Shown: positions 1 through 64,000 of the stretch, one piece after another | Layout: every line of letters begins with the position of its first letter | Numbering within the stretch: position 1 is the stretch's first letter | Assembly (NCBI GenBank): GCA_902809825.1 | Contig: LR778114.1 | Coordinates: 62,001-126,000, forward strand | Reading direction: 5' to 3' | From: Candidatus Hydrogenisulfobacillus filiaventi | GTDB lineage: Bacteria; Bacillota; Sulfobacillia; Sulfobacillales; R501 | Length of the DNA: 64,000 nt | Translations under genes and position numbers: made by a program | The notes under the pieces: model-generated | Seen by the model: the letters and a program-made list of their open reading frames with translations, nothing else | Database searches by the model: none | What the model was told of the DNA's origin: nothing

Positions 1-2
1 GC

Positions 3-230
3 TCGTTGACCGTGACGACCTATAAGCTGGAGCGGCTCCATGACGGCGGCACCGATATTGATGCCCTGGACTGGCTCCTGACGGTGACCATCATGCACCT
101 GCACGCTGAAAGCCTTACCCGTTCCCATGAGGTGAACTATTATCCCTGCAACACGCACAAGGCGGCGGTATCGACTTTCGGGCTACCGCGGCTGCCCGAA
201 GGGATCCCGGATCCGTTTCCCGGTGCCTGA
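3..230 (+). CDS. C-terminal part of an unrecognised protein, cut by the window start
   Basis: The reading frame is open to the left edge and ends with TGA at 228-230, leaving about 75 residues. I do not recognise the family. The visible part contains a hydrophobic stretch (LLTVTIMHLHAE) and a Pro/Gly-rich tail (LPEGIPDPFPGA). A TTG at position 6 is unlikely to be a real start because no ribosome site is visible. A short GC palindrome (251-262) follows 20 bases after the stop, as expected for the end of a transcription unit. It may be only a chance open frame. Confidence 0.35.
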   Translation, partial: SLTVTTYKLERLHDGGTDIDALDWLLTVTIMHLHAESLTRSHEVNYYPCNTHKAAVSTFGLPRLPEGIPDPFPGA

Positions 231-250
231 ACCGGAGGGAGGTTTGACGG

Positions 251-262
251 CCCCCGCGGGGG
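251..262. terminator. Short GC palindrome, possible terminator of the upstream gene
   Basis: CCCCCGCGGGGG is a perfect 12-base palindrome followed by TTCTT. It lies between the partial ORF ending at 230 and the tRNA beginning at 306. The loop is minimal and the T-run weak, so the terminator role is tentative. Confidence 0.3.
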
Positions 263-305
263 TTCTTAGAATAAGGGGAGGGAGAAAACCGGCAAGCCGG
301 CGTCT

Positions 306-381
306 GCGCCCGTAGCTCAGGGGATAGAGCAGCAGTTTCCTAAACTGCGTGTCGGTGGTTCGAGTCCTCCCGGGCGCACCA
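306..381 (+). tRNA. tRNA-Arg (anticodon CCT)
   Basis: A complete cloverleaf can be drawn. The acceptor arms GCGCCCG (306-312) and CGGGCGC (371-377) pair perfectly. The D-arm begins TAGCTCAG, the anticodon stem GCAGT/ACTGC encloses the loop TTCCTAA, and the T-arm carries GGTTCGAGTCC. The anticodon CCT reads AGG. The discriminator A is followed by an encoded CCA (379-381). tRNA-Arg(CCU) is a frequent integration site for mobile elements, and the DNA to its right looks accessory (broken Doc toxin, NTase module). Confidence 0.95.
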
Positions 382-384
382 CCT

Positions 385-416
385 GAACCCCGCATCCGGC
401 AAGGGATGCGGGGTTC
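385..416 (+). terminator. Hairpin downstream of tRNA-Arg
   Basis: A perfect 13-bp stem, GAACCCCGCATCC (385-397) with its complement at 404-416, encloses a 6-base loop three bases after the tRNA CCA. The following sequence (GCCGTTTCC) has only a short T-run. It is probably the tRNA transcription terminator. Confidence 0.7.
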
Positions 417-613
417 GCCGTTTCCAGGTGGCTGGAAACCCGCCCACGGCGATCCCCACGACGATCCCCACGGCCTCCGCAGGGCGTGGAGAGGCTCTTC
501 GGCGATCCGCCGGGGGACGTTCGCTGGGCCGCCTCCGCCTGCGTATCGACGAGTTGCAACCCAACCGATGCGCACGTATATTGGGAGCAGACGAGGGGCG
601 AGGAGGTGCTCCC

Positions 614-784
614 ATGCGCAAGGTGCTCACCCACGAATGCCAGTCGGAGACTCGCTCGGCTTCGCTGCGGGAGCTGGCAGATCGCGGCGTCATCCGGCCG
701 ATCCCTCCGGATCAGGCGCTGGCCGGCAGTCGGCGGCTGCAGGAGCGCCTCCCGCGGGTGTTTGATGCCTTGCGGAGGCTCTGA
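614..784 (+). CDS. Small protein upstream of a Doc-like toxin; possible antitoxin
   Basis: This encodes 56 residues. The ATG at 614 sits behind a clear Shine-Dalgarno (GAGGAGGTG, about 8 bases upstream). The protein is charged and predicted mostly helical, with a leucine-rich C-terminus (RRLQERLPRVFDALRRL). I do not recognise a Phd or AbrB fold. Its end overlaps by 20 bases the likely start of the Doc-like ORF at 765, the arrangement expected of an antitoxin-toxin pair, where the antitoxin gene usually comes first. The antitoxin role rests on position only. Since the neighbouring toxin looks decayed, this may be an orphan remnant. Confidence 0.45.
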   Translation: MRKVLTHECQSETRSASLRELADRGVIRPIPPDQALAGSRRLQERLPRVFDALRRL

Positions 785-1106
785 TCCGATATCCAACCCC
801 TGGTGGCCGTCCATAGAGGCGGCCGTTTCTGTGCATGACGACATTGCCGCCAAAAGCCATGAGCCGATCGGTTTTATCGGAGGAACAACCGCCCGTCTGG
901 GAGCGGCCCTGGCGACTCCTCTCCAAGAGTTCGCGGGCTTGGCGCTGTGCCCCACCATATGGGACAAGGTCGCGGCGTTGATTTTTGGTGTGGCGGTGGG
1001 GCATCCGTTCATTAGCGCCAACAAGCGAACGGCGACGGCGCTGGGCTTTTTGACCTTTCCCGCATCATCATTCGGCGGATCGCGGAAGACGGCGTGCCCA
1101 CCGTGA
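765..1106 (+). pseudogene. Fic/Doc-family toxin, probably decayed
   Basis: The ORF has 113 codons from an ATG at 765; an in-frame GTG at 831 is an alternative start. It carries the Fic/Doc core HPFISANKRTATALGF. Doc proteins phosphorylate elongation factor Tu through a core of the form HxFx(D/E)xN(K/G)R, in which the Asp is catalytically important. Here that position is Ser. After GFLTF the sequence stops resembling the family (ASSFGGSRKTACPP) and ends early, whereas Doc proteins are about 125 residues long. A different frame opens just past this point, consistent with a frameshift. The family call comes from the core motif; loss of activity is inferred from the missing Asp and the divergent C-terminus. 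The gene converges on the module ending at 1139. Confidence 0.6.
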
Positions 1107-1107
1107 G

Positions 1108-1125
1108 ATCGTTCGCTCGAACGAT
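1108..1125. terminator. Inverted repeat between convergent genes
   Basis: ATCGTTCG (1108-1115) and CGAACGAT (1118-1125) are perfect inverted repeats separated by two bases. They lie in the 32-base gap between the converging doc-like ORF and the nucleotidyltransferase. A bidirectional terminator or a protein-binding site is possible; no T-run follows. Confidence 0.35.
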
Positions 1126-1138
1126 GCGCGGCTCGTGC

Positions 1139-1705
1139 CTACTCATCCTGTGGGCGGTCGAGGCGCCACATTTCCTGGGGCAGTCCGAGCGCCTCGGCCA
1201 GATCCCGCCAGGCCCAGGCGATCCATCGGGGATCGCCGACGTAGTCCGGCAGGGCGTTCAGCACCCGTCGCCGCAGTTCGACCGCGTCCACCAGTCGTGC
1301 GACGGAGAGGGCGTCCTCGGGATCCTGCTTCTGCCATCTCCCAAGCTTGGAGACGATCCAATCGATGGGATCCAGCCAGCCGACGGTCAGGTGCTCGAAA
1401 CGGGCGGGTGACCACCGCGCCCGCTCCTCCCAGCCGGCTGGCAGCCAGGCCACTCCCTCGGCCCGGAACGAGAGGCCGAGGCGCTCGGCGATCTGCCGCA
1501 GGCGATCCGGCAGCGCGTCCGACGTGCGCAGCAGAGCGTCGATGTCCTCCGTAGATCGAGCGGATCGCCCGAGATAGAACGGCAGAGCGCTGGCACCCAT
1601 TAGCACGATTATCGCATGGGCACCCGACGGCCATTCCTCGGCGGCGTCCCATGCCCGCAGGGCGTCCAGCACGGCCTCCTGGTCCGGAAACCCGAGATGG
1701 GTCAT
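1139..1705 (-). CDS. Nucleotidyltransferase-like protein (AbiEii / DUF6036 type)
   Basis: This encodes 188 residues. The N-terminal half has the nucleotidyltransferase pattern of this superfamily: a glycine/alanine-rich strand (MGASALPFYLG) followed by RSTEDIDALLR, where the two acidic residues in ED-I-D would bind metal. The C-terminal half contains DPIDWIVSKLGRWQKQDPED, like the DUF6036 and AbiEii families, in which a Lys and an acidic pair follow the core. Such proteins occur as toxins of type IV-like toxin-antitoxin systems (AbiE) or in uncharacterised modules. The ATG overlaps the TGA of the upstream gene (ATGA, 1702-1705), so the two are co-translated. The family call is good; a defence role is an inference from context. 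Confidence 0.7.
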   Translation of the reverse strand: MTHLGFPDQEAVLDALRAWDAAEEWPSGAHAIIVLMGASALPFYLGRSARSTEDIDALLRTSDALPDRLRQIAERLGLSFRAEGVAWLPAGWEERARWSPARFEHLTVGWLDPIDWIVSKLGRWQKQDPEDALSVARLVDAVELRRRVLNALPDYVGDPRWIAWAWRDLAEALGLPQEMWRLDRPQDE

Positions 1706-2259
1706 TCCACGCCTCCCGTCCGCAGCAGGGGGCCGCAGTCCAGCCATCCAGCCCCCCACCGCGCCCGCGCGCGCCCCTCGGCCGCGCAGGCCACCATCGC
1801 CCACAGCACGGCACCCAGGCGCTCCAGCCGCAGCCAGTCCGCGACCGGACGTCTGGGCTCGCGCTCCCAGGCCTCGGCCAGGGACGACGGCCAGACGTCC
1901 TGGGTCAGCCACGCCACGATGGCCCAGGTCTCCGGCCGGGCGTACGGCCCCCATTCCAGGCTGCGCCAAAACCAGGCCGCCTCATGCCGCGCCAGCGCCT
2001 CGGTGTCCGACCGCGGCGGGCGGGACAGCAAGGGAGTCACCCACGTCGGATCGCAGAGGAGCAGCCACGGCCCGCGCCACTCCCACCCGCGACCGTCCAC
2101 AGCCAGCAGCAGCCGCCAAGTTTCCTCATCCCCGCCCGGATCTCCTAGCCATCGCGCGTCCCCCGTCGCTAGCCGGATGCGCCCAGCGACGGTCTCGCGC
2201 CATGCCGGCAGCTCCCAGCGGATGGAGGGATAGCTGTGATGCAGTGGTGCCGGGCGCAT
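1702..2259 (-). CDS. Unrecognised protein, middle gene of HTH-unknown-NTase module
   Basis: This encodes 185 residues and I do not recognise the family. It is unusually rich in Trp (for example WELPAW, GWEWRGPWLLL, AAWFWRSLEWG) and Arg, with no signal peptide or clear membrane span. The ATG at 2257-2259 has a GGAGG eight bases upstream. It overlaps the nucleotidyltransferase start by four bases and lies 25 bases after the HTH gene, so the three form one leftward operon. In AbiE-type systems the partner of the nucleotidyltransferase is a winged-helix antitoxin; this protein does not look like that. It may be the partner or neutraliser of the NTase, but nothing in the sequence proves it. Confidence 0.6.
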   Translation of the reverse strand: MRPAPLHHSYPSIRWELPAWRETVAGRIRLATGDARWLGDPGGDEETWRLLLAVDGRGWEWRGPWLLLCDPTWVTPLLSRPPRSDTEALARHEAAWFWRSLEWGPYARPETWAIVAWLTQDVWPSSLAEAWEREPRRPVADWLRLERLGAVLWAMVACAAEGRARARWGAGWLDCGPLLRTGGVE

Positions 2260-2284
2260 CTGGGTCGCCTCCAGGGCTAGTGTA

Positions 2285-2515
2285 TCATGTCCCTGGTTTC
2301 CGCAGCCGCTCCAACAGCTCGTCCACTGCCCAGGCCGGAATCAGCCACGGTCGCCGAGCGGCCGAGAGGTACAGCGGCAACTCCCCCCGCCGCACCATCT
2401 GGCGCACGGAGTAGGGTGCCACGCCCAGCGCGATCGCGGCCTCCCGGACGGTGTAGACCAGTCGAGTCTGCGTCTCCATGCACCCATCCTCATCGGGCAC
2501 AGGCGCGATCCTCAT
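2285..2515 (-). CDS. Small helix-turn-helix protein (excisionase/MerR-like fold)
   Basis: This encodes 76 residues, or 64 if an in-frame ATG at 2479 is used. The longer form is preferred because GAGGGGAG lies nine bases before its ATG. The core YTVREAAIALGVAPYSVRQM is a typical HTH_17 DNA-binding helix-turn-helix, followed by a wing-like segment (LPLYLSAARRPWLIPAWAV). Proteins of this kind act as excisionases or small regulators. As first gene of the three-gene operon it may autoregulate the module or recruit it to DNA. An excisionase role is also possible given the nearby tRNA gene, but no integrase is present in the window. Confidence 0.7.
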   Translation of the reverse strand: MRIAPVPDEDGCMETQTRLVYTVREAAIALGVAPYSVRQMVRRGELPLYLSAARRPWLIPAWAVDELLERLRKPGT

Positions 2516-3037
2516 CCGACATCGCTCCCCTCGCGAATGAGTCGGAATGGATCATACCAGTCCATATCGGGCTGTTGACGTTCTCCCCACGGCTAAAGCC
2601 GGGGGATTCCGACCCTCACGAGCCGGGTTTCCTGCTTCCTCGCGCCACGGCTTCTTAGGGCTAGAGCCGGCCGTCCACCGAAGGGCGCTCCCCAGGCACA
2701 CCGGGCGTGTCCCGCCCTGTATAGTGATCCGCAGCCGTCCCCGGATGGCGGTGCCACCTTTCCCTGGATTGACTGGCCGGGTGGCTGTCCCCCCCCCCCG
2801 ATGATGTCGAAAACGGGCGAACGGTTTTCCCGGTATTCGGGCAGGATCCGTGCGCCTCCGGCACGAATGACGCTTCCGGATGCCAAGCTGGCGAGATGCC
2901 CGGACCCTACTTCAAGGGCAGTGGGGGGCTTCCTTTTTCCCGTGGCCGGCTCCGGCAGCCAGCACATAGAGGTAGCTGGAAGCACGTTCCCTGTCGGGAC
3001 TTCCCGGTTCCGCCTCTCACCGAAGGGAGGGGTTGCC
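2516..3037. other. 522-base intergenic region upstream of cas6 with a hairpin resembling an IS200/IS605 end
   Basis: There is no convincing gene. At 2585-2605 the sequence CCCC-A-CGGC-TAAA-GCCG-GGGG folds into a tight 8-bp hairpin preceded by TTGACGTTCT and followed by GATTCC. This pattern resembles the subterminal hairpins and omega-RNA ends of IS200/IS605-type elements. No tnpA or tnpB ORF is present, so at most this is a relic. A run of C (about 2790-2800) lies further right. The cas promoter should be in this region, but I cannot assign -35 and -10 boxes with confidence. Confidence 0.4.
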
Positions 3038-3778
3038 GTGCGGGTGGCGCTCAAGCTGCATATGCCTGAACCGGAGGATTTGCCCGTTCATTACGCCCAC
3101 TGGGTGCAGGCTGCGGTTTACGGACTCTTCTCTCCGGCTGTGGCGGACGTGGTGCACGAGGAAGGGTTCGTCGCCGAAAGCCGTCGCTACCGGTTGTTTG
3201 CCTTTTCCCGCCTGATGGGGCGGTACCAGCTCAACCGCGCAGCTCGTAGCCTGCGCTTCTTGGGTCCGGTGGTCCTGGTGGTTTCCTCCCCCCTTTCTGC
3301 ACTGGTTCATGATTTTGCTAACGCCATCCTGCGAACGGAAACCCTGCGTATCGGGCCCGTCCGGTTCATTCTCGACAGCGTGACGTTTGCGGAACCCAAG
3401 GTCAATGGGAGCCGCATCGTGGTCCGGACCCTGTCACCGGTCACGGCCTACAGCACCCTCCTGAAAGCGGACGGCAGTCGTTACACTGCCTATTTTGATC
3501 CCCACGAACGCCAGTTTGCAGACCTGGTGGCCCGGAATCTTACCCGCAAGCACATGGCACTCTTCGGCTGCGAGGGACCCTCGCCGGCCGGGTTCCTTTG
3601 GCGGCCGCGCGGCCGGGTGCAGCTGCATGTGGTCCGTTATCAGGACATTGTGGTCAAGGGGTACAGCGGGGTGTTTGAGGTGCAGGGCCCGCCGGAGCTG
3701 CTGCAAATCGGGCTGGATGCCGGTTGGGGCGCCAAGAATGCCCAGGGCTTCGGCCTCACCGAGCTGCTGGCTGGGTGA
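3038..3778 (+). CDS. cas6: CRISPR endoribonuclease Cas6
   Basis: This encodes 246 residues, normal for Cas6, which cleaves pre-crRNA inside each repeat and leaves an 8-nt 5' handle. The GTG at 3038 is chosen because GGGAGGG lies just upstream and translation from there gives the typical MRVALKL first beta-strand; the frame is open further left without homology. The C-terminus has the glycine-rich loop of the family, GWGAKNAQGFG, close to the end. His and Tyr residues in the first third (HYAHWVQAAVYG) are in the place where many Cas6 enzymes keep their catalytic His. It is the first gene of the cas operon, 12 bases before cas8b. Confidence 0.93.
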   Translation: MRVALKLHMPEPEDLPVHYAHWVQAAVYGLFSPAVADVVHEEGFVAESRRYRLFAFSRLMGRYQLNRAARSLRFLGPVVLVVSSPLSALVHDFANAILRTETLRIGPVRFILDSVTFAEPKVNGSRIVVRTLSPVTAYSTLLKADGSRYTAYFDPHERQFADLVARNLTRKHMALFGCEGPSPAGFLWRPRGRVQLHVVRYQDIVVKGYSGVFEVQGPPELLQIGLDAGWGAKNAQGFGLTELLAG

Positions 3779-3790
3779 GGAGGCGCAGCG

Positions 3791-5839
3791 ATGCTGCTGG
3801 AAGGCATGGTCCGCCTGGGGCGGGCCTTGGAACAGGGGGACCTGCCTGCGGAAGAACTGCTGGTGCAATTGGGGGACGGGTTGGTGGCAGCAGCGGCGCA
3901 CTACGGACGTGCCTGGCTGGTGGAAGCCCGTCCGGCGGGGCCGGGCCGCTGGCATACCGCAGTGCTGCCTTCGGCTGAATGGGCCATCGAGGATCCGGAT
4001 GGCCGCCACTGGCATCCTATCCGGCAGCAGGTGGCGGCGGCTCCGGTGGTGTTGGCGGTGGGGGGCAACCGCCAGCAGGCCCAGGGGCGGTATGCGGTAC
4101 CGGCCTACCCGATATGGCCGCCTCAGCAGGAGGAGATGGCCGCCCGGCCCGACGCGGTGATGGGGTTTCTGCGGCCCCGCCTGGAACGGACCTATGGATG
4201 GGACCCGGCAGGTTTTGCAGGTTTGGAGGAGGCGATCGCGGGCGGCCTATCCCAGGCCATGACCGGGGTAGAGGCGGTTAAAGGGCTGGTGGTGCTGCTG
4301 GTGGAAGGGCTTTCCCCCGCCTATGTACTCACGCAGCCCGGCGCGATTCCGCCGGAGGATCGGGTGCGTTTGGCCCCAAGCCGCCTGGAGCCGGGCCGGA
4401 CCTGGACGGCTGACCTGGAGGCCGTGCTCCAGCAGTTCTGGTGGGCGAAGTGGGGGGAAGGTCAGGAGTATGGATTCCGGGAGGACGGGGAGTGTTCGCT
4501 TTGCGGGCGACGGGGCCCGGTGGTCTCCTTCTATGCCAAGGCCTGGCCGTGGTTTTCCTTGCGTTGGGAAGCCCCGTTGCCGCAGGAGCTGCCCCATAAC
4601 CGGCTGGACGAGGGGGTGGGCCTGTGCGAGGCCTGCTATCGTGACCTCACCTTAGGCGGCAATGCCTTTCAGGCGCTAAAGCGGCCGATGCCGCCCCGGC
4701 TAAGTGCCGAGGTTTTCGATGCCGCCCCGGTGCATGACCGGCGGTCGCGTCGGAACCGGGCTCCCCAGATACTGGGCGTGGCCTATGTTCTGCCGCTCCT
4801 TGACAATACCTGGGGGGACCCGGAGCGGGGGGCGGAGGTGGCGCGGGCCCTGCAGCGGCTGGGGGAACGCGAGGGAAAGGGAGCCGGGCGGCACCTGAGT
4901 GACATCTTGGGGCTGGAGGATGCTTTCCTGCCGGAGGACCTGGCCGATGACGCCTTCCGCCTCTACCTGGTTTACTTCAGTGAACAGCAGGCCGACGCCC
5001 AGTTTCATGCTCTGATGGAGGATGTGCTGCCCTCGGTGGTCGGCCGGTTGCAGGATGAAGTCCTGCCAACAGTCCAGGCCTTGGCTGAGACCCTGCAGGT
5101 CCGGTCCGGTCCGCCATCCCTGTTGTGGCTGCTGGCCAAGGCCTATGGACCCCGCTACCTGTGGCAGTCCCTGGAACGGGCCCTGCGGGCGGGGGACCTG
5201 GAAGCCGGTGCCATGGTGGCGCGCGCCGCGCAGGAATTGGCAGCGGCCGCCCGGCTGCTGACTGTGGATGGCCATGCCGGGCCTTTACGTCAACGGGCCC
5301 GCGAATATCAGCTGACCCGGCAGTTTCTTCACGCTTACCGGGCGGCGTTCGGAGCAGGGCAGGCAGGGGAGGATGGGTTGACCATGATTCGGAATTGGCA
5401 GGCATTACAAGCACTGGCCGACGGGGATCCGGGACAGGAACCCGCCACCGACCCGGAGGAACTGGGCTTCGTAGCCGGCCATCTGGTGGCTCGTTTCGGT
5501 CGCCAGTATTTTGCCAGGACCGGCAAGGATTATTTGAAAACGCGCGTGCTGCCGTTCGGTTCCTCCCTTACCCCCACGTTGGTGCATGACCGGGCTATGG
5601 GCCGGATTCAAGAGGTGGCGGAAAAGCTGGATATCCACCTGGTCCGGGTGCTCGTTCACCAGACGGGGAAATGGCTCAATGAATACCGCCGTATGCAGGA
5701 TGACGTAATCCGCCGCAAGGAGGCGTTCCTGGCCGGGTTCTGGTCGGGCTATGCCTTGTATGACCTGGCCCCTTCGGCCACCAAGGAGTCGGGCAGCCAG
5801 GCGGTCCCTCCGGATGATGTGGAGCAGGAGGAGGCGTGA
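3791..5839 (+). CDS. cas8b: Type I-B Cascade large subunit Cas8b (Csh1-like)
   Basis: This encodes 682 residues. Position and size match Cas8b, the subunit that recognises the PAM and helps unwind target DNA. A zinc-finger-like insert is visible: Cys235 and Cys238 (ECSLCG) plus Cys279 and Cys282 (CEACY), as in Csh1/TM1802-type proteins. The rest is divergent, which is normal for Cas8. The ATG follows GAGGAGG. The end overlaps cas7 as GTGA (5836-5839). Subtype I-B is assigned from the whole operon (cas6-cas8b-cas7-cas5-cas3-cas4-cas1-cas2), not from this sequence alone. Confidence 0.88.
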   Translation: MLLEGMVRLGRALEQGDLPAEELLVQLGDGLVAAAAHYGRAWLVEARPAGPGRWHTAVLPSAEWAIEDPDGRHWHPIRQQVAAAPVVLAVGGNRQQAQGRYAVPAYPIWPPQQEEMAARPDAVMGFLRPRLERTYGWDPAGFAGLEEAIAGGLSQAMTGVEAVKGLVVLLVEGLSPAYVLTQPGAIPPEDRVRLAPSRLEPGRTWTADLEAVLQQFWWAKWGEGQEYGFREDGECSLCGRRGPVVSFYAKAWPWFSLRWEAPLPQELPHNRLDEGVGLCEACYRDLTLGGNAFQALKRPMPPRLSAEVFDAAPVHDRRSRRNRAPQILGVAYVLPLLDNTWGDPERGAEVARALQRLGEREGKGAGRHLSDILGLEDAFLPEDLADDAFRLYLVYFSEQQADAQFHALMEDVLPSVVGRLQDEVLPTVQALAETLQVRSGPPSLLWLLAKAYGPRYLWQSLERALRAGDLEAGAMVARAAQELAAAARLLTVDGHAGPLRQRAREYQLTRQFLHAYRAAFGAGQAGEDGLTMIRNWQALQALADGDPGQEPATDPEELGFVAGHLVARFGRQYFARTGKDYLKTRVLPFGSSLTPTLVHDRAMGRIQEVAEKLDIHLVRVLVHQTGKWLNEYRRMQDDVIRRKEAFLAGFWSGYALYDLAPSATKESGSQAVPPDDVEQEEA

Positions 5840-6807
5840 ACAAGATGGGTGTATCGAACGGAGAACTGGTCTTTGTCAAGGCGGTTAAGGATGGGATTCC
5901 TAACCGGGATCCTTTGGCTGATAGTGATGCCCGCCGCCTGTTCGGCGAAGACGATGGCCGGATCTCGTTGTCGGATGTGTCCATCAAACGGGATGTGCGG
6001 GATTATGTGCAGGCCCGCTTTCCCGATGGTGGGGCCGACCGGCGCAACTTTGTGTTCGTGCGGGAGGAGCGTACTGCGGACGGGAAACTTCTGGGACGCA
6101 AAGGGCTGGCGGAACGGACCTTTGCCCAGGCCGGCTTAAGTAAGGCGGATTTGAAAAATCTTACCCAGCGTGAGGCACTGTTACGGCATGCCTTTGATGT
6201 GCGGGTGTTCGGGGCGGTGTACTCGGTAGGGAATGAAGCCTTTCATTTGACCGGTCCGGTCCAGTTCGGGTGGGCCCACTCCCTGCATCCAGTGGAAACC
6301 CGTTACGTCCAGGGAACAGTCGTGATGCCGTCCCAGGAACAAGCAGCCCCCAAGGCGGACGGTGAGGAGGGGAAGGGCAAGAGCCAGGGAACCATCTGGA
6401 CCACCTATGTGGTGCCTTTTGCGGCCTTCGTGATGCCCGGCATTATCAACCATACCCTGGCTGAGATGACCGGTATGGATGAAGCCGATCAGGAACTCCT
6501 GCTGGAAGGGCTGTGGCGCGGGACGCTTTTCCGCCAGGCTCGGGGACGGGGCATCCAGGAACCGTTGTTTCTGCTGCATGTCGAGTACAGCGATCCCTTT
6601 TTCCGGATCGGGTACCTTGAGGAACAGGTGCGGCTCCACCCGCGGCGCGATCCGCCCACCGCTCTGGAGGAGGTGGAACTCGACCTATCCCGGCTGGATC
6701 GGGTGCTGGCGGACAACCGGTCGCGAATCCGCCGAGCCCGCTGGTGGAAAGGTCCAGTGGATTTAACCGGTCCTCTTACCGAGGCGGAGGCCGCAGAGCC
6801 CTTTTAA
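5836..6807 (+). CDS. cas7: Cascade backbone subunit Cas7 (Csh2)
   Basis: This encodes 323 residues, or 320 if the ATG at 5845 is used. Cas7 polymerises along the crRNA spacer. Typical Csh2 features are the N-terminal NGELVFVKAVKDGIPNRDP, then RDYVQARF, the RVFGAVYSVGNE-like strand before HLTGPVQFGWAHSLHPV, and a later YVVPFAAFVMPG. A charged Lys/Glu linker (PKADGEEGKGKSQG) interrupts the middle. The GTG at 5836 overlaps the cas8b stop (GTGA), so translation is coupled. Confidence 0.93.
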   Translation: MNKMGVSNGELVFVKAVKDGIPNRDPLADSDARRLFGEDDGRISLSDVSIKRDVRDYVQARFPDGGADRRNFVFVREERTADGKLLGRKGLAERTFAQAGLSKADLKNLTQREALLRHAFDVRVFGAVYSVGNEAFHLTGPVQFGWAHSLHPVETRYVQGTVVMPSQEQAAPKADGEEGKGKSQGTIWTTYVVPFAAFVMPGIINHTLAEMTGMDEADQELLLEGLWRGTLFRQARGRGIQEPLFLLHVEYSDPFFRIGYLEEQVRLHPRRDPPTALEEVELDLSRLDRVLADNRSRIRRARWWKGPVDLTGPLTEAEAAEPF

Positions 6808-6821
6808 AGGGGGCGGATGCC

Positions 6822-7514
6822 ATGCAGGTGCTGGTTTTTGACCTACGCGCCGAACTGGGGCATTTTCGCCGCCCCGATACCGCCAAAGCCCACGCCTCCT
6901 ATCCCTTCGTAACGCGCACGGCGCTGCGCGGACTGCTGGGTGCAGTCCTGGGCATGGAGCGCTGGCCGGAGGACGGGGCTACGGCCGGCATCCGGCTTTT
7001 GCGGCCGGTGCGTACCCGGGTTCAGCAGTTGTCCCTGCTGGGCGGTTTCGTTTCGGGGAAGGACCAGTTCAACCGCCCGACCACGGTGGAGCTGGTCATC
7101 CGCCCGCATTACCGCATCTACTATGCGGGGCCATTGGCAGAGGAGCTCGGGGCAGCCATCGCCGGCGGCCGCGCCGTCTACCCAACCTATCTCGGTTCCG
7201 CCTTTGCCCTGGTCTTCCCACGCCTAGTGGAATGGGCAGAAGGGGAGGAAGTGGCGCCGGGCCTGGTGACGGTTGGCACCGTCATCCCGGTACCGGCCGT
7301 GCGCGCCTTGCGGCCAATGCCGGGCCGTCAGGTGGCCCGGGCCGGGGGCCTGTTGTATACGGCCCTCGACGGCCGCCGGTTTCGGGGCTCGGTCGACGTT
7401 CTATACGAAGTGGAAGGCCGCCCGCTGCAACTGGAGGTGGATACACGGAACGCCGATCCGCCTGTACGGTTGATCCGGTTGGCGGGGTCGGAGGAGGTGG
7501 TGGTGCTGTGGTGA
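6822..7514 (+). CDS. cas5: Cascade subunit Cas5 (I-B type)
   Basis: This encodes 230 residues. Cas5 caps the 5' handle of the crRNA in Cascade. The N-terminal strand MQVLVFDLRAELGHFRRP and the following SYPFVTRTALRGLLGAVLG are typical of Cas5. The ATG at 6822 is preceded by AAAGGGGG and lies 14 bases after the cas7 stop; the open frame extends into cas7, but homology begins at this ATG. Its TGA overlaps the cas3 start (GTGA, 7511-7514). Confidence 0.9.
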   Translation: MQVLVFDLRAELGHFRRPDTAKAHASYPFVTRTALRGLLGAVLGMERWPEDGATAGIRLLRPVRTRVQQLSLLGGFVSGKDQFNRPTTVELVIRPHYRIYYAGPLAEELGAAIAGGRAVYPTYLGSAFALVFPRLVEWAEGEEVAPGLVTVGTVIPVPAVRALRPMPGRQVARAGGLLYTALDGRRFRGSVDVLYEVEGRPLQLEVDTRNADPPVRLIRLAGSEEVVVLW

Positions 7515-9955
7515 CCGGCCATACTGGCAGCCACGGGGGGATCCCGTTCCGGCTCTGCCGGGCCCGGCCGGACGGCGCCGACGGGCGGCCCGCGCCCTTG
7601 GCTGCGCACCTGGCGGCGGTGGGGCAGGAGGCGGAGGCCCTGGCGCCATCGGGCCAGGGCACCTTTCTGCGTTGGGCCGGATACCTGCACGATCTCGGCA
7701 AAGCTCGCGCCTCCTGGCAGCGTCGCCTTAAGGCCGGGAGCGGGCCGCGGGTCCCGCATGCCTTTTTGGGGGCCTATGTCTTTTTCGCCCTGTTCGCCGG
7801 CATCAGCCTGCCGGCCGCCCAACGCCGTCTGGTGCTTTGGCTTACCCGTGACCTCGCTTGTCATCATGGCCGCCTGGATGACGTGACTGAGGAGCAGGTT
7901 CCCTGGGAAGGTGGTTGGGAGGCGTCAGCCTGGAAAGAGCTGGACTGGGCGGGCATTGTCACCTTCCTGCAGCAGGCCTTTCCGGATGGACCCGCCCTGC
8001 CGGACAGCGCGGCCACTTTAGCAGCCCGCGAGACCGCATTGCGGCGGACCTGGCGGAATTGGGTGATGACCCTGCCCTCCCCCCCGGATCCCTTGCGGGA
8101 ATCCCTGCCCTGGTCCGCGGCCCGGTTGGTGGCGGCCGACCGCTTTCATGCCGGGGAAGTTTCCCCCATGCCGGGGATGACGCCGGAACAGGCGGCCGGG
8201 GCGCTCAGCCGCCTGCGCCGCTACCTGGCGGAACGGGCTGCGACCATGACGGCGCAAGGAGCCGGGGCCATGGCGGAACGGCGGTCGCGCTTGCAGGAGA
8301 CCGTCCGGGAGGGCTGGCGGCAGGCGGATGGTCCCCTCTACCTGTTGCAGGCCCCCACCGGGTCCGGCAAGACCCTCCTGGCCCTGGAACTGGCCCTGGA
8401 ACGGATTGCCCGCTCCTCGGAGCCGCGCCGTCTCATCTATCTGGCCCCCTTCATCAATTTGGTTACCGACGTGGCTCAGGTTGTGCGGGACGCCACCGGC
8501 CAGGAGGTGCTGGAACATCACCACCTGGCCTTACCTGATGACCCTTCGGAACCGGTGAAGGGCGGGGCTCCAGCGGTGCGTCCCCGGGTCGAAACCCCCG
8601 ACGGCGCCCTTTTGGTGATGGATGCCTGGCAGGCGCCGGTGGTCGTGTCCACCTTCAACCAGTTCTTTCGCGCCCTACTTCCTGCCCGGGCCCAGCAGGC
8701 CATGCGGATGGTAGCCCTGGAGAAGGCGCTGGTGGTCGTGGATGAACCGCAGACCCTGGCGGCCCCGGTGTGGGCCCCGCTGGTGCAGGGATTGGAGCTG
8801 TTGGCGGCTCAGGCGGGGGCCGAGATCCTGCTTATGAGTGCGACCCTGCCCCCCTTTCCAGGAGTCCGCTTGTCGCGGCCGCCGGCGGTACTGGCGGAGC
8901 CGCCGCCTCCGGAGGCATGGCCTGCCCGGTATCGTCTGACGGCGCAGGAGGGCGCCTGGAGCGTGGAGACGGTGGCCCGGGAAGCGGTGGCTGCGGCCCG
9001 CCGTGAAGGCGCCACCGCTGTCATCCTCAACACCGTCGCCGATGCCGTGACGGTTTATGAGGCTATCAGCGCAGATCCGGGTGTGCAGGCGGTGAACCTG
9101 CATGGTGCCATGCATCCCTTGCACAAAGCGCATCAGATCCGCCGTGTCCGGGAAATGCTCGGGGACGGGACGGGCCAGCCTGAAAGGCCTTTAGTGGTTG
9201 TATCCACTCAGGTGATGGAAGCGGGCGTCGATCTTAATTTCCGGAGCCTTTTCCGCGCGCGCGCGGTGCTATCATCGATGGTTCAGGCTGCGGGCCGCGC
9301 CAACCGCCACGGGCAGGCCGGAAACCCGGCTGATGTGCGGGTGTTTGATTTTGTCCGGGAAGACGGCTCGGATTCCCGGGTTTGGGTTTACCGCAACCGG
9401 GTGTACCGGGAGGAAACCGATCGTTGGTTGCCCCCCGGGAACGCGTGGACGGAAATCGAGCTGGTGACGCGTCTAGCAAGCTATTACCGGAGTGTCTTCG
9501 ACCGCAGTCCCCAGACCGCCTTGCTGGATAGATTCCGCAAGGCAGCTTCAGGCCAATGGTCCGAGCTGGCCGGCCTGGAGCCGTTTGAGCAGGTGCCGTA
9601 TCACCGTCCAGTCTTTGTTCCGGTGGCAGGGCCGGAGCAGGACCCCCTACAATGGCTGGACGAGCCCACACAAGGCCTGATCGACTATTTTGCGATTCCC
9701 AGCCTCGAGGCAATTTACGACCGCCTTTATGACCGCGGTTTTCTGGGCGGTCTGGGACCCGTCGATCGGAGGCGGTTTCTTAACCTGATGGGGAAATTCA
9801 CGGTCAGCATGCCGGTCAAGACCCTTCAAATATTAACCGAATGGAATCCGGAGCGGGAGGTGCAGCGCCTGGTGGATGTGCGGGCTTATTCGCCCACGAC
9901 CGGCTTAGGGCGGTGGGTGCGCAAGGAGGATCAGGGCGAGGCGATTTTCCTATGA
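7511..9955 (+). CDS. cas3: CRISPR helicase-nuclease Cas3 (HD plus SF2 helicase)
   Basis: This encodes 814 residues. The N-terminal HD nuclease domain shows LHDLGKA and the downstream CHHGRLDD metal-binding His residues. The SF2 helicase follows: Walker A APTGSGKTLL, motif II VVDEPQTL (DEPQ), motif III MSATLP, then the motif V region QVMEAGVDLNF and motif VI QAAGRANRHG. After Cascade binds a target, Cas3 nicks and degrades the DNA. The GTG at 7511 is chosen for its GTGA overlap with cas5 and a GGAGGAGG upstream; a GTG one codon earlier is equally possible. All catalytic motifs look intact. Confidence 0.95.
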   Translation: MTGHTGSHGGIPFRLCRARPDGADGRPAPLAAHLAAVGQEAEALAPSGQGTFLRWAGYLHDLGKARASWQRRLKAGSGPRVPHAFLGAYVFFALFAGISLPAAQRRLVLWLTRDLACHHGRLDDVTEEQVPWEGGWEASAWKELDWAGIVTFLQQAFPDGPALPDSAATLAARETALRRTWRNWVMTLPSPPDPLRESLPWSAARLVAADRFHAGEVSPMPGMTPEQAAGALSRLRRYLAERAATMTAQGAGAMAERRSRLQETVREGWRQADGPLYLLQAPTGSGKTLLALELALERIARSSEPRRLIYLAPFINLVTDVAQVVRDATGQEVLEHHHLALPDDPSEPVKGGAPAVRPRVETPDGALLVMDAWQAPVVVSTFNQFFRALLPARAQQAMRMVALEKALVVVDEPQTLAAPVWAPLVQGLELLAAQAGAEILLMSATLPPFPGVRLSRPPAVLAEPPPPEAWPARYRLTAQEGAWSVETVAREAVAAARREGATAVILNTVADAVTVYEAISADPGVQAVNLHGAMHPLHKAHQIRRVREMLGDGTGQPERPLVVVSTQVMEAGVDLNFRSLFRARAVLSSMVQAAGRANRHGQAGNPADVRVFDFVREDGSDSRVWVYRNRVYREETDRWLPPGNAWTEIELVTRLASYYRSVFDRSPQTALLDRFRKAASGQWSELAGLEPFEQVPYHRPVFVPVAGPEQDPLQWLDEPTQGLIDYFAIPSLEAIYDRLYDRGFLGGLGPVDRRRFLNLMGKFTVSMPVKTLQILTEWNPEREVQRLVDVRAYSPTTGLGRWVRKEDQGEAIFL

Positions 9956-10476
9956 GCAACATAGCCGGGGAGGGACCGTCTGAGGTGCCCGTGGGCGGGA
10001 CCCTCATCCGGGATTACACCATTTGTCCCAGGCAGGTATGGTTGGGGGTACACGCCATCTCCCCGGATGAGGATGATGCCAATCTGGTAGTCGGGCGGTT
10101 TCTCCATGCCGAGGCGGAGTCTCATCAAAGCCTTCGGCCTGTGGTGGGCCACAGCCGTTTTGACGCTGTCGTTGGTCGGGAGGGCGAACTGGTGGTGGTA
10201 GAAATTAAAAAAAGTGCCCGGGCCCTGGAGGCAGCCCGAATGCAGCTGGCGTTCTATCTCCTGGAGCTGCAGCGCCGCGGAGTCCACGCCCGCGGGGAAA
10301 TCCGTGTTCCGGACGAACACAAACGGATCCCGCTGACCCTGTCCGACGATCTGATCGCCCAGGTGGAGAAGATTGAGCAAGCCGTGCGCACTTTGGCAGA
10401 GGAGGCGGTTCCACCCCCTGCCCGTCGTGTTTCCTGGTGCAGCCGCTGTGCCTACCATGATTTCTGTTGGAGCTGA
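9952..10476 (+). CDS. cas4: CRISPR exonuclease Cas4
   Basis: This encodes 174 residues. Cas4 trims prespacers and selects for the PAM during adaptation. It has the RecB-like nuclease core (FDAVVGREGELVVVEIKKS) and four cysteines for an Fe-S cluster: one near the N-terminus (YTICPRQVWLG) and three at the C-terminus (CSRCAYHDFC). The ATG at 9952 overlaps the cas3 stop (ATGA). Its G+C content is like that of the interference genes, in contrast to cas1 just downstream. Confidence 0.93.
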   Translation: MSNIAGEGPSEVPVGGTLIRDYTICPRQVWLGVHAISPDEDDANLVVGRFLHAEAESHQSLRPVVGHSRFDAVVGREGELVVVEIKKSARALEAARMQLAFYLLELQRRGVHARGEIRVPDEHKRIPLTLSDDLIAQVEKIEQAVRTLAEEAVPPPARRVSWCSRCAYHDFCWS

Positions 10477-10492
10477 AGCCAAAGGAGCGTCT

Positions 10493-11485
10493 ATGGAACG
10501 GACGATTCATATTTTTTCCTCCGGCGTGCTACGGCGCCATGGCGACACCATCGCATTCGAAGGCAAGGATGGTACCCGCTATCTGCCGGTTGAGGCCGTG
10601 GCGGAAATAATGGTTCATGGAGAAGTCGATCTCAACAAACGGTTTTTGGAATTTCTCTCAGAAAAAGAAATTCCACTACATTATTTCAACCACTTTGGAA
10701 ATTATATGGGTACCTTTTACCCACATGAGCACTACAATTCGGGTTTTATGATTCTGAAGCAGGCTGAGTATTATCTTGACCCGGAAAAGCGTCTCCAGTT
10801 AGCCCGGCGGTTTGTATCGGGGGCCTCTAGGAATTTGCTGCGCGTGCTCCGCTATTATCGGAGCCGTGGAAAAGATCTGGATGCCCGGATTGGAAGCATG
10901 GAGGATTTGACCGCGAAGCTGGAGACATGTGCCACTATCCCGGAGTTGATGGCAATAGAAGGGAATCTTCGGGAAATGTATTACAACGCCTTCGACACGA
11001 TTTTGGATCACCCGGCATGGACATTTGATCGCCGTAGCCGGCGTCCTCCCGAAAACTCTCTTAATTCGCTGATTAGTTTTGGAAATAGCCTCCTTTATGC
11101 CACTTCGCTGAGTGAGATCTATAAAACGCATCTGGATCCCCGGATCGGGTATCTGCATACAACGAACTGGCGCAGATTTTCTTTGAACCTTGACATTTCC
11201 GAGATTTTCAAGCCCGTGTTGGTTGATCGGCTGATATTTACGATGGTTGGCAAGGGCATGATTCGGCCATCCGACTTTCACAGGGAAAGTGGGGGTCTTT
11301 TTCTAACAGAGGCTGCACGGCGAAGGTTTGTGGAAGAATACGAGAACCGGCTCCGTACCGTTATTCGGCATCGGCGCAATGGAAGGCTCGTTTCGTACCG
11401 TCGATTGATCCGACTTGATTTATATCGATTAGAAAAACATCTGATTGGGGAAGAGCCATATGATCCGTTTGTCGCTGCTTGGTAA
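10493..11485 (+). CDS. cas1: CRISPR integrase Cas1
   Basis: This encodes 330 residues. Cas1 catalyses spacer integration with Cas2. The metal-binding residues are visible: Glu156 in MAIEGNLREMYY, His222 in GYLHTTNWRRFSL and an acidic cluster around Asp234/Glu237 in NLDISEIFKP. The start MERTIHIFSSGVLRRHGDT is typical of I-B Cas1. The ATG has AAAGGAG upstream. Base composition changes here: 10621-10680 is only about 35 percent G+C, against about two thirds in cas4 and cas3, pointing to a different origin for the adaptation genes. Confidence 0.96.
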   Translation: MERTIHIFSSGVLRRHGDTIAFEGKDGTRYLPVEAVAEIMVHGEVDLNKRFLEFLSEKEIPLHYFNHFGNYMGTFYPHEHYNSGFMILKQAEYYLDPEKRLQLARRFVSGASRNLLRVLRYYRSRGKDLDARIGSMEDLTAKLETCATIPELMAIEGNLREMYYNAFDTILDHPAWTFDRRSRRPPENSLNSLISFGNSLLYATSLSEIYKTHLDPRIGYLHTTNWRRFSLNLDISEIFKPVLVDRLIFTMVGKGMIRPSDFHRESGGLFLTEAARRRFVEEYENRLRTVIRHRRNGRLVSYRRLIRLDLYRLEKHLIGEEPYDPFVAAW

Positions 11486-11506
11486 TACCAGGAAGGGGTA
11501 CAGGGC

Positions 11507-11770
11507 GTGTTCGTTATTGTGGTTTATGATGCTGGCGTTAAGAGGGATCCCAAGGTGCTTAAAGTGTGCAGGCGTTATCTGTCCTGGGTACAAAGGTCGG
11601 TATTTGAGGGAGAGTTGTCGGATGGGAAGCTGCGCCTGCTAAAAGAAGAGCTGTCAGCTGTCCTGGATCCCCACAAAGACTCCGTTATCCTGTATTTGTT
11701 TCAGTCTCTCCGGTATTCTCGCCGGGAAACCCTTGGACCAGCCTCGGACCCGAATGGGGTAATTTTGTAG
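11507..11770 (+). CDS. cas2: CRISPR adaptation protein Cas2
   Basis: This encodes 87 residues, the usual Cas2 length. The first strand MFVIVVYDAGVKRDPKVLK carries the conserved Asp, and SVFEGELSDGKLRLLKEEL matches the central helix region; KDSVILYLFQ is the last conserved strand. The start is GTG at 11507, with AGGAAGGGG upstream. Like cas1 it is less GC-rich than its neighbours. The degraded end of the array begins about 12 bases after its stop. Confidence 0.95.
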   Translation: MFVIVVYDAGVKRDPKVLKVCRRYLSWVQRSVFEGELSDGKLRLLKEELSAVLDPHKDSVILYLFQSLRYSRRETLGPASDPNGVIL

Positions 11771-11781
11771 CGCCAAACGTT

Positions 11782-11797
11782 TAGGTGGGCTACGAAC
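11782..11797. repeat. Truncated CRISPR repeat fragment beyond the array end
   Basis: TAGGTGGGCTACGAAC matches the last 16 bases of the CRISPR repeat with one mismatch. It lies five bases before the first, already degenerate, full repeat. It looks like the decayed oldest end of the array. Confidence 0.7.
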
Positions 11798-11802
11798 CTG
11801 GA

Positions 11803-14800
11803 GTTTCCAACCCTCATAGGTAGGCTACGAACGGTCCCGCCAAGCCCGGGCGAGGTACCGTCGAGCCTGTTTCAATTCCTCATAGGTAGGCTACGAACGG
11901 TCGAGTTGGTGGTAAAAGCCGCCAACGCCATCCGCGTTTCAATTCCTCATAGGTAGGCTACGAACCCCCAGTCCCGCCACGCCATGGTGCCGCGCAGCCC
12001 GGGTTTCAATTCCTCATAGGTAGGCTACGAACGCCCCTGGTCATCCATCCCGCCCGTCTGCCGCATCTCGTTTCAATTCCTCATAGGTAGGCTACGAACC
12101 TGCTGGGGCGCTAAGCGCCTCAGCCCCTCACCAGTTTCAATTCCTCATAGGTAGGCTACGAACAGCGAACGAAGCTTTTTCACGCGCCAAGGCCGGACAG
12201 TTTCAATTCCTCATAGGTAGGCTACGAACTCGTCACCATCGGCTGGGTGATGACCATCGTGAACGCAGTTTCAATTCCTCATAGGTAGGCTACGAACCCC
12301 TCGTCAAGTGCTAGCCGCTTATCCCTGGAACTTTGTTTCAATTCCTCATAGGTAGGCTACGAACCGCCTGTGGGCGGCACCATGATCGGGATGTGTTGGG
12401 TTTCAATTCCTCATAGGTAGGCTACGAACACCAAACCCGCTACCGGGTTCCGGTGCGGGGTTTCATCGTTTCAATTCCTCATAGGTAGGCTACGAACGGC
12501 GGCCCCCCCATGCTAAATAGGGGGGTGGAACGTAGTTTCAATTCCTCATAGGTAGGCTACGAACCCGCCATCGCTGGGAGGAGATCCGCGTTGGGGACGG
12601 TTTCAATTCCTCATAGGTAGGCTACGAACGCGCGCCCGGCCGCGTGGTACCGCTCGTAGGCCGGTTTCAATTCCTCATAGGTAGGCTACGAACCGGGCGC
12701 GGAGGCCCAGGCCGCCAGGGTCGCCCAGGGTTTCAATTCCTCATAGGTAGGCTACGAACGGCCCAAACGGTCCCGTCCAGTTCGTCCCTATACGTTTCAA
12801 TTCCTCATAGGTAGGCTACGAACAAGGAAAGGTGCCGCCCACATGCGTCCGCCACCGCCGGTTTCAATTCCTCATAGGTAGGCTACGGACAGTCGCGGCC
12901 CAGAAGGATTTCGTAGATGTCGGTGCGTTTCAATTCCTCATAGGTAGGCTACGAACCGCCACCTTGGGGCTGGTAGCCCCAGACGAGCTTAGTTTCAATT
13001 CCTCATAGGTAGGCTACGAACAGGCCGCACCGCAGTAAGCTTTCGTCAAAGGAAAGGGTTTCAATTCCTCATAGGTAGGCTACGAACCCTGGGGCAGGCG
13101 CGGCGCAGGTGCCCCATAGGAGCGTTTCAATTCCTCATAGGTAGGCTACGAACCGGCGGACTGTCCCACACCGGGTTCGCCCGGCTCATGTTTCAATTCC
13201 TCATAGGTAGGCTACGAACTGCCAGATCGACTGGCTGGTGGTCGTGCTCTGGCCGTTTCAATTCCTCATAGGTAGGCTACGAACTTGCGCCAGGGCCGTC
13301 ATGGCCCGGGCCTGGGCCTGTTTCAATTCCTCATAGGTAGGCTACGAACCTCGCCGAGGGGTTGCCGCTGGGTGAAGAGCGCCCAGTTTCAATTCCTCAT
13401 AGGTAGGCTACGAACGCCTGGCCGATCAGGAACGCGCCCGCCAGGAGGGGTTTCAATTCCTCATAGGTAGGCTACGAACCCCAGTCCGCCTGCTGGTACA
13501 AGCCGCTGCGCCCGGTTTCAATTCCTCATAGGTAGGCTACGAACGGTGACGGTGTGCACCGCCCGGTCTCCGGGGTAAAGTTTCAATTCCTCATAGGTAG
13601 GCTACGAACCAGCGGGCCGGACGGGGGCACGGCCAGATGGTACAGGGTTTCAATTCCTCATAGGTAGGCTACGAACACCGTGGGCGTCCGCACGATCAAG
13701 GTAACGTATGAGTTTCAATTCCTCATAGGTAGGCTACGAACCCCCTCGTTGGCGGCCCCCACCAGGGCCACCCGGTAGTTTCAATTCCTCATAGGTAGGC
13801 TACGAACGGGGTGCAGCTTGCGGGTTCCACCGCGCTCTGGGAGTTTCAATTCCTCATAGGTAGGCTACGAACCACCCTCGCACCGTCGAGAAGATCGTGA
13901 CCCGGGGTTTCAATTCCTCATAGGTAGGCTACGAACCCCGCACGAAAGGAGAGAACGCAATGACTAGTCTCAGTTTCAATTCCTCATAGGTAGGCTACGA
14001 ACTGGTGGTGCTTGGCCCCCTCTTGGAGGGCCCCGCAGGTTTCAATTCCTCATAGGTAGGCTACGAACGGCCCTGCGGGCGTGGGCGCTAGCCCACGGCT
14101 CGGAGGTTTCAATTCCTCATAGGTAGGCTACGAACGGTCCCAGCCCATATCCCATCCATGGAGATAGCTAGTTTCAATTCCTCATAGGTAGGCTACGAAC
14201 CCGCACCTCGGCAAGCAACTGTGGTACCGCCTCAGTTTCAATTCCTCATAGGTAGGCTACGAACAGTGCCCGACGTGCGGGTCCCTCCCCCCGCGACGGG
14301 TTTCAATTCCTCATAGGTAGGCTACGAACCCCTTTGGGGACCGCCGGAGGGGGACCCCGCGCTGGGTTTCAATTCCTCATAGGTAGGCTACGAACCAGCA
14401 CGAAGAACCCAGCCGCGACCACCACGAGGGTTTCAATTCCTCATAGGTAGGCTACGAACCTCAAAGCCGCACCGGTCACAAATGGCCTCCTTGAGTTTCA
14501 ATTCCTCATAGGTAGGCTACGAACGTTAGTTAACTTGACCCCCCACGCCCCCCACCTGGTTTCAATTCCTCATAGGTAGGCTACGAACGGTCCGCCACAC
14601 GGACCTGGTACCGGGGCTTGTAGGGGTTTCAATTCCTCATAGGTAGGCTACGAACTACCTCGCCCGGGTCTGGCGGGATCAGGGGCTCGACGTTTCAATA
14701 CCTCATAGGTAGGCTACGAACGGCAGGCCCCAGCCCAACGGGACGTGTACATCGAAGTTTCAATTCCTCATAGGTAGGCTACGAACGACAGGATCCGGAT

Positions 14801-17627
14801 CATCCGATCCCGGTGATCGTCAGTTTCAATTCCTCATAGGTAGGCTACGAACCTCCTTCCTCAGGGGCCGCTCCCAGCACGCAGGGCGTTTCAATTCCTC
14901 ATAGGTAGGCTACGAACCCTCGACGGATTGCTCCGCTACCCGAAGGGCTTCAAAGTTTCAATTCCTCATAGGTAGGCTACGAACTGTCCCGGGCCACCGC
15001 CTTGATGAACGTGTCCGCCAGTTTCAATTCCTCATAGGTAGGCTACGAACCGGTCGATCGCCCGGTCCTCCCCCGCCGGCGCTTGGTTTCAATTCCTCAT
15101 AGGTAGGCTACGAACGCAAGACATCCGATCTCCGGCTCACGGTCGAAACGGGTTTCAATTCCTCATAGGTAGGCTACGAACCCTCGACGGATTGCTCCGC
15201 TACCCGAAGGGCTTCAAAGTTTCAATTCCTCATAGGTAGGCTACGAACTGTCCCGGGCCACCGCCTTGATGAACGTGTCCGCCAGTTTCAATTCCTCATA
15301 GGTAGGCTACGAACCGGTCGATCGCCCGGTCCTCCCCCGCCGGCGCTTGGTTTCAATTCCTCATAGGTAGGCTACGAACGCAAGACATCCGATCTCCGGC
15401 TCACGGTCGAAACGGGTTTCAATTCCTCATAGGTAGGCTACGAACGCGCTTCGCGCCGCGACCTTCGGTCGCGCCCTGGACAGTTTCAATTCCTCATAGG
15501 TAGGCTACGAACCGTCCGGTAAAGATTACTCTCGACGGTTAATGCTCCGAGTTTCAATTCCTCATAGGTAGGCTACGAACGCGTCTCGGTGGCCGTGACC
15601 GCCGTGCCGCTTGCCAGTTTCAATTCCTCATAGGTAGGCTACGAACTGGCGGCCTGGGCGGACCAGAACGGGCTGGAGCACCGTGTTTCAATTCCTCATA
15701 GGTAGGCTACGAACCCCAATCAAAGCCGGGCTTTGGCGGCAGAGGTCTTCGTTTCAATTCCTCATAGGTAGGCTACGAACCGAAGGGCCGGTGCCAAAAG
15801 GAGGAACGACGATGGGTTTCAATTCCTCATAGGTAGGCTACGAACATTGTGGAGCATTCCCACCATCGACCGGTATTGGGCGTTTCAATTCCTCATAGGT
15901 AGGCTACGAACGCGGGTACCCAATACGCGGTCATCGTCGAGGAAATGAGTTTCAATTCCTCATAGGTAGGCTACGAACGTGGCCGGGGGACAACCCGCAT
16001 AGCACAGCTAGGGGGTTTCAATTCCTCATAGGTAGGCTACGAACGCCGGAGGGGTTCGCGACATTGGACGACCTGATGCGCGTTTCAATTCCTCATAGGT
16101 AGGCTACGAACACGATGGTCATCACCCCGCCGATGGTGACGATGCGTTTCAATTCCTCATAGGTAGGCTACGAACGGTGGCGGCCGTGGCCTTCGATCCG
16201 GATGCCCAAGGTTTCAATTCCTCATAGGTAGGCTACGAACCTATGAGCGAATGCGCGAACGCGAGATAGTGCGCGGGGTTTCAATTCCTCATAGGTAGGC
16301 TACGAACCTGAGTGTGACGGTGACGCCTTATGACTCTACCATGTTTCAATTCCTCATAGGTAGGCTACGAACGGCCTCCAGCGCCGCCAAACTGACGCCG
16401 TACCGGGGTTTCAATTCCTCATAGGTAGGCTACGAACCCGCCACCTCGATGGCCGTCACGTCTACCACCTCACCGTTTCAATTCCTCATAGGTAGGCTAC
16501 GAACGGTTATGCCGCCTACTATCACCGAGCGCTGGCTGGTAGTTTCAATTCCTCATAGGTAGGCTACGAACGTGGTCACCCGCGACGCGGCCCAACGGGG
16601 GCTGTTCGTTTCAATTCCTCATAGGTAGGCTACGAACCGCCGGGTGGGATCCTCGATGGACACACGATGGGCAGTTTCAATTCCTCATAGGTAGGCTACG
16701 AACGGGGGGAAGCGCCACATCGTTGCTCAGGGCGCCCCGGTTTCAATTCCTCATAGGTAGGCTACGAACGGTGCACCCTTCGGGGCCGGTAACCGTGGCC
16801 AAGAGTTTCAATTCCTCATAGGTAGGCTACGAACATTGGCCGGAAGGGCTGGTGATGCTGGCGAACAAGGGTTTCAATTCCTCATAGGTAGGCTACGAAC
16901 TCGTCCCGGTAGCCCGGGAACGCTTCCTGCGCCCAGTTTCAATTCCTCATAGGTAGGCTACGAACTTGACCCTGCCGAGTGGGGATACGCTCACCGTCAC
17001 GTTTCAATTCCTCATAGGTAGGCTACGAACGGGAGACCCCAGGCCCGGTGGCCATACTGAGCCAAGTTTCAATTCCTCATAGGTAGGCTACGAACCGTCG
17101 ACGCGGGCGCCCTGACCTTTTTCCGCAATCTGGTTTCAATTCCTCATAGGTAGGCTACGAACGAAAACGGCCATTGGCACGCGGTTGCCCGATTGGGGTT
17201 TCAATTCCTCATAGGTAGGCTACGAACGCTGCCATGCCTTCGCCGCCTTCGCCGCCCCTCCGGTCGTTTCAATTCCTCATAGGTAGGCTACGAACTCACC
17301 GCGTGGCGCGCGGGACTGGTAGTGGTCGCGGGTTTCAATTCCTCATAGGTAGGCTACGAACAGGACCAGGCGCTCGACCGTGCCTGGGAGACCCTGCGTG
17401 TTTCAATTCCTCATAGGTAGGCTACGAACTTGTTTCAGGTCCGGGTCATCCAGCAGGGGATGGCCGTTTCAATTCCTCATAGGTAGGCTACGAACGGTGG
17501 TGGCACTGGCCCTGCTGGCCTTGGCCGCTAGGTTTCAATTCCTCATAGGTAGGCTACGAACGTAACCGTCCGTCCGCCTCGTGCGCCCCGCCGATTCGTT
17601 TCAATTCCTCATAGGTAGGCTACGAAC
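11803..17627 (-). CRISPR. Type I-B CRISPR array, 89 repeats and 88 spacers, probably transcribed leftward
   Basis: On the + strand the 30-base repeat begins GTTTCAATTCCTCATAGG and ends TAGGCTACGAAC. By hand I count 89 repeats with spacers of 34-38 bases. The first repeat (11803-11832) has three mismatches, the repeat at 12861 has A to G near its end, and the repeat at 14692 has T to A; the rest look identical. The reverse complement ends in ATTGAAAC, the usual 8-nt crRNA handle of I-A, I-B and type III repeats. Decay at the cas2 end marks it as the trailer. Both observations say that transcription runs right to left, with the leader at 17628-17819. Confidence 0.97.
14888..15415. repeat. 264-base tandem duplication of four repeat-spacer units in the array
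   Basis: Units starting at 14888, 14955, 15021 and 15086 are repeated in the same order at 15152, 15219, 15285 and 15350. The four spacers begin CCTCGACGGATTG, TGTCCCGGGCC, CGGTCGATCGCC and GCAAGACATCC, and the second copy appears identical. Recombination between repeats, or slippage, would generate this. An assembly error is less likely because flanking spacers are unique. Confidence 0.95.
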
Positions 17628-17819
17628 CCATAATAGCTCTGCAGGAAGCCGTTTTTCAAGATCACCAGGAAATGGAACGCGAAGTCGAGAAGAGCATGGT
17701 AAGAGGCGGTAGTTAGGTCTAAAACCGGTTCCGGGTTTTGGGACCCGATCGTCGATCCCCGGGGGTTTTGGGCCGATCAGAGATCGACGACTTATTACGG
17801 GATACGAAATATTTATGGA
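17628..17819 (-). promoter_or_regulatory. Probable CRISPR leader
   Basis: These 192 bases lie between the last perfect repeat and the stop of the oxidase gene. The decamer GGGTTTTGGG occurs at 17733-17742 and 17763-17772, 30 bases apart, and each copy is followed by a CCGATC-type hexamer. An AT-rich patch (about 17790-17820) could hold the leftward promoter; I cannot define -35/-10 boxes reliably. No ORF is supported here. Leader identity is inferred from repeat polarity and repeat conservation. Confidence 0.65.
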
Positions 17820-19094
17820 TTAATCCGGGAAGGGGTCACGTAACCCCCAGGTCCAGGTACGCGGGAGAACCGGCGCGGGGCCGAAGCTTGCCCAAGGGGT
17901 TTCCTCGAGGGGTTCTATGCCGAGAATGTCCCGTGCCAGGGCTGTGCCCGCCGCGATTGACAGCGCCACCCCATGGCCACTAAAGCCGCCCGCGTACCAA
18001 ATCCCGTCCTGCAGGCGCCCCAAGTGGGGTAGGCCGTCGGCACTGAGGGCAATGGGGCCACTCCAGCCATAGGCCACCGTAAGTGGCCGGGCCTGTGGGA
18101 AAAGGACTTCGGCGGCTTCCCCGAGCAACCGCCAGCTGTTCATGGGTGATCGGCGCCACAGGCTGGGCCTTCCACCGAACACCAGGGTCCCGTCAGGCAT
18201 GCGTCGGAAATAGGCCATGAGGCGTTTATTATCCGAGACCGTCAGCCCGGTGGGAAGAATAGTGGCAGCGACCGCGGGCGGGAGGGGGGCGGTGGCGATC
18301 ACCCACGCCTGGATGGGACGAATGTGGCCGGTGAGTTCGGGGAGCAGCCAGGGAAGGCCGGCGTTCACGGCCACAATCACGTAGGCGGCATGCACGGTAT
18401 GCGCGCCAGCCGGCGTCGCTACCTGCAGTCTGGGCGCGCGCCCGCCTTCCAGGCTGTCCACCCGCGCCGGCCAGACCAGGCGGGCGCCGGCTGCCCGGGC
18501 TGCCCGGGCCAGCCCGCGGGCCAGCTTCAGCGGATGCACGGCTCCGGATGCCGGGTCGTACAGGCCGCCGCGATAGAAAGGGGTGCCAAGCTGGTTGGCC
18601 AGGGCTTCCCGGTCGAGTACGGTCAGGCGGTGATGCCCCAGGCGCGCAACCGTTTCCGCTTCCACCCGGAAACGGGCCACTGCCGCCGCGGTAACCCCGG
18701 CCTCCACATGGCCCTGTTGTTCCCAGCCGGCGTCAAAGCCGTAGCGTTCGGCCAGGTGTGGTATGGTGGCGCGGGCCTCCCAGGCCAGGCGCCAGGCCGC
18801 GGCGGCGGCCTTTTCCCCCAGGCGCTGCTCGAGGTCGGCCAGGTCGGGACTGAAGCCGGTCAGGACCTGGCCGCCGTTACGGCCGCTGGCACCAGCCCCA
18901 ATCCCGCCCCGGTCCACCACGGTCACCTCCCGGCCGGCTTCCGCCAGGGTCAAGGCGGCGCTGAGGCCGGTGAAGCCGGCCCCGATGACCACCGCCTCAC
19001 TGCGGGCGGGTAAGGGATCCGGGATCTCTTCCGGGCTAGGGTCGGTCGCCTCCCAATAGGAGAAGCCGGGACGGAAGTCGGGGTGCCAGCGCAC
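17820..19094 (-). CDS. FAD-dependent amine/amino-acid oxidase (DadA/PuuB family)
   Basis: This encodes 424 residues. An N-terminal Rossmann motif for FAD (VVIGAGFTGLSAALTLAEAG) follows a 36-residue extension containing FSYWEAT, as in PuuB and other DAO-fold oxidases. SGRNGGQVLTGF is the conserved flavin-contact segment, and the C-terminal GIWYAGGFSGHGVALS is the second FAD contact of the family. Such enzymes oxidise amines such as gamma-glutamylputrescine, sarcosine or amino acids and make H2O2; the substrate cannot be told from sequence. It lies 17 bases after the MFS gene at 19112 on the same strand, so the two may be co-transcribed. Confidence 0.85.
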   Translation of the reverse strand: MRWHPDFRPGFSYWEATDPSPEEIPDPLPARSEAVVIGAGFTGLSAALTLAEAGREVTVVDRGGIGAGASGRNGGQVLTGFSPDLADLEQRLGEKAAAAAWRLAWEARATIPHLAERYGFDAGWEQQGHVEAGVTAAAVARFRVEAETVARLGHHRLTVLDREALANQLGTPFYRGGLYDPASGAVHPLKLARGLARAARAAGARLVWPARVDSLEGGRAPRLQVATPAGAHTVHAAYVIVAVNAGLPWLLPELTGHIRPIQAWVIATAPLPPAVAATILPTGLTVSDNKRLMAYFRRMPDGTLVFGGRPSLWRRSPMNSWRLLGEAAEVLFPQARPLTVAYGWSGPIALSADGLPHLGRLQDGIWYAGGFSGHGVALSIAAGTALARDILGIEPLEETPWASFGPAPVLPRTWTWGLRDPFPD

Positions 19095-19111
19095 GGCGGG
19101 TTACCTCCTCA

Positions 19112-20332
19112 TTACATGCTGTGTCGGGTTAGCGGTCCTGGCCGCCGGAGTTGCCGCATGCGATGCAGGTGGCTACCGGCGGCAAGCAGAATAAAGCCTA
19201 CGCCGGTGATGCTTACCCCTGTCCACCCGGCGGTGGCCCAGGCGGCGCTGGCCGCCCCGGATCCCAGGGAGCCGCCTAGGAAGTAGGCCACCATGTAGAC
19301 GGTGTTGAGCCGGGAGCGGGCATCCGGCCGTAGGGCGTAGATACGCGACTGGTTGGAGATGTGCCCGGATTGGGTGGCCAGGTCCAGCACCACGGTGCCA
19401 AGGATCAGCCACGCCAATCGGTGGCCGCCCAGGGCCAGGTCCAACCATGCCAGGGCGGCTAAGGTCAGGCTGCGTCCCACCGTCCGCCGGGGGTCGCCGC
19501 GGTCCGCCCAGCGGCCTGCCAGGGGGGCGATGGAGGCCCCACCGATACCGAGGAGCCCGAACAGGCCGATGGTGCCGGGGTTGTAATGATACGGGGCCCC
19601 TTCCAGCAGAAAGGTCAAGGCGGTCCAGAAAGCGCTAAACGAGGCGAATAGGCCTGCCCCGGCCAGGGCGGCCGCCACCAGCTCGGGCTCCTCCCGGGTG
19701 AGCGGCCATAGGGAGGCCAGCATAGGCAGGTATCCGCCCTCCCGGTGCCGGGGTGGTTCATGCGGAAAGGTCAGGGCCACCAGCCCGGCCAGGAGCAGGG
19801 AGACGGCGGCGGCCAGGCCGTACATGGCCCGCCATCCCCAGGCGTGGCCGACGAACCCGCTCACGGTGCGGGCCGCCAGCACCCCCAGCAGCAGGCCCCC
19901 CATCACCGTGCCTACCACTTGTCCCCGGCGTGCATCCGGCGCCAGGTCCGCTGCCAGGGGCACAATCAGCTGCGGGGCCACGGTAAACGCGCCAACAGCG
20001 GCCGAGGCCGCCTCCGCCCAACCTAGCGTGGGGGCGCCGCCCAGGGCGGCCAGTGCCAGGCTGGTGGCCAGCAGCAGCGCGGCGACCAGCGGCCGCCGGG
20101 GCAGACGGTCGCCTAAGGGGACGAACAGCAGCAGGCCGGCAGCGTAGCCCAGCTGGGTGAGGGTGGGCACCAGGCCCAGCGCGGGCAGGGGCGCGCGCAG
20201 GCCCGCGCTCATGAGGCCCAACAGCGGTTGGTTGTACCAGAGGTTGGCCACCGCGGCCGCGGTGGTAAAGGTCATGATGCCGAGCAGCAGGCGGGAGAGT
20301 CCCGCTCCGGGCACGGCCGCGGGCTTGGGCAT
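19112..20332 (-). CDS. MFS transporter
   Basis: This encodes 406 residues from an ATG at 20330-20332; the frame continues upstream without homology. About twelve hydrophobic segments are visible. The region after the second helix, PLGDRLPRRPLVA, matches the MFS loop 2-3 signature (G-x-x-x-D-R-x-G/P-R-R). The N-terminal TTAAAVANLWYNQPLLGLM resembles the YnfM/YdhP-like drug or amino-acid efflux group. It is an inner-membrane, proton-driven exporter or importer of unknown substrate. It shares a strand with the oxidase and may supply or remove that enzyme's substrate. Confidence 0.85.
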   Translation of the reverse strand: MPKPAAVPGAGLSRLLLGIMTFTTAAAVANLWYNQPLLGLMSAGLRAPLPALGLVPTLTQLGYAAGLLLFVPLGDRLPRRPLVAALLLATSLALAALGGAPTLGWAEAASAAVGAFTVAPQLIVPLAADLAPDARRGQVVGTVMGGLLLGVLAARTVSGFVGHAWGWRAMYGLAAAVSLLLAGLVALTFPHEPPRHREGGYLPMLASLWPLTREEPELVAAALAGAGLFASFSAFWTALTFLLEGAPYHYNPGTIGLFGLLGIGGASIAPLAGRWADRGDPRRTVGRSLTLAALAWLDLALGGHRLAWLILGTVVLDLATQSGHISNQSRIYALRPDARSRLNTVYMVAYFLGGSLGSGAASAAWATAGWTGVSITGVGFILLAAGSHLHRMRQLRRPGPLTRHSM

Positions 20333-20485
20333 CCTTCCCCTCCCTTCCCCGCCCAGCGGTGGTGCGGAGTCCGTGGTGGAGTATACACGATTGCCGGCGG
20401 AGGCTTGCCCGGACGCGCGGGGCAGGCTATGAACGGAAGGGAGGCAACGGCCGGCCCGGCCGGGCCGGCCAAAGGAGGAGAACCC

Positions 20486-20752
20486 ATGCGCAAACCGGCT
20501 GCAACGGCCTTGGGGGCCGAACGTCGGCGTCTCATCGCCCGCTATCAGGCCTTGAAGGCGGCCCGTATTCCCCTGCCGGGGGATGGGGAGGACGCCTATC
20601 GCCGTCAACTGATCGCCTTTCACGTGGGGGTGTTCCAGGGTCTGCTGACCGCCTCCCGCAGCACGGAGGACCTCAAACTGGCGGAGGCTCAGCTGGACCT
20701 ATTGGAGCAGCTGGTGCCCTATTACGACCAGTCGATCTCCGGCGGCGCTTGA
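20486..20752 (+). CDS. Small conserved-looking protein of unknown function
   Basis: This encodes 88 residues. The ATG at 20486 has an excellent Shine-Dalgarno (AAAGGAGGAG). The sequence is helical and charged (RRRLIARYQALKAARIPLPG, then STEDLKLAEAQLDLLEQL), without signal peptide or membrane span. I do not recognise a domain. It is transcribed divergently from the MFS gene and sits 113 bases before a DsrE gene on the same strand. Confidence 0.7.
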   Translation: MRKPAATALGAERRRLIARYQALKAARIPLPGDGEDAYRRQLIAFHVGVFQGLLTASRSTEDLKLAEAQLDLLEQLVPYYDQSISGGA

Positions 20753-20865
20753 CCGGCAGGGGAGGGGCCGGTAGCATGTATACGTTCCGTAGAGGAACCT
20801 GCATTCCCGGAATCCCCTGAGGGTATCAGCGGATGCGGATCCCGGAAAGAAAGTGAGGCGTGGGC

Positions 20866-21204
20866 ATGGCCAAATTAGCGTTCTGGATCACCGCAGGACC
20901 CGAGTTGGAGGAAAAGGCGCTGGCGGGGCTTATTCTGGCCGCCCGCCTTAAGGCCAACCGCAATCAGGATGTGCAGGTTTACCTGTTCGGGCCCGGCGTC
21001 AGGCTGGCGGCCAACCCTTCCCCCCGCATCAAGGAGGCGCTGGACGGTTTGAACCAGGCGTCGGTCCCGGTCAGCTATTGTCCCGCCAATGCCAAGCAGT
21101 ACCAGCTGGAGGAGGCTATGGCCGCCACCGGCTACCGCTCGGTGCCGGCGGGGGAGGCCATTGTAGAGCTGGCGGAATCCGGATACGAAATCGTCGGCTA
21201 TTAG
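20866..21204 (+). CDS. DsrE/YchN-family sulfur-relay-like protein
   Basis: This encodes 112 residues from an ATG at 20866; a GTG two codons upstream (20860) is possible. DsrE-fold proteins carry persulfide sulfur or act as small oligomeric partners. The pattern LAFWITAGPELEEKALAGLILA, the strand DVQVYLFGPGVRLAA, then VSYCPANAKQ and a C-terminal AIVELAESGYEIVGY is typical of the fold. One Cys lies in VSYCPAN, where sulfur-carrying members keep their active Cys. A clear terminator (21224-21256) ends the unit. Confidence 0.8.
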   Translation: MAKLAFWITAGPELEEKALAGLILAARLKANRNQDVQVYLFGPGVRLAANPSPRIKEALDGLNQASVPVSYCPANAKQYQLEEAMAATGYRSVPAGEAIVELAESGYEIVGY

Positions 21205-21223
21205 ACCCGGGGTTCGCGACCGG

Positions 21224-21256
21224 CGGCCGGCCTGCAAAGGGCCGGCCGTCTTTTTT
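21224..21256 (+). terminator. Rho-independent terminator after the DsrE gene
   Basis: CGGCCGGCC (21224-21232) pairs perfectly with GGCCGGCCG (21240-21248) around a 7-base loop and is followed by TCTTTTTT. The T-run gives rightward polarity. Confidence 0.9.
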
Positions 21257-21405
21257 GACGCCCAGTGATCGATGCCAGAACAGTGCAAATAGTTCGATCT
21301 TAGGCTGGAACCCGCTCCGGAAAAGCCCGAAAATCATGCCAACGGAGGGGGCGGCGCTGGACAAGGCGGCCGGCGAAGATTGAATGATCGCAGGATTCGG
21401 TGTTT

Positions 21406-21414
21406 TGATACAAT
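21406..21414 (+). promoter_or_regulatory. Extended -10 promoter of the hemerythrin-like gene
   Basis: TGATACAAT contains TACAAT preceded by TGN, an extended -10 element, about 50 bases before the GTG start at 21466. No good -35 is seen at 16-18 bases upstream, which is tolerated with an extended -10. Confidence 0.5.
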
Positions 21415-21465
21415 GGCCATACCGCCTAGTCAGGAGGGACGTCCCCCGGGAGGGAGGCCGCAGAC

Positions 21466-21855
21466 GTGGACATCGACGGGTATCTCTCGGCCCATGCGCG
21501 CATCCGCGTGCTGTTGAACCGGTTGATGGAGGCTCTGGAGGCGGCAGCCGGGGTGACGACCCTGGAGGTGTACCTGGCGGACATTCACCGGGAAATGATC
21601 GAGCACTTTGACCACGAGGAAGCCCATGGCTTTCCCGCCGCCCGCAGCCACGGTTGGGCGGGTGGTAGCGTGGTGCATGAATTCGACTATCATCATCATC
21701 TCATCCGCCGTTTGATGGAGGACGCCCGGGCCAGCCTGCACACGGCTCCCGAGCGGGTGCTGCCCCTGGCGGAGGAACTACGGCGCCGCGTTCACGAGCA
21801 TTTCGAGACCGAGGAGACGGCCTTGTTCCCGATCATCGAGGTGGCCCGCCGCTGA
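21466..21855 (+). CDS. Hemerythrin-like HHE-domain protein
   Basis: This encodes 129 residues. HHE proteins bind a di-iron centre and sense or carry O2, or help repair Fe-S centres. The metal ligands are visible: His in SAHARIRVLL, His and Glu in MIEHFDHEEAH, the run EFDYHHHLI, and His/Glu in RRVHEHFETEETALFP. The start is GTG at 21466, behind GGGAGGGAGG. It is flanked by terminators on both sides, so it is monocistronic. Confidence 0.9.
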   Translation: MDIDGYLSAHARIRVLLNRLMEALEAAAGVTTLEVYLADIHREMIEHFDHEEAHGFPAARSHGWAGGSVVHEFDYHHHLIRRLMEDARASLHTAPERVLPLAEELRRRVHEHFETEETALFPIIEVARR

Positions 21856-21870
21856 CGGACCGCGACCAAC

Positions 21871-21906
21871 GGCAACGCCCCGGGGCCGTGGCTCCGGGGC
21901 GTTGCC
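21871..21906. terminator. Bidirectional terminator between convergent genes
   Basis: GGCAACGCCCCGG (21871-21883) and its perfect complement at 21894-21906 form a 13-bp stem with a 10-base loop. It sits between the hemerythrin-like gene and the convergent aminotransferase. Confidence 0.75.
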
Positions 21907-21925
21907 GATTCCGGAATGGCGGCTG

Positions 21926-23008
21926 TCAGCGCAGGGCCAGGACCTTGTAGCGGCCCAGGGCCGCCTCCGCCCGTGCCAGCAGGCGGCTGTTCGCTTCGGG
22001 CTGACCCACGCTGAAACGCACAAATCCGGGAAGACCGGCGGTACCCAGATCCTGAACCGGCGGGAGGTCTTCCTGCCGGAAGTCTCCCCCTGACCCCGGC
22101 CAGGCGACCGTCACGAAATCAGTCTGGGAAGGGAAGGCCTGGAGGCCGAGACGCCGCAGGCCCTCCGCCAAGCGGCTCCGCTCCCGCCGTACCACCGCCG
22201 CCTGCCGCGCGTAGTGGTCCTCGGCCTGCAGGGCGGCGCGGGCTGCCGCCTGGGCCACCCGGCTGATCAGGGCGTGGTGGAGGTGGGCCCGGATCAGATG
22301 GGCCACCACCGGTTCCGCTGCCACGGCGTACCCGATACGCAAACCGGCCAGCGCGTAGTACTTGGAGAAGGTCCGGGTGACGATCAGCTGGGGATAACGG
22401 GCCGCCCACGCTAATACTCCGGCGGGGTCCCGCCCGTACCCGTCGGTCCATTCCCAATAAGCCTCATCCAACAGCACCGTCACATCCGGGGGCAGCGCCT
22501 CCAGGAAGGCACGGATGCGGTCCCCCTCCAGCGCGGTGCCGGTGGGGTTGTTGGGGTTACACAGGACAACCAGGCTGGTACGCGAGGTCACCGCGGCCGC
22601 CAGCCCGGCCAAGTCCATCCCGCCGTCCGCGGCCAGCGGCACCGGCACCGCCCGCGCCCCGGCTGTGCGGATGGCTTGCAGATAGAGGGGGAAGGAGGGG
22701 TGGGGGACCACCACTTCCCGACCCGGGCCGCCCAGCCCCTCGATAATGTGCTGGATCAGCTCGGCCGAACCGGGGCCGCAGACGATGTGATCCGGATCCA
22801 TCTGCAACCGCTCCCCCAGCGCCCGGCGCAGGGCTGCGGCGGTGGGGTCGGGGTAGCGGCTCACCGACAGGCTTTCCCGCAGGATGGCTTCGGCGACCAG
22901 GTCAGGAGGCTCCCAGCGGGCTTCCCCGGGAGCAGGCAGGCCGCCCGCCGGGGCGGCAGGCAGCGGCGGCACCCGGGCTGCGCGGGTCCAGCGGCCGATG
23001 ACGCCCAT
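21926..23008 (-). CDS. HisC-like PLP aminotransferase
   Basis: This encodes 360 residues. Class I/II aminotransferase features are clear: SRYPDPTAAALRRALGERL near the start, the strand VVLCNPNNPTG binding PLP, the Asp/Tyr of LLDEAYWEW, and the PLP lysine in TRTFSKYYALAGLRIGY. This set matches histidinol-phosphate aminotransferase; related CobD-type or aromatic transaminases cannot be excluded because no his or cob genes are nearby. The ATG at 23008 is used. The gene stands alone and faces away from the LigB-like gene. Confidence 0.85.
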   Translation of the reverse strand: MGVIGRWTRAARVPPLPAAPAGGLPAPGEARWEPPDLVAEAILRESLSVSRYPDPTAAALRRALGERLQMDPDHIVCGPGSAELIQHIIEGLGGPGREVVVPHPSFPLYLQAIRTAGARAVPVPLAADGGMDLAGLAAAVTSRTSLVVLCNPNNPTGTALEGDRIRAFLEALPPDVTVLLDEAYWEWTDGYGRDPAGVLAWAARYPQLIVTRTFSKYYALAGLRIGYAVAAEPVVAHLIRAHLHHALISRVAQAAARAALQAEDHYARQAAVVRRERSRLAEGLRRLGLQAFPSQTDFVTVAWPGSGGDFRQEDLPPVQDLGTAGLPGFVRFSVGQPEANSRLLARAEAALGRYKVLALR

Positions 23009-23201
23009 GATGGCATCCTTCTTCCTGATAATGTAACGATACCGGTTCCGGAGCCTCGCTACCTCACATCATACGCTGATGGAGCCCGAGGCACAACGGG
23101 ACCATTACATTTTTCGGGCGTGAAGAGTGCGGGAGGCCCGCCGGGTGCGTCAGGTTTTCCCGGGCCCGGAGGTGGTGGCGGGCCTCCATGGTTTCCTAAA
23201 A

Positions 23202-23210
23202 TGTTATAAT
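23202..23210 (+). promoter_or_regulatory. Extended -10 promoter (TGTTATAAT)
   Basis: A perfect TATAAT at 23205-23210 is preceded by TGT, giving an extended -10 about 37 bases before the GTG at 23247. No strong -35 is seen. Confidence 0.6.
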
Positions 23211-23246
23211 GCTCAAATAGGGAATCAAAGGGAGGAGGGGGCGGCC

Positions 23247-24041
23247 GTGGCGCTGGTGGCGGTCTGGTATGCCCCGAACACACCGACCTTGGTCGGGGAC
23301 CTGGGAGTGGACCACCCGGCCACCCGGGCGGCCCTGCGGGCGCTGGGGGCGGCGGTGGCGGAGCAGGTGGAAGTGGTGGCGGTGGTCAGTCCCCATTTCG
23401 TGACCGGCGGAGCCCTGGGACTGGTAGCGGGCACGCCCCTCAAGCAGTTGTTCGACTTCTGGGGTTTCCCCCCCGAGTTCTATCAACGGCGCTACCCGGC
23501 GCCCGGGGCGCCGGGCGCGGCGGCCCGGCTGCTGGCCCTGGCCGCGGCGGCCGGGGTGCGGCTGGAGGCGGTGGACTGGGGCCTGGACCATGGGGCCTGG
23601 GCGCCGTTGTGGCACCTTTTCCCGGCGGCGGACGTGCCGGTGCTGCCGCTGTCCATTGCCCCGGATCAGGGGGCGGAAGCGCATGAGGCGTTAGGCCGGC
23701 TGCTGCGGCAGCTGGCAGGGGAAATGAACCTGGCGGTGCTGGCGACCGGTTCCCTGATCCATCGCCTGGACCTTTGGAATACCCCCGGCGCCCGCCTGCC
23801 GGAGCGCGCCCGGGCCTACCTGGACGGGGTGCTGGCCGCCTGGGAAGCGGGCAGCTGGGAGCGGATGTGGGCCCTGCCGGCGACCTGGCGGGCGGCGGCC
23901 GACCCCGAAGGCCGGGAGCTGCCGTTGCGGGTGCTGGCGGGGGTGGTGCCGCGGTTCCACGCGGAGGTGCTGGCCCGGGAGATGGAGTTCGAGGCGGTCT
24001 CCCTGACCACGGTGCGGTTTGAGCCGGCGTCCGCCGCCTGA
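23247..24041 (+). CDS. LigB/DODA-type class III extradiol dioxygenase family protein
   Basis: This encodes 264 residues from a GTG at 23247, with GGGAGGAGG upstream. The family binds non-haem Fe(II) and opens catechol-type rings. Candidate ligands are His in VVSPHFVTGG, the Asp/His of DWGLDHGAWAPLWHLFP (a highly typical segment) and Glu/His in the C-terminal RFHAEVLAREMEF. The N-terminus MALVAVWYAPNTPTL replaces the HG-type first His motif of many members with less conserved residues, so substrate and even activity are uncertain. It is monocistronic and followed by a hairpin. Confidence 0.75.
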   Translation: MALVAVWYAPNTPTLVGDLGVDHPATRAALRALGAAVAEQVEVVAVVSPHFVTGGALGLVAGTPLKQLFDFWGFPPEFYQRRYPAPGAPGAAARLLALAAAAGVRLEAVDWGLDHGAWAPLWHLFPAADVPVLPLSIAPDQGAEAHEALGRLLRQLAGEMNLAVLATGSLIHRLDLWNTPGARLPERARAYLDGVLAAWEAGSWERMWALPATWRAAADPEGRELPLRVLAGVVPRFHAEVLAREMEFEAVSLTTVRFEPASAA

Positions 24042-24058
24042 AAACCGGAACGCCGGCC

Positions 24059-24082
24059 CCGGGACCCGCTGGCGGGTCCCGG
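24059..24082 (+). terminator. Hairpin after the dioxygenase gene
   Basis: CCGGGACCCG (24059-24068) and CGGGTCCCGG (24073-24082) pair perfectly around CTGG, 18 bases after the stop. It may serve both this gene and the convergent hsp20 gene. Confidence 0.65.
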
Positions 24083-24117
24083 CAGCCGGCGGATGCCTGC
24101 CCGGGCGGGCTCCGGCG

Positions 24118-24570
24118 TTAGTGAATGGGAATGCGACGGCTCTGGTTGGTGTCGGCCTTGGGCAGCTTCAAGCTCAATACGCCGTCCTGCAGGGAGGCTT
24201 CGGCGTGTTCGACATCCACTTCGCCCGGCAGGTCGAGCTCGTACTGGATGACCCCCATGGTCCGCGTCTTGTGACGCAGGATGCCGGTGCGCTCACGCTC
24301 CTTGCGCTCGGCCTGGATCATGAGGCGCTGGCTGGAGACATTGATGGAGATGTCCTCTTTCTTTATCCCGGGCAGTTCGACTTCCACCAGGTAGGCGTCG
24401 TCGGTTTCCTCCAGGTCGGCCGCCGGCTGCATGCCTTCGGCAGGTTCCCACAGGTTCTGCCAACGGGCCATGGCGGCCTCCAGTTCGCGGTTGATGCGAT
24501 TGAGTTCACGGAAGGGGTCCCACATCGACACGTTTTCCCCGGAGTCCTTGCGCATCGGGAGCCGTGCCAT
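24118..24570 (-). CDS. hsp20: Small heat-shock protein Hsp20
   Basis: This encodes 150 residues. It is an ATP-independent holdase chaperone. The N-terminal MWDPFRELNRINRELEAAM is typical, followed by the alpha-crystallin domain: AYLVEVELPGIKKEDISINV, LMIQAERKERE, and the closing GVLSLKLPKA motif. The C-terminal IPIH is an I-x-I type tail that mediates oligomer contacts. No CIRCE-type operator is visible upstream. Confidence 0.95.
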   Translation of the reverse strand: MARLPMRKDSGENVSMWDPFRELNRINRELEAAMARWQNLWEPAEGMQPAADLEETDDAYLVEVELPGIKKEDISINVSSQRLMIQAERKERERTGILRHKTRTMGVIQYELDLPGEVDVEHAEASLQDGVLSLKLPKADTNQSRRIPIH

Positions 24571-24738
24571 CGGATCATCCCTCCTTGCGTCGAATCGCAG
24601 GGTGAACCGTCCCCGCTTTCCATGGTAGCCATTCCTGGCCCGCGGACAAGGGGTCTGGGGAATATTGGGACGGATGGCGCAGGCGGGGATCCTCCCACCG
24701 GAGCCGTCCGCGCGGAGGGGGAGGAAGGGACCCCGGGA

Positions 24739-24948
24739 TTAGTAGCGGTTGCGGAGCGGCACCCGCTGGTCCCCATCGTAGACGTAGATGGTGTCCTCGT
24801 TCTCGCCGACCGTGAGCTTGTGGCTGCCGTCGCAGAAGGGCTTCGTGGCCGAGAGCCCGCAGGCGCAGACTGCAATCGGGAACCGGTCCACCTCCTCCTC
24901 CCGGATGAGGTAGGGGCGCTGCCGATCATGCCGGATAAGACGGGCCAT
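24739..24948 (-). CDS. CDGSH-type iron-sulfur protein
   Basis: This encodes 69 residues from an ATG at 24946-24948, behind GAAGGAGG; an open extension upstream is not conserved-looking. The 2Fe-2S motif is complete: CACGLSATKPFCDGSH, three Cys and one His as in mitoNEET-like proteins. Such proteins are cluster-transfer or redox proteins. It is divergent from acsA. Confidence 0.95.
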   Translation of the reverse strand: MARLIRHDRQRPYLIREEEVDRFPIAVCACGLSATKPFCDGSHKLTVGENEDTIYVYDGDQRVPLRNRY

Positions 24949-25268
24949 GAGTGACCGACCTCCTTCAGAATTCCCGGCCCGGTACGGGCTGCGGGCGGGG
25001 GACGGGAACCGTTCCCCGGGGAACGTTCCCATCATACGGCTTTACCGCTGCCGGCGCCAAAAGGCAGGGCCGTCCCGCTGCCGTGGACAGACGAACGCCC
25101 GAAATGCTACCATCATACCCATAGTTGCGTCAGAGTTTATTTAAGCGGAAATATTTGATCATCGGATTTGCGCCCCGCCGGTGCCAGGCCCTGGGCCCTC
25201 ACGGTCGCTGCCCCCGGGAACGGCCGGAATTCCGGCGGGACGACCTTCGCCCAGAGGAGGATGCAGGA

Positions 25269-27239
25269 ATGGCCCAGGAGACCACGGGTCAGTTTGACAG
25301 CTTGCTGGAGGAAGGGCGCCGCTTCGCTCCCGATCCCGGGTTTCGGGCCCGGGCCAACTTCAACGACGAGGGCGTCTACGCCCGCGCCGCCGCCGACCCG
25401 GAGGGTTATTGGGCGGAACAGGCCCAGGAGCTGAGCTGGTTCGAACCCTTCCAGACGGTGCTGAAATGGGACCCGCCCCACGCCGAATGGTTCGTGGAGG
25501 GCAAGATCAACGCCGCCTATAATGCCGTGGACCGCCACCGCAAAGGGCCCCGCCGCAACAAGGCCGCCATCATCTGGGAAGGCGAGCCGGGAGACCAGCG
25601 CGTGCTGACCTATGACATGCTGGGACGGGAGGTGGATAAGGCCGCCCACATGCTGCGGGAACTGGGGGTGAAGAAGGGCGACCGCGTCACCCTCTACCTG
25701 CCCATGATCCCGGAGCTGCCCATCGCCATGCTGGCCCTGGCCAAGATCGGGGCCGCGCACTCGGTGGTGTTCGGGGGCTTTTCCGCCAAAGCCCTGCATG
25801 AGCGCATCCTGGACGCCGGCTCTACTCTGGTCATTACGGCCGACGGCGGTTGGCGGCGGGGGCAGGTGGTGCCCCTCAAAGCCAACACCGACCAGGCGGT
25901 GGAGGGGACCCAGGTGCGCCATGTGCTGGTGGTCCGCCGCGTCGGGGAGGCCGCCGGAGCCCGGATGGTGCCGGGCCGCGACATCGACTGGCAGGATATG
26001 ATGGCGGCCATGCCCACCACCCCGGTGCCGGCAGAGCCGATGGACAGCGAGGCCCTGCTCTTTATCCTTTACACCTCCGGCACCACCGGCAAGCCGAAGG
26101 GCATCGTACACACCACCGGCGGCTACCTGGTGGGAGCCAATACCTCCCTGCGCAGTGTGTTCGACCTCAAGGAGGACGACGTCTACTGGTGCACCGCCGA
26201 CATCGGCTGGATCACGGGACACACCTATGTGGTCTACGGGCCGCTGACGGCCGGGGGCACCATCGTCATGTACGAAGGGGCACCGGACTTTCCCGACCGC
26301 GACCGGTTCTGGTCCATCGTCGAACGCTACGGGGTGACCATCCTTTATACCGCGCCCACCTCCATCCGCACCTTCATGAAGTGGGGCCCGCATTACCCGG
26401 CGGCCCATAACCTGGACAGCCTGCGCCTGCTGGGCACGGTGGGCGAGCCCATCAACCCGGAGGCCTGGATGTGGTACCGCACCCACATCGGCCATGACCG
26501 CTGCCCCATCGTGGACACCTGGTGGCAGACGGAGACGGGGGCGGCCATGATTGCCCCTCTCCCGGGGCTGACGGTGACCAAACCGGGGTCCGCCACCCGG
26601 CCCCTGCCCGGGGTGTTTGCGGAGGTGGTGGACGAGGAGGGCAAGCCGGTACCGCCGGGCGGCGCCGGCTACCTGACCCTCACCCGGCCCTGGCCCTCCA
26701 TGCTGCGGACCATCTGGGGCGATGACGACCGTTACCGGCGCACCTACTGGGAACGCTTCCCGGGCCGCTACATGGCCGGGGACGGCGCTCACGTGGATGA
26801 GGAGGGCTACTACTGGATCCTGGGCCGGGTCGACGACGTTATCAACGTCTCCGGCCACCGCATCGGCACCATGGAGATCGAAAGCGCCCTGGTTGACCAC
26901 CCCGCGGTGGCGGAATCCGCCGTTATCGGGCGGGCGCACGAAGTCAAAGGCCAGGCCATCAGCGCCTTTGTCACCCTGAAGGAGGGGGTGCCGATCGAGG
27001 AGGAGCTGGTGGTGCAGCTGAAGCAGCACGTGGTTGACAAGATCGGGGCCCTGGCGCGGCCGGAGGAGATCTTCTTCACCGTGGAGCTGCCCAAGACCCG
27101 GAGCGGCAAGATCATGCGGCGGCTGCTGCGGGACATTGCGGAGGGACGGGCGTTGGGGGACACCACCACCCTGGCCGACCCGGCGGTGGTGGAGGAGCTG
27201 AAGCGCCGGTATGAGGAGCGCTACGAGGAGCGGGAGTAG
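25269..27239 (+). CDS. acsA: Acetyl-CoA synthetase (AMP-forming)
   Basis: This encodes 656 residues. It converts acetate, ATP and CoA to acetyl-CoA through acetyl-AMP. The adenylate-forming motif [20 protein letters not shown] is intact, as are [25 protein letters not shown] and the C-terminal lysine Lys614 in [13 protein letters not shown], the usual target of regulatory acetylation. ATG 25269 lies behind GAGGAGG; the frame is open upstream but homology starts here. Monocistronic, with a strong hairpin 19 bases after the stop. No protein acetyltransferase or deacetylase gene is next to it. Confidence 0.96.
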
Positions 27240-27258
27240 CAGCATCCGGCCCGGATGG

Positions 27259-27286
27259 CGGCCGGCCCCCGGCCGGGGGCCGGCCG
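27259..27286 (+). terminator. Strong hairpin after acsA
   Basis: CGGCCGGCCCCC (27259-27270) pairs perfectly with 27275-27286 around GGCC. Only TTCC follows. It also lies just beyond the end of the convergent xylB-like pseudogene. Confidence 0.7.
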
Positions 27287-27307
27287 TTCCATCTGGGGGC
27301 GGGCCGG

Positions 27308-28755
27308 TCAGGACCCGGCTTGCCAATGGCCCACGGCGGTGTCCACCAGGTGCCGGTATTCCTGATAAAGGGTATCGTAGCGGGCGGCGGCGCCGGGATC
27401 CGGGTGCACCACCCGCCCGGACGCGGCGGGGTCGGGAAGGGCACCGGGGCCTTGCACCGCCTGGCGGGCCAGGAGGGCCGCTTCCCGGCGACGCCGGCGC
27501 TCCCCACCACCGTCAGGGGCCGGTTGAGCACGGCCGCCAGGATCGCCGGCCAGAGGCGGCCGGTGGTGCCGCCGCCGGTGGCGATCCAGCGGACTTCCCG
27601 GTCCACCCCCATCAGTTCGGCTGTCTGGCGCAGGTTGCAGGCCACCCCTTCCAGTACCGATGGGCCCGGCTGTGCGCGGTGCTGAGCCCCCAGAATACCC
27701 CGCGGGCGTGCGGAAGGCCGCCAGGGGCCCGCTCGCCGCTCAAGTAGGGCAGGAAGAACAGGCCTTCCGCCCCCGGCGGCACCGCCGCCGCCTCCTGGTC
27801 CAGCTCCGGGTAGCGGGATCCGGGGGCGATGGTGGCACGCAGCCAGCGCAGGGAATCGGCCGCCGCCTGATTGACCCCCATCACATACCAGGTGGCCGGG
27901 CGGGCATGGCAGAAGGCATGGACGGTGGGTGGGGGCAGGGGTGAAGGCGGCCCGGGGATGGAGGATGACCCCGGAAGTACCGACGGCCAGCATGGCCCGA
28001 TCCGGGGTCCACACCCCCGTGCCGGCCGCGCCCGCCGGCTGGTCGCCGGCTCCTGCCACCACCGGGATACCCTGCCAGCGGGCGGGTCCGATGGTCACGG
28101 TACCCGCGAAGGCGGCCGATTCGGTGGGGTCGCTGCCCAGCCAGGCGGCGGCGATGCCATGTTCGGCCAGCCAGTCGTTCGCCCAGCGCCGGCCGGCCAC
28201 GTCCAGCAGATAGGTGCCGGCGGCATCGCTGACTTCCGCCTGCCAGCGGCCGGTCAGCTGCTGGCGGAGCCAGTCCTTGGCTACCGCCACATGGCGGATG
28301 CGCGGCCAGAGGTCGGGGGGGCCGCCTTCAGCCACAGCAGCTTGAACAAGGTATACGCTTCCAACGGCGGGTTGCCGAGGCGGCGGGGTGAGGGCTTCCG
28401 GTTCGTACTGGCGGGCCACGGCGGCCGCCAGCGGCGCGGGGCGGGTATCCGACCACAGGATGGCAGGATAGAGGGGATGTCCCTGGTTGTCACTGACCAT
28501 CAGGGTGTGCATCTGCCCGCTGCAACCGATGGCCTCCGGCCGTCCGCCGGCGGCGTCCGCGTCGGTCAACAGCTGCTCCAGCGCCGCCCGCCAGGCGGCA
28601 GGGTCCTGCTCCCGCCCCCCGTCGGGCAGGGCGGTGGTCCCGTACGGGTAGACGGCCGACCAGCGCTCCCGGCCGTCCTGGTCGATCAGGACCCCCTTCA
28701 GGCCCTGGGTGCCCAGGTCCAGGCCCAGGTAGGTGGCAGCCTGGCGGGTGCTCAG
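27308..28755 (-). pseudogene. xylB: FGGY-family sugar kinase (xylulokinase-like), frameshifted
   Basis: Read leftward, the kinase can be followed across several frames: YLGLDLGTQGLKGVLIDQDG at the N-terminus, then GCSGQMHTLMV, AVAKDWLRQQLTG, VVAGAGDQPAGAAGTG and VGTSGVILHPRAAF in one frame; GVNQAAADSLRWL and LFFLPYLSGERAPG in another; EVRWIATGGGTTGRLW in the former again; and AALLARQAVQGPG...DTLYQEYRHLVDTAVGHW in a third. That is at least three frameshifts. The N-terminal frame also has no ATG, GTG or TTG; a CTG at 28753-28755 sits seven bases after GGAGG. It is either a real pseudogene or a locus with assembly indels. The fold and substrate class are clear, the exact sugar is not. Confidence 0.85.
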
Positions 28756-28863
28756 GTGGCATCCTCCTCCAACCGGCAGGCGTTGTGCTATCCTGACGGA
28801 AATTATGCGCTAGTGCGGGCCTCCCCGCAGCAGGCTCCGCTACCGGAACAGGAGGGGAACGGG

Positions 28864-30105
28864 GTGGTCCGCCCGCGTCTGCAACCGGCCCGGGGGCCGG
28901 AGGTCCGCCCCCGCCGGGTCCTGCTGCTGGTGTCCTTCGTCTATGGGCTGGTGTTTCTGGCCCGCATCGGCCCCGGGGTGGTCACCCCCCTCCTGGCCCG
29001 GCGGTTCGGGCTGACGCCGCTGGTGTTGTCGGCCATGACCGCGGCGCAATACCTGGCGTACATGCTGCTGCAGCCGGCGGTTGGCAGCTGGGCGCTGCAC
29101 CGGGGGGCAGGCCGGCTGCTGGCGCTGGGCGCGGTGCTGGACGGGGTGGGTACCACCCTGTTCGGGGCGGCGGACCGCTTCGGGCTGGTGGTGGCCAGCC
29201 GGGCCCTGGTCGGAGGCGGGGATGCCCTGGTCTGGATCAGCGTGGTGCTGGTGCTGGCAGCGCATTTTCCGGCCGGGCGCTACGGACGGGCGCTGGGCTG
29301 GGCCGGAATGGCCGGCAGCGTAGGGGCTCTGGTGGCGACCTTCCCGCTGGCGTGGTGGGCCGGGGTCGCCGGCTGGCGGGTACCCTTCCTGGTGGTGGGC
29401 CCCCTGCTGGTGGCGGCCGGGATCCTGGCCGCCCGTCAGCTGGGCCGGGCAACCGTTCCGGCCCCGGCGGCGCCCGGACCGGGCCTGCTGGTGCGGGTGG
29501 GCCGCCGCCTCCGCCGACCGGGTCCCCTGCTGGCACCGATGCTGACCCACTTCGGCTTCATGGGCGGATTCCTCGGCTTCATCAGCCTGCTGGCGGTGCC
29601 GTACCTGGAGGCGGCCTACCGGATGCCGGCTCCGGCTGCAGCCGTCTACCCCGGCCTAGCCCTGCTGGGTTCCCTGGCCGGGGGGCCTCTGGCCGGCTGG
29701 GCGGGGGACCGCTGGGGGCGCCGGCGTCCGTATCTGGCCGCGGGGGTGCTGGCAGTGGGCGCCTGGGGCTTGCTGGCGGCGGATCCGGCGGGGCTGCCCC
29801 CTCCACTGCTGGCGGTGGTCTTCCTGGGGTTGGGGCTGGTCAACGGGGCCACCGTGCTGACCTTTGCCGTCGTGCGGGACGTGGCGGGGCCGCGGGCCGG
29901 GCTGGAGGCGGGCCTGGCCAATGCGGCCGGCTTCCTGGCGGCGGTGGTGGTGCCGGTGGCGATGGGGGCGGTGCTGACGGCCGGGGCGGCGCTCCCCCTG
30001 ACAGTGCGGGAGGGCCGGGCGTTCCTCGCGCCCCTGGCGGCCGCCGGGGCGGGGCTGGCGGGGGCCTGGGCGATCCGGGAGCCGGCCAGGAGCCGGGGGA
30101 GGTAG
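28864..30105 (+). CDS. MFS transporter
   Basis: This encodes 413 residues from a GTG at 28864, behind CAGGAGGGG. About twelve hydrophobic helices are visible; LAGWAGDRWGRRRPYLAAG is the second-half MFS loop signature, and GDALVWISVVLVLAAHFP lies in the first half. It is an integral membrane, proton-coupled transporter with unknown substrate. It is divergent from the xylulokinase pseudogene; a sugar role is a guess from that neighbourhood only. Some strings of the N-terminus are Arg/Pro-rich, as in other cytoplasmic MFS leaders. Confidence 0.85.
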   Translation: MVRPRLQPARGPEVRPRRVLLLVSFVYGLVFLARIGPGVVTPLLARRFGLTPLVLSAMTAAQYLAYMLLQPAVGSWALHRGAGRLLALGAVLDGVGTTLFGAADRFGLVVASRALVGGGDALVWISVVLVLAAHFPAGRYGRALGWAGMAGSVGALVATFPLAWWAGVAGWRVPFLVVGPLLVAAGILAARQLGRATVPAPAAPGPGLLVRVGRRLRRPGPLLAPMLTHFGFMGGFLGFISLLAVPYLEAAYRMPAPAAAVYPGLALLGSLAGGPLAGWAGDRWGRRRPYLAAGVLAVGAWGLLAADPAGLPPPLLAVVFLGLGLVNGATVLTFAVVRDVAGPRAGLEAGLANAAGFLAAVVVPVAMGAVLTAGAALPLTVREGRAFLAPLAAAGAGLAGAWAIREPARSRGR

Positions 30106-30201
30106 GCCGCCGGTAAGCCGGATTGTCATGGTCCGGTCATTTTGCCCCGCTATCGTTCTGTCCGGGACAACGCAAGCTGAACCGGAAGGGGCGAGGATGC
30201 A

Positions 30202-31047
30202 ATGCGCAAATGGTGGGTGGTACTGGCATCCCTGGGTGTGGGCGGGGGAGCCCTGGCGGCAATCCCGGGGAGCGCCCAATTGGTGGCAGGGGCCATGAGC
30301 GGCAGCGCCGGCCTGGCCGCCGCCGCGGCACCGGCCCCGGCCGGCGTGTCCGCCACTGCGGCAGAGTCTATTGCGGTGAAGGCGGTCGGCGGCGGGCAGG
30401 CGGTGTCGGTGGTCCGCACCCGGGAGCAGGGCCAGGTGGTCTATAACGTGCAGGTGGAGGCCCAGGGCCGGCGCTTTGCCGTGAAGGTCAACCTGAACGG
30501 GCAGGTGGTGGCCAAGGCGCCGGAAACGGAGGAACAGGGGGAGGTGGCCGTCTCCACCTCTACCGTGAGCGTGCCGCCCGCCACGTCCCTGACGGCCGGG
30601 GCCTCGCTTTCCGCCGGGGCCGCGGCGGCCGCGAAGACGGCCTTAGCCGCGGTGGGTGGCGGCCAGGTGGTGTCGGTGCGGGCGGAGGGCGACAGCGGGC
30701 ACTGGGTGGTGACGGTGGCCGACCAGGGGCAGCGGTTCATCGTCAAGCTGAACGCCCAGGGGGCCATCCTCACCCTGCGCACGGAAGCGAGCGGGGAGGC
30801 TCAGGCCCCCGGTCAGACCCAGGCCGGCGACAGCTGGGACCTGCAGCTGCCGGGAGCCGGCTCCGGTGCCCAGGGGCAGGCCCAGGCCGGGGTGAGCGCG
30901 CTGCCGCCGGGTATCCAGGCGACCCTGAGCGGGCAGGTGCCGGGTCTGCTGCGGGCGCATCTGCACGACCACCTCAAGGCGGAACAGCATGGTCACGGGG
31001 TGGACGTAAAGGACCTGCTCGACCTGCAGGCGGGCGGAGGAGAGTAG
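30202..31047 (+). CDS. Secreted protein with two PepSY-like repeats
   Basis: This encodes 281 residues. A Lys/Arg start, a hydrophobic core and an Ala-rich cleavage region (MRKWWVVLASLGVGGGALAA) suggest a signal peptide. Two related segments follow: one near residues 50-105 (AVGGGQAVSVVRTREQGQVVYNV...FAVKVNLNGQVV) and one near 150-195 (AVGGGQVVSVRAEGDSGHWVVTV...FIVKLNAQGAIL). This alternating pattern fits PepSY domains, thought to inhibit proteases outside the membrane. The rest is low-complexity Ala/Gly/Gln linker and a His-rich tail (LRAHLHDHLKAEQHGHG) that could bind metal. It converges on hemY. Confidence 0.7.
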   Translation: MRKWWVVLASLGVGGGALAAIPGSAQLVAGAMSGSAGLAAAAAPAPAGVSATAAESIAVKAVGGGQAVSVVRTREQGQVVYNVQVEAQGRRFAVKVNLNGQVVAKAPETEEQGEVAVSTSTVSVPPATSLTAGASLSAGAAAAAKTALAAVGGGQVVSVRAEGDSGHWVVTVADQGQRFIVKLNAQGAILTLRTEASGEAQAPGQTQAGDSWDLQLPGAGSGAQGQAQAGVSALPPGIQATLSGQVPGLLRAHLHDHLKAEQHGHGVDVKDLLDLQAGGGE

Positions 31048-31055
31048 GGGCGGCA

Positions 31056-32531
31056 TCACAGGCCGCGGGGACTCCCGGCTGCGGGGCCGGGGGTCCCCGC
31101 GGTTTGCATGCCCAGGGCCCCGGCGACAGCGGCGACGGCCGTCCGGGCGCTGGCGATGCAGTCCGGCACGCCCGGCCCGTCATAGGCGGCTCCCGCCACC
31201 GCTAGACCCGGCCAGGCCTGCAGGCGTTCCCGGATCTCCCGCACCCGCTCTACATGACCCACCAGGTATTGCGGCAGCGCCCGCCGCCAGCGGAAAAGCA
31301 CGTGATAGGCGGGGGCGGCGGTGAGGCCCATGGTCGCGGCCAGGTCGTGCAGGGCCAGGCCCAGCAGGCCCTGGTCGTCCAGCTCCGCCACGTCCGGTCC
31401 GCCGGTGCGGCCCAGAAAGGCCCGCAACGGCACCAGTTCCGACTGGTGGCGGTGGCGCCATTTGGCGCTGAGCCAGGTGACGGCGGTGGTGCTGAACCCG
31501 CTGTCGCGGGGAATCAGGTAGCCGGTCTTATCGAGGGGGCGGGGGATGGCCTCAGGGGCGTAACCCAGGCCCACCACCGCCAGGCTGCTGTAGGGAATGC
31601 GGTCGTGCAGCGCCCCCAGCCGCGGGTCGAGGGCCCCCAGCAGGCGGGCGGTGACATAGGCGGGCGTAGCCAGGATGACCCCCTCGAAGGACCGCCCGGA
31701 CCCCCCGGCCAGCCCCAGCCGGTAGCCGCGGCCTTCGCGGCTGATGCTCTCCACCGGGTGACCCCGCAGCAGTTCCGCCCCGGCTGCGGTCAGGCGCGCT
31801 ACCAGGGTGTCGATCAGGGTGTCGAGGCCGGTATCCAGGGTCTGAAACAGGCTGGGTGGCGGGCTGGCGGGGTCACGGGCCGGGGCGGGGGGGCCGCTGC
31901 GGCTGAGGCCCAGGATGAGGCTGCGGGAGCGGTGTTCAATCTCGGCCAGGCGGGGGAAGGTGGCGGCCAGACTGAGCTGGTCGATGTCGGCGGCGTAGAT
32001 GCCGGACAGCATGGGCTCCGCCAGGCGGACCACCACCTCCTCCCCGAAGCGGCGGCGCAGGAACCAGCCCACGGACACATCCCGCCCGTCCCGTGGCAGC
32101 ACCCGGGGCAGCCACAGGTCCCAGCTGGCCCGGAACTTGCCCCAGGGGGAGAGCAGGCCGCTGCGGACCAGGGGGCCCAGGTCACTGGGGATGCCCGCCT
32201 GCATGCCGGCCGGGATGGGGTGCAGGCGGCCGTGGTGGTAGATATAGGCGCCCCGGATGTCGGGGCGGGTGCCGATAAGGTGCTCGCCCAGCCCGACCGC
32301 CCGGCAGAGCTCGCGGGCTTCAGGCTTGCGGGCCAGGAAGGAGTCCGGCCCGCCCTCGATGACCAGGCCGGAGCGGCGGTCGGTGCGGATGAGGCCGCCG
32401 AAGCGGTCCCGGCTCTCCAGCACGGTGACGCGCACGCGCCCCCGCTGCAGGAGCGGGACCCACTCCCAGGCCGCCGCCAGGCCGGCGATGCCGCCGCCGA
32501 CAATTGCAATGCGCAACGGATCGGTTGCCAT
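31056..32531 (-). CDS. hemY: Coproporphyrinogen/protoporphyrinogen oxidase (HemY/CgoX)
   Basis: This encodes 491 residues. The FAD-binding Rossmann motif IVGGGIAGLAAAWEW is followed by VTVLESRDRFGGLIRT and the family segment EGGPDSFLARKP. SVGWFLRRRFGEEVVVRLAEPMLSGIYAADIDQLS is the hallmark of bacterial HemY. In Firmicutes this enzyme oxidises coproporphyrinogen III to coproporphyrin III (the coproporphyrin-dependent route). It is the last gene of the leftward hemE-hemH-hemY operon, 44 bases after hemH. The C-terminal cofactor motif LAVAGAAYDGPGVPDCIASA is complete. Confidence 0.95.
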   Translation of the reverse strand: MATDPLRIAIVGGGIAGLAAAWEWVPLLQRGRVRVTVLESRDRFGGLIRTDRRSGLVIEGGPDSFLARKPEARELCRAVGLGEHLIGTRPDIRGAYIYHHGRLHPIPAGMQAGIPSDLGPLVRSGLLSPWGKFRASWDLWLPRVLPRDGRDVSVGWFLRRRFGEEVVVRLAEPMLSGIYAADIDQLSLAATFPRLAEIEHRSRSLILGLSRSGPPAPARDPASPPPSLFQTLDTGLDTLIDTLVARLTAAGAELLRGHPVESISREGRGYRLGLAGGSGRSFEGVILATPAYVTARLLGALDPRLGALHDRIPYSSLAVVGLGYAPEAIPRPLDKTGYLIPRDSGFSTTAVTWLSAKWRHRHQSELVPLRAFLGRTGGPDVAELDDQGLLGLALHDLAATMGLTAAPAYHVLFRWRRALPQYLVGHVERVREIRERLQAWPGLAVAGAAYDGPGVPDCIASARTAVAAVAGALGMQTAGTPGPAAGSPRGL

Positions 32532-32575
32532 AGGCTTCCCCTTGCAGGCCGGAGCCAGTCCCCGGCCGGAATTGG

Positions 32576-33493
32576 TCAGACCGCCGCCGTGGCCGCCACC
32601 AGGTCGGCCAGGGCGCCGGCAAACGCGGGGTCATCGTTGGGCATGGGGGTCCGCACCAGCTCCAGGCCCAACGCCCGGGCCCGCCCGTGGGCCTCGATAT
32701 CGAGGTCGTAAAGCACCTCCAGGTGATCGGCCACGAACCCGTGGGGACAGAGGATCACCTGCGGGGTACCGCGTCCCGCCTCCTGCTCCAGGATCTCGAG
32801 CACGTCCGGCCCTGCCCAGGGTTCACCGGTGCGGCCGCGGCTCTGGTAGCAGATGTCCCAGCTGCCCGCCGGCAGGCCGGCCGCGGCCGCCACCGCCGCT
32901 GCCCCCTCCGCCAGTTGCTGCGGGTAGGGATCGCCGGCCGCGAGGTACCGCGCGGGCAGGCTGTGGGCCGAGAAGTACACCCGGCTGCCGGACGGGGCGG
33001 CAGCCCACAGGGGCCGCAGGGCGTCCGCCAGCCAGCGGACATAGCCCGGATCACCGCCCCAGCCGGGAATGAGGTGCAGGCGGCTGCCCGTCCCCGCCAG
33101 GGCGGCTTCCGCCGCCGGGCGGTAGCCTTCCTCGTAGGCGAAGCGGTTGTAATGCGGGGCCAGGGCCAGGCCCACCACCAGCGGCAGCCCGGCCAGGGAC
33201 TCCGCGGCCTGGGCGATGAAGGGCGGGGTGTGCAGGAACCCCACCGCCAGCCGGTAGCCCCCGGGGGACCGGGCCTCGAGGGCCGCCGCCACTCGCTCCC
33301 CCAGCCGCTGGGTCAAGGCAGGCAGGGGGGACCGGCCGCCGATGGCGGCATAGCGCCGGCGCAGTTCCTCCAGCACCGCCGGCACCGGCGGGCGCCCGTG
33401 GCGGATGTGGGCGTAAAAGGCGGCCAGGTCCGCCGGATCCTCGGCGGCTCCATGGGCCATGAACAGTACCCCCACCGGCTGCACCGGGCTCAT
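32576..33493 (-). CDS. hemH: Coproporphyrin ferrochelatase (HemH/CpfC)
   Basis: This encodes 305 residues. It inserts Fe2+ into coproporphyrin III (or protoporphyrin). The metal-site His is in YFSAHSLPARYL and the acidic patch in CPHGFVADHLEVLYDLDIEA; WDICYQSRGRTGEPWAGPD is also typical. The N-terminal motif is VGVLFMAHGAAEDP rather than NLGTP. The ATG at 33491-33493 overlaps the hemE stop (ATGA); a longer frame begins ten codons earlier but would overlap hemE more. Operon order hemE-hemH-hemY matches Firmicutes. Confidence 0.94.
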   Translation of the reverse strand: MSPVQPVGVLFMAHGAAEDPADLAAFYAHIRHGRPPVPAVLEELRRRYAAIGGRSPLPALTQRLGERVAAALEARSPGGYRLAVGFLHTPPFIAQAAESLAGLPLVVGLALAPHYNRFAYEEGYRPAAEAALAGTGSRLHLIPGWGGDPGYVRWLADALRPLWAAAPSGSRVYFSAHSLPARYLAAGDPYPQQLAEGAAAVAAAAGLPAGSWDICYQSRGRTGEPWAGPDVLEILEQEAGRGTPQVILCPHGFVADHLEVLYDLDIEAHGRARALGLELVRTPMPNDDPAFAGALADLVAATAAV

Positions 33494-34530
33494 TGCCCTG
33501 CGCCCCTTTCGTGCACCCATCGTACCAGGTCGTGCAGCCGACCGGGGTTGGTGGCCGGCAGTACGCCATGCCCCAGGTTGAAGATGTGGCCGGGCTGCCC
33601 GCCGTTGGCCGTCAGCACCGCCTGGGCCTGGTCCGTCAGCACCGGCCAGGGTGCGAGCAGGGCGGCAGGGTCGAGATTGCCCTGCACCGCCCGGTCCCCC
33701 AATCGCCGCCGGGCTTCGTCGAGAGGGATGCGCCAGTCCACGCCGACCACATCAGCCCCGGCTTCCGCCATGGCCTCCAGCAGGGTGGCGGTCCCCACCC
33801 CGAAGTAGATGCGCGGCACCTCGTACATGGCCAGTGCGTCGAAGATGCGGCGCATGTACGGTAGCACCGCCCGCCGGTAGTCAGCCGGCGCCAGCGCGCC
33901 CACCCAGGAGTCGAACACCTGCACCGCCGCCGCCCCCGCCTCGATCTGGGCAGCCAGGTGGGCTACGGTGGCCTGCACCAGCCGGGCCATCAGCGCAGCC
34001 CACAGGTCCGGCTCACCCCACATCAGGCGTTTGGTCTCCAGATACAGAGCGGAGTGGCCGCCTTCGATGAGGTAGCTGGCCAGGGTGAAGGGCGCCCCCG
34101 CGAAGCCGATCAGGGGGATGCCGTGCAGGCGGCGGACGGCCAGGCGGACGGCTTCGGCTACCTCCGGCAGCTGGCGCTCCGGCTCCAGCGGTGCCAGGCG
34201 CTCCAGGTCCTCCCGGCTGCGGAAGGGGGGGCGGACCACCGGACCCCGGCCTTCCTCCAGGGTGACCGGCGCCCCCATGGCCATCAGAGGGACGACGATG
34301 TCCGAGAAGAGGATGGCGGCGTCCACCTCCAGCTGTTCGACGGCCAGGCAGGTGACCTCGGCCGCCAGTGCGGGGTCGCGGATGAGGTCCAGGATGCTGT
34401 ACCGTTGGCGCAGCGCCCGGTATTCCGGCTGATAGCGCCCGGCCTGGCGCATGAACCAGACAGGGGTGGTATCCACCGGCAGGCCCCGGCAGGCGCGCAG
34501 GAACCGGGATTGGGGTTCAGGGGAATGCAC
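33490..34530 (-). CDS. hemE: Uroporphyrinogen III decarboxylase
   Basis: This encodes 346 residues from a GTG at 34528-34530, with GGAGGAGGG upstream. It converts uroporphyrinogen III to coproporphyrinogen III. Substrate-binding motifs are clear: WFMRQAGRYQPEYR near the N-terminus, ILFSDIVVPLMAMG, the central GFAGAPFTLASYLIEGG, FDSWVGALAPADYR and the C-terminal FNLGHGVLP. First gene of the leftward haem operon; an extended -10 promoter is seen at 34616-34624. Confidence 0.96.
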   Translation of the reverse strand: MHSPEPQSRFLRACRGLPVDTTPVWFMRQAGRYQPEYRALRQRYSILDLIRDPALAAEVTCLAVEQLEVDAAILFSDIVVPLMAMGAPVTLEEGRGPVVRPPFRSREDLERLAPLEPERQLPEVAEAVRLAVRRLHGIPLIGFAGAPFTLASYLIEGGHSALYLETKRLMWGEPDLWAALMARLVQATVAHLAAQIEAGAAAVQVFDSWVGALAPADYRRAVLPYMRRIFDALAMYEVPRIYFGVGTATLLEAMAEAGADVVGVDWRIPLDEARRRLGDRAVQGNLDPAALLAPWPVLTDQAQAVLTANGGQPGHIFNLGHGVLPATNPGRLHDLVRWVHERGAGQ

Positions 34531-34615
34531 GCCATCCCTCCTCCAGGCGGCCGGGGAGCCTGCGGTGCTCCGCTGCGCCGCCCCCGTCCGGACTTGCATC
34601 CGGTATGTCAGGGGC

Positions 34616-34624
34616 AGTATAGCA
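34616..34624 (-). promoter_or_regulatory. Extended -10 promoter of the haem operon
   Basis: On the minus strand TGCTATACT gives TATACT with an upstream TGN, about 85 bases before the hemE GTG. No strong -35 was found. Confidence 0.5.
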
Positions 34625-34660
34625 TAGAGGCGCGCCTCCGCCTGCGGGTGGGGCACAGGG

Positions 34661-34707
34661 GCGGATTTTTACGGCTTTTTTATCCCGCGGCGGCGGATTT
34701 TTACGGC
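34661..34707. promoter_or_regulatory. Direct repeats upstream of the kdp genes
   Basis: GCGGATTTTTACGGC occurs at 34661-34675 and again at 34693-34707, exactly 32 bases apart (about three helical turns). A TACACT that could be a rightward -10 lies at 34726-34731. The repeats are between the divergent hemE and kdp transcription units and could be operators for either. I see no c-di-AMP riboswitch or KdpE-like site that I can name. Confidence 0.5.
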
Positions 34708-34767
34708 GGATTCCCCCGCGGCCGCTACACTGGAGCAGACCGCAACCGGAGGAGGGAGGGGAAGGTC

Positions 34768-34851
34768 GTGCAGGACGTGGGCATGGTGCTCCTCAGCCTG
34801 GCCCTGTTCGGGCTGCTCATGGCCTTCACCTATTACCTGGAGCGCCTGTGA
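34768..34851 (+). CDS. 27-residue membrane micro-protein ahead of kdpF
   Basis: A GTG at 34768 behind GGAGGGAGGGG gives 27 residues: a short N-terminus, one hydrophobic helix (VLLSLALFGLLMAFTYY) and the end LERL. It lies 16 bases before kdpF, inside the kdp transcription unit. Small membrane proteins of this type ending in ERL are known before kdpF in other high-GC bacteria; the function is unknown, perhaps stabilising the Kdp complex. Confidence 0.65.
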   Translation: MQDVGMVLLSLALFGLLMAFTYYLERL

Positions 34852-34867
34852 GGCGGGAGGCGGTGTG

Positions 34868-34957
34868 ATGTCCCTGGGCGATGCGGCGCTCTTGTTTGTG
34901 TCGGTGCTGGTGATGGTCTATCTCCTGTACGTCATCCTGCGGCCGGACCGCTTTTAA
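34868..34957 (+). CDS. kdpF: KdpF small subunit
   Basis: This encodes 29 residues from an ATG at 34868: a single hydrophobic helix followed by VYLLYVILRPDRF, which matches the KdpF ending (LxYxLxxPExF type). KdpF is a lipid-like stabiliser of the KdpABC potassium pump. The upstream GGGAGGCGG and its place 40 bases before kdpA support it. Confidence 0.85.
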   Translation: MSLGDAALLFVSVLVMVYLLYVILRPDRF

Positions 34958-34997
34958 GCCGGCCGGGCGGGATTCCTGAGGAGGCAGAGAGCCGGCG

Positions 34998-36695
34998 ATG
35001 TCGATGGAGACGGTGATGACCTGGCTGGTGGTACTGGCGGTGTTCGCCCTCACCATCAAGCCGGTGGGCACCTACCTGGCACGGGTGGGACTGTACGAGC
35101 CCACCTTTCTCGACCGGGTGCTGAACCCCGTGGAACAGCTTATCTACCGGCTGGCGGGGACCGGACCCGAGGAGCAGATGAATGCCCGCACCTACAGCCT
35201 CGCCTTTCTGACCGCCAACCTGATTTGGATGCTGGCAGCCTACCTGCTGCTTCGCATCCAGAACCTCCTGCCCTTCAACCCCCAGCACCTGGGGCCGGTG
35301 CCCCCTGAGCTGGCCTTCAACACCGCTGCCAGTTTTGTCACCAATACCAACTGGCAGGCCTACGCCGGGGAACATACCCTGTCCTACTTCTCCCAGTTCG
35401 GGGTGCTCTCCTATTTACAATTCGTGACCCCTGCCATGGGGGCGGCGGCAGGTCTGGCCTTTCTGCGCGCGGTGTCGGGGCGGCCGCTGGGGAACTTCTG
35501 GGTGGACCTCACCCGGGTGACCACGCGCCTCTTGCTGCCGGCGGCAGTGGTGTGGACGCTGCTCCTGGTCTGGCAGGGGGTGCCGGAAACCCTGGCCCCT
35601 TACCTGCACGTGCACACCCTGACCGGCGGCACCCAGATTGTGCCCCGGGGGCCGATTGCCTCCTGGGAGGCGATTGAACACCTGGGCAACAACGGGGGCG
35701 GGTTTACCGCCGCCAACAGCGCGAATCCCCTGGAGAACCCCACCGCCGTCAGCAACATCCTGGAGATCCTGGCCATGGGCCTCTTCCCGGTAGCCTTCTT
35801 CTATGCGCTCGGGGTGATGACCGGGCGCAAGCGCTTCGCCTGGGTGCTGATCACGGTGGCGGGCATCCTGTTTGTCGTCATGCTGGCCATGGTGTACTTT
35901 CCGACCGCCGCCGGGAACCCCCTCATCCACCGGCTGACCGGGGTCAAGGGGCCCAACCTGGTGGGCCAGGAGCTCCGCTTCGGGGTCGGGGGAACCAGCC
36001 TGTTTGAGACCGCCACCATGGCTTTCACCACCGGCTCGGTGGCCAGCGCCCATGACAGCTTCCTGCCCATCCCCTCCCTGAGCTTCTTCCTGGGGATGTT
36101 CCTCAACCTGGTGTTCGGGGGCAAGGGGGTGGGCCTGCTGAACATGCTCATGTTCGTGCTCATCACCGTCTTCCTGACCGGGCTTATGGTCGGCCGTACC
36201 CCCGAGTTCCTGGGCAAGAAGATCGAGGCTAAGGAGGTTTCCCTGGCCTCCCTAGCCTTTCTGCTGCACCCCCTCCTTATCCTGACCGGCACCGCCCTGG
36301 CCGTGGCCAACCCGGCGGCCCGGGCGGGGGCCTTGAATCCCGGTCCGCAAGGCCTGAGCGAGATCCTGTACGCCTTCGCCTCCGCGGCGGCCAATAACGG
36401 CTCCGCCTTGGGCGGGCTCAACGCCGCCCTGCCGTTCTATGAAGTCGCGGTGGGGATTGTGATGGTGATCGGGCGCTACGCCTCCATCGTGGCCATGCTC
36501 TACATCGGGGAATCCCTGCTGGCCAAGCGGGCGGTGCCCGAGGGCCCCGGCACCATGCGCCTGGACACTCCGCTCTTCGCCGGGATCCTGCTGGGCACCA
36601 TCATCATCGTCAACGCCCTCACCTTCTTCCCGGTGGCGGCGCTGGGCCCGTTAGCGGAGCACTACCTGCTGCTGGCCCACCACCTGTTCTCGTGA
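34998..36695 (+). CDS. kdpA: Potassium-transporting ATPase subunit KdpA
   Basis: This encodes 565 residues. It is the K+-selective channel-like subunit. Selectivity-loop motifs of all four repeats can be seen: [38 protein letters not shown] and [14 protein letters not shown]. Ten or so membrane helices. ATG 34998 with GAGGAGG upstream. Second or third gene of the operon, 19 bases before kdpB. Confidence 0.97.
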
Positions 36696-36714
36696 GTCGA
36701 GGAGGCACAGCTTG

Positions 36715-38742
36715 ATGGCGACGTTTGCAGCCGATCACGGGTCCTTTGCCGCCCGGCGCTACCTGAAGGAGGTGCTGCGTGACACCTTCCTCAAACTGGA
36801 CCCGCGGCAGATGTGGCACAACCCGGTCATGTTCGTGGTGGAGATCGGCACCGTCATCACCCTGGTGCTGACCCTGACCGCCCCCACCCCCGCGGCCCGC
36901 GGCTACGACCTGGCAGTGACCCTCATCCTCATCGTCACCATCCTGTTCGCCACCTTCGCCGAGGCGTATGCGGAGGCGCGGGGCCGGGCGCAGGCTGATT
37001 ACCTGCGCCGGACCAAGTCCACCACCCCTGCCAAGGTCATCGCCCCCAACGGTCAGGTGACGGTGATGGAGTCGGACAAACTGCGGCGCGGCATGCAGGT
37101 ACTGGTGGAGCCGCATGACATCATCCCGGGCGACGGGGTGGTGGTGGAGGGCATGGGCTCGGTGGACGAATCCGCCATCACCGGGGAGTCCGCCCCCGTG
37201 GTCAAGGCCCGGGACGACAGCGTCACCGGCGGGACCGTACTGCTGTCCGACCGCATGATCATCGAGATCACGGTCAATCCGGGCGAATCCTTCCTCGATC
37301 GCATGATCGCCCTGGTTGAGGGTGCCCAGCGGCAGAAGACCCCTAATGAGATTGCCCTCTCGGCCCTGCTGGGGGTGCTGACCCTCATCTTTGTATTCGT
37401 GGTGGTGACCCTGGTCCCCATCGCCCGGTACTTCAGCCCCCATGCCACGCAAGTGGCGACCATGGTGGCGCTGCTGGTGTGTCTCATCCCCACCACCATC
37501 GGCGCGCTGCTCTCCGCCATCGGTATCGCCGGCATGAACCGGGTAGCGATGGTGAATGTGGTCGCCAAGTCGGGCCGGTCGGTGGAAGCGGCCGGGGATA
37601 TCGATACCATCATCCTGGATAAGACGGGGACCATCACCATGGGCAACCGCATGGCCACCGAGTTCCTGCCCCTGCCCGGGGTGACCGAGGCCGAGATCGC
37701 CCACGCCGCCCTCCTGGCGTCGTTGGCTGACAATACCCCCGAAGGGCGGTCGGTGGTGGACCTGGCCAAGGAGATCCTGGACCTGCGCGATACCCCCAAC
37801 GCGGAAGGGGAGCCGGTGCCCTTCTCCGCCCGTACCCGCATGAGCGGCATCGACCTGGCGGACGGCCGGCAGATCCGCAAAGGGGCGGTCAGTGCCATCC
37901 GCGCCATCGCCCAGCAGGAGCCGCCGCCGGACCTGGACCGGCTGACCGAGTCGGTGGCCCGCGAAGGGGCCACCCCGCTGGCGGTGGCGGTGGACGGGCG
38001 TGTGCTGGGGATCATCCGCCTCAAGGACGTGGTGAAGCCGGGCCTAAAGGAGCGTTTCGCCGACTTCCGGGCCATGGGCATCCGCACCGTGATGGCGACC
38101 GGGGACAACGCCATCACCGCCGCCGTCATCGCCCATGAGGCGGGGGTGGATGACTTCGTGGCCGAGGCCAAGCCGGAGGACAAGATCACCCTGATCCGCT
38201 CCGAGCAGGCCGCCGGCCGGCTGGTGGCCATGACCGGGGACGGCACCAACGATGCTCCCGCCCTGGCGCAGGCCGACGTGGGCCTGGCCATGAACGCCGG
38301 CACCATGGCCGCCAAGGAGGCAGCCAACATGATCGACCTGGAGTCCAACCCCACCAAGCTGCTGGATGTGGTGCTGGTGGGCAAACAGCTGCTCATCACC
38401 CGCGGGGCGCTGACCACCTTCTCCATCGCCAACGATATGGCCAAGTACTTCGCCATCGTGCCGGCCATGTTCGCAGCGGTGCCCTCGCTGCGGGTACTGG
38501 GGGCGCTTAACATCATGGGGCTCAAGACCCCGCACGGGGCGATCCTGTCCGCCCTCATCTTCAACGCCCTTATCATCCCCGCCCTCATTCCCTTTGCCAT
38601 TCGGGGGGTGCGGTACCGGGCGGAGTCGGCGGACCGCATGCTGGCCCGCAACGTGTTCAACTGGGGCGTGCTGGGGATCATCATCCCCTTCATCGGCATC
38701 TGGGCCATCGACCATGTGCTGGGCCTGTTCGGCCTGGCCTAG
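36715..38742 (+). CDS. kdpB: Potassium-transporting ATPase subunit KdpB
   Basis: This encodes 675 residues from the ATG at 36715 (a TTG one codon earlier gives a slightly longer form). This P-type ATPase subunit drives K+ uptake. The phosphorylated Asp302 is in ILDKTGTIT, the actuator motif AITGESAPV is intact, and the hinge motif [12 protein letters not shown] is present. The Ser that is phosphorylated for inhibition in E. coli lies in the TGES motif, which is conserved here. Shine-Dalgarno GAGGAGG. Confidence 0.97.
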
Positions 38743-38755
38743 GAGGAGACCATCC

Positions 38756-39379
38756 ATGGGCAAGCTGATGCGGCCGGCTATCGGGGTCACGGTGGCGTTG
38801 TGGGTGCTGGTAGGCTTACTGTACCCGCTGGTCATGACCGGGGTGAGCAATCTGCTCTTCCCCTATCAGGCCCAGGGCAGCCCCATCTATCGGCACGGGC
38901 AGGTGGTGGCGGCCGCCCATGTGGGGCAGTACTTCGGGAATGCTGCCGGCCTCTTCTGGGGCCGCCCCTCCGCCACCGTGTCGGAGCGGACGGGCAAACC
39001 CAAGCCTTATGACGCCCTCAATTCCGGCGCCTCCAACCTGGGGCCCACCACCCTGGCCCTGATGCAGCACATCCAGGCCCGGGTGCGGCGGTTGGAGCGG
39101 ACTGATCCCGGCCTTACCCCCGCCCGGATTCCGCCCGACCTGGTGGAAAGCTCCGGCTCCGGCCTCGATCCGGACATCAGTGAGCAGGCCGCCCTCATCC
39201 AGATCCCGCGGGTGGCACGGGCCACCGGCCTCTCCCGGGGCTTCCTCACCATGCTGGTGCAGGACAACGTCAAGGGCCCGCAATGGGGCCTCTTCGGTCA
39301 TCCCCGGGTTAACGTGGTGGCCCTCAACCTGGAGCTGGAGCAGGCCCTGGCCCGGATCCATCCCACTGCCCGGAGATAA
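38756..39379 (+). CDS. kdpC: Potassium-transporting ATPase subunit KdpC
   Basis: This encodes 207 residues with one N-terminal membrane helix (VTVALWVLVGLLYPLVMTGV). Conserved parts are YFWGRPS-like LFWGRPSATV, ASNLGPT, and the C-terminal VNVVALNLELEQA. ATG 38756 behind AGGAGGAG, 13 bases after kdpB. It ends the operon; no kdpD or kdpE gene follows, so the sensor, if any, is elsewhere. Confidence 0.95.
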   Translation: MGKLMRPAIGVTVALWVLVGLLYPLVMTGVSNLLFPYQAQGSPIYRHGQVVAAAHVGQYFGNAAGLFWGRPSATVSERTGKPKPYDALNSGASNLGPTTLALMQHIQARVRRLERTDPGLTPARIPPDLVESSGSGLDPDISEQAALIQIPRVARATGLSRGFLTMLVQDNVKGPQWGLFGHPRVNVVALNLELEQALARIHPTARR

Positions 39380-39726
39380 AAAACGGTACCCCCATTTAGT
39401 TATGGATCAGGTTGAGTAAAGCCCGGGCTCTCGAAATCTTCGCGTCGCGTTCGGCACAGCGCCAAGGATGGGCCAATCGAGCGCGATCCATCAGCGTTTA
39501 GACGACACGCTGACCCCTGGGCAGGCTACGCGTGAGCAGGTCATGAGGGGCTCATGTGCCTCTTAGACTTGGATCCCCGCTCGCGTTCTGTTCCGCCAGG
39601 ACAGCCGGTACAGGGATCAGCGGGTCGACTTGCCGTAGCATGAATTGGGGCTGTGTTAACGGCGCTCGGAGGGCCTTTCGGAGATTTCGAGGCCGGATCA
39701 CGAGGATTATTACCAGGGTGTCCGCG
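39380..39726. other. 347-base gap between kdpC and the DUF5343-like gene
   Basis: No gene is convincing. A short open stretch around 39465-39560 (reading MGQSSAIHQRLDDTLTPGQ) could be a transposase N-terminal remnant but is too short to identify. The composition falls from kdp-like G+C to a mixed value, marking the edge of the accessory region that runs to about 42.4 kb. Confidence 0.4.
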
Positions 39727-40155
39727 ATGCTTCCACCTTATCTGGCTTTTCGGAAATTCAAGGATACAATAGAGGCTTTGGCAGCGCTGGAACAAGAACG
39801 ATTGTCTCCCGCGGTTCTTACGGATACGGTAGGGAAGATGGTTTCTTCCCGTCCGTGGGATATTATTAACTCGATGAAATTCTTGGGGTTTGTTGAAGAG
39901 GATCTTACCCCAACCGAGCTTTGGCAGCAATGGGTCCGAAGTCCACAGGACCGACCAGATGTTATGTGGCGGGCATTAAAGGCGTCTTATAGACTAATTG
40001 CGGAAGGCCCGCAGGATATCGGCGAAAAGGCACTTGAGAATATTATTAATCGGTGGTCTCTTTCGGAATCTGTTCAAATACGTGCAAGACGGTTTTTAAT
40101 GGAAGCCTTAAATTACGCAGCAAAAAATACCGTCAAGGGCCGTGCAATGCAATAA
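39727..40155 (+). CDS. DUF5343-like protein
   Basis: This encodes 142 residues from an ATG at 39727. MLPPYLAFRKFKDTIEAL, PWDIINSMKFLGFVEEDLTPTELW and WRALKASYRLIAEG follow the layout of DUF5343, a winged-helix-like domain of unknown function often found in accessory regions. There is no strong Shine-Dalgarno (CAGGGTGTCC). The gene is distinctly AT-richer than its neighbours, which suggests transfer. Family assignment is by eye and moderate. Confidence 0.55.
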   Translation: MLPPYLAFRKFKDTIEALAALEQERLSPAVLTDTVGKMVSSRPWDIINSMKFLGFVEEDLTPTELWQQWVRSPQDRPDVMWRALKASYRLIAEGPQDIGEKALENIINRWSLSESVQIRARRFLMEALNYAAKNTVKGRAMQ

Positions 40156-40211
40156 ATGGGAAACGGACAGCGTTCAGACCGCCTAGGATTTCAAAATCCG
40201 GCGGATCCTCT

Positions 40212-40349
40212 TTGGAAGAGAAACTGCCTCCCGTGATTGTTGACCTGTTAAGGGAGGTTCCTCCTGTAGGCGAGGAGTGGCCAGGATTAAAGGAGTGGAT
40301 GGATTTTTTTGCAATGGCTATGCGGCGATATTACGGGGACAAAAGTTAG
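40212..40349 (+). CDS. Possible 45-residue ORF downstream of the DUF5343-like gene
   Basis: A TTG at 40212 opens 45 codons (EEKLPPVIVDLLREVPP...GLKEWMDFFAMAMRRYYGD). The protein is acidic at first and basic/aromatic at the end, helical in appearance. Same AT-rich composition as the gene before it, 57 bases away. No recognisable domain and only a weak ribosome site, so it may be a remnant. Confidence 0.35.
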   Translation: MEEKLPPVIVDLLREVPPVGEEWPGLKEWMDFFAMAMRRYYGDKS

Positions 40350-41164
40350 GTTTGGTGCCATGCCGGTCTAGGCCATTTGGGAGGGACCTCGTGAGAAGGC
40401 TGAATAGCTGACCTCGTAGTCGGGACCGACCATTCGGGCGCAGAACGCGCGCTTTCGGGACTGCGGGCCTAGAGTAGCGGCAGCCTGGTACCAAGGGGCT
40501 CATTTAAGTCCTACCCCTGGAATACGATGCAGCGAACACGTAACGTTTGAGCCCCCATGCTGAACGGTGTGTTGACTCCGTACGCTCGAGTCCGGTCGGG
40601 CTGCGGTAGCCGGCGGTGTCGGGATAAAAATTAGCTGCCAGGGGCAGCTCCAGGCCCTTGTCACGATTGGGGACAGAAATCCGAAGTGGTCTTGACGCTC
40701 CTTGGCACGCCAGAATGGCGTTCTCCGGTAGTTGGTTCGAACGGTACAGTGGATGGCATACCGAACGCTGTACACGAAGGGGCTCTGATGGTGGACATTG
40801 GTCTGGCAAGCGCCGTGTTCTGGGCCGCGGGCCCCATCCTCGTTGCCTCCGTGGAGCCCAGCCTTTCTTCGGGCGCTTAGAGTGCCGGACCGCCGCCAAC
40901 CGCCGGCCTGACCGGTCGTCCGCCTTGCGGACCCCCTCTGACACCGGTCAGGACTCCTTTGCTGGCGTCCGTTCCTGCGCATGATGGGCCTTTGGCGGTT
41001 CAAGCTCGCACTTCCGAGGATCGCTTTAGGGGTCGCGCAGAACTTGAGACGCCGCCCCGCCCCCCCTGCACGGGCTGGCCGGCCAGCGGGGGCCGCCCGA
41101 GGATCTCACTTGGCATCCCCTTTCCGGGAGCTGGTCTAGAGCCTGGGAGAGCACAGTTTCTATG
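40350..41164. other. 815-base stretch without a supported gene
   Basis: Several overlapping frames are open on both strands, as is common in GC-rich DNA, but none shows a domain or coding-like composition. It lies between the AT-rich island and an IS relic and may hold the degraded 3' part of that element (the relic reads leftward into it). No tRNA or terminator is seen. Confidence 0.4.
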
Positions 41165-41854
41165 GCAACCGTTGGAGGATCGCCGTCGCTTTGCAGGTGC
41201 CACAGCCACGGTTTTGCACCATCCTTCCGGATGACAGCATCGGGACCCCTGGATGGCTGTTTGCAAGGCGCTCTAGGGGGCAGCGCGCCAGGGCATGTGG
41301 TCCTCGACCATGGTGTCCTTGTGGCCGGTTCCGTGCCAGTTCCGGCCCCTCACCTCCCAGGAGGCAATCGGTGGCGGTCGCCACCGGATCCCGGAGCTGG
41401 GTGCCAGCGTCCACCCGCTCCTCCTGGATCCGTTCGTGAAGGGCGACCGCCTCCTTGGCGTCGGGCTCCGGTCCGCCTGCTTCATGGCACCAAACGCGGC
41501 GCGCGCGTGATCGTCCATCAGCAACCGCTTGCGGAAGGCGCTGAAGGTAGTGCCGTCCAGCCTGCGCTCGTCGACCAGCAGGTCCGGTAGGCCCTCGGCC
41601 CGGAAGCCATACCGGCAAGCTTGCTCCAAGTGCCGATCGGAAAAGTCCTGCGCTACCCCCCAGCGCAGCGCCTTCATTAGCCCTGGGCCAGATAATGGGG
41701 TCGCCCGTGGCCGTCCGTACAGCGCGGCGCATTCGGCCTCCCGGAGCTGCTGGGCCAGGAGCCGGCGCAAGGATGCGAATGGGGTCGTCCGGTCCGATCA
41801 GGGGGCGACAGCCACGCTAACGAAGTCCAGTTTGGGATCCTGACGCTGGAGCAC
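41165..41854 (-). mobile_element. Relic of an IS1182-like transposase
   Basis: Read leftward across frames: LQRQDPKLDFVSVAVAP, then after a frameshift at an in-frame TGA FASLRRLLAQQLREAECAALYG, LMKALRWGVAQDFSDRHLEQ and GLPDLLVDERRLDGTTFSAFRKRL, and after a second frameshift EAVALHERIQEERVDAGTQLRDP. The order (N-terminal D-P-x-x-x-F, the LLLKALLWA-like helix, the R-Y-x-x-R segment, the SxFRxRL motif) matches IS1182-family transposases. The DDE catalytic half is missing or unrecognisable. No terminal inverted repeats found by eye. Confidence 0.65.
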
Positions 41855-42176
41855 GGGGCATGCCTCCCGCTGTGCAGGCCTGGCGGGAAACTTCGGTAGT
41901 AATCGGCCAGCGTCCTTTTTGGGTCTGTAGGCTGACTTTTTCAGCGCCCCGAACGGTTTCAACGTGCCGTCGATATTGAGCGTCAGGAGGGGCGTAGTGT
42001 GAGGTGTCATCACGATCACCAGGGGCTGCCTAAGAGGTGTTGGCAGGCAACTCGGGCATCTTACGGTTGATTAGGTGCGTGAACGCATGCTAACGGGCGC
42101 TCTGTCGACCTAAGACGTGGGCCAGGGGGTCCCCCTACCTTCAGTGGATGGGCGCCTTGGACATGGGTTTCCCGGA

Positions 42177-42425
42177 TCATGGACACCAGAGCATGCTCGT
42201 TCGCGAGGTTTCAGAAGCCATCCCAGGGCCGCGGGGCCTCACTATCATGGCCTTATGCGCGATCAAGTGCCGCTTTTGGTCTGCGTCTCCCACGGGCGAC
42301 CGAGGCGGTTGCGGGCGAACTGGATCGCGGAGCCGCGCGCCGGCATCCACCTCCTCCAGGATCCGTTCCCGCATGGCGACCAGATTTGCGAGCTGAAGCC
42401 GGCTACGGTCGGGCCCCGCTGCCAT
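42177..42425 (-). mobile_element. Second relic related to the IS1182-like transposase
   Basis: A short leftward stretch reads RERILEEVDAGARLRDPV, closely matching HERIQEERVDAGTQLRDPV in the relic at 41165-41854; the DNA is similar in the same part (for example TCCTCCAGGATCCG against TCCTCCTGGATCCG). Nothing else of the element is recognisable. It overlaps the last bases of the acyltransferase gene, so that gene's C-terminus may have been altered by the insertion. Confidence 0.55.
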
Positions 42426-44370
42426 AGACGGAGCTGATGGTGGTCACGCTGGTCCCGCTAATCTGCCCCTGGCCGGGAGGCGGCAGGGGGGCGGGCGCGG
42501 TGCCGGCCCCCGGTGCCGGGGAAATGCCCGGGGGGACGCGGCCGGGGGGCGTCTGCTGCGCCGGCTGGCGGGAGGGAGGCGGATTGGTCCGGATCCAGCG
42601 GGCGTAAAGCGTCCGCACCGCCTGTACCAGGAGGCCGGCGTAGAAGCGGGCACCCTGGGGGTTGAGGTGGACCTCATCCGGGTAGAAGTCCTGGCTCACG
42701 GCGGCGCTCTCCTGGTACCAGTTCACCAGCAGGGTGTGCGGATAGGTGGCGGCCACCCGGTCGATGACGGTGTTGACCGCCGTCTCCCAGGGCCGCGGTT
42801 CCCGGGTGTTGACCAGAACGAACCAGTGGTGCGGGCCCATAGCGTGCAGGAGCGCGCGCAGCTGGGCAGCGGTGAAGGGGCCGTTGGTGCCCAGCTCCAC
42901 GATGACGAACCGGTGCAGGGCGCCGGCCGCCTGCAACTGCCGGATGACCGGCGGGGCGGCGATGAGCTGCCGGCCGACCTGGGCGCTGACGGTGATGCCG
43001 GGCAGAGCCTGCTCCAGGAAGGGCGCGGCATCCACCATGACCGAGTCGCCGATGGCGGTGACGTGGGCCCCCAGTTCCGACGGGGGGAAGGGCGGCGGGG
43101 TGCCGCCCCGCGCCCGATCCCGCGGCCGGGAGGCGGGATGCAGGCTCTCGACCGCCAGCCGGTGGGGCGCGGGCAGGACCGGGACCGGGCTCAGGCCCAA
43201 GAGGCCTGCGGCGTCTACGGTCCCGCCGGCCAGGAGGCCGGTGGCCACCAATGCCAGCCGCCAGGGGCGCCGGAACCGGGGCAGGCGCCAGCCCTGCGCC
43301 GCCCAATCCCAGCGGCGCAGGGGCTGCTCCACCCAGCGCCAGGAGAGGGCCGCCAGGAGCAGGCTCAAGCCCGCCTCCATCCCGTCCCGCTCCCACCCCG
43401 CCCACTGGCTCCAGAGGGGTGTGGCGAGCACAATTACCGGGTAATGCCAAAGGTAGAGACCGTAGGAGCGCTCCCCCAGCCAGCGCAGGGGGGCCCAGCC
43501 CAGCACACGGCCCAGGCGGGCCCCGGGGTGGGCCACGGCCGCGACGATGGCGGCGGCGGCTACGGCCAGGCCCAGCATCCCGCCGCGGTAGATCCAGGTC
43601 TGATAGGCATTGCTGGCCACGGTCAGGGCCAGGAACCCCGCCAGGCCGGCGGCACCGGCCAGGTCCAGCCACCACGGCCACCCCCGGCGGCCGGCCAGGC
43701 TCCGGCTGGGCCAGAGAAAGGCCAGGGCCGCCCCGATGAGGAGGGCAAAGGCACGGGTGTCGGTGCCGTAGTACACGCGGTTGGGCACCGTGCCCGGGTG
43801 GTAGAGCCACGCCATCCAGGCCGCCGATAGCAGGGCCAGCAGCACGGTGAGCAGGGCCTGCAGCCAGGGGCGGCCGGTCTTGAGGATGAGCACCGCTATC
43901 AGCGGCCAGAGCAGGTAAAACTGTTCCTCCACCGCCAGGGACCATAGATGCTTGAACGGGTCGGGCAGGAAGCTGGAGAAATAGGACACGTGCCGGAAGA
44001 TGTCCCACCAGTTGCTGACGTAGAAGAAGGCGGCCGCCAGCTCCCCGCGCAGGGAGGGCAGGAGTCCGGGTTCGCGGAGGGCGACCCAGGCGGTGACCAG
44101 CAGCAGCATGACCCACAGGGCCGGCAGCAGCCGCTGCGCCCGCCGCCGCCAGAAACGGGCCCAGCGCAGGCGGCCGGTGTCGCGGACCTCGGTGGCGATG
44201 ATATCGGTGATGAGGTAGCCCGAAAGGGTAAAGAACACCCCTACTCCCAGCAGCCCGCCCGGCGCCCAGGGCAGCCGGAGGTGGTAAGCGATAACGGCCA
44301 GCACGGCCAATGCCCGCAGACCATCCAGGCCGGGCATGTAGCGTGCCCGGCGTTCCAGCGGTTTCGGCAC
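42403..44370 (-). CDS. OatA-like acyltransferase with SGNH domain
   Basis: This encodes 655 residues from a GTG at 44370, behind GGAGGCGGAAGGA. The N-terminal acyltransferase-3 membrane domain begins YMPGLDGLRALAVLAVIAYHL, with about ten to eleven helices and the motif HLWSLAVEEQFYLLWPL. The extracytoplasmic SGNH domain follows after a Pro-rich linker: TAIGDSVMVDAAPFL (Ser), ELGTNGPF (Asn) and DEVHLNPQG (Asp-His). Enzymes of this design O-acetylate peptidoglycan or surface polysaccharides. The Pro/Gly-rich tail (SRQPAQQTPPGRVPPG) is low-complexity and the gene ends at an IS relic. Confidence 0.9.
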   Translation of the reverse strand: MPKPLERRARYMPGLDGLRALAVLAVIAYHLRLPWAPGGLLGVGVFFTLSGYLITDIIATEVRDTGRLRWARFWRRRAQRLLPALWVMLLLVTAWVALREPGLLPSLRGELAAAFFYVSNWWDIFRHVSYFSSFLPDPFKHLWSLAVEEQFYLLWPLIAVLILKTGRPWLQALLTVLLALLSAAWMAWLYHPGTVPNRVYYGTDTRAFALLIGAALAFLWPSRSLAGRRGWPWWLDLAGAAGLAGFLALTVASNAYQTWIYRGGMLGLAVAAAAIVAAVAHPGARLGRVLGWAPLRWLGERSYGLYLWHYPVIVLATPLWSQWAGWERDGMEAGLSLLLAALSWRWVEQPLRRWDWAAQGWRLPRFRRPWRLALVATGLLAGGTVDAAGLLGLSPVPVLPAPHRLAVESLHPASRPRDRARGGTPPPFPPSELGAHVTAIGDSVMVDAAPFLEQALPGITVSAQVGRQLIAAPPVIRQLQAAGALHRFVIVELGTNGPFTAAQLRALLHAMGPHHWFVLVNTREPRPWETAVNTVIDRVAATYPHTLLVNWYQESAAVSQDFYPDEVHLNPQGARFYAGLLVQAVRTLYARWIRTNPPPSRQPAQQTPPGRVPPGISPAPGAGTAPAPLPPPGQGQISGTSVTTISSVYGSGARP

Positions 44371-44467
44371 TCCTTCCGCCTCCTGCCTGCGTAATGAGCG
44401 CCCGTGCGTCCGAGTCCAACGAAGGAGAATAATTACGCTAGGTCAGACGACGAGGGCCGCGAACAGG

Positions 44468-45456
44468 TTACGTCCGGTGAGGCAGGAAGATGCCGGAAAA
44501 AACCGCACCGGCGGGGTCAGCCCTGCCGCCGTAGCAGGCGCGCAGGACCAGATCGGGGTCTTCGCTCAGGAACAGGCTGAATAACATGTCGAACAGCCCC
44601 AGGGTGGTTGCGGGGTCCCACCCGGTCAGGCGACGGATCAGCCGCAGGCAGTACTTAAGGGTGCCGGGATGGATGTAAAGCGCCCGGCTGGTTTCATCCA
44701 GCCGCCGATCATGGAGCAGGTAGGCCTTGAGGGTGTCCAGCAGACGGGTGCCGTGCCGGGTGTCAGAGGCGGTGAGCGGCGCCAGCCGGCGTGCTGCCTC
44801 CGCGGCCCGTGCGGGATCCCCCTGCAACAGCCCTACCGGGGCCAGCCCCGGCGCAGCGTCCGCCGGCAGCACCGGCACCGGCAGGGCGGGATGGGCCGCC
44901 AGGCGGGCGGCATAGGCGGCCTGGTGCCGGGCGGCTGCCAGCCCGGCCGCGTCCTCGACCGCCGGGCTGAGGCCGACGCCGATGCGGCAGTCGGCCAGGG
45001 CGGCGAGGGCGGTGCCGAGGGAGGGGAGCGCATCGGGTCCCGGATCGTGGATCACGGCAGCCAGGGTGTGGACGTCGGGCGTGGCCACCGGTCCGGGGCA
45101 GCCCCGGGCGTGAAGGAGCCGTCGGACCCGCTCCTCCCCCAGCGCCGGGTGGTCTGCCGCCGGCGGGGGCAGCAGGACCGGGCCGGCAGCAGGCCCGCCA
45201 GCTCGCCGGCGGTGCCCCCGCCCGCAAACCAGCGCTCCAGCAGGGGGCGGTCCCGGGGCGGGGCTTCGTCATGCCCCTGTAGATGCATCCACGCCAGGGC
45301 TACCACCCGGGCCAGCGGATCCAGCCGGGAGCGGTCGGCCTCCTCCAGGGGGAAGGCGTAGAGGCGGCTAATCTCCAGGCGGCCCCCAGGTGACCGGACG
45401 GGAGACGGCCTCGCCGGGCAGCCCTGCCCGCCGGCCCCAGAGCTGGTGGTAGACAT
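44468..45456 (-). pseudogene. PucR/CdaR-type transcriptional regulator, frameshifted
   Basis: The C-terminal part (44468-45088) carries a helical domain ending in the PucR-type HTH: TLKAYLLHDRRLDETSRALYIHPGTLKYCLRLI, preceded by VGLSPAVEDAAGLAAARHQA, as in CdaR/PucR regulators. The N-terminal part lies in another frame (EISRLYAFPLEEADRSRLDP...LLERWFAGG); a single indel near 45175 would join them. The first in-frame start for the N-terminal part lies inside the upstream broken gene (ATG at 45456), and a CTG at 45376-45378 is the only other candidate. Function was probably sugar- or amino-acid-responsive regulation. Confidence 0.65.
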
Positions 45457-46017
45457 CCCGGAACCAGAGCGCCTGGCCCCAGGCCTGCCCGGCCGCCTCT
45501 AGGTCGGCATCAGGTCCGGCAGTTCCGAACCCAGCCGGCGGACGAGGGCTTCCAGGGCGGCGGCCCCGCCGGCCAGGGGAGGCGGGGGTAGCGGCGCTCC
45601 CGGTCCGGAAGCGGTAGGGTTGCGGGCCGGCTTCCGGTAGCAGGTCGATGCGGCAGGGCTGCCCGTCCCACACCCGGGTGCTCTGCACCCCGACTTCCAC
45701 CGGCCGCCCCGCTTGACCGGCCAACTGGGCGAAGAGACCGCAGGTGCGCAGGCAGAGTTGCGGGTAGGCCTGGCTGAGGCCGGCGATGGGGCAGCGGGTG
45801 ATGGTGACCTCGATCCGGTCGGACCGCGCCACGGGCGGCGCTTGAAATCGAGGACGGTGCGGGCCACGCCTTCCAGGGAGGCAGGGCGGGGACCCTCCTG
45901 GTTCAGACGCGCCGCCACCCAGCGCGCCAGTTCCTCCGCCGTCCCCGGGGCGGCCCCCCGGGCGCCGTCCGCCAGTCCGTCCAGCAAGCGGCCTACAAAT
46001 TCCTCGGGCATGCTCAT
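45368..46017 (-). pseudogene. Frameshifted ORF with a methanogen_OD-like segment
   Basis: It starts clearly with MSMPEEFVGRLLDGLADGARG at 46017, continues through RPASLEGVARTVLDFKRR, shifts frame to RIEVTITRCPIAGLSQAYPQ and LCLRTCGLFAQLAGQAGRP, shifts again to AALEALVRRLGSELPDLMP and back to GQALWFRDVYHQLWGRR. At least three indels are needed. The RCPIA...HP-C pattern resembles the methanogen-output domain of small sensory regulators. Together with the PucR-like gene it may have formed one regulatory unit. The family call is weak. Confidence 0.5.
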
Positions 46018-46262
46018 GGTCCGGGTTCCCTTCCTGGCTGCGCGGGCCGGCGGGCCCGTCCGCGCGGCCGCCGGATTGTCCCTCCCGCCACTCCTGCGCC
46101 CGTCCGGTTGTCCCCTCGGACAAGGTTTTGCCCCGGCGGCGCGGGTGCGGGCCCGCAATTCGATGCCCTGGCAGGACGCAGCCATCCGGGTCTGCAGCCA
46201 TAATGGCGGTACCCCCGGTGGCGGGCTGCCGGCCTCGGGGGCAAAGGAACGGAGGGACCCGG

Positions 46263-46856
46263 ATGCAGTTTGAAACCCTGGAAGCGCAGCTGCAGCAACG
46301 GGCCGATTGGGTCGTGCGCCGCCAGCGCCATATCCCCAACAACCCGCGCTTGTTTGTGCTGGCCTGCATGGATGAGCGGCTGCCCGTGGAGGAGGCCCTC
46401 GGCATCGGCCGGGGGATGCGCACATTTTCCGCATGCCGGCGGTCTGGTGACCCGATGATGTCATCCGGTCCGCTATGCTGCCCACCCAGTTTTTCGGCAC
46501 CGAGGAAATCATTATCGTCAACCATACCGAATGCGGCATGATGTCCGCACGCACGGAGGAACTGCTGGACGTGTTGAAATCCCGCCTCGGCGGGACCCAG
46601 CCGCCTTCCGCTCGATCCCGCCCTGCCTGGCCTCGGTCTCGCCAAACCGGCGGATTTTGGCGCCTGGATCCGGATGTTCGCGGATGTGGATGCCACAGCC
46701 CTGCGGCAGGTGGAGCTGTTGCGCCATCATTCCCTCATCCTGGCCCCTGTCACCATCCATGCCGACGTCTACGAGGTGGAGAGCGGCCGCCTGCGCCTGC
46801 CCGACCAGCGCTTGAGCGACCGGGTGAACACGCGCGAAGCCATGGCCCGGGGATGA
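46263..46856 (+). pseudogene. Beta-carbonic-anhydrase-like protein, frameshifted
   Basis: Pieces of one protein appear in three frames: NNPRLFVLACMDERLPVEEALGIGRG, then (shifted) FRMPGGLVTDDVIRSAMLPTQFFGTEEIIIVNHTECGMMSARTEELLDVL, then ALRQVELLRHHSLILAPVTIHADVYEVESGRL. CMDERLPVEE and NHTECGM correspond to the zinc-binding C-x-D-x-R and H-x-x-C motifs of beta-carbonic anhydrase. The start ATG at 46263 follows AACGGAGGG. At least two indels separate the pieces; either assembly errors or a real pseudogene. Confidence 0.75.
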
Positions 46857-46906
46857 GGGCCGGCCCCTGCGCGCGGGCAGGGGGGTGCCCCTGCCCGCGC
46901 CCGGGG

Positions 46907-48085
46907 CTAGAAACCCATACCGTTATGCCGTCCGAAGGGATTGCCGGGGCTGAACCCCCCGCCGGTGCTGCTCATGCCGGAGGAGGGCACGGGGGGGCTG
47001 GCGGTGCGGCGGGCGTCCATGCCCGTCTCCAGGGAGGCGGTGAGGGTGGAGGGGATGGAGGCGGGGCCGCCGAGGACGACATAGGAGACGGCGGAGTGGG
47101 CCAGCTGTTGCAAGTAGGTGGACCCGGAGCGGGTGACGATGCCGTTGTTGACCAGGAGGATGGGGGCGCCCAGGGCAGCCGCATACGGTCCCGCGGCCAG
47201 GGCGTCCACAATATGGGTCTGGGCGCCGTTGGCGATGAAGACGCTGGCGGGGCGGGGGAAGAAGGCCTGGTCGATGGCCAGCGAGGTGGCAAAGCGGCTG
47301 CTGCCGCCCAGCCGGTAGATGGTGCTGCCGCTGCCGAGCCCGTCCACCTGGATCCTGGACATGAGGCCGATTTGGTAGACCGCCTGGGACGCGTAGACGA
47401 ATCCGGCCTCGGAGGCGGGCACCGTGCTCACCCCTGCTTGGGGATTGGGCAGCAGCAGGATGGGGGAACCGGTCATGGCAGCTGCCGGGGCCGCCGACAG
47501 CGCATCGACCAGATTGGCCTGGTCAGCGGCGGTCAGGAATAGCTGCCGGAAGGGCCGCCCTTCCAGGGCGGCCAGGGCCCGGGCCACCTCGGCCGCGGTG
47601 GCGAAGCGGGAGGCGCCGCTGTAGACGGCGGCCACCGTAATCCCCGGTGGCAGGCTGCTGCGGAAAACGGGGTTGGCTACCGCCCCGATGAGGATGACCT
47701 GGTCCACTCCCAGGGTGGTGAGACCGCCGGCGGTGAGGCTGCCCAGCTGACGGCTGTTGTCCGCCAGCAGGATAGGGGCCTGGAGGCGGTAGGCCAGGGG
47801 GGCAGCGGTCAGGGCATCCACCAGGTGGGCGGGGTCGCCGGCGGCGAGGATGGCGGTATGGGAGGGCACCCCGTTGGGATACTCGGCCAGGGCCAGGGCC
47901 AGGGCCGTCTGCTGGCGGCTCTCGCCGTAGACGCGGGTGACGGTGGAGGTGCTGCCGGAGGCGGTGCTGCCGGTGCCGGTGGCAGCCGGTCGCGCGGCGG
48001 CTGCGGCGGCAGGGCCGGGCAGGGCCCAGAACAGCAGGGACAAGGCCGCCAGGCTCAAGGCGGGCGTATGTACGGTGCGGCGCAT
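46907..48085 (-). CDS. Secreted protein with cell-wall-binding repeats (CWB2)
   Basis: This encodes 392 residues from an ATG at 48083-48085. A signal peptide is clear (ALSLAALSLLFWALPGPAAAAAA). Three CWB2 (PF04122-type) repeats follow: RVYGESRQQTALALALAEYPNG, a second starting AVYSGASRFATAAEVARAL, and a third IYRLGGSSRFATSLAIDQAF, each containing the typical VDAL..AP segment. These domains anchor proteins to wall polysaccharides in Firmicutes. The C-terminus is a Ser/Gly-rich tail. No enzymatic domain is attached, so the role may be structural. Followed upstream (same strand) by the beta-propeller gene. Confidence 0.9.
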   Translation of the reverse strand: MRRTVHTPALSLAALSLLFWALPGPAAAAAARPAATGTGSTASGSTSTVTRVYGESRQQTALALALAEYPNGVPSHTAILAAGDPAHLVDALTAAPLAYRLQAPILLADNSRQLGSLTAGGLTTLGVDQVILIGAVANPVFRSSLPPGITVAAVYSGASRFATAAEVARALAALEGRPFRQLFLTAADQANLVDALSAAPAAAMTGSPILLLPNPQAGVSTVPASEAGFVYASQAVYQIGLMSRIQVDGLGSGSTIYRLGGSSRFATSLAIDQAFFPRPASVFIANGAQTHIVDALAAGPYAAALGAPILLVNNGIVTRSGSTYLQQLAHSAVSYVVLGGPASIPSTLTASLETGMDARRTASPPVPSSGMSSTGGGFSPGNPFGRHNGMGF

Positions 48086-48220
48086 GGTTCGGTCACGCTC
48101 CTTTCCGCGGGCGGCGGCCCAGGGGTCGTCTCCGCCCGTTCGCAGGAGCGGTTTCGCCACCAGGCGACGGGATCCTCTTCCGGGGGCCGGAAATCGCAGG
48201 GATAGCAGATCCTGGCACGC

Positions 48221-48248
48221 CCACGGGCGCCCCTGCGGGCGCCCGTGG
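48221..48248 (-). terminator. Hairpin between the two secreted-protein genes
   Basis: CCACGGGCGCCC (48221-48232) pairs perfectly with 48237-48248 around CTGC. It lies 16 bases past the end of the beta-propeller gene, so it probably terminates that transcript. Confidence 0.7.
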
Positions 48249-48264
48249 CCGCTGTCAGGCCGGC

Positions 48265-50106
48265 TTACAGCAGGCCGGTCAGGGGGCGGGCCAGGATCCA
48301 GCCCCAGCCGCTGGTGAGGAACACGGTGCGGCCCACCACCAGGGGGTCCACGATGCCGAAGGACCCCCCGATGCGGGTAGTCTTCAGGATGCGACCGGTG
48401 GCGGCGTCCAGGGCGGTGATCTCCGGCCCGTGCGCCAGCAGCAGGGTGTTCCCCACCACCGTCACCCCGCCGTGGCCGGGCCCGCCGGGGATGGGGGTGG
48501 ACCACCGCAGCTGCCCGTTGGCCTCGTTGAGGGCTACTTCCGCCTTGCCCACCGGTGCGTAGAGGTAGACGGTGCCGTTGGCGATCACCGGCACCGCGGT
48601 GCCCTTGAAGGGCGGGGTGGGGGCGCCGGTGGCGACGGTGGTGGCCCACACCGGCAGGCCGGTGGCGGCGTTAAGGGCGAAGACCAGCTGGCGGTTGCTG
48701 CCGCCGGGCCCGGCCACGCGGGCGTCGTCGATGACCAGGCCCCGCGCCGGGTCCACCGCCGGGGCCGGCTCCCCCAGGCCGGTGGGCACCAGGCCCGCAG
48801 GCTGGTACTTCCACAGCACCTTCCCGGTGGCGGCGTCCAGGGCATAGAGGTAGCCGGGATCGGTGCCGCCCACCAGGATTTCGGTCCGGCCGGCGGCGGG
48901 GTTGCGCCACCAGTTGAGCCCGTCCATGTTGTTGAAGGAGCCGATGGCGGTCTTCCACTGCACATGGCCGTCGGCCAGGGACACGGCGTAGACGTGGCCG
49001 CCGCCGGTGGCAAAGTAGACGGTGGACCCCAGCACTACCGGGGTGGGCATGACCTCCCCTACGGTGGGGACCTGCCAGAGCAGGCGCCCATGGTGCAGGC
49101 TGAAGGCCTCCACCCCTGAGAAGCTGTAGCCGCGCACGACCGGTTTGCCGGCCTTGAAGGCACCCAGGGCCCCGTAAAGGAAGCCGGAGTCGCCGGTGCC
49201 GATGATCACCCGGTTGTCCGCTACCAGGGGGTTCGACATGTTGGCGTTGACGGTCCGCCGGGCCCAGACGACCTTCCCGTTGACGGCGTTGAGGGCGTAG
49301 ACCCAATGGGTGTTGGTGGCCCCCAGTACCAGGCCGTCCACATAGGTCGGCATGTTGGGGTCCCCGAACTGGTGGTTGGTCTGGATGGCGGAGACCGTGG
49401 GGCCCAGCAGGCTCTGGTCGATGCCGGGGCTGTTGAGGGGCAGCCCCTGGTCCTCCCGGAAGGACCAGGACACCCCCCGGGCCAGGGGCCCGCGTCCGGT
49501 CCCGAAGACGGCGTTGTGCACCTGGTTGAAGTCGAACTGCGGCCAGACGGCGGGGGCGCGCACCGGGGTGGTGACTACCCAGCCTACCAGCGGGGCCCCG
49601 ATGGGGTGGGAGAGCACCTTGCCGCGGATGACGGGCGGCATGGGGTTGGGGCTCACCTGCCCCGAGGGGCTGACGTCCAGGTAGAGGCTGCCGGGGGTGA
49701 TGGCCGGATTACGGTAGGAGAAGAGCACCGGTTTGGCGAACTTGCCCAGCAGGGTGCCGGTGCGGGGGTTCTCGACCTTGAAGGCAAAATCGAACAGCGG
49801 CCGTTGGCCCGCCGGGACGCGGGAGGCGAAGGCGGAGAGGGGACCGGTCAGGACCTCGAAGCGCTCGGGGGCCGGCACCGCCCCCGCCGGGACCCGGATG
49901 ACCGCGCCGTCCGCATGCAGCACCGCCGGATGATCGGGGCTCACCAGGGCGCTGGTAAGGACCTTGGGGAAGCCCAGCTGCTGAAAGTCGGGCGGCGAGC
50001 CGCTCTGGGCGAACGCCGCCGGGGCGGCCAGGGATCCGGCTCCCGCCAGCAGCAGCATCAGGGCCAGGCCCCGGCGCCGGGAAGCGGTTCTGCGCAGGGA
50101 CACCAT
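48265..50106 (-). CDS. Secreted PQQ-repeat beta-propeller protein
   Basis: This encodes 613 residues from an ATG at 50104-50106 with GGAGGTG upstream. A signal peptide (RRRGLALMLLLAGAGSLAAPAAFAQS) precedes about six to seven WD-like PQQ repeats: WVYALNAVNGKVVWARRTVN, YLYALDAATGKVLWKYQPAG, VFALNAATGLPVWATTVA and VALNEANGQLRWSTPI are representative. The N-terminal 190 residues are different (VIRVPAGAVPAPERFEVLTG) and could be a separate domain. PQQ repeats in cell-surface proteins of Firmicutes are usually structural or binding modules; PQQ binding is not shown. Together with the CWB2 gene it suggests a cell-wall surface pair. Confidence 0.85.
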   Translation of the reverse strand: MVSLRRTASRRRGLALMLLLAGAGSLAAPAAFAQSGSPPDFQQLGFPKVLTSALVSPDHPAVLHADGAVIRVPAGAVPAPERFEVLTGPLSAFASRVPAGQRPLFDFAFKVENPRTGTLLGKFAKPVLFSYRNPAITPGSLYLDVSPSGQVSPNPMPPVIRGKVLSHPIGAPLVGWVVTTPVRAPAVWPQFDFNQVHNAVFGTGRGPLARGVSWSFREDQGLPLNSPGIDQSLLGPTVSAIQTNHQFGDPNMPTYVDGLVLGATNTHWVYALNAVNGKVVWARRTVNANMSNPLVADNRVIIGTGDSGFLYGALGAFKAGKPVVRGYSFSGVEAFSLHHGRLLWQVPTVGEVMPTPVVLGSTVYFATGGGHVYAVSLADGHVQWKTAIGSFNNMDGLNWWRNPAAGRTEILVGGTDPGYLYALDAATGKVLWKYQPAGLVPTGLGEPAPAVDPARGLVIDDARVAGPGGSNRQLVFALNAATGLPVWATTVATGAPTPPFKGTAVPVIANGTVYLYAPVGKAEVALNEANGQLRWSTPIPGGPGHGGVTVVGNTLLLAHGPEITALDAATGRILKTTRIGGSFGIVDPLVVGRTVFLTSGWGWILARPLTGLL

Positions 50107-50224
50107 GCAACACCTCCTGCCGGGATTGCGGTTGCCGGGCAACCGCGGGGCGAACCCGTCGTTCGCCTTCCGGGCGGATGGTACGCGCGGGCGGGCAGGA
50201 TGGATTCGGGAAAAGAGGGATGGC

Positions 50225-51343
50225 GTGGAAACGGTGGTGGAGGCCGCGGTGCTGCACCGGCTGTCGATGCCGCTGCGGCTGCCGTTTGAGACCAGCTACG
50301 GCCGCGAGGAGCGCCGCGAACTCCTGCTGGTGGAGGTGCGGACCCCCGACGGGGACATGGGCTGGGGGGAATGCGTGGCCCAGGCCCGCCCCCTTTACAG
50401 CCCGGAGACAGTCGACACCGCGGCCCTGATGCTGGTGCGGGAGATCCTGCCCCGGGTGCTGGGACGGCCGTGGTCCCATCCCGCCGAGGTGTGGGAATGG
50501 TTGACGCCGGTCCGAGGGCATCCCATGGCCAAATTCGCCCTGGAAGGGGCGGTCTGGGATCTCTACGCCCGCCGCCTGGGCCGTCCGCTGGCGGCGGTGC
50601 TGGGGGGCACCCGCCAGGAGGTGGCGGCCGGGGTCAGCCTGGGCATGGCGCCCCTTTCCGCCCTGCTGGACCAGGTACGGGGATGGGTGGAACGGGGCTA
50701 CCGGCGGGTCAAGATCAAGATCGCCCCCGGCCGGGACCGGGAGACGCTGGCGGCCCTCCGCCAGGCCTTTCCCGGCCTGGCCCTGATGGCGGATGCCAAC
50801 GGCGCCTACCGCTGGCCCCAGGATGCCGCCCGCCTGGAGGCCCTGGACGACCTCGACCTGCTGATGCTGGAACAGCCCTTTCCGCCCGAGGACTGGGAGG
50901 CGCACGCCGCCCTCCAGGCGCGCCTCCGCACCCCCCTCTGCCTGGACGAGTCCATCGGGAGCCTGGCCGAGGCCCGGCGCGCGGTGGCCCTGGGCGCCTG
51001 CCGCGTGATCAACGTCAAGCCCGGCCGCCTGGGCGGCTTCACCCCGGCCCTGGCTCTGGAGGCCTGGGCCCGGCAGGCGGGGGTCCCCCTCTGGTGCGGC
51101 GGGATGCTGGAGACCGGCGTGGGCCGGGCCCTCAATGTGGCCCTGGCCAGCCTGCCCGGCTTCACCCTGCCCGGCGACCTCTCCGCCAGTGAACGCTACT
51201 GGGAGGAGGACATCATCGACCCGCCTGTGACCCTCACCCCGGACGGCACCATCCGGGTCCCGGAGGCGCCGGGGGCGGGCTGGACGGTTGACCCCCGCCG
51301 CCTGGCCCGCTACGAGCGCTGGAGCCGCACCCTGCGCGTCTAG
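50225..51343 (+). CDS. menC: o-Succinylbenzoate synthase / N-acylamino-acid racemase (enolase superfamily)
   Basis: This encodes 372 residues from a GTG at 50225. Muconate-lactonising subgroup features are complete: the KxK motif in RRVKIKIAPGRD, metal-binding DANGAYRW, MLEQPFPPEDW and LDESIGS, and the catalytic Lys in INVKPGRLGGFTPAL, plus GMLETGVGRALNVALASL. OSBS makes o-succinylbenzoate for menaquinone; many Firmicute homologues also racemise N-succinylamino acids. No other men genes are near, so the racemase role is equally possible. It converges on bioB, overlapping by four bases at the stops. Confidence 0.88.
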   Translation: METVVEAAVLHRLSMPLRLPFETSYGREERRELLLVEVRTPDGDMGWGECVAQARPLYSPETVDTAALMLVREILPRVLGRPWSHPAEVWEWLTPVRGHPMAKFALEGAVWDLYARRLGRPLAAVLGGTRQEVAAGVSLGMAPLSALLDQVRGWVERGYRRVKIKIAPGRDRETLAALRQAFPGLALMADANGAYRWPQDAARLEALDDLDLLMLEQPFPPEDWEAHAALQARLRTPLCLDESIGSLAEARRAVALGACRVINVKPGRLGGFTPALALEAWARQAGVPLWCGGMLETGVGRALNVALASLPGFTLPGDLSASERYWEEDIIDPPVTLTPDGTIRVPEAPGAGWTVDPRRLARYERWSRTLRV

Positions 51344-52344
51344 CCGGGGCCGGCCGCCGCCGGCTCCCCCTCCGGTTCCTCCACCTCAAAGCCCAGGTCC
51401 TGCACCATGCGGTGGTCCAGCCCCGGGTCCTGGCCGGGGGTGGTCAGGTAGTCGGCCACGAACAGGGAATTGGCGGCATAGAGCCCCATGGGCTGCAGGC
51501 TGGCCAGCGCCCCCTCCCGCCCTCCTGCCAGCCGGATCTCCTTGTCGGGGAGCACGAAACGCAGCATGGCAGCGATGCGGAGGGCACGCAAGGCGGAGGT
51601 GCGCGGGCGGTGGCCCAGGGGGGTTCCGGGAATGGGGATGAGGAAATTCACCGGCACCGAATCCACCTCCAAGGCGCGCAGGGCCAGGGCGACGTCCACC
51701 AGGTCCCCATCCTCCTCGCCCAGGCCGGCGATAAAACCGGTACAGGCCGAGAGCCCGGCCTGCTGGATGCGCTGGACGGTGGCCACCCGGTCGGCATAGG
51801 TGTGGGTGGTCACGATGGAGGGGGTAAAGCGGGCGCTGGTGTTGAGGTTGTGGTTGTAGCGGTCCACCCCCGCTGCCTTCAGCCGGAGGGCCTGCGCCTC
51901 GGTGACCAGCCCCAGGCTGGTGCAGATGCGGAGGGGATAGCGGGCCTTGACCGCCTGCACCGCCTCCGCCAGCTGGTCGATTTCGGCGTCGCGAGGGCGG
52001 CGCCCGCTCATGACGATGCAGTAGGTGGCCGCTCCCAGGTTGAGGGCCCGCTCCGCCCCGGCCAGGACCGCCTCGCGGTCCACCAGGGGATAGGTCGGGA
52101 TGCCCGTCTCATAGCGGGCGGACTGGGAGCAGTAGGCGCAATCCTCGCCGCAGCGGCCGCTTTTGGCATTGAGCAGGTAGTGGAAGCGCACCCGGCGCCC
52201 GAAGTAGTGCCGCCGGATGCGGTAGGCGGCCGCCAGCACCGCCAGGATCTCCTCGTCCGGGCTGGCCAGTACCGCCAGGGCGGCCTCGCGGTCGGCCGCC
52301 TCCCCCGTCAGTACCCGGTCGGCCAGGGATTCCCACAGGGTCAC
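51340..52344 (-). CDS. bioB: Biotin synthase
   Basis: This encodes 334 residues. Radical-SAM enzyme that inserts sulfur into dethiobiotin. The 4Fe-4S motif GRCGEDCAYCSQSARY is intact, YNHNLNTSARF and TGFIAGLGEEDGD are family motifs, and the C-terminal arginine-rich tail is normal. It lies 35 bases downstream of an alpha/beta hydrolase gene on the same strand, likely one operon. The 4-base overlap with menC at the stop codons is convergent. Confidence 0.96.
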   Translation of the reverse strand: MTLWESLADRVLTGEAADREAALAVLASPDEEILAVLAAAYRIRRHYFGRRVRFHYLLNAKSGRCGEDCAYCSQSARYETGIPTYPLVDREAVLAGAERALNLGAATYCIVMSGRRPRDAEIDQLAEAVQAVKARYPLRICTSLGLVTEAQALRLKAAGVDRYNHNLNTSARFTPSIVTTHTYADRVATVQRIQQAGLSACTGFIAGLGEEDGDLVDVALALRALEVDSVPVNFLIPIPGTPLGHRPRTSALRALRIAAMLRFVLPDKEIRLAGGREGALASLQPMGLYAANSLFVADYLTTPGQDPGLDHRMVQDLGFEVEEPEGEPAAAGPG

Positions 52345-52379
52345 TTCCGCACCTCCTTGCCGGTCTGGGGCCGGCGTGT

Positions 52380-53120
52380 TCAGGCGAAACGGTCCAGCAG
52401 CCAGTCCCGCACCGCGGTGCGGGCGGCGGTCGCCACCCCGGCGTGATCGGCGTCCACCATCACCCGGGTCTTGGGTTCCCCGGCCAGGGCGAAGAGCGCG
52501 TCGGCGCTGGCCGGCGGTAGTTCGAGGTCGCGGCTGCCGTGAACCAGCAGCCAGGGCCGTCCGGCCAGGGCCTGGAGGGCGCCCGGCAGGGCGGCGTCCA
52601 TGGCCAGGCCGGCTTCCAGGGGGCTGGCCCCGTCCACCCAGGCCCAGCGTTCGAGGTAGTGGGCGTAGACGGCGGGGTTGTCGCGCTCCCGGGTCACCGG
52701 ATACCCCAGGCCCAACGAGACCGCCCCCGCCGCCGGCAGGGCGGCCGCGGCCACCACCGCCGCGGCCGCGCCCATGCTGTGGCCGACAAACACCACCGGC
52801 CCGTCCCCCGCGAAGGCGTGGGCGGCGGCCAGCGCCGCCTCCACCGCCGTCTCAAACTGGAAGAGCACCCCGCCGCTGGCGCCCAGCTTGTGGCCGGGCA
52901 GGTCGGGGGCCAGCACTGCGAACCCGGCCCGGGCCAGTTCGGCAGACAGGGGGTCCAGGCTGTGCTTGGACGAACTGTAGCCATGCAGCGCGACCACCCG
53001 CACTTTCCGCGGGACCCCGTTGCCCGGGCCGTAGCCGACCGCCGCTAGCGGGGGCGGGCCGGGGATACGGGCGGTATAGACCCGGATCAGTCCGGGACCG
53101 GTTGCCGCTTGCGCCGGCAT
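52380..53120 (-). CDS. Alpha/beta hydrolase, possible BioH-like carboxylesterase
   Basis: This encodes 246 residues. Nucleophile elbow VFVGHSMGAAAAV, oxyanion region LHGYSSSKHSLDPLS, acid-bearing strand LLVHGSRDLELPP and a C-terminal His in DADHAGVATA are all in place. Immediately upstream of bioB on the same strand, it may be a pimeloyl-ACP methyl-ester carboxylesterase (BioH/BioG-type), the step that varies most among bacteria. The assignment to biotin synthesis is by context; the sequence alone says only serine hydrolase. Confidence 0.75.
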   Translation of the reverse strand: MPAQAATGPGLIRVYTARIPGPPPLAAVGYGPGNGVPRKVRVVALHGYSSSKHSLDPLSAELARAGFAVLAPDLPGHKLGASGGVLFQFETAVEAALAAAHAFAGDGPVVFVGHSMGAAAAVVAAAALPAAGAVSLGLGYPVTRERDNPAVYAHYLERWAWVDGASPLEAGLAMDAALPGALQALAGRPWLLVHGSRDLELPPASADALFALAGEPKTRVMVDADHAGVATAARTAVRDWLLDRFA

Positions 53121-53289
53121 GCCATCGCCTCCCCGGTTATCTTAGGGGTTCATGGCCCCTGACACCACACCCGGTTGGGGTCCGCTTTTGGATTGGGGTT
53201 CAGGGGAAAGGGCCCGTCGGTCAGCGCCGGCGGGCATATACTGGCAGTGGCAGGTGGAATCATGCGGGCGGCGCCGGGGAGGTGGTAGC

Positions 53290-53394
53290 ATGGGATTCGC
53301 TGATGGCGTCCTTTTCATGCTGGTTGCCGAGAGCGTGCTCATCGCCTACTCCTGGATCGGCTGGGCCATCTACCATGACTACGTGAACGACTAA
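53290..53394 (+). CDS. 34-residue single-span membrane protein
   Basis: An ATG at 53290 behind GGGAGGTGG encodes 34 residues with one hydrophobic span (GVLFMLVAESVLIAYSWIGWAIY) and the polar end HDYVND. It lies 62 bases before the UDG-like gene but a strong hairpin (53409-53433) separates them. No function known. Micro-proteins like this occur in other parts of this window (two in kdp). Confidence 0.6.
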   Translation: MGFADGVLFMLVAESVLIAYSWIGWAIYHDYVND

Positions 53395-53408
53395 CCGCCC
53401 GCGCTGGC

Positions 53409-53433
53409 GGCGCCCGGGGACCCCCCGGGCGCC
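53409..53433 (+). terminator. Hairpin after the 34-residue ORF
   Basis: GGCGCCCGGGG (53409-53419) and CCCCGGGCGCC (53423-53433) form an 11-bp stem with a 3-base loop, 15 bases after the small ORF and 24 bases before the next start. Confidence 0.65.
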
Positions 53434-53456
53434 GGCGTGCCGGAGGGAGGGGTCCG

Positions 53457-53975
53457 GTGGCGGATCCGGCGGCGGCCGGGTGGCGGGAACGGGAGCGGGT
53501 GCGCCAGGGCTTCCGTCCGCCGGTTTTACGTCTGCTTCTGATCGCGGAGGCCCCGCGGGCGGGTCCCCGCTTTTTCTATTACGGCAACGCTGTCCTCTTC
53601 TTCGCGGTCCGGACGGCCTTCCGCCAGGGGCTCGACCTCCCGCCTGCGCCGGACCCCCAGGCCTGCCTGGAGCGGCTGCGTCGATGGGGGCTCTATGTGG
53701 ACAACCTCTGCCCCGCGCCCCTGCCGCCGGGGACCGGCCGGGAGGCGGTGCGGGTCTGCGTGCCCGACCTGGCCGTCCGCCTGCGGGCCTGGCCGGGGCC
53801 GCCGTTGGCGGTGGCGGCGGTGCTGCGCCGTATCGGCGGCCTGGTGGAGGAGGCGGTGGCAGGGGCGTGGAATCCCGCCCCGCCGGTGGCGGTGCTGCCG
53901 TTCCCGCGCTTCCGGCAGCGGGCGGTGTTCGAAGCCGGCCTGGCGGAATTGTTCCGCGCGTTGGGCCCGCCTTAA
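53457..53975 (+). CDS. Uracil-DNA-glycosylase-superfamily-like protein
   Basis: This encodes 172 residues from a GTG at 53457 with GGAGGGAGGGG upstream. LRLLLIAEAPRAGPRFFYYGN resembles the first motif of UDG-fold proteins (GxxPG/EAP type), and PVAVLPFPRFRQRAVFE lies where the C-terminal motif is expected. The catalytic residues of any UDG family cannot be matched with confidence, so it may be a non-enzymatic relative of unknown role. It converges on the ATPase gene with a 4-base overlap of the ends. Confidence 0.45.
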   Translation: MADPAAAGWRERERVRQGFRPPVLRLLLIAEAPRAGPRFFYYGNAVLFFAVRTAFRQGLDLPPAPDPQACLERLRRWGLYVDNLCPAPLPPGTGREAVRVCVPDLAVRLRAWPGPPLAVAAVLRRIGGLVEEAVAGAWNPAPPVAVLPFPRFRQRAVFEAGLAELFRALGPP

Positions 53976-56575
53976 GGGCCGGGGGGTGCCGGCCCCAGGT
54001 CCACCCAATGCCCGGGGAGGTCCCGGAACCGGGCAGGGTCGGGGGTGAGGAGGATGACCTGCAGGTCGCGGGCCGCCAGCTCCAGCACCCGGCGCATGGC
54101 TGCCACCCGCGCGGGGTCGCTGTGGCCCAGGGTGTCATCCAGGATGAGGGGGACCGCCTGTCCCGGGCTGCCGCCCGCCACCAGGCCGGCAGCGGCGATG
54201 CGGGCCAGGAGGGCCAGCTGCTCCCGGGCGCCCAGGCTCAAGGCCGGAACCGGCAGGGCCTGCCCGTCCAGGACCCGGGTGGTCACCGCGAGGTCCGGCC
54301 CCAACTCGATATCGAAGCCCTCCCCCCACAGGTGGCGGCCCAGGGCCCGGATGCGCCCGCGCAAGGGCTCGTGGTAGCGGTGGCGGGCCCTCTCCCGGTG
54401 GGCCTCCAGGGTGCGGTAGAGGCGGCGGGCAGCCTCCGCCCGCCGGCGCAGGGCCCCGGCCTCCCGCTGCAGGTGCTCGCAGGCCGCCCCGGCCCGTTCC
54501 AGCTGTTCCCGCAGGCCCTGGCTGCCCCGTTCCTGCACGCTGCCTTCCAGCAGCCGGGTGGCTTCCAACAGGTGGTCGCGTTCCCGCTGGCGGGTCTCAA
54601 GGGCGGTGCGGGCGGCAGCCTCCTGCTGGCGCACGCCCTCGGGATCCAGCGCGGCCAGCGCCTCCCGGCTGCGGGCGACCTCCGCCTCCAGCCCGGCCAC
54701 GGCGGCGGTGGCCGCGTGGCGGGCGGCGTCCAGCTCCGCATCCGGCAGCCGCTCCCGCCGGGCGGCCAGGTCCTGGCCGCGGGCAGCGGTTTCGCCGGCC
54801 AGTCCGGCCAGCTGCTGCTCCAGGAGGCCGAGGGTGACGGCCGCCGCTTCCCGGCTGCGGTTGGCTTCCTCCCGGGCCGCCTCCGCGGCTGCCAGCTCCG
54901 CCTCGGCAGCGCTCAGCTCCCGTTCCAGAGCGGCCGGCTCCGGAGCCGCTTCTGCCGGCTCCGCCGGCCCGGCCTGGGCCTCCAGCGCGGCGGCCTCGGC
55001 CTCCCAGGCGGTGCGGGGGCGTCCGTCCAGCAGGTCCTGCAGCCGGCGGCGGGCGGCCTCCAGGGCCTGCAGGGCTTCCCAGGCGGCTTCCGCCGCCCCG
55101 GCGTCCGCCACCCCGGCCGCGGCCAGGGCGGCGGCCAGCCGGCCGGCGGCGGCGTCGCGGGCCGCGGCCAGGCCGGGCAGGGAGGCGGGTTGCAGGTGAA
55201 GCCGCCAACGGCCGGGTTCTTCCAGGGTCCAGGGGCCGGCCGGCTGCCAGCTGGCGGTGGTCCCGGCCTCCAGCACCTGAGGCCGTCCGTCCACCTGCAG
55301 GGTTTGAGCGGTCAGGGCGGTCCATTCCAGGCGGGGCCGGGCCGCGGCCAAGGCCGCTTCCGCGCGCTCCCGGTCCCGGGCCGCTGCCCGGATGGCTTCC
55401 AGCCCGGCGCGGTCGAGGCGGATTCCGGCCAGGCGGCGGTCCAGGTCCGCCACCTGGGCTTCGGCGTCTGCCGCCCGGGCCAGGCGGGCCCGGATGGCCG
55501 CCGCCTGTTGCGCCGCCTCCCGTGCCTGTTCCCGGCGGCGGGCCGCCTCCCAGGCGGCCCGGGCGGCGTCCCGCCGCTGCCGGGCGGCCTCCCGGCGGGT
55601 GGCGGCCGTGGCGGCCTCCTGGGCCCGGCGTTCGAGGGCGGCCTGCGCCTCCGCCCGGCGGGCGCGCAGGCCGGCGGCCCGGGCCTCCGCCTCTTCCAGC
55701 TGCCCCTCCAGGCGGCGGCGGGCGGCCGCCTCCGCCTCCAGCTGCTCCAGCTGGCTGCGGCGGGCTTGCAAGGCCTGTTCCAGTCCGGCCAGTTCCGCCT
55801 CCCGGCGGTCCACCTCCGCCCGGCGCTGCTGCCAGGCCTCCAGCTCCCGGCGTAGGGGAGGCAGGGCGGTTTCGGCCGCCGTCCGCTGGCGGCGGAGGTC
55901 CTGCAGATGGTCGAGGTCCTCCTCCAGGCGGGCGAGGGCGGCCCGCAGGGCTTCACAGCGGGCGCAGGCCTCGCCGGCGGCCGCCTCCGCCTCCCGGAGC
56001 TCCTTGCCCTCGCGGCCCGTGGGGGTGAAGTACCGGAGGTACTCCCGGCGGGCGGCCTCCAGCAGGCCCTGGTCGCGGCGGGCGGCGTCGGGTCCGGCCG
56101 CGGAGGCATCGAGGGCACTGAGGAGGGCGGGGGATTCGCCAGGGACCGCCGGTTCCACCCGCCCCTGGTCCCAGCGCAATGCCCGCCAGAGGGCCCGGTC
56201 CAGGTGGGCATCCAGCAGGGTCTGCAGATGGTCATGGGCCTGGCGGCCCTCCCAGCGTCCGCCGCCGGGGCCCTCCACCACCAGCAGGGTCTGGGGCCGG
56301 TAGCGGAAGCGCTTGAAGATGGTGAGGGTGAGGGGGCCCAGTTCCAGCTCGGCCTCCACCTCCGGCCCCTCGCGGCTGCCGGCCGGGACCACCGCCTGCA
56401 CCCGTTCGGCGGCGCTGTTGTCGAAGGCGTCCAGCAGCAGGTCGAAGGCTTCGAACAAGCTGGACTTCCCGGCCTCGTTGGGGCCGTGCAGGATGGTGAG
56501 CCCGCGGGGGGCGAAGGTCACGGTGCGTTCCCGGACCCCCCGGAAACGGCGGATGGTGAGGCGGTGCAGGATCAT
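53972..56575 (-). CDS. YhaN/SbcC-like AAA ATPase with long coiled coil
   Basis: This encodes 867 residues. The N-terminal Walker A ILHGPNEAGKSSLFEAFDLL and FRGVRERTVTFAPRG start are typical of YhaN/RecF-type AAA_27 ATPases. Residues about 190-650 are a very Ala/Arg/Glu-rich coiled coil (for example EAEARAAGLRARRAEAQAAL). The C-terminal ABC-type signature LSLGAREQLALLARIAAAG and Walker B PLILDDTLGHSDPARV close the head. With the phosphoesterase just upstream (ATGA overlap) it forms an Mre11-Rad50-like nuclease-ATPase pair similar to B. subtilis YhaO-YhaN, likely DNA repair. Long DNA-binding coiled coil without a zinc hook visible. Confidence 0.85.
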   Translation of the reverse strand: MILHRLTIRRFRGVRERTVTFAPRGLTILHGPNEAGKSSLFEAFDLLLDAFDNSAAERVQAVVPAGSREGPEVEAELELGPLTLTIFKRFRYRPQTLLVVEGPGGGRWEGRQAHDHLQTLLDAHLDRALWRALRWDQGRVEPAVPGESPALLSALDASAAGPDAARRDQGLLEAARREYLRYFTPTGREGKELREAEAAAGEACARCEALRAALARLEEDLDHLQDLRRQRTAAETALPPLRRELEAWQQRRAEVDRREAELAGLEQALQARRSQLEQLEAEAAARRRLEGQLEEAEARAAGLRARRAEAQAALERRAQEAATAATRREAARQRRDAARAAWEAARRREQAREAAQQAAAIRARLARAADAEAQVADLDRRLAGIRLDRAGLEAIRAAARDRERAEAALAAARPRLEWTALTAQTLQVDGRPQVLEAGTTASWQPAGPWTLEEPGRWRLHLQPASLPGLAAARDAAAGRLAAALAAAGVADAGAAEAAWEALQALEAARRRLQDLLDGRPRTAWEAEAAALEAQAGPAEPAEAAPEPAALERELSAAEAELAAAEAAREEANRSREAAAVTLGLLEQQLAGLAGETAARGQDLAARRERLPDAELDAARHAATAAVAGLEAEVARSREALAALDPEGVRQQEAAARTALETRQRERDHLLEATRLLEGSVQERGSQGLREQLERAGAACEHLQREAGALRRRAEAARRLYRTLEAHRERARHRYHEPLRGRIRALGRHLWGEGFDIELGPDLAVTTRVLDGQALPVPALSLGAREQLALLARIAAAGLVAGGSPGQAVPLILDDTLGHSDPARVAAMRRVLELAARDLQVILLTPDPARFRDLPGHWVDLGPAPPGP

Positions 56576-57711
56576 GCGGACGGTTCCTCCTCCGGCGGGC
56601 GGCCCTCGCTCACCAGACGGTGGAAGAGTCCCAGGGCATAACGGGCTTCCGCATCCCCTTCCCGGGCGGCTTCGGCCAGCTCCGCCCAGGCCGCGGCCGC
56701 AAATCCGGTCAGGCCGGGCGGCGGCGGATCCCCGCCCCGGGCGGGGGCGGCCAGGCGGTCACGGTCCTCGCGGCGGTCGATGGCGGCGAACAAGGCCCGT
56801 TCCTCCTCGATCAGGCTCTCCAAGGCCAGGCGTTCCTCCAGGCCGACCTCCCCCTCCAGGCTCAGGCGCAGCACGGTGCGGTCCCGGTCGGGCAGGCTGT
56901 CCAGCAGGCCGCGCAGGCTGCCGGCCGGGTCGGCCGGGTCCAGGGCCAGGTGGCGGTCCACGAAGTGCCAGGTGCCGGTGGCGAACGCCTCCACCCGCAC
57001 CCCCTCCGGTTCCACGTCCACCAGCAGCACCTGCCCGGGGTCCACCTCGTCGAAGTCGGTGGGTTCGGGACTGCCGGAGTACCAGATGCGGTTGCTCTGC
57101 CCCACCGCAGTGCGGGAGTGGCGGTGGCCCAGGGCCAGGTAGTGCAGGCGCCCTGTGTCCAGGGCCGCCTCCACGGGGGCGAGGGGGATGCGGGCGGGGT
57201 CGCCTTCGTGGCCGTAGGGCTCCATATCCCCGTGCGCGGCCACGATGCGCAGGCCGGCGGGAGGCGGCAGGGCCTCCAGCAGGGGCAGCAGGGGATTGGG
57301 TGCCTCCCGCCGCGCCTGCCAGGGGGCGCCCACCAGCTCCACCCCTGGGGCGGCCTCCACCACCCGCCCCGGCTCCAGCACCGTCACCCCCCGAGGGCAG
57401 TGGCGGCGGAAGAGGGGGCTGCGGTAGATGGAGGCGGGGTCGAGAGGGTCATGGTTGCCCGGCAGCAGGTATACCGGCACCGGCATACCCCGCAGCATCT
57501 CCAGCACCCGCCGGACCGTGCGCTCGTCCAGGAAGTTGCTCTCGAAGACGTCCCCGGCGGCGAGCAGAAAGGCGGCACCGCTCCGGGCCGCCAGGTCCCC
57601 CGCCCGCGCCACCGCAGCCAGGCGGGCGTCCTGGTAGCGGGCCTGGGCGTCCTCGTCCAGCCAGCGGCGCCGCATGCCCATTTGCCAGTCCGCGGTATGG
57701 ATGAACCGCAT
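56572..57711 (-). CDS. SbcD/YhaO-like metallophosphoesterase
   Basis: This encodes 379 residues from an ATG at 57709-57711. Mre11-type phosphoesterase motifs are intact: FIHTADWQMGMR (D-x-H variant with Trp-Gln in place of the usual His), LLAAGDVFESN, YLLPGNHDPLDP, VAAHGDMEPYG and ALGHRHSRTAVG. The first motif reads ADWQ, where DxH is standard, a point to note when predicting activity. Partner of the YhaN-like ATPase with which it overlaps. It probably acts as an exo/endonuclease in DNA-end processing. Confidence 0.85.
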   Translation of the reverse strand: MRFIHTADWQMGMRRRWLDEDAQARYQDARLAAVARAGDLAARSGAAFLLAAGDVFESNFLDERTVRRVLEMLRGMPVPVYLLPGNHDPLDPASIYRSPLFRRHCPRGVTVLEPGRVVEAAPGVELVGAPWQARREAPNPLLPLLEALPPPAGLRIVAAHGDMEPYGHEGDPARIPLAPVEAALDTGRLHYLALGHRHSRTAVGQSNRIWYSGSPEPTDFDEVDPGQVLLVDVEPEGVRVEAFATGTWHFVDRHLALDPADPAGSLRGLLDSLPDRDRTVLRLSLEGEVGLEERLALESLIEEERALFAAIDRREDRDRLAAPARGGDPPPPGLTGFAAAAWAELAEAAREGDAEARYALGLFHRLVSEGRPPEEEPSA

Positions 57712-57785
57712 GCCAACCCTTCCCCCTGGACCCGGTTCGCTTCTGCTGTTCCGGTTCGCCGTCGGGGGGCCGGACTCCTGCCGGC

Positions 57786-59012
57786 TCACCCGTCCCGGGC
57801 CCGGATCCAGGCCCGGTAGAGGTAGACCGCCAGGTGCTGGACCTCGGGCGGGGGGGTCTGACGGGTCCGGGCGGCCCCCAGGCGCAGCTGCAGTTGGCAG
57901 CCGGGGTTGTTGACCAGCACCAGGTCGGCCGGCAAGGCCGCTACCTCCGCCATGCGCCCGTCCAGGATGGCGAAGGCGAAATCGGGGTGGGTGAGGTTGT
58001 AGACCCCGGCCGACCCGCAGCATTGATCCTGTCCGGGCAGAGGCAGGAAGGTGTCCCCCTCCACGGTGCGCAACAGGGCCGGCGGGTCGGCTCCCGCCCC
58101 CTCCACATGGACCAGGTGGCAGGAGTTCTGCAGGGTGACCCGCCGGCCCTCGCCCCGGAAGGGCAGCGGGGGTGCCTCCCGCAACAGGGTGGCCCAGTCC
58201 CGCACCCGGCTGGCGAAGGCCCGGGCCCGGGCCGCATAGGCGGGATCCCCGGCCAGCAGTTCGCCGTATTCCGCCAGCATGGCTCCGCAGCCCCCGGCGG
58301 TGTTGACGACGGGCCCCTCCGTGCCGGCGAAGGCGTCCAGGTTGGCCCGGGCCAGGGACTTGGCCTCCTCCACCCGCCCGGCGTGCAGGGCGAGGGCACC
58401 GCAACAGCCCTGACCCTCCGGCCGCTGCACCCGGTAGCCGGCGGCGGTGAGCAGGGCTTCGGCGGCGCGGTTGGCGTCGGCGAACATGGCCTCCTGCACG
58501 CAGCCCGTGAAGAAAGCGGCCGGGCGCGCCCCCGGTCCGGGGTCGGGGAGCGGGGGCAGGGCTTGGGGCCGGTAACCCAGCATGGGGGCGTACCGCCGCC
58601 AGCCGGGGGGCCAGGGCAGCCGGCGCAGGCGGGCAGCCAGGGACAGGGCCCGCGCCAGGCGCCGGGGCCGCCGGACCAGGCGCAGGGCCTGGCGGGGCAA
58701 GAAGGGCAGCCGGCGGGCCGGCGGCCAGGCCCGGCGCAGGCGATCCTGGCCGGCCTGCCGGATGCGGTGGTAGGCCACCCCGGAGGGACACGCGCTCTCA
58801 CAGGCCCGGCAGCCAAGGCAGCGGTCGAGGGCGTCGGCCAGGAGGGGGCCGGCCGCCACCTCGCCCCGCACCAGGGCCTCCACCAGCGCGATGCGGCCGC
58901 GGGGGCTATGGCGCTCCTCGCCGGTGAGGTGGTAGGTGGGGCAGGCCGGCAGGCAGAAGCCGCAGCGGTTGCAGCGGGCGATGTCGGTCAGGACGGCGGT
59001 GTCCGGGGTCAT
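57786..59012 (-). CDS. glcF: Glycolate oxidase iron-sulfur subunit GlcF
   Basis: This encodes 408 residues. Two ferredoxin-type 4Fe-4S motifs, CNRCGFCLPACP and CLGCRACESACP, are followed by two CCG domains (cysteine-rich, FFTGCVQEAMF...GCCGALALHAG and QNSCHLVHVEGAG...QCCGSAGVYN). Their layout is that of GlcF/GlpC. It passes electrons from GlcD to quinone. The ATG overlaps the end of the glcDE gene (ATGA, 59009-59012). Last of the three-gene operon. Confidence 0.95.
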   Translation of the reverse strand: MTPDTAVLTDIARCNRCGFCLPACPTYHLTGEERHSPRGRIALVEALVRGEVAAGPLLADALDRCLGCRACESACPSGVAYHRIRQAGQDRLRRAWPPARRLPFLPRQALRLVRRPRRLARALSLAARLRRLPWPPGWRRYAPMLGYRPQALPPLPDPGPGARPAAFFTGCVQEAMFADANRAAEALLTAAGYRVQRPEGQGCCGALALHAGRVEEAKSLARANLDAFAGTEGPVVNTAGGCGAMLAEYGELLAGDPAYAARARAFASRVRDWATLLREAPPLPFRGEGRRVTLQNSCHLVHVEGAGADPPALLRTVEGDTFLPLPGQDQCCGSAGVYNLTHPDFAFAILDGRMAEVAALPADLVLVNNPGCQLQLRLGAARTRQTPPPEVQHLAVYLYRAWIRARDG

Positions 59013-61577
59013 GGCGCCCCCTCCCCGGCGGGGGCGAAGACCCCCCGGGGGTCGAAGACGGCTGCCAGGCGTGCTTCCAGGGCGAACCAGGCCGCGGGCC
59101 CTGTCCGCCGCCAGGTGCCGCCCGTTTCCCGCACCCGGCCGGCGGCGGGGGCTGGTCCCGGGCCGTAGACCTCCCAGGCCCCGGTGGCGGGGAACAGGGC
59201 CAGGGGGGCCGTCCCGGCCGCCGCCAGCACCCCCGGCAACGCCCCCGGCGGCCCCCGCCCTCCCGGTAGCGGCCGGCTGCCAGGGCTGCCGCCCGCAGGT
59301 GGTGCCAGCGGCGGGTGGCGGCCGCCACCTCCTCGGGCGCCGTTGTCTCCCAGGCCAGGCCGGCGGCGCCGGCCGTCCCCGGCAGGCTGCGCAGCAGGGC
59401 CGGGGTTTCGGGGCCGGCCAGGCGCAGGTAGAGGACGGCCTCCGGCCCCTGCCGCAGCAGGAGCAGGCCCGCCGGCCGCAGCCGCGCCCGGGCCTGATCC
59501 AGGGCCCAGGCCAGCAGGACCGGGGCCGGGCCCCGCACCCGGGCCGCCGCCTGCGGTTCCCGCCGCGGCAGCAGGCGCAGGGTCAGGCGGGTGAAGAGGC
59601 CCAATCGCCCCCGGGACCCGGGCGCCAGGTGGACCAGGTCGTACCCGGCCACGTTCTTCATGGTCTTGCGGCCGAACCGGTAGCGCAGGCCCCGGCCGTC
59701 CACCCATTCCACCGCCAGCAGCAGGTCGCGCCAGTCGGCCCCGAAACCCAGGCCCCAGCAGCGGGCCCGGGCTGCCACCAGCCCGCCCACGGTCTCCTCC
59801 GGGCGGGCATCGGCTAACGGGGGCAGCTCCAGGCCGGCTTCCGCCAGCCGGGCTTGGAGGGCGGCGGCCGTCACTCCCGCCTCCACCTCCACGGTGAGGT
59901 TGGCGGGGTCGAAGTCCGGGATGCCGGTGAGACCCCGGGTGGAGAGGACCAGGTCCCCGGCCGCGGGACCGGCGCGGGTGCCGGCGCCCCGGATGGCCAG
60001 GCGGCGGTAACGGGCGGCCGCCCAGGCGATGAGGTCGGCGGCTTCGGACGCATCCGTAGGAGTCTCCAGCGCCCGCGCCGGCGGGCGCTCCACCGGCCGC
60101 GGGTCCGGGCCGGGCAGCGGGCCGTCGGGCAGGGCCTTGCCGGGGTTGAGGCGCCGGGCCCCGGGGTCGAAGACCTCCCGCACCCCCCGCATCAGGGCCA
60201 GCTCGTGGGGGGCGTACATGAGCGGCAGGTTGTCGCGTTTGTCGATGCCGACCCCATGTTCGCCGGTGATGGCGCCGCCCAGGCGGACGCAGGCCTCCAG
60301 CACGGCCCGGTCGGCGGCCTTGAGGCGGCTCACCGAGCCGGGATCCTCAGGGTCATAGGGGAAGGCCGGGTGCAGGTTGCCGTCGCCGGCGTGGGCGGCG
60401 GTCACCACCGGCAGCCCGTAGCGGTCACCGATGGCGAGGGCCTCTCGCATCATGGCCGCCAGGGCGGGACGGGGCACGGTGACATCCTGAATCCAGATGT
60501 GGGGTGCCAGGCGGGCGGCCGCCCCGTAGTGGGCCCGGCGCCCGGCCCACAGGCGGGCGGCCTCGGCCGCGTCGGCGGCCAAGCGCACGGAGAGGGCCCC
60601 TGCCTGCCGGAAGAGGGCGGCCACGCGGTCCGCCTCCCGCCCGGCCCCTTCGGGATCCCCTTCCACCTCTGCCAGCAGTACCGCCCCCGCCCCGACCGGA
60701 TAGCCGGCGTGCACAAACCGTTCCACCATCTCCACCGAGCGTTGGTCCAGGAGCTCCAGGGTGGCGGGCCAGATGCGGGCGGCGATGAGGGCCGCCACCG
60801 CCTCCAGGGCGGATTCCACCCCCGGGAAGGCCGCCAGCAGGGTACGGGTGACCGGCGGCAGGGGGGTGAGCGCTACGGTGGCGGCGGTGATCACGGCCAA
60901 GGTCCCTTCCGAGCCCACCACCACCCCGGTGAGGTCGCCCAGGACAGGCTGCCAGTCGCGGGCGGGCGGCAGGGTCAGCCGGGTGCCGTCCGCCAGCACC
61001 ACCTCTAACTCCACCACGTGGTGGGTGGTGACGCCGTAGCGCACGCAGTGCGGCCCGCCCGAGTTTTCGGCCAGGTTGCCGCCCAGGGTGGAGATGCGGT
61101 GGCTGGCGGGGTCGGGCGGGTAGAACAGGCCGTAGCGGGCGAGCGCCGCCTGCAGGTCGGCGTTGACCACCCCCGCTTCCACCTCGGCCAGCCGGCTGAC
61201 GGGGTCAATGCGGCGGATGCGGTTGAGGCGGGCCAAGCCGATGACCAGCCCCCCTGTGACAGGCAGGGTGCCCCCCGAGAGGTTGCTGCCCGCCCCCGCG
61301 CCACCACCGGGACCCCCACTTCCCCGGCGATGCGCACCGCAGTGGCCGCTTCGCCGGCGCTTTGGGGCAGGACCACCGCGTCCGGCCACCAGCGTTCCCC
61401 GGTGGCGTCATAGCTGTACGGGAGCATGGCCGCCGGATCGGTGTGCACACGCCCAGGGCCCAGCGCCCGTTGTAAGGCCTCCGCCAGCCGCCGGCGGCGG
61501 ACGGGGTCGGGACGGGCGGCCGCCTCCGGCCGGGGCAGGGCCCCGGCGAGGGGGGGCAGGGAGGCGGGGCGGGTCAT
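59009..61577 (-). pseudogene. glcDE: GlcD-GlcE fusion (glycolate oxidase FAD subunits), frameshifted
   Basis: The N-terminal part (61577 down to about 60150) is GlcD: MLPYSYDATGERWWPDAVVLPQS, then after a frameshift near 61300 GAGSNLSGGTLPVTGG, TLGGNLAENSGGPHCVRYGVTTHH and the C-terminal GGAITGEHGVGIDKRDNLPLMY...LNPGKALP. Without a stop it runs on through a Pro/Arg linker into GlcE: RLAIRGAGTRAG, GRKTMKNVAGYDLVHLAPGSRG, then a second frameshift near 59250 before LALFPATGAWEVYG. So it is one fused polypeptide of about 850 residues if the two indels are corrected. Two 1-base indels could be assembly errors, since both lie in G/C runs. Both FAD domains look otherwise complete. Confidence 0.8.
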
Positions 61578-62932
61578 GCCCGGGGCCCCTCTTCCTGGGC
61601 CAGCCAGGCCTCGGCGGCCTGCTGCACCGGGTCCCAGGGGCTGGAGAAGGGGGGGGCGTAGGTGAGGTCGAGGTCCAGGAGGTCCTCCACCCGCAAGCCC
61701 GCCGCCAGGGCGGTGGCGCCCACATCCACCCGCTTGGGAATGGAGGCGTGCAGGCCGCCCAGCATCTGCAGACCCAGCAGCCGTCGGGTGGGCCGGTCGA
61801 CGGTCAGGCGCAGGAGGACGGGCGCGGCCCCCGGATAATAGGGGTTGCGGTCGTAGGTGGTAAGGGTAACGCTGGCGGGGTGGAAGCCGGCCGCCCGCGC
61901 CTCCGCCTCCCGCAGGCCGGTGCGGGCCGCCACCAGGTCGAAGACCTTAATCACCTGGGTACCGAGGCTGCCCGCGAACTGGCGGGCGCCCCCGGCGGCG
62001 TTGGCGCCGGCCACCGCCCCCTGCTTGTGGGCGGTGGTGCCGAGCGGCAGGTAGACCGGCCGCTCCAGCAGGCGGTGGTAGGTCTCCACGCAATCCCCGG
62101 CCGCCCACACCGCCGGTAGGTTGGTGCGCAGGCCGCGGTCCACCACCAGCGCCCCCCGGAACCCGGTGCGGAGGCCGGCCCCCTCCAGCCAGGCGGTGGC
62201 CGGCTCCACCCCTGCTGCCAGCAGCACCAGGTCGGCCGCCACCTCATGCTGGCGGCCCACGACCACCATCCCCCGCCCTTCGGGCCGCAGGGCTTCGGCG
62301 GCGAAGCCCGTCTCCACCTGCACGCCGTGGGCCTCCAGTTCATGGCGCAGCCGGTCGCCGAATTCGTGGTCCATGGTGTGCAGGATGCCCTCCCCCCGCT
62401 GCACCACCGTCACCGCCAGGCCCCGGGTGCTGAGGGCCTCGGCCATCTCCAGGCCCACGTAACCCGCTCCGATCACCGCCACGCTGCGGGCCCCGGCCAG
62501 GGCCTCCTCCAGGCGGAAGGCGTCCTCCATGCTGTGCAGGACGTGCACCCGGGGATGGTCCACGCCCGGCAGGGCGGGGCGGGTGGGACGGGCCCCGGTG
62601 GCGATGACCAGGGACGCATAGGGCAGGGTGCGGGACGTGCCGTCGGGACCGGTCAGCTGCAGCCGACGGGCCTGGGGGTCCAGCCCCACGGCGGTGTGGG
62701 CGGGCAGCAGCTCCAGGCCCAGGGCCGCCAGTTCGGCCTCGCCCTGATGGGCCAGGCGCCGCCAGTCGGGGATCAGGCGGGCGAAGTAGTAGGGCAGGCC
62801 GCAGATGCTGAAGGCCGGATAGCGGTCCCGGTAGACCACCACCACCTGCCGCCCCGGATCCTGAGCCCGCGCCTGCCGGGCGGCGTTGATGCCGGCGTCG
62901 CTGGCCCCCACCACCACAAGCGGTTCCGCCAT
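61574..62932 (-). CDS. CoA-disulfide-reductase-like FAD/NAD(P)H oxidoreductase
   Basis: This encodes 452 residues from an ATG at 62930-62932 with GGAAGGGAAGG upstream; the frame is open further left but homology starts here. VVVGASDAGINAARQARA binds FAD; YPAFSICGLPYYFARLI contains the single active Cys of CoA-disulfide reductases and NADH oxidases; SVAVIGAGYVGLEMAEAL binds NAD(P)H; VWAAGDCVETYHRL closes the FAD site, and a dimerisation domain follows. It overlaps glcD by ATGA and so belongs to the glc operon. Role there unknown: it could regenerate redox cofactors or protect thiols. Confidence 0.85.
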   Translation of the reverse strand: MAEPLVVVGASDAGINAARQARAQDPGRQVVVVYRDRYPAFSICGLPYYFARLIPDWRRLAHQGEAELAALGLELLPAHTAVGLDPQARRLQLTGPDGTSRTLPYASLVIATGARPTRPALPGVDHPRVHVLHSMEDAFRLEEALAGARSVAVIGAGYVGLEMAEALSTRGLAVTVVQRGEGILHTMDHEFGDRLRHELEAHGVQVETGFAAEALRPEGRGMVVVGRQHEVAADLVLLAAGVEPATAWLEGAGLRTGFRGALVVDRGLRTNLPAVWAAGDCVETYHRLLERPVYLPLGTTAHKQGAVAGANAAGGARQFAGSLGTQVIKVFDLVAARTGLREAEARAAGFHPASVTLTTYDRNPYYPGAAPVLLRLTVDRPTRRLLGLQMLGGLHASIPKRVDVGATALAAGLRVEDLLDLDLTYAPPFSSPWDPVQQAAEAWLAQEEGPRA

Positions 62933-62994
62933 GGGCCATCCTTCCCTTCCCGCCGCGCCGGCGCCATTGCCGGCCGTGTCGTGTCTGAACCCAG

Positions 62995-63048
62995 TATACC
63001 GTGCCCCGGGCGGGGCCGGGGCCGGATGGGTATACCCGGCACGGTATA
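62995..63048 (-). promoter_or_regulatory. Operator-like inverted repeats and promoter of the glc operon
   Basis: TATACCGTGCC (62995-63005) and GGCACGGTATA (63038-63048) are perfect 11-base inverted repeats. Between them a perfect palindrome GGGTATACCC sits at 63028-63037. On the minus strand TTGATT (63058-63053) and TATACC (63034-63029) form a -35/-10 pair 18 bases apart, overlapping these sites. The arrangement suggests a repressor binding across the promoter. Confidence 0.6.
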
Positions 63049-63089
63049 ATAAAATCAAACTTTGGGCAGGGCTTTGCGTGATTATGCAC

Positions 63090-63118
63090 TTGACCAAACA
63101 GGCCATCAGGAACATAAT
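63090..63118 (+). promoter_or_regulatory. Strong sigma-A-type promoter, rightward
   Basis: TTGACC (63090-63095) and CATAAT (63113-63118) are 17 bases apart, close to consensus. The next recognised gene starts 460 bases downstream, so the transcript has a long leader. It is divergent from the glc promoter. Confidence 0.75.
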
Positions 63119-63577
63119 GGCGGTGGTCCAATGGACCAAATTTTCGGCCAAAAAGCCCGCCGGTCGTATGACCCCGGACTCTTCCGCCGAGCCTTTACGG
63201 CCATGACGGGGAAGGGTGGTGATGTGCGCGATGGCCCCAGGGCTTCCGGGCAACGCACTCCGGTTTCCGCATCACCGATCCGCGGTACCTGCCCGCACTT
63301 CCGAGACCTTTCCCAACCCTCTTGGTATACCTGCCGACATACAACCGTATTCGTGGTCCGTCCAATCAGCGTCTGTGGCGGTTTAAGCGCGGATAGGGGG
63401 TTTCCCCTCCCAGCAGACGGGCGATCCGTCTCTGAATATGGCAAATTTTGTGAGAACCGCCGCTTGGTGGAAACCTTGCTCCCGGCATCACATAGCCATA
63501 GGGCGGTTCCGGGCTGGCACTCGCGACCGCGTGCTGGCGGAGCACCTTCATCCACGTAGCGAGGGGAGCGGTGACAA
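63119..63577 (+). other. 459-base leader between promoter and nucleotidyltransferase gene
   Basis: A short ORF starts at 63132 (MDQIFGQKARRSYDPG...) and stays open for about 140 codons in one frame, but its later part has no coding-like or domain features. The stretch also contains GGTCC-AAT-GGACC (63126-63138), a perfect palindrome. No riboswitch class (GEMM, c-di-AMP, cobalamin, T-box) can be recognised. It could be an attenuator or a decayed gene. Confidence 0.4.
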
Positions 63578-64000
63578 ATGCGCGCAATCATCCTGGCGGG
63601 GGGCCGTGGCCAACGGCTAATGCCGTTAACGGACGGGCGGCCGAAGCCCCTGGTGCCGTTTCTGGACCGGCCGATTCTGGACTACACCCTGGCGCAGCTG
63701 GGCGCGGCGGGGTTCACGGATGTGGTGATCACCCTGGGGTACGAGGGGGCGCGCATCCGGGCCCACGTGGGGGACGGCAGCCGCTGGGGGGTCCGGGTTG
63801 GCTACAGCCAGGAGGAGACGGCGCTGGGCACGGCGGGAGCGGTGCGGCTGGCGCTGGCGCGGTTTCCGGCGCGGGAGCCGGTGCTGATCGTCAGCGGGGA
63901 CGGGCTGACGGACTTTGATCTGGCGGGATTTTACCGGCGGATGCGGGCGGCCCGGGCGGAGGCGGGGCTACTGGTGGCGGCGGTGGCGGACCCGCGGGCG
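63578..64000 (+). CDS. Sugar-phosphate nucleotidyltransferase (partial, cut by window end)
   Basis: 141 residues are visible from an ATG at 63578 behind GAGGGGAGCGG. The nucleotide-binding signature MRAIILAGGRGQRLMPLTDGRPKPLVPFL is complete, followed by LVIVSGDGLTDFDL-type LIVSGDGLTDFDLAGF for metal binding. The closest group is glucose-1-phosphate thymidylyl/mannose-1-phosphate guanylyl transferases, which activate sugars for polysaccharide or wall synthesis. The rest lies outside the window. Confidence 0.9.
   Translation, partial: MRAIILAGGRGQRLMPLTDGRPKPLVPFLDRPILDYTLAQLGAAGFTDVVITLGYEGARIRAHVGDGSRWGVRVGYSQEETALGTAGAVRLALARFPAREPVLIVSGDGLTDFDLAGFYRRMRAARAEAGLLVAAVADPRA

Follow-up and report, generated by a model that had tools for sequence, protein, structure and literature searches.

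Two overlapping spacers of opposite orientation in a type I-B CRISPR array of Candidatus Hydrogenisulfobacillus filiaventi

Spacers 7 and 66 of CRISPR array A are very probably independent captures by one type I-B system (probability of roughly 85%). They would have been taken at different times and from opposite strands, the source being nearly the same 41-bp stretch of two invader variants that belong to one lineage. Spacer 7 and the reverse complement of spacer 66 are identical at 30 of 31 bases, with a single mismatch (T/G). The invader, the target gene, and the PAMs are the inferred parts of this explanation. The array lies in the analysed window, a 64 kb stretch of the Candidatus Hydrogenisulfobacillus filiaventi genome, and the features are listed in Table 1.

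The type I-B locus and its arrays

The genes between positions 2801 and 11770 apparently form a complete type I-B set, with cas6, cas8b, cas7, cas5, cas3, cas4, cas1, and cas2 in this order. The signature gene cas8b is accompanied by cas3, cas5, cas7, and cas6, and the adaptation genes cas1, cas2, and cas4 adjoin an array with the ATTGAAAC handle, as expected for type I-B. Pfam and NCBIfam searches with cas8b were without a match. The true start of cas3 is probably later than the start of its ORF, because the latter overlaps cas5. The cas1 gene was the single match in the genome and is thus its sole cas1.

Table 1. Positions of CRISPR-Cas features. Plain numbers are positions in the window; the prefix G000:C1 marks positions outside this numbering.
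Feature	Position	Strand	Characteristics
cas6	2801..3778	+	TIGR01877, PF01881
cas8b	3791..5839	+	PADLOC Cas8b, E 2e-135
cas7 (Csh2-like)	5836..6807	+	PF05107, TIGR02590
cas5 (Cas5b-like)	6744..7514	+	TIGR02592, PF09704
cas3 (HD nuclease + helicase)	7232..9955	+	TIGR01587, TIGR01596, PADLOC Cas3b E 8.8e-193
cas4	9841..10476	+	TIGR00372, PF01930
cas1, type I-B	10373..11485	+	TIGR03641, E 1.2e-131
cas2	11507..11770	+	PADLOC Cas2b, E 2.3e-29
CRISPR array A	11803..17627	-	89 repeats, GTTCGTAGCCTACCTATGAGGAATTGAAAC on crRNA strand; 88 spacers
Degenerate terminal repeat	11803..11832	-	3 changes; old end of array A
Spacer 7	12230..12267	- (crRNA strand)	38 nt; older pair member; window letters TCGTCACCATCGGCTGGGTGATGACCATCGTGAACGCA
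Spacer 66	16112..16145	- (crRNA strand)	34 nt; younger pair member; reverse complement GCATCGTCACCATCGGCGGGGTGATGACCATCGT
Leader	17628..17794	-	blocks conserved with array B leader
CRISPR array B	G000:C1:1569215-1574410		repeat same as in array A; 78 spacers
III-B locus	G000:C1:345000-362000		Cas10, Cmr4, Cmr6, with Csx1 and CARF-RelE proteins
III-D locus	G000:C1:289000-303000		Cas10d-like, Csx10/Cas5- and Cas7-like

Repeats of array A are 30 bp long and its spacers 34-38 nt, with a spacer G+C content of 68%. The minus-strand repeat terminates in ATTGAAAC, the usual crRNA handle, in agreement with the published motif (PMC8482600). The sequence past position 17627 is in part conserved with the array B leader, and both arrays carry degenerate repeats at the non-leader end. 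From the conserved leaders and degenerate end repeats it follows that crRNAs are made from the minus strand and that spacer 88 is the newest; by this polarity, spacer 66 is younger than spacer 7. In both leaders, the inverted motif TCGTCGATC ... GATCGACGA was found, possibly a site of integration or transcription. Array A also contains an exact tandem duplication of four repeat-spacer units (264 bp, positions 14888-15415, spacers 48-51 equal to 52-55), which may be an effect of intra-array recombination or of the assembly.

The spacer pair

Both quoted sub-strings from the preliminary description, which reported 31 shared bases with one mismatch between spacers about 59 units apart, were found in the pair, and the parse of the array places the two spacers exactly 59 units apart, with 58 other acquisitions between them. 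Their ends are shifted by 3 and 7 nt. Together they span 41 bp of the target, GCATCGTCACCATCGGC(G/T)GGGTGATGACCATCGTGAACGCA, with bases 1-34 in spacer 66 and bases 4-41, on the opposite strand, in spacer 7.

In an all-against-all comparison of spacers in both orientations, the pair scored 28, and the runner-up among non-duplicated pairs within array A scored 17. Among the long inverted repeats listed for the window, it is the one with the highest complementarity (97% over 31 nt, listed as 90% over 39 nt when repeat bases are included), and the remaining listed pairs are all at or below 83%. Neither spacer contains a self-palindrome, so an internal hairpin as the cause of the match is ruled out. 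Chance similarity of two unrelated spacers has nothing in its favour beyond the G+C-rich composition (68%) and is of negligible probability: it is refuted by 20 composition-shuffled spacer sets, in which the best scores were only 11-13, and samples of host DNA gave no comparable overlap.

As expected of recurrent acquisition, the sequences overlap and their boundaries differ. Because the lengths, both ends, one base, and the orientation are different, the pair represents two separate captures and not a copied or flipped unit. That spacer 66 is an inverted or copied piece of the array, or a product of misassembly, is therefore very improbable, even with the exactly duplicated four-unit block at 14888-15415 in the same array. 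Each spacer has bases missing from the other, and both are surrounded by repeats in normal orientation. An assembly copy is also unlikely, given the different neighbours of the two spacers and a genome in a single contig.

Under independent capture, the two protospacers would face each other with their PAM ends directed outward, 41 bp apart. As the protospacers converge, each PAM would lie outside the known 41 bp and is unreadable from the partner spacer. PAM inference from other overlapping spacers (A58/B9 and A11/B75, described below) gave inconsistent flanks and was dropped.

Candidate target of the pair

BLAST of both spacers against phage and plasmid collections, the check suggested in the preliminary description, gave no convincing match and no protospacer with a PAM. 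In the own genome and 200 related genomes, a search for the protospacer allowing up to three mismatches returned only the array itself, and no exact protospacer was present in IMG/VR. Exact and degenerate pattern scans of IMG/VR with the whole shared site and with its peptide in two frames found nothing. Complete arrays A and B were without a match when compared with phages by BLAST. Their plasmid matches (65-74% identity) were spaced like repeats and were taken for other CRISPR arrays. When array A was searched as DNA against 398 genomes of the phylum, the matches were again array-like and no usable protospacer emerged.

The 20-base core GGCKGGGTGATGACCATCGT was found in six IMG/VR viral contigs, and the reversed core pattern, used as a control, had 0 matches there. 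In all six contigs the core occupies the same codons of a P22-type major coat gene, on the opposite strand. Such coat genes abound in IMG/VR, and related contigs do not count as independent evidence. Coat identity was given by PF11651 in the three contigs tested, with an E value of 2.7e-74 or better, and by phrog_283. The coat peptide at the core is (A/G)TTMVITPP(M/I)I(T/S), and in the same frame spacers 66 and 7 read TMVITPPMVTM and AFTMVITQPMVT, respectively. The best contigs match spacer 66 without a break over 24 nt and at 29 of 34 positions overall. In the best-matching coat homologs, the coding sequence continues with AGG, which for spacer 66 would correspond to a CCT PAM as read from these homologs only; CCT is one of the PAMs listed for type I-B (PMC8482600).

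On the basis of this shared core and frame, the target is probably a tailed-phage gene for the P22-type major coat protein. The spacers resemble P22-type coat genes (PF11651, phrog_283) in an exact core of 20-24 nt with the common frame TMVITPPM, and differ from them beyond the core, where the match drops to about half of the bases. The coat match is complete over these 20-24 nt only and is not full-length for either spacer. Spacer 7 encodes F and Q at positions that are mostly T and P in the sampled coat proteins, and a wider degenerate scan with the coat-frame pattern had no matches in IMG/VR. The presumed target itself is not among the matching contigs, which are its homologs.

Other candidates were also considered. 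A match to the tape-measure gene of Microbacterium phage Warren is in a plausible frame, but it covers 24 of 27 bases with an E value of 0.6, and it was set aside because it is weaker than the coat-gene match with its exact run of 24 nt. Another match, in a faecal phage scaffold that carries no annotation, codes on its other strand for NEVMTIQQ, an unrelated peptide. Related genomes have weakly P22-coat-like genes, but with only distant similarity and no sequence resembling the site.

The crRNA of spacer 7 or of spacer 66 would guide Cas8b-Cas3 onto double-stranded DNA. If the coat reading is right, only the spacer 66 crRNA would be complementary to the mRNA as well.

An invader with two inverted copies of the site, such as the ends of a mobile element, could have donated one spacer from each copy. 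This source is improbable, as the likely location in a coat gene speaks against a repeated element, and the identical or near-identical spacers shared between the arrays (see below) need no repeats in the invader.

Probable recurrent sampling of invaders

When arrays A and B were compared (spacers numbered in parsed order with the letter of their array) and the duplicated block was left out, seven spacer pairs matched along the entire overlap. Four are in the same orientation: A83 and B68 are identical (38/38), A84/B11 have the same ends and agree at 35 of 36 bases, and A58/B9 (24/27) and A11/B75 (16/17) are shifted. The other three are in opposite orientation, namely A7/A66 (30/31), A1/A44 (22/25), and A50/A85 (17/19). 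Pairs A83/B68, A84/B11, and A7/A66 are strong; the remaining four are weak, and there may be chance or motif-level similarity among them. Exact IMG/VR scans for the A83/B68 spacer and for the A84/B11 core found nothing. Close to the array A leader, A83 and A84 lie side by side, and both have counterparts in array B. All three opposite-orientation pairs are within array A and converge with PAM ends outward, and all four same-orientation pairs are between the arrays. This split, expected by chance in 1 of 35 cases, was noticed afterwards in small numbers and is a curiosity only.

No overlapping pair was found in ten draws of host DNA samples of equal size. A second null gave about 0.15 overlapping pairs per draw, with same-orientation scores possibly inflated by a padding flaw from which the ten-draw null is free. 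Random capture at PAM sites was simulated under the assumption of one PAM per 16 positions. With a pool of 50-200 kb, the simulation approximates the observed mix of same-start, shifted, and opposite overlaps, and at least one opposite-strand overlap of at least 28 nt appeared in 47-86% of the runs. The pair therefore needs recurring related invaders and no special mechanism. Random resampling of a small recurring pool of invaders is enough, and priming is not needed.

The preliminary description explained the pair by independent captures from opposite strands, perhaps through primed adaptation. The first part holds, given the offset ends, the different lengths, the single-base difference, and the other recurrent pairs; the second is not supported, and the simulation produces such pairs without priming. 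In a primed scenario, crRNA 7 would have bound an escape variant imperfectly and recruited Cas3 with the adaptation complex, and the opposite strand at this place would have supplied spacer 66. The younger age of spacer 66 and its one different base agree with this, and in I-F and I-B systems the spacers gained by priming do come from both strands close to the primed site (PMC5059440). Against it, 58 acquisitions separate the two spacers, no target was found to which the neighbours of spacer 66 could be mapped, and such pairs are already predicted by random sampling. Priming is thus considered unlikely.

Independent capture has known parallels. As in primed or interference-driven adaptation of I-F and I-B systems, where both strands near an existing target yield spacers (PMC5059440), both strands of one site are represented here; those systems acquire many spacers per episode, whereas here there is one pair with 58 acquisitions between its members. 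Candidatus Methanomassiliicoccus intestinalis has a type I-B array in which two spacers are near-identical, with a single mismatch, and another pair overlaps by 19 nt in opposite orientation (PMC6336856). Here, the opposite-orientation overlap reaches 31 nt in a bacterial host, and no matching virus identifies the target. The pair of spacers 7 and 66 is a fresh case of an already published kind, with a longer overlap.

The 14-17 kb read around each of the III-B and III-D loci showed no CRISPR-like array, and sharing of type I-B arrays by type III effectors is reported as common (PMC8482600). With a single Cas1 and two type III loci in the genome, the type III effectors may rely on the type I-B arrays. 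That re-acquisition from the opposite strand was favoured for this reason, with I-B arrays possibly feeding III-B and III-D effectors too, is improbable. If true, a second capture from the other strand would let the cell target the mRNA of a site in addition to its DNA. If the sharing occurs and the coat reading holds, spacer 66, and not spacer 7, would direct cleavage of the coat mRNA.

The pair is a tidy illustration and not a surprise, as it is expected from repeated sampling of a few related phages. Even with no phage available, it is direct evidence of encounters, well separated in time, between this lineage and variants of the same invader. From the seven overlapping pairs, the recurring invader pool can be roughly sized at about 50-200 kb, and the coat-gene lead points to where the phage should be sought.
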